NCBI GenBank assembly: GCA_025360045.1
Contig: JANYCY010000021.1
Location: 1-32,024 of the forward strand
Reading direction: 5' to 3'
DNA length: 32,024 nucleotides
From: Janthinobacterium sp.
GTDB lineage: Bacteria > Pseudomonadota > Gammaproteobacteria > Burkholderiales > Chitinibacteraceae
The notes below the pieces were generated by a model. It was not told the origin of the DNA, ran no database searches, and saw only the letters and a list, made by a program, of their open reading frames with translations. This document shows, piece after piece, positions 1 to 32,024 of this stretch. Position 1 is the stretch's first letter, and each line of letters opens with the position of its first letter. The position numbers and the translations under genes are program-made.

Positions 1-124
1 ATGCTCATCACTCATGTAAGCACTTGTTTCGCTTCCGAACCAAGCACTCACACTCATCGACTGTATTTTGTTAAAGATCGTCTCGCTGTGACATCACCGT
101 GTTGCTGTGTGTGCTGCAGCGAGA
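1..124 (-). other. 5' leader of an rRNA operon with boxA
   Basis: Read on the minus strand, this stretch follows a strong promoter and contains GATCTTTAACA (79 down to 69), a close match to the boxA antitermination element (consensus TGCTCTTTAACA) that binds NusB/NusE in rRNA leaders. The sequence runs off the left edge, so the 16S gene itself is not visible. That the downstream gene is 16S is inferred from promoter plus boxA. A 16S-23S spacer also carries a boxA, but the adjacent promoter favours the operon leader. Confidence 0.65.
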
Positions 125-130
125 GGCCGA

Positions 131-159
131 AATATACGGGCTGGGGCCTGTGAGGTCAA
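131..159 (-). promoter_or_regulatory. Sigma-70 promoter of the rRNA operon
   Basis: On the minus strand TTGACC (159-154) and TATATT (136-131) are separated by exactly 17 bases. A GC-rich discriminator (TCGGCCTC) follows, as expected of stringently controlled rRNA promoters, and the upstream 180-240 region is AT-rich and could act as an UP element. It fires leftwards into the boxA leader. Confidence 0.75.
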
Positions 160-252
160 CCATTACCGCGCAATAAATGCGTAGTAATAGGCTAAGTAGT
201 TGATTTTCATAAGAAGCTAAAACAATAAAAAAAGTCTCATTTGCCACAAAAC

Positions 253-283
253 AAAAACGCCGCGATTAGCTCGCGGCGTTTTT
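253..283 (-). terminator. Rho-independent terminator after the chitinase gene
   Basis: A perfect stem (AACGCCGCGA / TCGCGGCGTT) with a TTAGC loop is flanked by A and T runs on both sides, so it can work in both directions. It lies about 30 bases past the chitinase stop and upstream of the rRNA promoter, insulating the two units. Confidence 0.85.
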
Positions 284-314
284 ATTACTCTTAAGCGCTT
301 AAATCACTGCTGAT

Positions 315-3179
315 TTAGCGTTTAACTCCATACACTTTGCCATTTGGCAGGGTGATGGTGATATCGCTAGGTACAGTCAGCGGCATAAATACGCGCATGC
401 CGATGGTGATGGTTTTGCCAGCACTAAAATCTGCAACACCCCAGCCTGATTCTTTCATCGCATAGGTCAGACGATGGAAGCCATCAGGCAGACCGCCCAC
501 ATTGCCTGTTTTTGTACCGGCGGTGGTAGCTGTCCAGGTGCCACCGCTATAGATATCCACTAAATTCTCAACGCCATTGCCAGCAGGTGGATCACTAGGT
601 TTGAGGTATTGAACTTCAGAAGGAATCAGTGGAGTGGATGGCGCCACGTTGAATGCGACCTTGGCACCGGTTAAATCAACAGTTGAATTGTTTTTCAACT
701 TCAGACCAACAGCAAGCGGGTAGTTATCATCACCCTTAGGCTTATATCCAACCATATCGACAGATACGTCCAGCAAATCAGCAGGGCGAGCAAACTTCTC
801 ATCGCCTGCTTTTGTGCCATATGGTGCGGCAGAGCGCATCTTAGTTGCGGCCAATTTGGTCAGCGTGCTGCCCATGGAGTAATAGCCTAGACCATTTTCT
901 GATGGCTTGCTGTAATCCCCTGCCATTTCCCAGAACATGATCCCGCCAGCGCCTTGATCAATTGCGTACTGAACTTTTGCAGCAAAAGACTGCTCGTTTT
1001 CAGTCGACAAGAACACTTTGGTGGTTGGATTCCATAACCAAGAAGATTTAGCCACGTCGTCGTAGTTTTCTTGGTAAGTGCCACGTACCTTGGCTTCTGG
1101 ACGGCTTTGATCGTGACCATACTGAGTAAAGTAAGGCGCGCTCAGACCGTCACGAAGATTATTAACGTGCCACAGCGGATTAACACCTGCGTACATTTCA
1201 TTACCAGCAGCGTCCCGATCAAACCAGAGATTATCAATGCCCTGAGCACCTAAACCGCAAGGTGCACCTGCTTTGGCGCTCAATGCATCCGGGCCTAAAT
1301 TACCGCCAGTACCGAGATAGCATTTTTTCTGATCAGCTAGAGCAGAAAGCCCCCACAGACCATTGGTGCCACCCGCTACATTTTGCGAGCCACGGGTGTA
1401 GTAAGGCAGACCAATATTAATACGACCACCTGCAAGCGCGGTGCGGAAGTATTTATAAGCCCAATCAATATTCAGATAGCCTTGCGAATTGTAATAATGC
1501 GCATCGCCACCGGCGTAAATCTTGGCATCGGCGATTTCATTATCTTTACCTGTGTCGTACAGGGCGGCATTGTGACCCACGAAGTGGTTCCATGCGCCAT
1601 GCAAGTCGTACGTCATCATATTGACGTAATCCAAGTATTTAACTGCTTGCATTGCTTCCATACCGCGCAATAAATAGCCCGATGATGGGGACGCAATCGT
1701 CAGCATGTAGTACTTACCTTTTGCTGCCGCCGCCTTATCCAGCTCAGTACGTAATGTTTTGGTCAGGGCCATATAGCCTTTCCACAACTCACCACGATGC
1801 GCGTTACCGATCTTCCAATCTTCCGGATTACCCGCATCATTCATTGATGTTGGATATTCGTAATCGAGGTCGATACCGTCAAAACCATATTTTTCCAGGA
1901 AGGCAACCGCCGACTTAGCAAAAATGTCGATCCGGTCCTGACGCACTGCGCCTGTTGCCGCATCGTTGGTCAGGGCATAGTAGCCACCGCTGACAGTACG
2001 ACCATCGGCATCGTTAAAGTAACCGCCTGTTTCAGCCCAGCCCCCCACCGACAGCAACAGCTTCACGCCCTTAGGCGCATTTTTGTGCAGCATATTAAAG
2101 TGGCCCTTGTACGGCAGATTTGGATCTAGCGCGTATTTAGGATCAGCTTTTTTATCGTCAAAAGTCATACCAACCGCAGAGTTTTTAGGGTCCGCTGTAT
2201 TGCCTACCGAAACTTGCCAATTGCTATCGATATGAGCAAAGGCGTAATTCACGTGGGTAATGTCATTCCATGGGATATCTGCGGCCAAATAGGAATTTGG
2301 CCCAGAGTTACGCCAATTAGTGAAGTAGCCGATCGAGCGACGCTTCATATTATTTGGCAGTTTCTCACGACCATTTACATCGTACACATCGCAGTAAGGC
2401 ACATTTGCAACGTCAGTGACCAAACCTTCAGGCTGACAAGCGACACTTGGGGCTGGGGTTGGTACGGGAGTTGGAACCGGTGTCGGTACTGGTGTTGGTA
2501 CCGGTGTTGGTACCGGTGTTGGAACCGGTGTTGGAACTGGTGTAGGTACCGGTGTCGGTACCGGTGTCGGTACCGGTGTTGGAACTGGTGTCGGTACCGG
2601 TGTTGGAACTGGCGTCGGTACCGGTGTCGGCGCAGAACCACAAGCCCCCAGATCCAGCCAGGGCTTGCCTGCGCCTACATTACTGGACGGCACATCGCCC
2701 TGAGTCCACCACTGCGCTTTATAGTTGCGACCTGCGTAGGTCACACTTTGCCCACCCGAATAAGCGGTCGTTGATGCCCATGCTAAGAAACAGCCAGCGG
2801 GAGTCGGTGCTGGTGTTGGAACTGGCGTTGGAGCAGGTGTCGGTACAGGTGTTGGAACTGGTGTTGGAACTGGCGTTGGAACTGGCGTTGGTGCTGGAGT
2901 TGGTACCGGTGTTGGAACTGGTGTTGGAACTGGTGTTGGAACAGGCGTTGGTGCGGGTGTTGGTGTGCCACCTGCAATCAACTCCCAAGGGCCCCACTGC
3001 TCGGCGCCTGGCACATTGCCCTGAGTCCACCACTTAGCTTTCCAATCTTTTCCGGCATAGCTTACGGTCTGCCCAGCAGTATATGTACCGGAGGCAGTCC
3101 ACGCTGGTGCAGAAAAAGCTTGGGCGGCAACAAAGGCGGCCGGAATGGCAGCCAGCATAAAGCGACTAAATTGCGACAT
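315..3179 (-). CDS. Secreted modular chitinase, GH18 with two CBM5/12 modules and a ChiC-type C-terminal domain
   Basis: Hydrolyses beta-1,4 links in chitin outside the cell. The start at 3179 (MSQFSRFML) is chosen because GGAG lies 9 bases before it; an in-frame ATG 15 bases upstream would overlap that site. Residues 1-23 form a signal peptide ending AFSA. Two aromatic chitin-binding CBM5/12 modules follow (about 25-68 and 130-183; both have the YAG..(W/Y)KA.WWTQG core), each followed by a long Pro-Thr linker. The GH18 barrel spans about 265-790 and shows the catalytic DxxDxDxE motif (DGIDLDYE, Glu441 as proton donor). Residues about 800-954 resemble the ChiC domain found at the end of Vibrio and Aeromonas chitinases. 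It is transcribed alone: an AT-rich gap lies upstream and a terminator downstream. Family assignment is firm; the exact product pattern (exo or endo) is not visible. Confidence 0.95.
2450..2631 (-). repeat. Hexanucleotide repeat tract encoding the second Pro-Thr-Pro-Val linker
   Basis: About 180 bases of near-tandem 6-mers (GGTGTT, GGAACT, GGTACC and the like) encode an unbroken PTPVP linker between the second chitin-binding module and the GH18 domain. Synonymous changes are scattered through it, so it is old enough to have diverged but still repetitive enough to change length by slippage in 6-base, frame-preserving steps. Confidence 0.9.
2801..2967 (-). repeat. Hexanucleotide repeat tract encoding the first Pro-Thr linker
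   Basis: The same kind of 6-base repeat as in the second linker. It encodes PTPAP and PTPVP units between the two chitin-binding modules, with more Ala (PAP) units here. Confidence 0.9.
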
Positions 3180-3842
3180 AGTTTCACTCTCCATCCATCT
3201 TATGAATTGGCGTTACCTGCTAGCATCAAGTGGTATTGATACTGCAGATACGGATCTATTTTTTTGTAAGCAACACGTCATAAATCCACTAAATAACAAG
3301 GGCAATAGCGGACTTCAGCATGCGTTACTGAGATTAGCCACTACGGCTTTTGCTGTGTCAATAGCCGCTTCAGTCGCCAGCTCAACAACAAGCGATACAA
3401 ACACCATCATAAACTAAAACGACTACATAAACTGAGCATATACAGGTATGGCAGTACAAAAAACACGACTTAACTCATTGATTTTTATGAAACAATTCGA
3501 TAATACATTTTAAAAATCGATTTTTATTATGTAGTAAAAAATACAAACATCATGTAGTTACTATCAAAAAAATAGAGGATTTTTTGATACAAAATGGCAG
3601 AGATACATCATTAGCCTTATTCCAAAAGCTTAAAAACCTTTCTTAATTCTTTCTGATACTTCATTGACCTTTGGCCAATCTGGCACAGCCGAATAACCTT
3701 ACAAACTCCAGAGTCACACACCACAATGGACTAGCAAATACACGCAAAGTGGATCTATCCAAAAAGCGATTGTGATCAATACCTTGCCGATCGGCGCTGC
3801 ATCTGATAGAAACCGAGCTGACTCTTTGACCTGCCATTCATT
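3180..3842. other. Non-coding AT-rich region between divergent genes
   Basis: No convincing gene. It must hold the leftward chitinase promoter and the rightward promoter of the QueD-like gene, but I could not find a clear -35/-10 pair for either. At 3562-3589 there is a 10-bp AT-rich inverted repeat (TATCAAAAAA / TTTTTTGATA, 8-base loop). At 3229-3244 AGTGGTATTGATACTG loosely resembles GntR-family (DasR/NagQ type) amino-sugar operators, which would fit a chitinase, but its symmetry is poor. The short reading frames here show no family features. Confidence 0.5.
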
Positions 3843-4439
3843 ATGCTAATTCGTAAACTGTTTAAATTTGAAAACGCGCACATCGTGCGCAACTGCTCTA
3901 GCGAGCGCTGCCGCAGCTCGATTCATGGGCACAGCTATCGTGTTGAAGTGCTACTAGAAGCAAATGCGCTCGATCACGGCCAGATGGTTTATGACTTTGG
4001 TCTGATGAAAGGCACGATCCGCGATGTGGTTGATGCTTTTGATCATGCGGTGTGCTTTTGGGATAAAGACGACGCGGAATATATCCGCCTCTGCAAGCAA
4101 TTCTCCACCCGCTGGATTGCCATGCCGGTGTCGCCTTCAGCCGAGCAATTTGCCCGCATGTTTTTTGTGATTATCGATGCGCTACTCCAGCAAACAGTGA
4201 TGGCCAACGGCGAAGCCGATGTCACACTCCACTCGATCATCGCCCACGAAACCGACACCGGCTACGCACAAGCTTTCCGTGCCGATGCAATCAATGAGCG
4301 CATGGGCATTATTCGCTTAGAAGATGTAGTGTTTTCAGAGCAGTGCCAAGCGGAATGGAAAGACCCTGAGATGTATAAAAAGCTTTTAGACGGTCGCAGC
4401 TTTATCAACCCAGCCGTGCCAAGGCAAGTTGAAATCTAA
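3843..4439 (+). CDS. 6-pyruvoyl-tetrahydropterin synthase / QueD-family protein
   Basis: The protein has 198 residues, against about 120 for QueD, so it carries a long C-terminal extension. The fold signature is present: zinc ligands His13, His28 and His30 (FENAH; IHGHSY), the strand-helix VYDFGLMK, the DHA segment with a catalytic-type His, and SAEQFA. QueD converts dihydroneopterin triphosphate to carboxytetrahydropterin for queuosine; relatives make biopterin or folate precursors. The catalytic cysteine region is odd: Cys23 sits four residues before HGH, whereas I recall three in QueD and five in classical PTPS. No Shine-Dalgarno site is evident before the ATG. Its neighbours are not other queuosine genes, so the substrate is uncertain. 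Confidence 0.8.
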   Translation: MLIRKLFKFENAHIVRNCSSERCRSSIHGHSYRVEVLLEANALDHGQMVYDFGLMKGTIRDVVDAFDHAVCFWDKDDAEYIRLCKQFSTRWIAMPVSPSAEQFARMFFVIIDALLQQTVMANGEADVTLHSIIAHETDTGYAQAFRADAINERMGIIRLEDVVFSEQCQAEWKDPEMYKKLLDGRSFINPAVPRQVEI

Positions 4440-4457
4440 TTTGCGGATGGTTTAACG

Positions 4458-4492
4458 AAAAAAAGCGCGCCTCTTGAAGGCGCGCTTTTTTT
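4458..4492. terminator. Bidirectional rho-independent terminator
   Basis: The stem AGCGCGCCT / AGGCGCGCT with a 5-base loop (CTTGA) has seven A's on the left and seven T's on the right, so it can end transcription from both sides. It sits between the convergent QueD-like gene and kup. Confidence 0.92.
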
Positions 4493-4514
4493 GATCCAAA
4501 CAACTCAAACCAGC

Positions 4515-6410
4515 TTAAATCTCGACCTGCATCCCCATCTCAACGACACGATTAGGTGGAATTTTAAAGAAATTGGTTGCACGCGTTGCATTGCGACTCA
4601 TGATGCTAAATAGGTTTCTGCGCCACCAGCTCATCGCTGGATATTTAGCTTCAACAATGGTTTCCCTAGATAGGAAATAAGAGGTTTGCATGCTATCAAA
4701 CACCAGCTCAGGCTGTAATTGCTCAACCTGCGCCAAAATGGCTGGCACGCTGGCTTCTTCTTTAAAGCCATAAGTGGCCACCACCTGCGAAAAGCTCTCG
4801 CCTAATTTACGCACCACAACACGCTCACGCGCAGGCACATAAGGAATATCTGTCGTGAGGATGGTCATAAACACCACCTTCTCATGCAGTACCTTGTTGT
4901 GCTTTAAGTTATGCAATAAAGCGTGCGGTACAGAATCGCTGCTAGCTGTCATAAAGATGGCGATCCCTTCCACGCGTTGCGGCGGGTTCTCTTCCAAGGC
5001 TTCCACAAAACCAGCCAGTGGCAGCTCACCATCGTGCATACGCTCGCTGAGTAGTTTCCGACCACGCTTCCATGTGGTGAGCATGGCAAAGACGATCAGG
5101 CCAATCAACAAGGGGAACCAGCCGCCTTCGTGTAGCTTGAGCAAGTTAGCCGAGAAGAAGGCCAAATCAATCACCAACAAGAACGACAACACAAACCAAA
5201 TCAGCACGCGGTTCACCACTGAAGCATCACGCCCCAGCACAATAAACGCCAGCAAGGTAGTGATCACCATGGTGCACGTGACGGCAAAGCCATACGCCGC
5301 CGCCAGATTGCTAGAGGTGCGGAACGCCAACACCAGCAAGATCACTGAAACCAATAAGAACCAGTTAATTTGCGGGATATAAATCTGGCCAATCTCATTC
5401 TCAGAGGTGTGCTGAATCTCCATACGCGGGCAAAAGCCCAGCTGCACGGCTTGGCTGGTCATCGAATACGCACCCGAGATCACCGCTTGCGAGGCAATCA
5501 CTGTGGCGCACGTTGCCAGCACCACCAGCGGTGCAATAGCCCAATCAGGTGCCATTAAAAAGAAAGGGTTTTTAATCGCCGCAGGTGTATGCAATAACAA
5601 AGCACCTTGGCCAAAGTAATTCAATACCAAAGCAGGTAAGACTAATAAGAACCAAGCATAGCGAATTGCAGGGCGACCAAAATGGCCCATATCGGCATAA
5701 AGCGCCTCAGCCCCAGTCAAGGACAGCACGACCGCACCTAATAATATAAATGCCAACCCCGGCTCCGCAGCAAAGAAATGCACGGCATGGATTGGGTTCA
5801 TCGCGGCCAATACATCAGGAGACTTAATGATATTCCAGACACCCAGCGCGGCTAAGATCAGAAACCAAACCACCATCACCGGCCCAAACAGCTTGCCAAT
5901 ACTCGCAGTGCCCTTGGCCTGCATCATAAACAGAGCAATCAGCACCACAATGGTGACGGGAATAATATAGGCATCCAGTTGATGCGAAATCACCCCAATC
6001 CCTTCCAGCGCGGAGAGCACCGAAACAGCAGGGGTAATCATGCTGTCCCCGTAGAACAGGGCCGCACCAAACAAGCCCAAGCCAACGATAACTGCATATT
6101 TACGTGATCCTGGAACTGCTGAGCGTAGCGCCAAAGCCATCAAAGATAGCACCCCCCCTTCACCGCGGTTATCTGCACGCAAGATGAAAACGACATACTT
6201 TAAAGAGACCACCAGCATTAAGCCCCAAAAGATCAGGGACAAAATACCTAGTACATTAAAAGTGGTTAAGCTCAACTCTGCGTGGTTAAAACATTCTTTA
6301 AGCGTATAGAGCGGACTGGTACCAATATCGCCATAGACGACACCAATTGCACCAATCGCCAAACCGGCTACTTTTTTTGGATCACGATCCAAAGAAGATT
6401 CAATAGACAT
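4515..6410 (-). CDS. kup: Low-affinity potassium uptake permease Kup
   Basis: Inner-membrane K+ importer, proton coupled in studied members. The 631-residue length is typical of the KUP/HAK family. The N-terminal signature GDIGTSPLYTLKECF is present at about residues 28-42, about 12 hydrophobic membrane spans follow, and a soluble C-terminal domain of roughly 150-200 residues ends in VEMGMQVEI. The start codon has only a weak upstream GAG. The gene follows ampD by 32 bases on the same strand and could be read through from it, but nothing functional links the two. Confidence 0.95.
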   Translation of the reverse strand: MSIESSLDRDPKKVAGLAIGAIGVVYGDIGTSPLYTLKECFNHAELSLTTFNVLGILSLIFWGLMLVVSLKYVVFILRADNRGEGGVLSLMALALRSAVPGSRKYAVIVGLGLFGAALFYGDSMITPAVSVLSALEGIGVISHQLDAYIIPVTIVVLIALFMMQAKGTASIGKLFGPVMVVWFLILAALGVWNIIKSPDVLAAMNPIHAVHFFAAEPGLAFILLGAVVLSLTGAEALYADMGHFGRPAIRYAWFLLVLPALVLNYFGQGALLLHTPAAIKNPFFLMAPDWAIAPLVVLATCATVIASQAVISGAYSMTSQAVQLGFCPRMEIQHTSENEIGQIYIPQINWFLLVSVILLVLAFRTSSNLAAAYGFAVTCTMVITTLLAFIVLGRDASVVNRVLIWFVLSFLLVIDLAFFSANLLKLHEGGWFPLLIGLIVFAMLTTWKRGRKLLSERMHDGELPLAGFVEALEENPPQRVEGIAIFMTASSDSVPHALLHNLKHNKVLHEKVVFMTILTTDIPYVPARERVVVRKLGESFSQVVATYGFKEEASVPAILAQVEQLQPELVFDSMQTSYFLSRETIVEAKYPAMSWWRRNLFSIMSRNATRATNFFKIPPNRVVEMGMQVEI

Positions 6411-6442
6411 ATATTTTTAAAGCTCAACAGAAGGTCGCCGGA

Positions 6443-7021
6443 TTATAACGCTGGCTTTTGCAAAGTCACTGACTTTTCGGACAAACCTTGCGGCAGTGCG
6501 ACATGGGACCAATCAAAAAAGGGGCCGGGATCCGTTTTCCGCTCAGGGGCAATTTGGCTATGCCCCAGCAAATAGTTGATCGGATATATGCGTACTAGCG
6601 CATCTAGCAAGCTGTTTAGCACCTTGTATTGTATCGCTTCAAACGGCGTAAAGTCAGACCCTTCCAGCTCTATGCCAATTGAAAAATCATTACAGCGCTC
6701 GCGTCCTTGCCAACTAGAAACGCCTGCATGCCAAGCCCGTTGCGTGCAGGGGACAAATTGCAACAACTCCCCATTGCGGCGAATCAGAAAATGCGCTGAG
6801 ACACGTAATTTAGATAATTCTTCGTATGCCGGATGCTTATCTGTATCCAGCGTATTAGTAAATAAACACTCAATATCTTCACCACCAAAGGGCTCGCCCG
6901 GTGGCAAATGAATATTATGAATCACCACCATATCAATCGGCATGCCTGCGCTACGCTCATCACAATTGGGGCTGGGCACATGCCGCGCCTGATTACACCA
7001 GCCTTGTGCATCAACTTGCAT
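6443..7021 (-). CDS. ampD: 1,6-anhydro-N-acetylmuramyl-L-alanine amidase AmpD
   Basis: Cytosolic zinc amidase that removes the stem peptide from anhydro-muropeptides during cell-wall recycling; where an AmpR/AmpC system exists its loss induces beta-lactamase. Zinc-ligand regions are visible: VVIHNI near the N-terminus, and GHSQIAPERKTDPGPFFDW near the C-terminus, which supplies the second His and the Asp. The start at 7021 is preferred because AAGGA lies 7 bases upstream; it gives 192 residues, close to the usual 180-190. A GTG at 7045 would add eight residues. It follows pilR by 58 bases. Confidence 0.93.
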   Translation of the reverse strand: MQVDAQGWCNQARHVPSPNCDERSAGMPIDMVVIHNIHLPPGEPFGGEDIECLFTNTLDTDKHPAYEELSKLRVSAHFLIRRNGELLQFVPCTQRAWHAGVSSWQGRERCNDFSIGIELEGSDFTPFEAIQYKVLNSLLDALVRIYPINYLLGHSQIAPERKTDPGPFFDWSHVALPQGLSEKSVTLQKPAL

Positions 7022-7079
7022 ATTTACTTCCTTAACCATGCCCACTGCTCACTAACTGCAAGCCTAAGCAACATATTAA

Positions 7080-8429
7080 TTACTGAATGCCGAGCCGATC
7101 TAAACGATAACGCAGGCTGCGGAAAGTAAGCCCAAGAATCTTGGCCGCCTGAGTACGGTTAAAACGCGTTTTCTCTAAAGCCTCTAAGATCACTTGTTTT
7201 TCTACTCGGTCTAAATAATCTTGCAAAGGGAATTTATCCCCTAAGTCCCGCCCTGCTTCAAGCTCATGCTCGCTCAGGCTGAGCTGCAAATCTGCAGCTG
7301 TAATGGCGTGACCATCAGCCAAAGCCAGCGCCCGCTCTAATACATTTTCTAGCTCACGCACATTGCCAGGGAAATCGTAACGCTGCAAAGCAGTGAGTGC
7401 ATCTGCCGAAAAATCAGGGAGTTTTTGGCCATTTAATTTAGCCACTCTCGCCAACACATGTCGAGCAATCACCAATACATCGCAGCCCATTTCCCTTAAA
7501 GCAGGCATACGCAGCTCGATCACATTCAAGCGGTAATATAAATCCTGACGAAAGCGCCCCGCCTCCACGCATTGGCTTAGGCTTTGATGCGTGGCGGAGA
7601 TAATGCGCACATCTAAAGCTTCTTCAGCCGTTGCGCCTAATTTGCGCACCTTTCGCTCTTGAATCACCCGCAAGAGTTTGACTTGCATAGACAAGGGAAG
7701 ATCAGCGACTTCATCTAAAAACAGCGTACCGCTATTGGCGGCATGGAAAAACCCATCTCTATCTTCATTTGCGCCGGTAAAAGCGCCTTTTTTATGCCCA
7801 AAAAACTCGCTTTCCATTAAGTTTTCTGGAATCGCACCGCAATTCACCGCCACAAAAGGCTGTTTGGCGCGGCTAGAGCTGGCATGAATCAAGCGTGCAG
7901 CACGCTCCTTACCCGAACCCGATTCACCGGTCACATACACAGGCGCTTGGCTTTTGGCTAATTTGGCAATCAGCTCCAGCGCATGCTGCATAGCGGCCGA
8001 TTCACCCAATAAAGGACGATCACTAGATTGAGCCATAGGCGCATCATCCAGTGCCAGCGCCGATTTAACCAAGGAGCGCAGCTGATCTAAGGCCACGGGT
8101 TTAGCTAGATAATCAAAAGCCCCCGCTTTGAGCGCCGCCACCGCATTATCTGTGCTGCCATAAGCCGTAATCACTGCCACAGGCACATCCAAGCCTTGGC
8201 TTTGGATATATTGAATAATCTCTAGGCCCTCGCCATCAGGCATACGCATATCGGTCAGGCAAAGGTCATAAGCCACTTTATCTAAGCGCGCACAGGCCTC
8301 TTTTACGCCATAAGCACAATCGACATCTAAGCCCATTTTTAACAAGGTCAGCTCGAGCAGCTCGGCAAGATCGTGCTCATCGTCCACCACCAATACACGC
8401 TTGCTGCCTTTATTGATTTTCTTCGCCAT
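7080..8429 (-). CDS. pilR: Sigma-54-dependent response regulator PilR
   Basis: The protein has 449 residues in three parts. A receiver domain (about 10-122) has the acidic pocket VVDDE and phospho-acceptor Asp60. A sigma-54 AAA+ domain (about 140-370) has Walker A GESGSGKE and the sigma-54-contacting GAFTGA loop (215-220). A Fis-type HTH ends in LTFRSLRYRLDRLGIQ, very like known PilR tails. In its family it activates pilin (pilA) transcription with RpoN. The start at 8429 (MAKKINKG) has AGGAG 6 bases upstream; the longer frame to 8564 overlaps pilS and is rejected. It lies 35 bases after its kinase gene. The PilR name, rather than another NtrC-type regulator, rests on the C-terminus and the kinase partner. 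Confidence 0.9.
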   Translation of the reverse strand: MAKKINKGSKRVLVVDDEHDLAELLELTLLKMGLDVDCAYGVKEACARLDKVAYDLCLTDMRMPDGEGLEIIQYIQSQGLDVPVAVITAYGSTDNAVAALKAGAFDYLAKPVALDQLRSLVKSALALDDAPMAQSSDRPLLGESAAMQHALELIAKLAKSQAPVYVTGESGSGKERAARLIHASSSRAKQPFVAVNCGAIPENLMESEFFGHKKGAFTGANEDRDGFFHAANSGTLFLDEVADLPLSMQVKLLRVIQERKVRKLGATAEEALDVRIISATHQSLSQCVEAGRFRQDLYYRLNVIELRMPALREMGCDVLVIARHVLARVAKLNGQKLPDFSADALTALQRYDFPGNVRELENVLERALALADGHAITAADLQLSLSEHELEAGRDLGDKFPLQDYLDRVEKQVILEALEKTRFNRTQAAKILGLTFRSLRYRLDRLGIQ

Positions 8430-8464
8430 TCTTACTCCTGACTTGGCTATCCACGTTAAGTGGA

Positions 8465-10102
8465 TTAATTTTTTTGTCCGTAGGTATAGCCAAAGACAAT
8501 CCGAAAACATGTTCCAAGTGCCGGCGATGTCACGTATTCCAAGACGGCCCCATTTGCAGCGCAAATTTCACGCGCTATATATAAACCCAAGCCAGTCCCC
8601 TTGGTTTCGGTGGTAAAGAACGGCTCAAACAACTGCGTTTGCGCATCTACGGCCACCGGTGGACCATCATTACGCACATCCAAAACCCAGTGCTCGTTCT
8701 CTAACCACACCTTAAAACTCAAGCTACCGGCTTTCTTTTCACAGTAACGCCAACCATTGCGCGATAAATTCCACATCACCTGATGCAAATGCCCTGGATC
8801 AAAACGAACCTCAGCATCGATAGGACATTCCAAGGCCAGCTCCACATGGATTTCATCCTGCATGCTAAATTCTTCAACAAAAGTGGCTAACCAATCAGCA
8901 AGCCTAATCTGCGTCATTTGCACGCGATCCCGGCGATTAAGCTCTAACACATCCTTCACCATACGCTCTAAGCGCTGGCTATTATCATCAATGATGCGGG
9001 TTAAACGTCTCATCAAAGCATTGTCTTCTGCCTCTTCCCCTAATAACTGGGCCGCATGAGTAATTGCACTCAAAGGGTTTCTGATTTCATGCGCCAAATT
9101 AGCGGTTAAACGCCCCAATGCTGCCAATTTTAATTGCTGTGCTTCACGGCGCAATTTATCTAGGTCTTCTAAATAAATCAGCACATTGCCGTGTGAATCA
9201 TTTGAAAGCGAAATAAACCGTGGCCTTAAAGTTTTACGAGTCAGTGCGGTGGTAATTAAATTAGGGCTAGCCGTAGGATTAAGTCGCCAGCGGGCAAGCG
9301 CCACCGCAACCACCGGCATGGCATGCAATAGCACACCTTCTGGCCGCATCCCCGCTAAACGAATCGCCTGCTCATTACACTGGCGGATGACACCATGATC
9401 ATCCACAACCAATACGCCATCAGATACATCTTGCAAGATACGTTGATTCAGTTGGCCCAAATTGGCCAAATCAATACCGCGCTGCTCGGCCAAAGCCTCA
9501 CTCGCCTGAGCAAAGCGCGCTAGTCGATGCGCCAACCAAGCCACCGCAAAGGAAGCCACACACAGCAAGGCTGGGGATAGATAATCGCTCCCCGTAGCAT
9601 TACCCTGCCAAATTTGCCAAGTTTGCTCGCTGAGCAAAGCAATACTCGCCATCGCAGCATGAAATAAAGTCATCCGCCCGCGAGAAATCAGCCCTGCCGC
9701 AGCCAGATAAGGTAGCAGCAAAGTGCCAATACCACTGCGTAAACCGCCAAACAAATGCATCAGCCCCACAATAAACAGCACATCCGTGGCCACCTGAATA
9801 CTCAGCTGCATTTCAAAACCAGGCCGCCGGTGGCGAATACCTAAAGCAAATAACAGGACTAGAAAGCTATCCACACCGGCAAGGGCAAGAAATGAATACC
9901 AGCTGCTGACATCATTCAGCGGCTTATAAGCCAGCCAGAGTACGCTACAAAAAATGCCGATATTGGAAAGCAGACGAAAAACATTCAGCAGCGCTAAAGA
10001 GCGCCAATGCATTTCAGTATGAAAAGCGGAGGAGGAATTGGGCATGGGGCGGAAGGAGATACGCGGGCTAAGAAAAAACCTCAGCCCGCGTTGGGTAAGC
10101 AC
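8465..10102 (-). CDS. pilS: Membrane sensor histidine kinase PilS
   Basis: Partner kinase of PilR. Several hydrophobic segments (about residues 40-195, probably six spans) are followed by a PAS-like region (about 215-320), a HisKA domain with the phospho-accepting His338 in LAHEIRNPLS, and an ATPase domain with an N-box near 445-449, DVRNDG and FEPFFTTETKGTGLGLY. The GTG start at 10102 overlaps the rppH stop by one base, suggesting coupled translation. Internal ATGs (MPNSSS, MHWRS) are possible starts, and none has a good Shine-Dalgarno site, so the first 20-30 residues are uncertain. In studied bacteria PilS senses pilin in the membrane. Confidence 0.9.
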   Translation of the reverse strand: MLTQRGLRFFLSPRISFRPMPNSSSAFHTEMHWRSLALLNVFRLLSNIGIFCSVLWLAYKPLNDVSSWYSFLALAGVDSFLVLLFALGIRHRRPGFEMQLSIQVATDVLFIVGLMHLFGGLRSGIGTLLLPYLAAAGLISRGRMTLFHAAMASIALLSEQTWQIWQGNATGSDYLSPALLCVASFAVAWLAHRLARFAQASEALAEQRGIDLANLGQLNQRILQDVSDGVLVVDDHGVIRQCNEQAIRLAGMRPEGVLLHAMPVVAVALARWRLNPTASPNLITTALTRKTLRPRFISLSNDSHGNVLIYLEDLDKLRREAQQLKLAALGRLTANLAHEIRNPLSAITHAAQLLGEEAEDNALMRRLTRIIDDNSQRLERMVKDVLELNRRDRVQMTQIRLADWLATFVEEFSMQDEIHVELALECPIDAEVRFDPGHLHQVMWNLSRNGWRYCEKKAGSLSFKVWLENEHWVLDVRNDGPPVAVDAQTQLFEPFFTTETKGTGLGLYIAREICAANGAVLEYVTSPALGTCFRIVFGYTYGQKN

Positions 10103-10617
10103 TAGTGGCCTGAAAAACGCATGGCACGGGCCACACGCTCAGGTGCTTCTTCAAAGAAACGCGTCAGTTCAAAAAGAGCTGATTCATACACCGTACGCTT
10201 GAATTCAATCACCGAATCCAGTGGTGACCAATATTCAGTCCAGCGCCACGCATCAAATTCAGGATGCGTAGTGCGGCGCAAGCACACATCAGAATCGTGC
10301 CCTGTCAGGCGAAGCAAAAACCAAATTTGCTTCTGCCCTCGGTACGTACCGCGCCATTCGCGGCGAACCCAGTTTGTCGGCACATCGTACTTCAACCAGT
10401 CCCTTGTGCGGCCAATGATTTCAACATGCTGAGGGCCTAATCCGACCTCTTCCATCAGCTCGCGATACATCGCCTGTTCGGGTGTTTCACCCTGTTTAAT
10501 ACCGCCTTGCGGAAACTGCCACGAATGCTCTCGCACTCGTTTACCCCAGAACACCTGGTTTTGCCGGTTGATGATGATGATGCCGACGTTAGGCCGATAG
10601 CCATCACGATCGAGCAT
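10102..10617 (-). CDS. rppH: RNA pyrophosphohydrolase RppH
   Basis: Nudix hydrolase that removes pyrophosphate from the 5' end of mRNAs and so starts their decay by RNase E. The Nudix box fits GX5EX7REUXEEXGU exactly at residues 38-60 (Gly38, Glu44, Arg52, Glu53, Glu56, Glu57). The N-terminus [15 protein letters not shown] and the segment HSWQFPQGG are diagnostic for RppH. The length of 171 residues is usual. AAGG precedes the ATG. Its stop overlaps the pilS start. Confidence 0.96.
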
Positions 10618-10715
10618 ATCCTTACCTGCGTAAATTGCTTAGTTAACTGATTTTTCCACATCCTACCCTGCTTGGAAACAGGTATTGCGCCCAAACAGCG
10701 AGTTAATCGCAGAAT

Positions 10716-11498
10716 TTATATAAATAGTTTTCTGTCATTGTGCGGATTCATCCTTGCAAGATCACTCACAAACTCCGGAAACTCAAGCCCCAATTGGGTT
10801 TCAAGTAATTTAGCACGCTCTGCCAACTTATCCCAAGTCGGATTGTTCTGACCACAGCGAAAAGCAAAAGCAATCACATTTCCCTTCTGCCGCGCAGGTA
10901 AACACAGCACTCGGCCTTCAAAAACTTCGCCTAAACGCTCTAAATAGTGATTAAAACGCCGGTCTGCACCCCATAAATTCACCGCCAGCACACCATTACT
11001 TGTCAGCCTTTGCTTGCAAGCGTTGAAAAAATCAACCGTGGCTAGAGGCTCGGCAATCCCCGTGGCAGAGTAAGCATCCATCATAATCAGATCGCTTGAA
11101 TCCTCTGCCATATTGTAGACATAGGCTGCGCCATCTGTGCATAACACTTCTAAGCGATCATCATCTGGCGGCAGGCAAAACATGGAGCGCGCTACTGAAA
11201 TTACCTGCGGATGCAGCTCGGCGCAGGTCAGCTTCGTATCGACTAGCTTGTGATGCACCCATTTGGCAATCGATCCGCCGCCTAAGCCGATCAAAAGCGC
11301 TGTTTTAGGCTGTTCCGTAAACAGTAAATAGCCAAACATGCAGCGCGAATACGAAAGAATCATTTCATTGGGGTCGGAAATCCGCATCGCGCTTTGCGTA
11401 TCGTCCGCACCAAAATGCAGTTTACGAACGCCTTGCGATTCGGACACATCGATCATAATTTCATCGCCACCACGGCGGGGAGTGCGTCTACCCAGCAT
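10716..11498 (-). CDS. Spermidine-synthase-like methyltransferase-fold protein
   Basis: 260 residues with a Rossmann core: ALLIGLGGGSIAKW (nucleotide-binding glycine loop), an acidic strand end (TCAELHPQVI) and DLIMMDAYSATG where true SpeE proteins have a DSTDP-type catalytic loop. It therefore belongs to the spermidine synthase superfamily, but the substitution at the aminopropyl-transfer loop leaves real polyamine synthase activity doubtful. The start at 11498 is chosen because its ATG shares an A with the ttcA stop (TAATG) and GGAG lies 8 bases upstream; it is probably translated by coupling with ttcA. No decarboxylase or other polyamine gene is nearby. Confidence 0.8.
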   Translation of the reverse strand: MLGRRTPRRGGDEIMIDVSESQGVRKLHFGADDTQSAMRISDPNEMILSYSRCMFGYLLFTEQPKTALLIGLGGGSIAKWVHHKLVDTKLTCAELHPQVISVARSMFCLPPDDDRLEVLCTDGAAYVYNMAEDSSDLIMMDAYSATGIAEPLATVDFFNACKQRLTSNGVLAVNLWGADRRFNHYLERLGEVFEGRVLCLPARQKGNVIAFAFRCGQNNPTWDKLAERAKLLETQLGLEFPEFVSDLARMNPHNDRKLFI

Positions 11499-12427
11499 TA
11501 GGCTTCTCCACAAGCATCAACGTGGATCGGCTTTCGGCTGTCCATAATAGAAATCCGAGCCGGATCGCTAAAGACTTCCTTATCAAATGCCTTATCGCCA
11601 TCGTCACGCGGCTGGCCATCGGCCTTGATATTGGCAAAGTCGTAGCGTTTAGGATCAGCCAAATGCGAAGGCACTACATTGCATACGGCAGTAAACATGG
11701 TTTCTAAACGGCCGGGGAAGCGTTTATCCCAATCGCGCAGCATGTCGGCAATAATCTGCCGCTGTAAATTCGGCTGAGAGCCACATAAATTACACGGAAT
11801 AATAGGGAATTCACGCGCCTCAGCATAGCGAACAATATCTTTTTCTTTACAATAAGCCAGCGGGCGAATCACCACATGCTTACCATTATCCGACACCAGC
11901 TTAGGCGGCATGCCTTTTAGCTTGCCACCGTAAAACATATTTAAGAATAGTGTGCTGAGGATATCGTCGCGATGATGGCCTAATGCAATCTTGGTCGCCC
12001 CCAGTTCCTCCGCTACACGGTACAAAATGCCACGACGTAGTCGTGAACACAGGCTACAGGTGGTTTTACCTTCTTCGATCACCCGAGTCACGATACTGTA
12101 GGTATCTTCCTCAATAATACGGTAATCAACGCCAATACCCGCCAAATACGTTGGCAAGATTTCCCCTGGAAAACCCGGCTGCTTCTGATCCAAATTAACC
12201 GCAATAATGCTGAAATTAATCGGCGCAGATTTTTGCAAGCCCAGCAAGATATCCAGCATGGTATAGCTGTCTTTACCGCCAGACAGGCATACCATCACCT
12301 TATCGCCTTCCTCAATCATATTGAAATGATTGATCGCATCACCCACATTGTGGCGTAAGCGTTTGGCGAGCTTATTGAAATTGTACTGCTGTTTTTTTTC
12401 GACTTCGGAAAGCGTTGAATCAGTCAT
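11498..12427 (-). CDS. ttcA: tRNA 2-thiocytidine(32) synthetase TtcA
   Basis: Adds sulfur to cytidine 32 of certain tRNAs using ATP and an iron-sulfur cluster. The PP-loop SGGKDS is at 49-54. Cysteines of the two CxxC pairs are visible in [10 protein letters not shown] and [12 protein letters not shown]. From the ATG at 12427 the protein has 309 residues, the normal length. The frame stays open upstream to 12577, but that extension has no family similarity I recognise and contains a hairpin. The last base of its stop codon is the first base of the downstream start codon. Confidence 0.94.
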
Positions 12428-12444
12428 ACGGGGCACCAATGCAG

Positions 12445-12467
12445 AGCAGGGCGCATCGCGCCCTGCT
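12445..12467 (-). other. Perfect hairpin in the ttcA leader
   Basis: AGCAGGGCGC and GCGCCCTGCT are exact reverse complements separated by only ATC, giving a 10-bp GC-rich stem 18 bases upstream of the ttcA ATG. No T-run follows on either side, so it is not a standard terminator. It may affect ribosome access or mRNA stability, or be a relic of a dispersed repeat. Confidence 0.55.
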
Positions 12468-12640
12468 GTAGATTCTTGAATTAATGCGGATTTTACCCGA
12501 TTCAGGCCAATTGCCGTAGATTCAGTGCTACTTTTTCCCAATAAATATAAACTGCCAGCGCCAATGATCGCAGTCACCCCGCCCTATTCAGCCCGTGAAT
12601 TCTGAGCTTATCCAAGTCTTCCTCACGGCAAGCGAAGTGA

Positions 12641-13054
12641 TTACTCAATCAAGCTGCTGCTAATTTCAATCGTGCCCGTCAGCAATTTGTGTACCGGGCA
12701 GGCATTGGCGATTTTCAGCAATTGCCCGCGCTGCTCTGCACTTAAGTCCCCCGTCAGGGTGATCTTGCGGCTGATCACACTATGCTGCGGTGCAGGCTTG
12801 CCATCAGGATTAAACTGCAGCTCAACAAGCACATCAGTAAGCGGCCACTGCTTACGTTCAGCATACATTTGCAAAGTAATTGCGGTACAAGAACCTAGGC
12901 TGGACAAGAGCAAATGAACCGGCGAAGGCCCGGCATTGGCCCCGCCCATTTGAACAGGCTCGTCTGCCAGCCAGTGATGGCCGGACTCATCTGCAACTGA
13001 AATGGTGTACGGCGTTTTACCCGTCTTGGCGGTAACAGTCATCGAAATTTCCAT
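12641..13054 (-). CDS. OsmC/Ohr-family protein (YhfA-like)
   Basis: 137 residues. Members with two reactive cysteines reduce organic hydroperoxides. Here both family cysteines are visible (GSCTAITLQMYAERK, near residue 56, and ANACPVHKLL, near 117), as is the GGANAGPSPVHLLLSSLGSC core. The short form without the Ohr-specific N-terminus is closest to the YhfA/OsmC-like subgroup, whose substrate is poorly known. GGGAG lies upstream of the ATG at 13054. It is followed at a distance by ttcA and preceded by the pirin gene, all on one strand. Confidence 0.9.
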   Translation of the reverse strand: MEISMTVTAKTGKTPYTISVADESGHHWLADEPVQMGGANAGPSPVHLLLSSLGSCTAITLQMYAERKQWPLTDVLVELQFNPDGKPAPQHSVISRKITLTGDLSAEQRGQLLKIANACPVHKLLTGTIEISSSLIE

Positions 13055-13085
13055 AGATATTCTCCCGTTTTATGTTTCGGATTAA

Positions 13086-13100
13086 GGGGCAAAGCGCCCC
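13086..13100 (-). terminator. Weak hairpin after the pirin gene
   Basis: On the minus strand GGGGC-GCTTT-GCCCC is followed by TTAAT. The short stem and poor T-run make this at best a weak terminator between the pirin and OsmC-family genes. Confidence 0.35.
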
Positions 13101-13150
13101 CCGTTCCTATTCCTTCACAGCAAGCTGCCATAGCAAAATAAGCAGCGCAG

Positions 13151-14017
13151 TTAAACAGGCATTTGGCCAAACTTGCCGCTATTAAAATCGGCCATTGCTT
13201 GAATAATTTCTTCCTGCGTATTCATCACAAACGGCCCGTGCCCGACTACAGGCTCATCAATCGGCTCACCACTGAGCAGCAGCACCACGGCATCGCTATT
13301 GGCTTCGATCGCCACGCTACTGCCATTGCGATCCAGCAGTACCATTTGTGTTTCGTTAGCCACCGTATTGCCATTTACCGATATCGAGCCGTGCAACACA
13401 AAGAGCCCCGCGTTCCAGCCCTCAGGGATAGCCAAATCACTGATTCCGCCCTGATTCAGGCGTAAATCCAAGACATTCATCGAGGTAAAAGTGCGAGCAG
13501 GGCCAGTTTTTCCATCGTACTGGCCTGCAATAACCCGCATCGTGCCTGCTGCATCTGGCAAGGCAAGCGTTGGAATCTCCTGATTAAGGATGGCTTGATA
13601 ACCCGGTTCAGTCATTTTGTCTTTGGCAGGCAGATTGACCCACAGCTGAACCATTTCCAATACGCCGCCCGAGCGGGTAAACGCCTCGGAATGAAACTCG
13701 TCATGCAAAATACCCGAGCCAGCCGTCATCCATTGCACATCCCCTGGGCCAATCACACCGCCATTGCCTGCGGAATCCCGATGCGCCACTTCGCCTTTAT
13801 AAACAATAGTGACCGTTTCGAAACCACGATGCGGATGCTCGCCTACACCTGCTGGCCTAGCAGACGCAGGAAACTCCGCTGGCCCAGCGTAATCAAGCAG
13901 CAAAAAGGGGCTTAAATGTTTGCCGTGATTTGAATACGAAAACATGGAGCGCACAGGAAAACCATTACCAACCCAATGCTGACGGGGTGCGCTATAGAGG
14001 CCGAGAATCTTTTTCAT
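13151..14017 (-). CDS. Pirin-family cupin protein
   Basis: 288 residues in two cupin halves. The N-terminal metal site is intact: HPHRGFETVTIV supplies two His, and ILHDEFHS supplies the third His and a Glu. Bacterial pirins include quercetin 2,3-dioxygenases (YhhW) and regulators of pyruvate metabolism; the substrate cannot be told from sequence. The start at 14017 (MKKILGLYS) has AAGGAG 7 bases upstream. A longer in-frame reading up to 14410 runs across the divergent promoter and into the LysR gene and is rejected. Transcribed divergently from a LysR regulator, its likely controller. Confidence 0.92.
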   Translation of the reverse strand: MKKILGLYSAPRQHWVGNGFPVRSMFSYSNHGKHLSPFLLLDYAGPAEFPASARPAGVGEHPHRGFETVTIVYKGEVAHRDSAGNGGVIGPGDVQWMTAGSGILHDEFHSEAFTRSGGVLEMVQLWVNLPAKDKMTEPGYQAILNQEIPTLALPDAAGTMRVIAGQYDGKTGPARTFTSMNVLDLRLNQGGISDLAIPEGWNAGLFVLHGSISVNGNTVANETQMVLLDRNGSSVAIEANSDAVVLLLSGEPIDEPVVGHGPFVMNTQEEIIQAMADFNSGKFGQMPV

Positions 14018-14082
14018 GTAAATCTCCTTACTTGCGGTATCAAAATTGACCGACGCAGAAAGCATAAACTGCGCAGCTTTCC

Positions 14083-14110
14083 ATGAGTAGATAGTAGAAT
14101 CTATACTCAT
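14083..14110. promoter_or_regulatory. Candidate LysR operator between pirin and regulator genes
   Basis: ATGAGTA (14083-14089) and TACTCAT (14104-14110) form an exact 7-bp inverted repeat with a 14-base spacer. A second, nested repeat TAGAT/ATCTA sits inside. It lies in the 122-base divergent gap, 30 bases before the LysR ATG and 66 bases before the pirin ATG, where LysR-type regulators typically bind. Confidence 0.55.
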
Positions 14111-14139
14111 AGTCCTATTTTTAGAACGATAAGGTAGAT

Positions 14140-15045
14140 ATGCAGGATTTAAATGACCTTTACTACTATGTTCAGGCTGTTGATCACGGTGGATTTGCCC
14201 CTGCCGGACGAGCTCTCGGTATTCCCAAATCAAAATTAAGCAGACGGATTGCGATGCTGGAGGAGCGATTAGGAGTAAGGCTGATTCAGCGCTCAACACG
14301 GCATTTTTCTGTAACCGAGCTGGGCCAAACCTACTATGAGCACTGCAAAGCCATGCTAGTGGAGGCAGACGCGGCGCAAGATGTGATTGAGCAGACACAG
14401 ACCGATCCATGCGGAATCGTAAGGATGAGCTGCCCCATTGCGCTACTGCAAGTGACCGTTGGCCCGATGATTGCAGACTTTATGACTCAGCACCGCCGCG
14501 TGACCGTGCAATTAGAAGCCACCAATCGCCGAGTTGATCTCATCGAAGAAGGCATTGATTTGGCCATCCGGGTGCTGCCGCCCCCCATCAGGGACAGTGA
14601 TCTGGTGATGCGCATATTGGGGGAGCGCAAGCAATGCTTAGTAGCCAGCCCTTCGCTACTTGACCAGCAAGGGAAACCCAATGTCGCCACAGACTTATCA
14701 AGCTGGCCCAGCCTTGCCTTAGGCGTGCCACAACAAGAATTTATCTGGTGCTTATTGGGACCGGATGGTGCAAAAGCCGAAATCCATCACCGGCCTAAGC
14801 TAATTTGCAACGATATGATGGCCTTAAGAAACGCCGCACAAGCGGGCATAGGCATTGTGCAGCTGCCCACAATGATGATGCGTGAGCAACTGGCGGAGGG
14901 ATCATTAGTTCAGCTGATTCCAGACTGGGCACCTCGGCGGGAAATCATTCATGCGGTGTTTCCATCCCGACGCGGATTACTGCCATCAGTACGCGCCTTA
15001 ATTGATCACCTGACGTTGTGTTTTGCACAGCTGGACGAGGATTAG
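14140..15045 (+). CDS. LysR-family transcriptional regulator
   Basis: 301 residues. The N-terminal winged HTH (residues 1-60: MQDLNDLYYYVQAVDHGGF..ALGIPKSKLSRRI..LEERLGVRLIQRSTR) is followed by the usual effector-binding domain. The pattern resembles the AaeR/DsdC-like subgroup often divergent from pirin or quinone-stress genes. AAGG lies 8 bases before the ATG. It probably regulates the divergent pirin gene and itself through the palindrome between them; the effector is unknown. Confidence 0.93.
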   Translation: MQDLNDLYYYVQAVDHGGFAPAGRALGIPKSKLSRRIAMLEERLGVRLIQRSTRHFSVTELGQTYYEHCKAMLVEADAAQDVIEQTQTDPCGIVRMSCPIALLQVTVGPMIADFMTQHRRVTVQLEATNRRVDLIEEGIDLAIRVLPPPIRDSDLVMRILGERKQCLVASPSLLDQQGKPNVATDLSSWPSLALGVPQQEFIWCLLGPDGAKAEIHHRPKLICNDMMALRNAAQAGIGIVQLPTMMMREQLAEGSLVQLIPDWAPRREIIHAVFPSRRGLLPSVRALIDHLTLCFAQLDED

Positions 15046-15110
15046 CCCTACCCCCAAATCATCAAGCAAATGAGCGCCGCTAACGGGGATGCACTTCAAA
15101 CAAACCCCAA

Positions 15111-15848
15111 TTACAGCACCACACTCCTCCCCCCATCCACCGGCAAAATCACCCCAGTTAAATAAGGGGCTTCCAGCAAGAAGTGGATGGCTTGCGCCAG
15201 ATCATCGGGGCTGCCATTACGGGCTAAAGGAATGGTATCGATAATGCGCTCGCGCTCGGCCTCATCAAACACCGATTCACCTTCGGGCCAGATATTTGCG
15301 CCGGGGGCAACGGCATTGACACGCACTTCGGGGGCCAGATCTCTGGCCAGTGACTTAGTCATCGCCACAAGGCCCGCTTTGGCGATGGTATAGATAGTGT
15401 GATTTTTATAGGGGCGATCGGCGTGGATATCGGTGATAGAGACGATCGCACCGCCGGTTTTTTTAAGCTCCGCCGCAGCGGCTTGGGCCAAAAATAGCGG
15501 CGCTTTTAAATTGGAGCCGAGTAAATCCAGCCAAGCCATTTCGCTAAATTCACCAATCGGTGTAGGGAAAAACGACGAGGCATTGTTCACCACAGCGTCT
15601 AGCCGACCAAACGCGACAATTGCAGCTGATACCAGTTCGGGCAAGCGCGCGGTATCGAGTAAATCTAATTGCGCCAGCACCACAGAAGCAGGACGAATGG
15701 CGTTTAGCTCATCCGCCAGCTGCTGTGCGGCCAAGGCGGATGAGCGATAGTGCAGCAGCACTTGCCAGCCACGGGCGTGTAAATATCGCGCCAAACCTGC
15801 GCCGACTCTTTTTGCCCCACCGGTAATCAAGACTACTTTTTGCTGCAT
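15111..15848 (-). CDS. Pteridine-reductase-like short-chain dehydrogenase
   Basis: 245 residues, NAD(P)-binding Rossmann fold. TGGAKRVG is the cofactor loop with the Arg typical of pteridine reductases and FolM; NNASSF follows, then the SITDIHADRP segment and the catalytic YTIAK (Tyr-x-x-x-Lys). SITDIHA..RP strongly suggests the PTR1/FolM group, which reduces dihydropterins to tetrahydropterins. The ATG at 15848 is chosen for its GGAG 6 bases upstream. The region just upstream contains two further copies of this start region. It converges on the LysR gene with only 65 bases between them. Confidence 0.9.
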   Translation of the reverse strand: MQQKVVLITGGAKRVGAGLARYLHARGWQVLLHYRSSALAAQQLADELNAIRPASVVLAQLDLLDTARLPELVSAAIVAFGRLDAVVNNASSFFPTPIGEFSEMAWLDLLGSNLKAPLFLAQAAAAELKKTGGAIVSITDIHADRPYKNHTIYTIAKAGLVAMTKSLARDLAPEVRVNAVAPGANIWPEGESVFDEAERERIIDTIPLARNGSPDDLAQAIHFLLEAPYLTGVILPVDGGRSVVL

Positions 15849-16008
15849 ACCCACTCCTCGCCCCATGCTTTATTTCCCGCTCCAACAGCATTCAATACCA
15901 CTTTGTGCTGCCTACCATTCCCCCTGCCCCATACCGAATTCACCGCTCCACTGGTGCTTAATACCACTTTGTGCTGCATATTCTCCCCTCGCCCCATACA
16001 ATATTGTT
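15814..16008 (-). repeat. Tandem triplication of the SDR translation start region
   Basis: Three head-to-tail units of 65-66 bases, aligned on TGCTGC at 15841, 15906 and 15972. Each contains, on the minus strand, a GGGGC-G/A-rich ribosome site, a (start) codon and codons for (M)Q(H/Q)KVVL. The unit nearest the gene is the real SDR start. The middle unit has lost its ATG (AGG instead). The farthest unit keeps ATG and a strong GGGGAG site. Copies are clearly related but diverged. Confidence 0.85.
15833..15979 (-). CDS. Small upstream reading frame from the duplicated start, overlapping the SDR gene
   Basis: The ATG of the farthest repeat unit (15979) has GGGGAG about 5 bases upstream and opens a 48-codon frame. 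It starts MQHKVVLSTSGAV, passes through the middle unit as RQHKVVLNAV, then shifts relative to the SDR gene because the last spacing is 65 not 66 bases, and stops at TAG (15835-15833), four codons inside the SDR gene. Ribosomes finishing here would be placed next to the SDR start. Whether the peptide is made is unknown; it has no domain. Confidence 0.4.
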   Translation of the reverse strand: MQHKVVLSTSGAVNSVWGRGNGRQHKVVLNAVGAGNKAWGEEWVCSKK

Positions 16009-16034
16009 TTTATGCCCGCGATTTTCCCGCCCTC

Positions 16035-17192
16035 ATGACGAATCCACAGCTCCCCACGCCATCCATTGATGCGCTACAAGCCAGCCAAGCATTAATCTTA
16101 CATATTCGCCAACAGATTAGAGAATCGGATGGCTGGATTTCTTTTGCTGACTATATGCGCATGGCGCTGTACACGCCGGGCTTAGGCTATTACAGCGGGG
16201 GTGCGGCCAAATTTGGCGGCGCGGGTGATTTTATTACCGCCCCAGAGATCTCACCGCTATTTGGCACCTGCGTTGCCAGTAGCATCCAACACGTCTTACA
16301 GGAATGTGGCGGCGATGTGTTAGAAATTGGCGCAGGTACGGGGCAGCTTGCCGCACAAATCTTACTAGAATTAGAGCGTCTTGAAGCCCTACCCAGCGAA
16401 TACTTTATTCTGGAGCTATCAGGCGAATTACGCGAGCGCCAGCGTAAAACACTACAAACCCTTGTGCCCCATCTGGCCCACAAGGCCAAATGGCTGGATG
16501 AACTACCCAAGCAATTTGTAGGCGTCATGGTCGGCAATGAAGTGCTCGACGCCATGCCTTGCGAGTTAGTGCGCTTTGACGGCTACAACTGGCTGCAATG
16601 TGGCGTGGTTGATAATAATAGCGATCTGGCTTTTGAACACCGAGCCATCGAAAATTTAAAGCTAGAAGTCGCTTGCGAAGGCTTTCCGCATATCCCGCAA
16701 TACACCACCGAAATCCAGCTAGAAGCGCAGGGTTTTATTACAGCACTGGCGGCCAGCCTGCAATTTGGCATGATTTTACTGATCGATTACGGCTTCCCCG
16801 CGGCCGAGTTTTACCACCCAGAGCGCAGCATGGGCACGCTGATGGGCCATTATCGCCACCATAGCATTCACGATCCTTTCTTTTTACCCGGCCTGACTGA
16901 TATCACCTGTCACGTGGATTTCTCAGCGATTTACCGTGCGGCCGATCAGGCAGGGCTGAGCCTTGAAGGCTATACCTCACAAGCTGGCTATCTGATCGAC
17001 GCCGGTATTTTAGACCGCGCCGCGCAAATGGAAGTCGGCAGCGTGGAATACCTAAGAATGTCGACCGCGCTGCAAAAGCTCACCAGCAATGCTGAAATGG
17101 GCGAGCTATTTAAAGTCATCGCCTTCTCTAAGGAGCTGCAGGGCAAAACTGCGCCGGGCCTAGGCGGGCGGGATCGCTCAGGCGAGCTTTAA
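16035..17192 (+). CDS. SAM-dependent methyltransferase of the MidA/NDUFAF7 family
   Basis: 385 residues. The SAM loop is VLEIGAGTGQLA, preceded by the family-typical YMRMALYTPGLGYYSGG..KFGGAGDFITAPEISPLFG. The conserved GNEVLDAMP segment follows. The eukaryotic relative NDUFAF7 methylates an arginine of complex I; the role of the bacterial forms is not settled. The start at 16035 is chosen because the family N-terminus begins here; the upstream reading frame runs through the SDR start repeats and is rejected. There is no clear Shine-Dalgarno site. An eight-codon frame (ATG at 16011) ends at a TGA overlapping this ATG. Confidence 0.88.
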   Translation: MTNPQLPTPSIDALQASQALILHIRQQIRESDGWISFADYMRMALYTPGLGYYSGGAAKFGGAGDFITAPEISPLFGTCVASSIQHVLQECGGDVLEIGAGTGQLAAQILLELERLEALPSEYFILELSGELRERQRKTLQTLVPHLAHKAKWLDELPKQFVGVMVGNEVLDAMPCELVRFDGYNWLQCGVVDNNSDLAFEHRAIENLKLEVACEGFPHIPQYTTEIQLEAQGFITALAASLQFGMILLIDYGFPAAEFYHPERSMGTLMGHYRHHSIHDPFFLPGLTDITCHVDFSAIYRAADQAGLSLEGYTSQAGYLIDAGILDRAAQMEVGSVEYLRMSTALQKLTSNAEMGELFKVIAFSKELQGKTAPGLGGRDRSGEL

Positions 17193-17240
17193 GTAAAGTT
17201 TGCTTCTATATTGGGGAGACGTAACCACGGAGCCACTCTC

Positions 17241-17774
17241 ATGAAAGGCATTATTTTTACTGAGTTTCTAGAGCTTGTTGAGCAAACTTGGGGCGATGCA
17301 ATGGCAGATCAGTTGCTAGATGAAACTGATCTGCCATCAGGCGGCATTTATACGGCGGTGGGCACTTATCAGCACAGCGAAATCATCAGCCTAGTCAACG
17401 CGCTAAGCGAAAAATCCCAATTACCCGTCGCTAAGCTCTTACATATATTTGGTGAACATCTCTTTGGCCGGTTTGTAGCGCTCTACCCCTCTTTTTTTAC
17501 CGAAGTACAAGACCCTTTAGACTTTTTAGAGGGCATAGAACAAATCATTCACGCCGAAGTGCTTAAGCTTTACCCCGATGCAGAGCTGCCCCACTTTAGC
17601 GCCGAGCGCTTAAGCCCAAACACACTTATCCTTAAATACAATTCACCACGAAAAATGGGCGACTTTGCCGCAGGCCTACTCACAGGCTGTATCCGCTATT
17701 TTGGCCAGCCCATTACTTTAATTACAGAAAATCACGGCGATTTCGATCTCTTTAAATTAAACCGCCATGGATGA
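17241..17774 (+). CDS. H-NOX haem nitric-oxide sensor
   Basis: 177 residues, the normal size for a stand-alone H-NOX domain. It begins MKGIIF, has the proximal haem ligand His104 (IIHAEVLKLYPDAELP) and the haem-propionate motif YxSxR as YNSPR (133-137). The position five residues after that Arg, a Tyr in oxygen-binding members, is Phe here, so selective NO binding is expected. GGAG precedes the ATG by about 9 bases. Its last 8 bases overlap the histidine kinase gene, the usual arrangement in which NO-bound H-NOX inhibits the kinase. Confidence 0.93.
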   Translation: MKGIIFTEFLELVEQTWGDAMADQLLDETDLPSGGIYTAVGTYQHSEIISLVNALSEKSQLPVAKLLHIFGEHLFGRFVALYPSFFTEVQDPLDFLEGIEQIIHAEVLKLYPDAELPHFSAERLSPNTLILKYNSPRKMGDFAAGLLTGCIRYFGQPITLITENHGDFDLFKLNRHG

Positions 17775-19095
17775 GCAAGAGCTTCTGCGGCTACAAAAAC
17801 GCAGCCAAAGAGAAAGATTGGCCCGCAAAGAGGCCGAAGCGCTGCTCGAAGCCAAAAGCCTAGATCTCTACACCGCCAACCAAGCCTTGCAAAAGCTAGC
17901 CGATCAGCTAGAAGCACGGGTTGCACAAAGAACAGAGCAGCTTGAAGCCGCCCTTGAGGCCAGCCAAGCCGCCACACGGGCCAAAAGCAGCTTTTTGGCC
18001 ATCATGGGCCACGAAATTCGCACGCCGCTGAATGGCATTTTGGGCATTGCTCAATTATTAGAGCGCAGCCCGCTGAATGCAGACCAAGCCAGCATGCTGG
18101 CCACACTCAGCCGCTGTGGTGATTCCCTTTTAACACTGATTAACGAGATTCTGGATTACTCCAAGCTTGAAGCCAGCCAAATGACGCTGGAAACCACCCC
18201 AGTTAACCTGCCAGAATTACTGCACGATATCGTAAAACTCTACCATCCGCTCGCCAGCCAAAAACAACTCTCACTCACCTTAGAAATCAACAGCAATGTA
18301 GAGCAGTGGATCAAAAGCGACCCGCTGCGCCTCAGGCAAATTTTACAAAACCTGTTAGGCAACGCGATAAAATTTACCACCCACGGCTACGTTTCCATTC
18401 TTGCAGAGCAATCCCAACAAACGCTCACGCTTAAAATGAGCGATAGCGGCATAGGCATTAGGCAAGAACAGCTCACCACATTATTTAAACCCTTCTCACA
18501 AGCCGATAGCACGATTACCCGCCAATACGGAGGCACCGGCCTAGGCTTGGCGATTGTCTCGCGCATCATCGAGCTCATGGGCGGCGATATCCAGCTAACC
18601 AGCGAGTACGGATCAGGCAGCATTTTTTTAATCCACTTACCGCTGCAAAGCAGCGAGAGCACCACGCCTACCCGCCTAGGCAAAGCAGTTGCCACCCAAC
18701 TCCCCGCTGATTTGCATGTACTCATAGCAGAAGACAACGCCGTTAACCAATTTGTAGCCCAGCGCTGTATTGAGCAAGCCGGCGCACGCGCCACCGTGGT
18801 GAACAACGGCGAAGCGGCACTGCAAATACTAAGAATCATTCGTTTCCCCGTTGTGCTAATGGATTTATCCATGCCCATTCTGGACGGATTAAGCGCCTGC
18901 CGAGCCATACGCGCCCAACCAGAATGCTACGGCCAACCTTGGATTATCGCCCTCACCGCCAATTCACTCATCGACGATCGCTCTGCCTGCCTTGAAGCAG
19001 GCATGGATGATTTCATCGCAAAACCATTTAATTTTGAACAAATTCAAGCAGCTATCAGCAGAGCCATCGCATCCCCGCAAAGTACAAAAAAATAA
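17767..19095 (+). CDS. H-NOX-associated hybrid histidine kinase (HahK-like)
   Basis: 442 residues, no membrane span. An N-terminal coiled coil (about 1-70) leads to HisKA with His82 ([11 protein letters not shown]), an ATPase domain ([14 protein letters not shown]) and a C-terminal receiver (about 316-435) with Glu322/Asp323, phospho-acceptor Asp366 and Lys419. The lack of its own sensor domain fits control by the overlapping H-NOX protein. In relatives such kinases feed c-di-GMP or biofilm circuits through a separate phosphotransfer protein; no such partner is seen here. Confidence 0.92.
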
Positions 19096-19130
19096 AACAA
19101 CAAAATATCGCCAAATTCTCATAAAGAGTA

Positions 19131-19159
19131 TTGACAGCTAAAATAAAAGAAACCATAAT
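19131..19159 (+). promoter_or_regulatory. Promoter of tRNA-Met
   Basis: TTGACA (19131-19136) and CATAAT (19154-19159) have a 17-base spacer, followed by a GC-rich discriminator (GCGTCCC). The predicted start is about 8 bases before the mature tRNA. Confidence 0.85.
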
Positions 19160-19173
19160 GCGTCCCTCTTTAA

Positions 19174-19250
19174 GGCTATGTAGCTCAGTTGGTTAGAGCA
19201 CAGCACTCATAATGCTGGGGTCGCAGGTTCGAGTCCCGCCATAGCCACCA
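19174..19250 (+). tRNA. tRNA-Met (CAT), elongator type
   Basis: 77 nucleotides, CCA encoded. The acceptor arms GGCTATG and CATAGCC pair exactly. The D-arm TAGCTCAGTTGGTTAGAGCA, the anticodon loop CTCATAA (anticodon CAT) and the T-arm GGTTCGAGTCC are all present. The sequence closely follows the E. coli elongator tRNA-Met. A tRNA-Ile with lysidine-modified CAU is the alternative but fits less well. Confidence 0.95.
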
Positions 19251-19320
19251 GATACTTCTCTGGTTAGCGCCAGAGAGAGAAGCCCCGCAAATCTAACGAT
19301 TGCGGGGCTTTTTCTTGCCT
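19251..19320 (+). repeat. Left copy of 70-bp direct repeat flanking the defence island
   Basis: It begins at the first base after the tRNA CCA and covers the tRNA terminator region. A second copy in the same orientation lies at 29417-29486 with 66 of 70 bases identical. Between them are exactly the restriction-modification and associated genes. Confidence 0.9.
19280..19314 (+). terminator. Terminator of tRNA-Met
   Basis: AAGCCCCGCA and TGCGGGGCTT pair exactly, followed by a T-run. A smaller stem CTCTGG/CCAGAG (19258-19275) precedes it. Confidence 0.9.
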
Positions 19321-19419
19321 GCTTCTCCTGTTCTCACCTTAATAATCCCCCAAGTCCTACACTGCTTTGCCAGTTATAATCTGACACAACCTTTCGTTAG
19401 ACATAAAGAATAATTAAAC

Positions 19420-20994
19420 ATGCTCCAAGACATCCAAAAAACGCTCTGGTCAGCCGCCGATAAGCTGCGTGCCAATGTTGATGCGGCCGAATACAAGCAC
19501 ATCGCGCTTGGCATGATTTTTCTGAAATTCATTTCTGATTCGTTTTCCGCTCGCCGTGCTGAACTCACGCGCCGCTTTGCTGACGAAAACGACGAATATT
19601 TTTTACATGATTGCGATGATGAATTACTGGCCGAAGAGCTAGAAGACCGTGATTACTACAAAGCAGTAAACGTATTTTGGGTGCCGGAAGGAGCACGTTG
19701 GGAAGCCTTGCGGGCCAATGCCAAGCAAGCCGATATCGGCAAGCGTATTGACGATGCGCTGGCGATTTTGGAGCTAGAAAACCCCAGCCTGAAAGGCATC
19801 TTAGATAAACGCTATGCCCGAGCCCCCTTGCCCGATGGCAAGCTCGGCGAATTGGTTGATCTGATTTCGACGATTGGTTTTGGTGAAGACCAAAGCAAAG
19901 CGCGCGATATTCTCGGCCAAGTATACGAATACTTCCTCGGCCAGTTTGCCAGCGCCGAGGGCAAAAAGGGCGGGCAGTTCTACACACCGCAATCCATCGT
20001 TAAAACGCTGGTCGCCGTACTCGACCCGCATCAGGGCAAGGTTTATGACCCTTGCTGTGGCTCGGGCGGCATGTTTGTGCAGTCGGAAAAATTTATCGAG
20101 GCTCATGGCGGGCAGCTCGGTGATGTATCTATTTATGGGCAGGAATCCAACCCTACCACCTGGCGCTTGGCGGCGATGAACCTCGCCATTCGCGGCATCG
20201 ACTTCAACCTTGGCCGCGAACCGGGCGACACTTTTACTAAAAATCAGCACCCCGATCTGCGCGCCGATTACATCCTCGCCAACCCACCGTTCAATATCAG
20301 CGACTGGTGGCATGGCTCTCTGGAAGGCGACTCGCGCTGGGTGTACGGTACGCCGCCGCAAGGCAACGCCAATTATGCGTGGCTGCAGCATATGCTTTAC
20401 CACCTTAAATCCGATGGCCGCGCCGGTATTGTGCTGGCCAATGGCTCGATGTCATCCAGCCAAAACTCTGAAGGACAAATCCGTGCCGCCATGGTCGATG
20501 CTGACGTGGTGGAAGTGATGATTGCCCTGCCCGGCCAGTTATTCTTCAACACGCAAATCCCCGCCTGCCTGTGGTTCTTGGCCAAAACCAAAACCACCCG
20601 CCAAGGTGAAGTGCTGTTTATCGACGCGCGCAAGCTTGGCAAAATGATTTCGCGCGTGCAGTGTGAGCTGGATGACGAGGCGATTACCCGCATTGCCAAT
20701 TTGGTGAAGGCTTGGCGCTCTTCTCCCTCCCCCCTTGAGGGAGAGGGCCGGGGTGAGGGGTATGAAGACATCCCCGGCTTCTGCCGCAGCGTGAAACTGG
20801 CCGAAATCGCCGAACACGGCTACGTACTCACCCCCGGCCGTTATGTTGGCGCAGAAGAAATCGAAGACAATGACGAAGACTTTGCGACCAAAATGACAGC
20901 GCTGACGGAAAAACTGGGCGAACAGATGGCCAAAGGCGCGGAACTCGACCAGCTGATTCGCCAGAAACTGGGAGGCTTAGGATATGAGTTCTGA
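19420..20994 (+). CDS. hsdM: Type I restriction-modification DNA methyltransferase subunit HsdM
   Basis: 524 residues. Makes N6-methyladenine together with HsdS. The N-terminal HsdM helical region (about 1-150) is followed by the SAM motif PCCGSGG (211-217) and the catalytic NPPF (288-291). Residues about 434-448 (SSPSPLEGEGRGEG) are encoded by a palindromic repeat not expected in the family. The C-terminus IRQKLGGLGYEF recurs as DNA just before hsdS. A TATAAT at 19375-19380 may be the -10 of the operon; no good -35 is seen and the Shine-Dalgarno site is weak. Its last 11 bases overlap the next gene. Confidence 0.95.
   Translation: MLQDIQKTLWSAADKLRANVDAAEYKHIALGMIFLKFISDSFSARRAELTRRFADENDEYFLHDCDDELLAEELEDRDYYKAVNVFWVPEGARWEALRANAKQADIGKRIDDALAILELENPSLKGILDKRYARAPLPDGKLGELVDLISTIGFGEDQSKARDILGQVYEYFLGQFASAEGKKGGQFYTPQSIVKTLVAVLDPHQGKVYDPCCGSGGMFVQSEKFIEAHGGQLGDVSIYGQESNPTTWRLAAMNLAIRGIDFNLGREPGDTFTKNQHPDLRADYILANPPFNISDWWHGSLEGDSRWVYGTPPQGNANYAWLQHMLYHLKSDGRAGIVLANGSMSSSQNSEGQIRAAMVDADVVEVMIALPGQLFFNTQIPACLWFLAKTKTTRQGEVLFIDARKLGKMISRVQCELDDEAITRIANLVKAWRSSPSPLEGEGRGEGYEDIPGFCRSVKLAEIAEHGYVLTPGRYVGAEEIEDNDEDFATKMTALTEKLGEQMAKGAELDQLIRQKLGGLGYEF
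20722..20760 (+). repeat. Palindromic repeat inserted in frame in hsdM
   Basis: TCTCCCTC and GAGGGAGA form an 8-bp stem, followed by GGGCCGGGGTGAGGGG. This C-rich/G-rich style is typical of dispersed intergenic palindromes in many proteobacteria. Here it is translated as PLEGEGRGEG without breaking the frame. hsdR contains a similar insert. Confidence 0.7.
20934..20994 (+). repeat. First copy of 61-bp repeat: hsdM end and next-gene start
   Basis: Covers the last 19 codons and stop of hsdM and, in the overlapping frame, the ATGAGTTCTG start of the YhcG-type gene. It matches 22196-22256 at 55 of 61 positions. Confidence 0.9.
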
Positions 20995-22102
20995 TCAACC
21001 AGATCAGCGCAAACAGCGAGGCAAAATCGACCGTACGGTTAGTTTTCCTGTGCCAGCTGAATCGATTGAAATGCCTGATAGCTATGCCATCACTTTAAAT
21101 GAACTCAAGCAACGTATAGGCAGGGAGCGCTTGCGTGTGGTCTTGGCGAGTAATTCGGCCATGGTGCTGTTGTACTGGGAAATCGGCCAACACATCCTCA
21201 ATAAACAGCAGGATGAAGGCTGGGGCGCACGGGTTATCGACCGGCTGGCTCACGATTTGCGCTTGGCTTTTCCGGATATGAAAGGTTTTTCACCGCGCAA
21301 TCTAAAATATATGCGCAGTTTTGCCTCAACCTGGACAGATCAGGCCATTGTGCAAGCGGTGCTTGCACAATTAACCTGGTATCACAATATCGCGCTATTA
21401 GAGAAGCTCAGTGATCGAGAGGAGCGGCTGTGGTATGCGCAGCAAACTCTGGAATACGGCTGGTCGCGCAATATTTTAGCCATGCAAATCGAATCCCGCG
21501 CCATCGCCCGCCACGGCAAAGCGCAGAATAATTTTCCCACCACCTTGCCGCCACTCGATTCCGACATGGCCAGCCAGGTGTTTAAAGACCCATATCTGTT
21601 CGATTTTTTAGGCACCGACGCACCGCGCCGTGAAAAAGAACTGGAACAAGGGCTGATGGATCATATCCAGAAGTTCTTACTTGAACTCGGTCAGGGTTTT
21701 GCCTTTGTCGGGCGACAAGTTCATCTGGAAATGGGCGATCAAGATTTTTATCTGGATTTATTGTTCTATCACCTCAAGTTACGCCGCTATATCGTCATCG
21801 AACTGAAAGCCCGCGAATTCACCCCCGGTGATGGCGCACAACTGGGCATGTATATGACCGCAGTCAATCGCCTGCTCGCTCATCCAGACGATCAGCCCGC
21901 ACTCGGTCTGCTGCTGGTCAGAAAGAAAAATCAGATTCTGGTCGAATACGCCTTGGGAAATAGTAGCCAGCCGATTAGCGTCGCAGAATGGGAAACCCAG
22001 CTCACCCGCTCACTGCCGGAAGACCTGCAAGCCAGCTTGCCGAGTATCGAAGAAATCGAAGCGGAGTTGTGCAACGAGATGGAGAGCGGCAATGCGGAAT
22101 AA
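20984..22102 (+). CDS. DUF1016/YhcG-family PDDEXK nuclease-domain protein
   Basis: 372 residues. The N-terminal DUF1016 helical domain has VVLASNSAMVLLYWEIGQHI, GWGARVIDRLAHDLR..FPDMKGFSPRNLKYMR and LTWYHNIALLEKL. The C-terminal part carries a PDDEXK-like core, with DFYLDLLFYH..LRRYIVIELKAREF giving the Asp and the Glu-x-Lys. The family is common beside type I systems, and its role there is not established. The start codon lies inside hsdM and copies the context of the hsdS start. Two related hairpins occur, one in this gene (21348-21370) and one just after its stop. Confidence 0.9.
   Translation: MSSDQPDQRKQRGKIDRTVSFPVPAESIEMPDSYAITLNELKQRIGRERLRVVLASNSAMVLLYWEIGQHILNKQQDEGWGARVIDRLAHDLRLAFPDMKGFSPRNLKYMRSFASTWTDQAIVQAVLAQLTWYHNIALLEKLSDREERLWYAQQTLEYGWSRNILAMQIESRAIARHGKAQNNFPTTLPPLDSDMASQVFKDPYLFDFLGTDAPRREKELEQGLMDHIQKFLLELGQGFAFVGRQVHLEMGDQDFYLDLLFYHLKLRRYIVIELKAREFTPGDGAQLGMYMTAVNRLLAHPDDQPALGLLLVRKKNQILVEYALGNSSQPISVAEWETQLTRSLPEDLQASLPSIEEIEAELCNEMESGNAE
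21348..21370 (+). repeat. Perfect hairpin inside the YhcG-type gene
   Basis: TTGTGCAAGC and GCTTGCACAA are exact reverse complements around GGT; in the gene they encode IVQAVLAQ. An almost identical sequence follows the gene's stop at 22110-22130. Confidence 0.7.
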
Positions 22103-22195
22103 TCCAATGGTGCAAGTGGTGCTTGCACAAATAGGGTATTTGCTTGCAGCTTTTTATAATATTGATCTGCAGCGATATATCCATAATAAAACAAC
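22103..22195 (+). other. Spacer between YhcG-type gene and repeated hsdM tail
   Basis: Contains the hairpin GTGCAAG-TGGTG-CTTGCAC (22110-22128), matching part of the coding hairpin at 21348-21370. There is no T-run, so it is not a clear terminator; the remainder is AT-rich and non-coding. Confidence 0.5.
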
Positions 22196-22256
22196 AGGCG
22201 CGGGATTCGACCAGCTGATTCGCCAGAAACTGGGAGGGCTGGGGTATGAGTTCTGA
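22196..22256 (+). repeat. Second copy of 61-bp repeat: relic hsdM tail and hsdS start
   Basis: It still spells the end of HsdM (FDQLIRQKLGGLGYEF and stop) but is no longer attached to hsdM. Its overlapping ATG is the real start of hsdS. It shows that hsdM once ran directly into hsdS here. Confidence 0.9.
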
Positions 22257-23634
22257 GATGCAAATGGGTAAGGAGAATTCGCCGCACAGCGGCAATGCGC
22301 CGGCGGATGAGGGTATGGCTCTAAACGCATCTAGTGATAAGGCTTGTGGCGCAATACCTACGGTGATTGCGCCCTACGAGGCTGAGTGGAAAACAGAAAG
22401 CCTTATTGCACACTATGACATTCGATCAGGCTTATCTAAACCAGCGAAAGAGTTTGGCTTAGGCTATCCGTTTTTGACGTTCAAAGATGTTTTTTATAAC
22501 TTCTTTGCCCCTGAGCAGCTAGGTGATTTGGTTCAATCTACTGATAAAGAACGTGAATTAAGTTCTGTACGAAGAGGCGACGTTTTTCTGACTCGAACAA
22601 GTGAAACGATGCATGAGCTTGGCATGAGTTGTGTAGCACTTCGAGATTACCCAGATGCAACATTTAATGGGTTTTGCAAACGACTTCGCCCTAAGCCTGA
22701 TTCAGACTTAGTGCCTGAGTATGTAGGATATTTCTTGCGTGGCCCTTCGTTCAGACAGGCGATGTTGTCTATGTCAACGATGTCGACCCGAGCAAGTCTT
22801 AACAACGAAATGATTGCGAGGTTAGAGATAACCTATCCACCAAAGGAGATGCAAAGTCAGATTGCCGCAATTCTGAAGAGCCTCGACGACCGCATTGCAC
22901 TGTTGCGCGAGACCAATGCGACGCTGGAGGCGATGGCGCAGGCGCTGTTTAAGTCGTGGTTTGTCGATTTCGACCCCGTCCACGCTAACGCCGGCACCCA
23001 AGCCGCCACGCTCCCGCCCGAACTCCAAACCCTCTTCCCTGTCACCCTCACCAAAACCCCGCAAGGCTTGGTGCCGGAGGGGTGGGGAGTTGCTTGTTTG
23101 AATGAAATTTGCCAAATCGCAAGTGGGAAACGCCCTGAGATTCGTTCTGATACGGAAAGTGAAGGGGCGAAAGTGCCTTTATATGGTGGCGCGGGAGTTA
23201 TGGGCTACACAGATAAGTCATTATTTAATGAAAAGAAAATACTGACTGGCCGAGTTGGTACACTTGGAAAAGTGCATATTGCTACACCGCCATTCTGGGC
23301 TTCAGATAATGTGCTTGTTCTAACGCCTAAGGATCAATCCAATTTCTATTTTTCCTTAAATTGGCTGCTGGCTATTGATGTTCACTCATTAAATCGTGGC
23401 TCTACCCAGCCACTATTGACTCAGAAAGATCTTGGCGCACAACAGCGGGCTTTGCCTCCAAATGAAATTCTTATTGAGTTTGAGTATGTAGTTGCCGAGC
23501 TTTATCTAAAAATTCAGGCAAATAGCCAGCAAGCCCAAACCCTCGCCACCCTGCGCGACACGCTACTGCCGCGCCTGATCTCCGGCCAGCTCCGCCTACC
23601 CGACGCCGAAGCTGCGCTGGCGGAGGTGGTGTGA
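22246..23634 (+). CDS. hsdS: Type I restriction-modification specificity subunit HsdS
   Basis: 462 residues. It selects the target of the HsdM and HsdR complexes. The first target-recognition domain covers about residues 45-200. The central conserved helices (SQIAAILKSLDDRIALLRETNATLEAMAQALFKSWFVDF) hold the spacing between half-sites, the second recognition domain covers about 280-420, and a shorter C-terminal helix follows. The recognition domains are more AT-rich and differ in codon use from the GC-rich conserved parts, the usual sign of domain swapping. The recognition sequence cannot be read from the protein. The start lies in the repeated hsdM tail, and the stop overlaps the next ATG (TGATG). 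Confidence 0.93.
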   Translation: MSSEMQMGKENSPHSGNAPADEGMALNASSDKACGAIPTVIAPYEAEWKTESLIAHYDIRSGLSKPAKEFGLGYPFLTFKDVFYNFFAPEQLGDLVQSTDKERELSSVRRGDVFLTRTSETMHELGMSCVALRDYPDATFNGFCKRLRPKPDSDLVPEYVGYFLRGPSFRQAMLSMSTMSTRASLNNEMIARLEITYPPKEMQSQIAAILKSLDDRIALLRETNATLEAMAQALFKSWFVDFDPVHANAGTQAATLPPELQTLFPVTLTKTPQGLVPEGWGVACLNEICQIASGKRPEIRSDTESEGAKVPLYGGAGVMGYTDKSLFNEKKILTGRVGTLGKVHIATPPFWASDNVLVLTPKDQSNFYFSLNWLLAIDVHSLNRGSTQPLLTQKDLGAQQRALPPNEILIEFEYVVAELYLKIQANSQQAQTLATLRDTLLPRLISGQLRLPDAEAALAEVV

Positions 23635-24671
23635 TGCCGATTGAAATTCGCCAATGGAATGATATTGAAGAACAGTTCACTGATGGCTTGTTGCTAGGTA
23701 ATGGCGCGAGTTGTGCTGTTCACAATGGCTTCAGATATGACTCTTTGTTCGGAGAGGCCAAAAAGAATAATTTTTTCCAATCCAACGATACGTTGGCACG
23801 AGCTGTGGCTGATATTTTTGAGCGATTCAAAAAAGACGACTTTGAATATGTTCTGCGCAAGTTGTGGCAAGCCAAGCAAGTTAATGCAGCACTGGAAATT
23901 TCTTGCGATAAAGTCGATGAGGCCTATAAGGCTATACGCTACGCGCTGATTAAAACTGTACGGCACACTCATGTCAGTTATCGTGATGCAGAGCCTCAAC
24001 TCACGTCAATTTATCAATTCATGAAACAGTTTAAGACTGTGGTCTCACTGAACTATGACTTGATTGTTTATTGGGCTCGGATGCTTGGCAACAAAGAACA
24101 CGGCAACTGGTTTAAAGATTGTTTCCAAGATGGCTATTTCATTGATGAATGGCAGGATTGGAATAAGCCATACAAAGCACAAGGGTCTTCGCTTTTTTTC
24201 TTTCCGCATGGCAATTTAATGCTGGCGAATAGAAAAAATGGTAAAGAGCGAAAACTTAAAGTACCTGAAGGCGCTAAACTTTTGAATTCGATTCTAAATA
24301 GCTGGGAAAGTGAAGGGTCAGTGCCACTTTTTGTATGCGAAGGGTGTTCCGATCACAAGAAGCTGGCTATTCAGAAATCGCCTTACTTGCATCGCATTTA
24401 CCGGGAAGTACTCAATGAAGCTGGGCCAACATTGGTGATTTATGGCTGGAGTATGTCTCCACAAGACGATCATCTATTCGAAAAATTGAAAGATGCCAAG
24501 CTGAATCGTATCGCAGTTTCAGTCTATCAAAATGACCAAGCGTTTGCGCAGCAGGCCTTTGACAAGCTGCGGGAAATTCATAGGGACGCAGAAATAATCT
24601 TTTTCGATTCAAAAAGTCCCGGCTGCTGGAATAATCCTACATCAGAAGAGGTTGCAGTTGATGTCTTTTAA
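23634..24671 (+). CDS. DUF4917 / SIR2-like protein
   Basis: 345 residues. Motifs follow the order of SIR2-like proteins: LLGNGAS (20-26) for the nucleotide loop, SLNYD (138-142) as in the TxNYD of this clan, PHGN (191-194) in place of LHG, and YGWSMSPQDDH (270-280) as in GYSxxDxxI. This matches DUF4917 as I know it. SIR2-like proteins in defence systems often cleave NAD+; whether this one does is inference. The start at 23634 has GGAGG 7 bases upstream, lies within the hsdS stop overlap, and is preferred to the GTG three bases earlier. The gene is AT-richer than its neighbours. Confidence 0.8.
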   Translation: MPIEIRQWNDIEEQFTDGLLLGNGASCAVHNGFRYDSLFGEAKKNNFFQSNDTLARAVADIFERFKKDDFEYVLRKLWQAKQVNAALEISCDKVDEAYKAIRYALIKTVRHTHVSYRDAEPQLTSIYQFMKQFKTVVSLNYDLIVYWARMLGNKEHGNWFKDCFQDGYFIDEWQDWNKPYKAQGSSLFFFPHGNLMLANRKNGKERKLKVPEGAKLLNSILNSWESEGSVPLFVCEGCSDHKKLAIQKSPYLHRIYREVLNEAGPTLVIYGWSMSPQDDHLFEKLKDAKLNRIAVSVYQNDQAFAQQAFDKLREIHRDAEIIFFDSKSPGCWNNPTSEEVAVDVF

Positions 24672-25737
24672 TCGAACCCTGCCCTATAACGACTTGCCAT
24701 TGCTGCCCCCCGCCATAGAGTTGGAAACCAAGGCCGTGCTCAAGCAAGCTATTGCGGCCAATCGTGTATTGGCGAACCTGCGCGGCTTGGCTGCCAAAAT
24801 TCCCAATCAGGGCTTGCTGATTAACAGCATTGTGCTGCAAGAAGCGCGGCTGTCGTCCGAGATTGAGAATATCGTCACGACCAACGATGAGCTGTATCGC
24901 GCTTCTGCCGATCCTGATGGCAAAACCGATCCGCATACTAAGGAAGTGCTGCGTTATCGCGAGGCTTTGAATTTTGGTTTTCGGACGCTTAAAGACAGAC
25001 CACTAACGACCAATTTGTTTATTGAACTGGTGCAGTTAATCAAGCAGGCAGACATTGGCATCAGGGCTATTCCCGGTACTGCGCTGAAAAATGATCTGGG
25101 TGAGGTCATTTATACGCCGCCAGTTGGTGAAGGGGTGATTCGCGACAAGCTGGGTAATCTGGAGCAATTCATCCATGCGGATGATGATCTTGATCCTTTG
25201 GTCAAAATGGCGGTCATGCATTATCAGTTCGAGGCGATTCACCCCTTCCCCGATGGTAATGGCCGCACGGGGCGGATTTTGAATTTGCTGTATCTGGTAG
25301 AAAAGCAATTGCTGGATATTCCCGTGCTATTTTTGTCCCGCTATATCATCACGCACCGTGTGGATTATTACGCTGGTTTGCGTCTTGTGACAGAAGAGCA
25401 GGATTGGGAAAACTGGGTGCTGTTTATGTTGCGTGCCGTGGAATCCACTGCTCAGCAGACCTATGACCAAGTGGTACGTATTCTTGATTTGATGGAAAAC
25501 ACGCGCGCGCGCGTGCAGCGTGAAGCGGATGGAATTTACAGCAAAGACCTGATCGAAATAATATTTCAACAACCCTACACCAAGATTTCATTTTTGGTGG
25601 ACGCAGGAATTGCGAAACGGCAAACTGCATCTAACTACCTTAAAACCTTGGTTGAAATGGGTATTTTGCGCGAGCAAGCTATTGGGCGAGAGAAATATTA
25701 TATCAACGATGCATTGTTCAGCGAACTGACCCGCTAA
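24661..25737 (+). CDS. Fic-family AMP-transferase with N-terminal inhibitory helix and C-terminal winged helix
   Basis: 358 residues. The catalytic Fic motif HPFPDGNGRTGR is intact (His194). Residues 65-70 (SSEIEN) fit the inhibitory motif (S/T)xxxE(G/N), with Glu69 expected to block the ATP site, so this is a class II self-inhibited Fic protein. The C-terminal 70 residues look like a winged HTH (KISFLVDAGIAKRQTASNYLKTLVEMGIL). The ATG at 24661 overlaps the DUF4917 stop; a TTG nine bases earlier is less likely. Such proteins usually AMPylate a partner protein; the target is unknown. Confidence 0.92.
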   Translation: MSFNRTLPYNDLPLLPPAIELETKAVLKQAIAANRVLANLRGLAAKIPNQGLLINSIVLQEARLSSEIENIVTTNDELYRASADPDGKTDPHTKEVLRYREALNFGFRTLKDRPLTTNLFIELVQLIKQADIGIRAIPGTALKNDLGEVIYTPPVGEGVIRDKLGNLEQFIHADDDLDPLVKMAVMHYQFEAIHPFPDGNGRTGRILNLLYLVEKQLLDIPVLFLSRYIITHRVDYYAGLRLVTEEQDWENWVLFMLRAVESTAQQTYDQVVRILDLMENTRARVQREADGIYSKDLIEIIFQQPYTKISFLVDAGIAKRQTASNYLKTLVEMGILREQAIGREKYYINDALFSELTR

Positions 25738-25745
25738 TCATGAAT

Positions 25746-25896
25746 AAATCGACACCTGATTAAAACGTGTCGATTTTTTATCGTTTTTTAAACACGTCGC
25801 AGAGATGTGTCGATTGAATCGACACATCAACAAAACCTGTCGATTTTTTGCTGTTTTTTAAACATATCCAAAGGATGTGTCGATTCAATCGACACA
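25746..25896 (+). repeat. Tandem 70-bp repeat array with TGTCGATT/AATCGACA palindromes upstream of hsdR
   Basis: Units begin AATCGACAC at 25747, 25817 and 25887, exactly 70 bases apart; the first two are full, the third is only the beginning. Junctions form long palindromes at 25804-25828 (12-bp arms, centre G) and 25876-25896 (10-bp arms, centre C). Each full unit also contains TGTCGATTTTTT followed by TTTTTTAAACA. The first hairpin (25746-25776) with its T-run could terminate fic transcription. The last palindrome covers the possible GTG start of hsdR, so it could control translation or be an operator. Confidence 0.85.
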
Positions 25897-26259
25897 GATC
25901 ACCTTAATGACCGAAGACCAATTAGAACAAGAAGCCCTGAGCTGGCTGGTTGAAACAGGTTATCGCCATCTCTGTGGCTATGATATTGCGCCCGATGGTA
26001 AAGACGCAGAGCGCGGTGATTATGTGCAGCCGGTTTTAATTGAACGTCTACGGTCTGCTATTGCACGATTAAATCCCTTGATTCCTTTAGTGGCACAGGC
26101 CGATGCGCTTAAGCAGGTGCTGGATTTAGGCACGCCCGCTTTATTGGCGGCGAATCGGCATTTTCATGGTTTGCTGGTGAATGGTGTGCCGGTGCAATAC
26201 CAGAAAGATGGCGAAACGCGCGGGGATTTTGTAAGGCTGATTGATTGGGATGCAGCTAG

Positions 26260-26298
26260 CCCTCTCCCCTTACCCTCTCCCGCAAGCGGGCGAGGGGG
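26260..26298 (+). repeat. Palindromic repeat inserted in frame in hsdR
   Basis: CCCTCTCCCGCAAGCGGGCGAGGG contains the stem CCCGC/GCGGG flanked by CCCTC/GAGGG. It is translated as [14 protein letters not shown] within the nuclease part, between [10 protein letters not shown] and [11 protein letters not shown]. It has the look of an intergenic dispersed palindrome. Confidence 0.7.
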
Positions 26299-27851
26299 AC
26301 TGTTTGCGGTGCAGTCTGGTTTAAATGAATTTCTGGCGATTAATCAGTACACATTAAAAGGCGCAAAACATACCCGCAGGCCGGATATTATTTTATTTGT
26401 AAATGGCTTGCCGCTGGTATTGCTGGAGCTTAAAAATCCTGCTGATAAAAACGCGGATATTTATAAAGCATTCGAGCAGATTCAAACTTATAAAGCGCAA
26501 ATTCTTGATGTATTTCAGTACAACGAAATTCTGGTGATTTCGGATGGCTCTGAGGCGCGGATGGGATCGTTATCGGCCAATGCCGAGCGCTATATGCAAT
26601 GGCGCACGATTGATGGCATTAGCCTTGATCCATTAGGGCAATTTAATGAACTAGAAACGCTGATTCGCGGCATTCTTGCGCCTGCCTATCTGCTGGATTA
26701 TTTGCGCTTTTTTGTGTTGTTTGAAGACGATGGCACGCTGGTCAAAAAGATTGCTGGTTATCACCAGTTTCACGCTGTCCGTACAGCCATTGAACGAGTG
26801 GTTACAGCATCTCGCCCCGATGTGATCGGTGGCAAAAAAGGCAAAGGTGGCGTGGTCTGGCATACACAGGGATCGGGCAAGAGCATCACTATGACCTGCT
26901 TTGCCGCGCGAGTGATGCGGGAAGCGGCGATGGAAAACCCGACCATTGTGGTGATTACCGATCGTAATGATCTGGATGGCCAGTTGTTTGGTGTGTTTTC
27001 TTTGGCGCAGGATTTGCTGCGCGAGCAGCCAGTTCAAGTAAGTACTCGGCAAGACTTGCGCGCCAAATTGAGTAACCGGCCTTCGGGTGGGATTGTGTTT
27101 GCCACTATCCAAAAGTTTGCACCGGGTGAGGACGAGGATGTATTCCCGCTATTGTCGGATCGCCACAATATTGTGGTGATTGCGGATGAGGCACATCGCA
27201 CGCAGTATGGTTTTGAAGCCAAGCTCAAACAACGCCTGCCAAAGCATATTTCATCCGCGCCTGAAGTTGCTACGGCTGGCGTTGTTCAAGAGGCGAGCCC
27301 TCCGTATTTAACAAGCACTTATCAGGTTGGCTACGCCCAGCATCTGCGCGATGCGCTGCCCAATGCCACTTTTGTTGCGTTCACCGGCACGCCGGTATCT
27401 AGCGAGGATAGAGATACGCGCTCGGTATTTGGTGAATATATCCATATTTACGATATGCAACAGGCCAAAGAAGATGGCGCGACGGTGGCGATTTATTATG
27501 AATCGCGGCTGGCAAAATTAAGCCTGAAAGTCGATGAAATGGCCCAGATTGACGATGACGTCGATGAGCTGGCTGAGGATGAAGAAGAAAGCGAGCAAGG
27601 CAAGCTTAAATCTAAATGGGCGGCACTGGAGCGGATTGTCGGTGCGGAGCCGCGTATTGCCAGTGTGGCGGCTGATTTGGTGAATCACTTTGAAACACGC
27701 CAACAAAGCCAGTCGGGCAAAGCCATGGTCGTGGCGATGAGCCGCGAGATTTGCGTGCATTTATATAAGGAGTTAATCAAGCTGCGCCCGGATTGGCATA
27801 ACGATGACCCGGAGCTGGGCGCGATCAAAATTGTGATGACCGGCTCGGCGA

Positions 27852-29129
27852 GTGACAAGGCTTTGCTCCGGCCTCACATCTACGCAAGTCAAAAAACGGC
27901 TGGAAAAACGCTTCAAAGATCCAAATGATCCTTTGCAATTAGTGATTGTGCGCGATATGTGGCTCACCGGCTTTGATGCGCCCTGCGTGCATACGCTGTA
28001 TATCGATAAGCCCATGAAAGGGCACAATCTGATGCAAGCCATTGCCCGAGTGAATCGGGTATTTCACGATAAGCAAGGCGGCTTGGTTGTTGATTACATT
28101 GGTATCGCTAACGAACTGAAAGCAGCACTCAAGGAATACACCGCCAGCAATGGGCGCGGTAAACCAACGGTGGATACGGCGGAAGCGTGGGCGGTACTCG
28201 AAGAGAAAATCGATATTTTGCAAGGCATGTTGCATGGCTTTGATTACAGCGAATTTATCACTGGCGGCCATCGCCTATTGGCAGGCGCAGCGAATCATGT
28301 GCTGGGATTAGCTGACGGTAAAAAGCGCTTTGCCGATAATGCCTTGGCAATGAGTAAAGCATTTAGCCTGTGCGCCACCATGGATGAAGCCAAAGCGGTA
28401 CGTGAAGAAGTCGCCTTTTTGCAAGCCGTGAAAGTGCTGCTGATTAAGCGGGATCTGAGCGCAAAAAAACTCAGCAATGATGATAGAGAGCTGGCTATTC
28501 GCCAGATTATCGGGCAGGCGGTTGCCTCGGATGAGGTGGTCGATATTTTTGATGCGGTGGGTTTGGAAAAGCCCAATATTGGTCTGCTGGATGATGACTT
28601 TTTGGCTGAAGTGCGTAATCTGCCCGAGAAAAATCTGGCTGTAGAATTGCTGGAGCGCTTGCTGGAAGGGGAAATTAAATCCAAATTTGCCAGCAATGTG
28701 GTGCAGCAGAAGAAGTTTTCTGAGCTACTGACTGATGTGGTGAAGCGCTATCAGAATCGCAGCATTGAAACTGCACAAGTGATGGAAGAATTGGTCGCCA
28801 TGGCCAAGAAATTCCGTGAAGCGGCTGGGCGCGGTGAAGCCTTGGGCTTATCAGAGGATGAAGTAAAGTTTTACGATGCACTAGCCAATAATGAATCGGC
28901 GGTGCGTGAGCTGCCGGATGAAACGCTCAAACGCATTGCCCATGAGCTTACGACCAATTTGCGAAAAAATATCAGCGTAGATTGGTCGCAACGTGAAAGC
29001 GTACGTGCCAAATTACGGATTATGGTGAAACGCATTTTGCGTAAATACGGCTATCCGCCTGATTTTCAGGAAGATGCCATTCAAATGGTGTTGCAACAGG
29101 CAGAGGCACTGGGTGCGGAGTGGGTGTAA
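27852..29129 (+). pseudogene. HsdR C-terminal fragment downstream of the frameshift
   Basis: The second open frame of hsdR. A GTG at 27852 could open it, but the first 13 residues read from there ([13 protein letters not shown]) are the wrong frame of the upstream coding sequence; true HsdR sequence begins at [10 protein letters not shown]. It holds helicase motifs V and VI and the HsdM-contacting C-terminal helical domain. A ribosome site for independent translation is not evident. Confidence 0.75.
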
Positions 29130-29323
29130 GCCCTATACGCATCAAGTTAAGTCAAAGGCATGCAGGCTTTTTTTGTAGGGCGGGTGAAACCCGCCAGATT
29201 TTGGTATGAAATGCCATGTAAACGGCGGGTTTCACCCGCCCTACGAATGATGCAATGCTTGCAAATGAGTGGTTACAGGTATGACAAAAGCCTAACTTGA
29301 TGCCTATAGCGGAGTGGGTGTAA
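29115..29323. repeat. Nested inverted-repeat element at the hsdR stop, with duplicated flank
   Basis: The 15 bases GCGGAGTGGGTGTAA that end hsdR (29115-29129) are repeated exactly at 29309-29323. Between them TATACGCATCAAGTTAAG (29134-29151) and CCTAACTTGATGCCTATA (29291-29308) are near-exact inverted repeats. Inside, 29175-29195 and 29224-29244 form a perfect 21-bp inverted repeat (GTAGGGCGGGTGAAACCC...), each arm itself palindromic. This looks like a small non-coding mobile element carrying or joined to a common GTAGGGCGGGTGAAACCC repeat. Confidence 0.8.
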
Positions 29324-29416
29324 TGCCCTTCCCATTAAAATGCTCGGCAGCGCTTAGGTCAAAGCTTAGAGATGCAATTAATTATTTAAAAAATATATCT
29401 AGCAAAATAGGCGTCT

Positions 29417-29486
29417 GATACTTCTCTGCTTAGCGCCAGAGAGAAAAGCCCTCCAAATCTAACGATTGCGGGGCTTTTTCTTGCCT
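29417..29486 (+). repeat. Right copy of 70-bp direct repeat flanking the defence island
   Basis: Matches 19251-19320 at 66 of 70 bases in the same orientation. Two of the four changes fall in the left arm of the old terminator stem (CCCTCC instead of CCCCGC), so this copy no longer forms a good hairpin. No tRNA sequence precedes it. Confidence 0.9.
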
Positions 29487-29512
29487 GAAGTAAATGCCAC
29501 CTCGGCGGGACA

Positions 29513-29658
29513 CCAATCCTATCAACTTAAGGCAAAAAACAGAACCAAGTCTGGTTTTGCGTAGGGTGTGCAAGTCGTTTTTCTTGCGCACCGTTTTTGG
29601 TGCGCCCTAAGAAATGCCGATTTATTCTTAAGAAAAAAGCTTAAGTTGATAGGATTGG
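29513..29658. mobile_element. 146-bp MITE-like element with 19-bp perfect terminal inverted repeats
   Basis: CCAATCCTATCAACTTAAG (29513-29531) and its exact reverse complement (29640-29658) bound a segment without a gene. Inside is another hairpin set, GGTGTGCAAG / CTTGCGCACC and GGTGCGCCCTA. The same 19-mer recurs at 31883-31901, so it is a dispersed family. No target-site duplication is obvious. Confidence 0.75.
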
Positions 29659-29752
29659 GCCGGACACGGGCAGCCCTTCCCCTCTTTATCTCTTTCCCTT
29701 CTTGCTGTTTTTTTGCCGTTATCACCTCTGTTACTCGCAAAAAACAATGCGC

Positions 29753-29779
29753 TTAAGTCCTCTACATTTCATCCGATAT
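29753..29779 (+). promoter_or_regulatory. Candidate sigma-28 (FliA) promoter of the flagellin gene
   Basis: TTAA, a 15-base spacer, then TCCGATAT compares with TAAA-N15-GCCGATAA. This would give a leader of nearly 200 bases before the ATG at 29981, common for flagellin messages. Confidence 0.5.
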
Positions 29780-29980
29780 AGCGTATGACGATGGCTTTAA
29801 TTTCGTCTTTTAAATGGCACACTCAGTTTTTTTAGTCCGGCTTTTTAATGAAGGAAAACGAAAACGATTTAATTCGAGGCCTACTTATTCTGGCTTCAAA
29901 ACAGCGATTAAATGGCCCTGCTCGGTTCAGTGTTTGCTTGGTTTTATGCGGCGTAACACCGAGAAAATCAGGATAGGAAA

Positions 29981-31855
29981 ATGGCGATAAGCCTCAATAC
30001 CAACCTTACCGCGATCAGTACTCAGCGCAGCTTGAGTACGTCGCAAAGTGCTTTGGCTATTTCCTTAAATCGCCTTTCATCCGGCCTGCGTATCAATCAT
30101 GCACAGGATGATGCTGCCGGGCTGGCAATTAGTAGTCGTATGACGTCGCAAATCAAAGGCACTAGCCAAGCAGTTCGTAATGCCAATGATGGTATTTCCT
30201 TGCTGCAAACCGCAGATGGGGCAATGAGCGGTATCAGCGACAATCTGCAGCGCATGCGCGAGCTAGCCGTTCAGGCGGCCAACGCGCCGGTATCTGGCTC
30301 AGATCGCAAATTGATTAATACAGAGGTGCAGCAGCTCAGCGCAGAAATCCAACGCATTGCCAGCTCTAGCCATTTCAATGGCATCAAGCTGCTGGATGGG
30401 AGCTTTAATTCGCACGCCTTTTATGTTGGTGCAAACTCAGGCGATGCAATTAGCATCAGCACGATTAGCAATATGCAAACCACGCATTTGGGCAGCACCG
30501 GCTCTTCCTTTGAGGCAACACTTAAAAGCGAGTCGGTCACGGCCACGCTCAGTGCTGGAGATTTGCTGCTGAATAATGTCTCGGTCAACGCCTCAACACT
30601 GGGCGCAGCGGCTGGGCAAACGGCTGATAGTGCGTTTGCGATTGCGGCGGCCATTAATGCCAGCACCGCAACGTCAGGTGCTAGTGCCAGCGCCAACACA
30701 AAATTAATCAGCGCGGCGCCTAGCTCATTCAGCAATATTGCTGCATTTAGCATCAATGGCATAGATATTGGCTCAGTCAGCGCAGGCACGGATGCCATCA
30801 GCCAAAGCACTATCCTTGCCAATGCGATTGCGGGGTTTGCAGCGCAAACGGGCGTAACAGCAAGTGCCAGCGCAGGCATCGTGACGATGAGCGCGGCAGA
30901 TGGGCGCAATATTAATATCGGTTTAAACGGTACGGTCGCGAATGCTGCGGCCGCAGCCGCCAATAAAGCGGCGTTTCTGAGTCAAACAGGCCTGGCGGCT
31001 GGGGCGGTAGGCTCGCAGGGAACGGCGGCAGTGGCTGCTCAAAACACCTTTAATATCGCGGCTAATGTGGGGGCGGGTGCGCAGTTTGTTGTGAATGGGA
31101 TTAGCTTTACCGTGCGTAATTCGGCGCTGGCATCGGCGGTGGTGGATGCCAGCCATGTGGATTTGAATATTTCTGGCGCGAGCAATAATGCGGCAACGGC
31201 GTCATCTGCGCTGAGCAGTGCGATCTCTTTGGCACAAGGCAATGGGCTGACTTCAGCCGCTCTCAGTGCTGTTAGTGTTTCGGATGGCGGCGGCACGGTG
31301 GTGCTTAATGACAACACGCCCGGCGCTTCAAGTACCAGCATCTCCAGTAGCGCAGGCTCCGTCACACGCAATATAGCGGGAGCCGCCACCAGCAGCGGCA
31401 GTGCAGCCAGCAATCGCGGCACTGTTACGCTTACTTGCTTTTCTCAAGACGGCCTTAGCGTCGCAGGGGCAGCCCCCGAAAACGCAGGATTGAAAGCAGG
31501 CGTCACCGCAGCCACCGCCATTGCCACGATCAGCGGCATTACCTCACTCAATACTTTAACGGCGTCGAATGCGCAAAATGCCATTTCCTCACTCGATAGT
31601 GCACTAGATATTGTAAATGCCGCCCGTGGCTCGCTAGGTGCTTACCAAAATCGTTTTATTTGGGCAGTTGCTAATATGCAAACCAGCCTAGAAAGCCTGA
31701 CGGCATCACGTAGCCGTATTCAAGATGCCGATTTTGCCGCTGAAACAGGCAGCATCACCCGCGCTAATATCTTGCAAAAAGCAGGCACGGCAATGCTGGC
31801 CCAAGCCAACACCACGCCTTATATGGTGATGGCTCTGCTCAAAGGCGCGCTTTAG
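29981..31855 (+). CDS. fliC: Flagellin
   Basis: Main filament subunit, exported by the flagellar type III system. The conserved N-terminal D0/D1 region (MAISLNTNLTAISTQRSLSTSQ..SSGLRINHAQDDAAGLAIS) and C-terminal D1/D0 region (LGAYQNRF..SLTASRSRIQDADFAAETGSITRANILQKAGTAMLAQAN) bracket a long Ala/Ser-rich centre (about residues 165-530), giving 624 residues against roughly 270-500 in many relatives. The last residues (TTPYMVMALLKGAL) depart from the usual PQxVLxLL, and a Cys occurs in the centre, rare in flagellins. GGATAGGAAA precedes the ATG. It may be one of several flagellins in the genome. Confidence 0.95.
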   Translation: MAISLNTNLTAISTQRSLSTSQSALAISLNRLSSGLRINHAQDDAAGLAISSRMTSQIKGTSQAVRNANDGISLLQTADGAMSGISDNLQRMRELAVQAANAPVSGSDRKLINTEVQQLSAEIQRIASSSHFNGIKLLDGSFNSHAFYVGANSGDAISISTISNMQTTHLGSTGSSFEATLKSESVTATLSAGDLLLNNVSVNASTLGAAAGQTADSAFAIAAAINASTATSGASASANTKLISAAPSSFSNIAAFSINGIDIGSVSAGTDAISQSTILANAIAGFAAQTGVTASASAGIVTMSAADGRNINIGLNGTVANAAAAAANKAAFLSQTGLAAGAVGSQGTAAVAAQNTFNIAANVGAGAQFVVNGISFTVRNSALASAVVDASHVDLNISGASNNAATASSALSSAISLAQGNGLTSAALSAVSVSDGGGTVVLNDNTPGASSTSISSSAGSVTRNIAGAATSSGSAASNRGTVTLTCFSQDGLSVAGAAPENAGLKAGVTAATAIATISGITSLNTLTASNAQNAISSLDSALDIVNAARGSLGAYQNRFIWAVANMQTSLESLTASRSRIQDADFAAETGSITRANILQKAGTAMLAQANTTPYMVMALLKGAL

Positions 31856-31882
31856 CCCATCTTAAAATAGAGCGGGCTAATG

Positions 31883-31901
31883 CCAATCCTATCAACTTAA
31901 G
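31883..31901 (+). repeat. Third copy of the 19-bp MITE terminal repeat
   Basis: CCAATCCTATCAACTTAAG is identical to the left end of the 29513-29658 element. The following bases to 32024 are non-coding and differ from that element, so this is the left end of another, possibly longer member that continues beyond the window. Confidence 0.7.
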
Positions 31902-32024
31902 TGCTCTAATAAAAATCTTCGAGCTTCCTTATCCTTCCTCGTCGTATTATTCATACTGTCTTCGTCAGGATGCCTTGCTCGAAAACTTTTACCTAAGGAC
32001 TTAATAGGGAAAAGTTTGGTTTTT

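Follow-up and report, generated by a model that had tools for sequence, protein, structure and literature searches.

We favor a model, to which we assign a probability of roughly two in three, in which the 61-bp duplicate flanking a YhcG-type gene in a Janthinobacterium type I restriction-modification operon is the scar of an additive, anchor-directed insertion through the tail of hsdM, with the extra copy of the tail kept as the start of hsdS. The stretch of DNA that was analyzed, referred to here as the window, is 32,024 nucleotides long and carries an operon that comprises hsdM, a YhcG/DUF1016 gene, hsdS, a DUF4917 gene, a SoFic-type gene and hsdR (Table 1). The hsdM, hsdS and hsdR genes are all matched by Pfam, as expected of a type I restriction-modification operon, and the reading frame of hsdR is broken in the window genome. 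The YhcG protein has a DUF1016_N domain (residues 40-174) and a YhcG_C domain (residues 198-353), both far above the Pfam cut-off, and its residues 29-366 match the PADLOC candidate family PDC-S02; the DUF4917 gene matches a second candidate family, PDC-S21. On these domain matches, the inserted gene would encode a putative nuclease of a candidate phage-defence family.

Table 1. Features of the hsdM-hsdS junction in the window
Feature	Position	Strand	Evidence
hsdM, type I methyltransferase subunit; 3' end is the anchor	19420..20994	+	Pfam N6_Mtase 1.1e-110, HsdM_N 2.5e-22
Tail copy 1, hsdM end with overlapping YhcG start	20934..20994	+	Repeat search, alignment
GGGAGG, Shine-Dalgarno-like, within hsdM codons, 8 nt 5' of the YhcG ATG	20970..20975	+	Read from the sequence; codon bias in 82 loci
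YhcG/DUF1016 PDDEXK-type putative nuclease gene (the insert), PADLOC candidate PDC-S02	20984..22102	+	Pfam YhcG_C 5.8e-59, DUF1016_N 1.7e-42; PDC-S02 6.1e-144
54-codon ORF ending in tail copy 2 in the hsdM frame	22092..22256	+	ORF reading; only suggestive on shuffling
Tail copy 2, 5' of hsdS	22196..22256	+	Repeat search, alignment; 3' half in the form of insert-free relatives
GGGAGG of copy 2, 8 nt 5' of the hsdS ATG	22232..22237	+	Read from the sequence
hsdS, specificity subunit	22246..23634	+	Pfam Methylase_S 5.9e-31
REP-like palindrome within the hsdS leader	22348..22373	+	Position in the sequence; leader matches in family genomes

An earlier note on this DNA had proposed that the end of hsdM is duplicated on either side of the YhcG-type gene, that YhcG starts by overlap within the first copy and that hsdS uses the second, and our analysis bears out all three points. 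A repeat search recovers the two copies as a direct repeat of 61 nt with 90% identity and a spacing of 1262, and a right-anchored comparison aligns them at 55/61 positions with a score of 47.8, the reverse strand of the same interval scoring at most 6. The end of hsdM and the start of YhcG share 11 nt, ATGAGTTCTGA, in copy 1, and the ATG of hsdS falls inside copy 2. A profile of the hsdM tail was run over the hsdM-hsdR interval of 85 loci (305 kb in all; the loci are drawn largely from the best 80 of 586). It produced 16 forward matches and none on the reverse strand, and single-base shuffles gave 0.2 per set; 4 of the 16 (L002 12372, L051 3274, L103 6817 and L105 6432) are weak, lie inside other genes and are not tail copies.

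The duplicated segment has properties that bear on why it could be useful to the operon. Relatives of this HsdM mostly end in LGGLGYEF or a sequence near it. Of 83 loci, drawn largely from the best 80 of 586, 51 have precisely ATGAGTTCTGA as the last 11 nt of hsdM, most of the rest have a close variant of it, and in 70 a reading frame of at least 60 codons begins at the hsdM 3' end. In the 82 of these loci that remained for codon counting once L080 was also left out, the first two tail glycines are encoded by GGA or GGG in 72/76 and 69/74 cases, as against 441/3321 in the hsdM body, and the tail tyrosine is TAT in 82/82, as against 294/877; the rows are kin and p-values are therefore overstated, but the size of the bias is clear nonetheless. 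A strong Shine-Dalgarno-like pentamer lies no more than 16 nt from the internal ATG in 71 of the 82 loci of this set, which is based on the best 80 of 586. Codon bias, Shine-Dalgarno match and overlapping ATG together argue that the tail both closes hsdM and signals the start of the gene behind it, and that in this HsdM lineage whatever gene comes next takes its ribosome-binding site and start codon from the final hsdM codons.

Support for the idea that YhcG was inserted at the hsdM-hsdS junction, likewise put forward in the earlier note, comes from an empty site in a close relative. In G029, a genome of the same genus (locus L106), there is no insert and a single copy of the tail, and hsdM runs directly into a homologous hsdS leader. 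Window positions 20765-20994 match G029 6666-6895 and window positions 22197-22390 match G029 6836-7026, such that the 60 bp at 6836-6895 match both window copies. An absent insert and a single anchor in a close relative are the pattern of additive integration, and the single-copy junction leads us to read the window as a 1262-bp insertion (~1.26 kb) with a duplicated edge. Copy 2 carries the synonymous form GGGCTGGGGT, as in the insert-free genomes G029, G031 and G008; copy 1 carries a different form, common to the YhcG-bearing genomes G033 and G032.

The association between extra tails and inserts extends to other members of this HsdM lineage. Our survey took in 88 loci (the best 80 of 586, L101-L107 and the window), of which L061, L068 and L107 were dropped for want of a usable hsdM 3' end and L070 and L079 for having a different tail. 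The 83 usable loci of this set, which is based on the best 80 of 586, divide into 60 in which hsdM is followed directly by hsdS, 20 with an intervening insert, the window among them, and 3 (L039, L047 and L071) that have no hsdS ORF in the main cluster. When each locus was scored right-anchored against its own tail, a clear extra copy (score of at least 16) was present in 12 of the 20 insert loci, a weak one (12.8-14.4) in two, L020 and L045, and none 5' of hsdS in six (L013, L022, L030, L044, L066 and L074); the best reverse-strand score among the 20 was 8.6. A clear copy was found in 0 of the 62 loci not classed as insert-bearing in the same best-80-of-586-based set, the best of them scoring 12.0. 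These controls are the 60 direct loci together with L039 and L071, scanned over at most 6 kb or to the contig end where hsdR was lacking; four reach a score of 9, and there is one reverse-strand match at 9.2. A second hsdM sample, from 399 genomes of the order, gave 15 loci, of which L214, L217 and L220 are identical with L040, L058 and L079; among the 12 loci that were new, L219 and 11 in which hsdS follows hsdM directly, there is again no clear copy (0/12, best score 11.2), and since this sample lacks any positive case it supports only the negative half of the association. A search for the tail pattern in 369 evenly drawn genomes of the class found it in 6, only G000 having two, and was not useful for counting. 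In the loci covered here, the tail repeat is thus not common where there is no insert, nor is it a leader belonging to hsdS, since in insert-free relatives the sequence is the hsdM 3' end itself. The broader suggestion of the earlier note, of a cassette-like way for type I operons to gain accessory genes, stands as an association with inserts, in the one HsdM lineage that was tested and with eight of the 20 insert loci showing a weak copy or none.

The length of the copied tail ranges from ~22 to 61 nt among the clear copies, the inner edge being fixed and the outer edge variable. Besides that of the window, long copies are found in L042 (41/44), L032 (38/41) and L075 (38/41), and these extend well upstream of the ribosome-binding site and keep the hsdM frame; the copies in L020 (18/21) and L045 (20/26) are short. 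The strong copy in L075 adjoins hsdM, not hsdS. In old loci, some of the similarity to the tail could be a conserved ribosome-binding site.

In the model we favor, donor DNA consisting of the hsdM tail followed by YhcG would enter the operon with the tail as homology anchor, and would be joined in one of two ways: either the fragment circularises and, with one arm shortened, recombines in a single crossover, or one-sided homology is combined with illegitimate joining. YhcG would then stand directly behind hsdM, to be read from copy 1 by the 11-nt overlap, and the resident tail with its Shine-Dalgarno sequence and ATG would stay ahead of hsdS, which would be read from copy 2 and probably be coupled through an ORF with 11-nt overlaps at both ends. 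The copy would be retained because it supplies the start of hsdS. Precedent for such a product exists in E. coli, where 56 of 60 integrants obtained with one homologous arm are reported to have given a PCR product diagnostic of partial anchor duplication; in 14 that were sequenced the duplications measured 109-950 bp, and the explanation offered was that circular molecules in which an arm had been shortened integrated by a single crossover (PMC3240628). The fixed inner edge, variable outer edge and duplicated anchor described here match that pattern. Homology-facilitated illegitimate recombination, which in its classical form usually leaves a deletion (PMC3240628), has been proposed for stacked T6SS immunity genes (PMC5361080). 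The loci share with both systems one conserved anchor, additive arrays with displaced remnants and probably a non-homologous other end; they differ in that the duplicated anchor is also the start signal of the next gene, and from classical homology-facilitated illegitimate recombination in that the latter inserts DNA and deletes some, where a duplication is seen here.

Once formed, the block appears to have moved. Over 20680-22390, every 60-nt bin of the window is 96-100% identical to G033; in hsdM upstream of 20620 the identity is 78-98%, and behind the common block the hsdS domains of the two differ. The combination of a highly similar block, a diverged upstream hsdM and a different hsdS argues that YhcG moved together with both tails as a unit, and we suggest that the block would later spread between species by ordinary homologous recombination. 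Compared with G032, the YhcG protein is 97% identical and the DNA at 19363-20718 is 90% identical. Outside G033, clear matches (73-78%) to the spacer between YhcG and hsdS were confined to the sequence ahead of the last tail in G034 and G030; other genomes of the family gave weaker, scattered matches (E 1e-4 to 0.006). No donor for the outer joint of copy 2 was found among the genomes with a clear spacer match, so we infer the type of crossover rather than observe it.

The difference in hsdS behind a constant block raises the possibility that the order of events was the reverse: hsdM and YhcG would have been joined first, and an hsdS module carrying an upstream hsdM tail as its own ribosome-binding site would have been swapped in. 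In addition to the different hsdS domains of G000 and G033 behind the same block, the G032 locus (L105) is consistent with such an order. There, YhcG is followed by a tail with the old hsdS leader, then by a weak tail-like overlap (14/17) and a different hsdS, such that three tails are stacked, counting hsdM's own. The presence of a new tail and hsdS behind an older leader means that the direction of insertion is not certain for every locus. In the window, however, copy 2 is contiguous with a leader homologous to the insert-free junction of G029, for which insertion of YhcG ahead of a resident junction is the simpler account, and we regard the reverse order as rather unlikely.

The inserts themselves are varied. 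In 11 loci of the set based on the best 80 of 586 the tail provides the start of a YhcG-type ORF, those of L022 and L056 being fragments, and the scar accompanies YhcG types, Gp49 (L042), Y1_Tnp (L002, L103 and L075) and a DUF1016_N fragment (L029). In L002 and L103 a broken YhcG and a Y1_Tnp-type gene are found with four tails including hsdM's own, the middle ones weak (9.8-15.0). Other junction inserts are a PIN gene in L030 and nucleotidyltransferase partners in L044 and L013. L032 and L072 read as YhcG remnants from their sequence, with no Pfam match in L032. The Y1_Tnp-type genes at the L002 and L103 junctions could indicate that REP/RAYT activity duplicated the tail and that the accessory gene arrived with it or afterwards, and two further observations fit this account: in L075 the tail occurs with REP-like palindrome units near a Y1_Tnp gene, and the window hsdS leader contains a REP-like palindrome with scattered relatives. 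By eye, though, there is no REP at the joint in L042, L032, L051, L056 or window copy 2, and we consider a REP/RAYT origin improbable.

The exact position of the insert and the direct repeat that flanks it are also what a site-specific cassette, or a transposon with target-site duplication, would leave behind. Integron attC-type sites are marked by the boxes GTTRRRY and RYYYAAC. No such boxes are present in 20834-21094 or 22090-22356, and the joints show no unusual fold (z-scores -0.37, 0.58 and -0.71). Furthermore, the repeat is functional hsdM coding sequence, the copied length differs among loci as described above, and the insert, which consists of YhcG, the spacer and a 54-codon ORF, has no transposase ORF. 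The resemblance to integron gene cassettes therefore lies in the addition of single genes at a constant site downstream of a gene that stays the same, and ends at the joints, which are variable and without boxes. An insertion of this kind is largely refuted and very improbable, and the term "cassette-like" used by the earlier note is apt for the effect and not for a site-specific mechanism. Finally, convergence of the sequence ahead of hsdS on a ribosome-binding site and start by selection, with no duplication, could account for the short copies of L020 and L045 and for the junction of L074, but for the long copies of the window, L042, L032 and L075, which reach well past the ribosome-binding site in the hsdM frame, both it and chance are refuted by the profile shuffles, the copy alignments and the absence of clear copies from the controls.

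The proposal of the earlier note that translational coupling was kept on both sides of the insert holds on the left, where hsdM and YhcG truly overlap. On the right, the YhcG stop is 144 nt upstream of the hsdS start, with 143 nt between the two, and there is no overlap; a link would run through the 54-codon ORF, absent from the earlier note, whose ATG overlaps the YhcG stop by 11 nt and whose 3' end overlaps hsdS by 11 nt (an alternative ATG at 22107 would give 49 codons). Among shuffled spacers the window frame is open in 8.6% and an ORF of at least 46 codons arises in 2.6%, rates that make the ORF only suggestive and compatible with chance. A comparison by eye with L002 shows 4 synonymous and ~12 amino-acid changes, with no sign of constraint; we therefore reject a conserved protein and take the ORF to be either a remnant or a leader that serves coupling. 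A spacer promoter was rejected as well: in a simple scan, nothing on the + strand of 21900-22400 resembled a promoter or a terminator. In 19 of the 19 insert loci with a placed start (set based on the best 80 of 586), an upstream ORF of 27-378 codons stops inside that start, a result that is partly expected since such starts mostly hold stops in both other frames. This count omits L022, for want of a clear hsdS start; the start in L045 was assigned by eye, that of L013 belongs to the nucleotidyltransferase ORF ahead of hsdS and that of L044 to an ORF that by eye begins with one. On the arrangement of these reading frames, hsdS is probably coupled via the 54-codon ORF.

Accessory genes embedded in type I operons are already known, examples being Campylobacter mlo/rlo, DarTG2 in an E. 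coli type I locus and the "guilt-by-embedding" PDC families (PMC5183652, PMC12255303, PMC10855318). The window operon resembles these in having accessory genes between hsd genes, two of which match PDC families; the published loci, in the portions of those papers available, are described with neither a duplicated hsdM tail nor a route of entry. Coupling of hsdM and hsdS is known too: in EcoKI, as given in the accessible part of the report, the two genes overlap by 1 nt and are translationally coupled (PMC3510504). The window is similar in that the end of hsdM overlaps the following start, and differs in that the overlap is 11 nt, has its Shine-Dalgarno sequence inside the gene and has been copied. 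In the available portions of the literature on embedded genes, coupling and anchor recombination, we found no description of a duplicated dual-coding hsdM tail as an insertion scar. How defence genes enter restriction operons without breaking them is much less clear than the fact that they are embedded. Tentatively, we speculate that the hsdM 3' end could be a reusable landing pad, that tail copies might record successive gains and losses and that this might be a general route for embedding defence genes in restriction operons. If so, ~60 bp that combine an anchor for homology with a ribosome-binding site and start codon would allow entering genes to be expressed at once without loss of hsdS, and the operon would survive because what is duplicated is the signal at which the following gene starts. 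Tail copies would then provide a sequence-level scar that is open to searching, dating and counting.

The number of independent gains bears on such counts. A single origin of the junction YhcG genes was rejected (p-AU 0.0004) in a test that covered 11 of 12 junction rows, L074 being left out for its long branch. One clade comprising the window group and a six-row group, a grouping chosen after the first tree, was not rejected (p-AU 0.115); eight rows that were distant or on long branches had been left out of the second tree. Both main groups of junction YhcG genes may therefore go back to one origin, which would mean fewer independent events. As a separate observation, the stretch of the hsdS leader with the REP-like palindrome has scattered matches in family genomes, with 22 to the queried leader listed for G002 alone.

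Copies of an 81-bp terminator-like direct repeat, recovered by repeat search, enclose the entire hsd locus of the window, and two copies likewise stand either side of the hsd locus in the relative G034; a single near-full copy is present in each of the genomes G028, G029, G032 and G035. The whole hsd locus may have entered by an additive route similar to that of the YhcG insert.

A palindromic low-complexity stretch in the hsdM linker is identical in the YhcG-bearing genome G033 and differs in the other aligned relatives; at this position some of them carry repeat-like inserts of other kinds. A palindromic stretch within YhcG recurs shortly past the YhcG stop, and a related one is found 3′ of YhcG in G034 and G030. 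For part of the AT-rich spacer that follows, several further genomes of the family gave scattered matches of low significance (E 1e-4 to 0.006), and those listed lie away from hsd loci. Immediately 5′ of hsdR the repeat search found tandem units of hairpin and T-run sequence; similar sequence holds the same position in G031, G032 and G034 and lies farther upstream of hsdR in G030.

Compared with hsdR of three relatives, G033, G029 and G031, the window gene has a short deletion that disrupts its frame, and the operon may therefore have lost restriction while retaining modification.

Coordinates of the features (window unless a locus is named)
Feature	Position	Second copy	Identity
81-bp direct repeat	19241-19321	29407-29487	90%
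hsdM linker stretch	20715-20765		
27-nt palindromic stretch	21347-21373	22107-22133	89%
AT-rich spacer part	22130-22195		
70-nt tandem repeat, two copies	25742-25881		77%
hsdR frame disruption	27880-27930		
Nucleotidyltransferase substrate-binding gene, L013	12741-13509		
Nucleotidyltransferase substrate-binding gene, L044	3040-3860		

At two other insert-bearing loci, the hsdM-hsdS interval holds nucleotidyltransferase substrate-binding genes: in L013 a nucleotidyltransferase-type ORF precedes hsdS, and in L044 one may, judged by eye from the sequence, be fused to hsdS.
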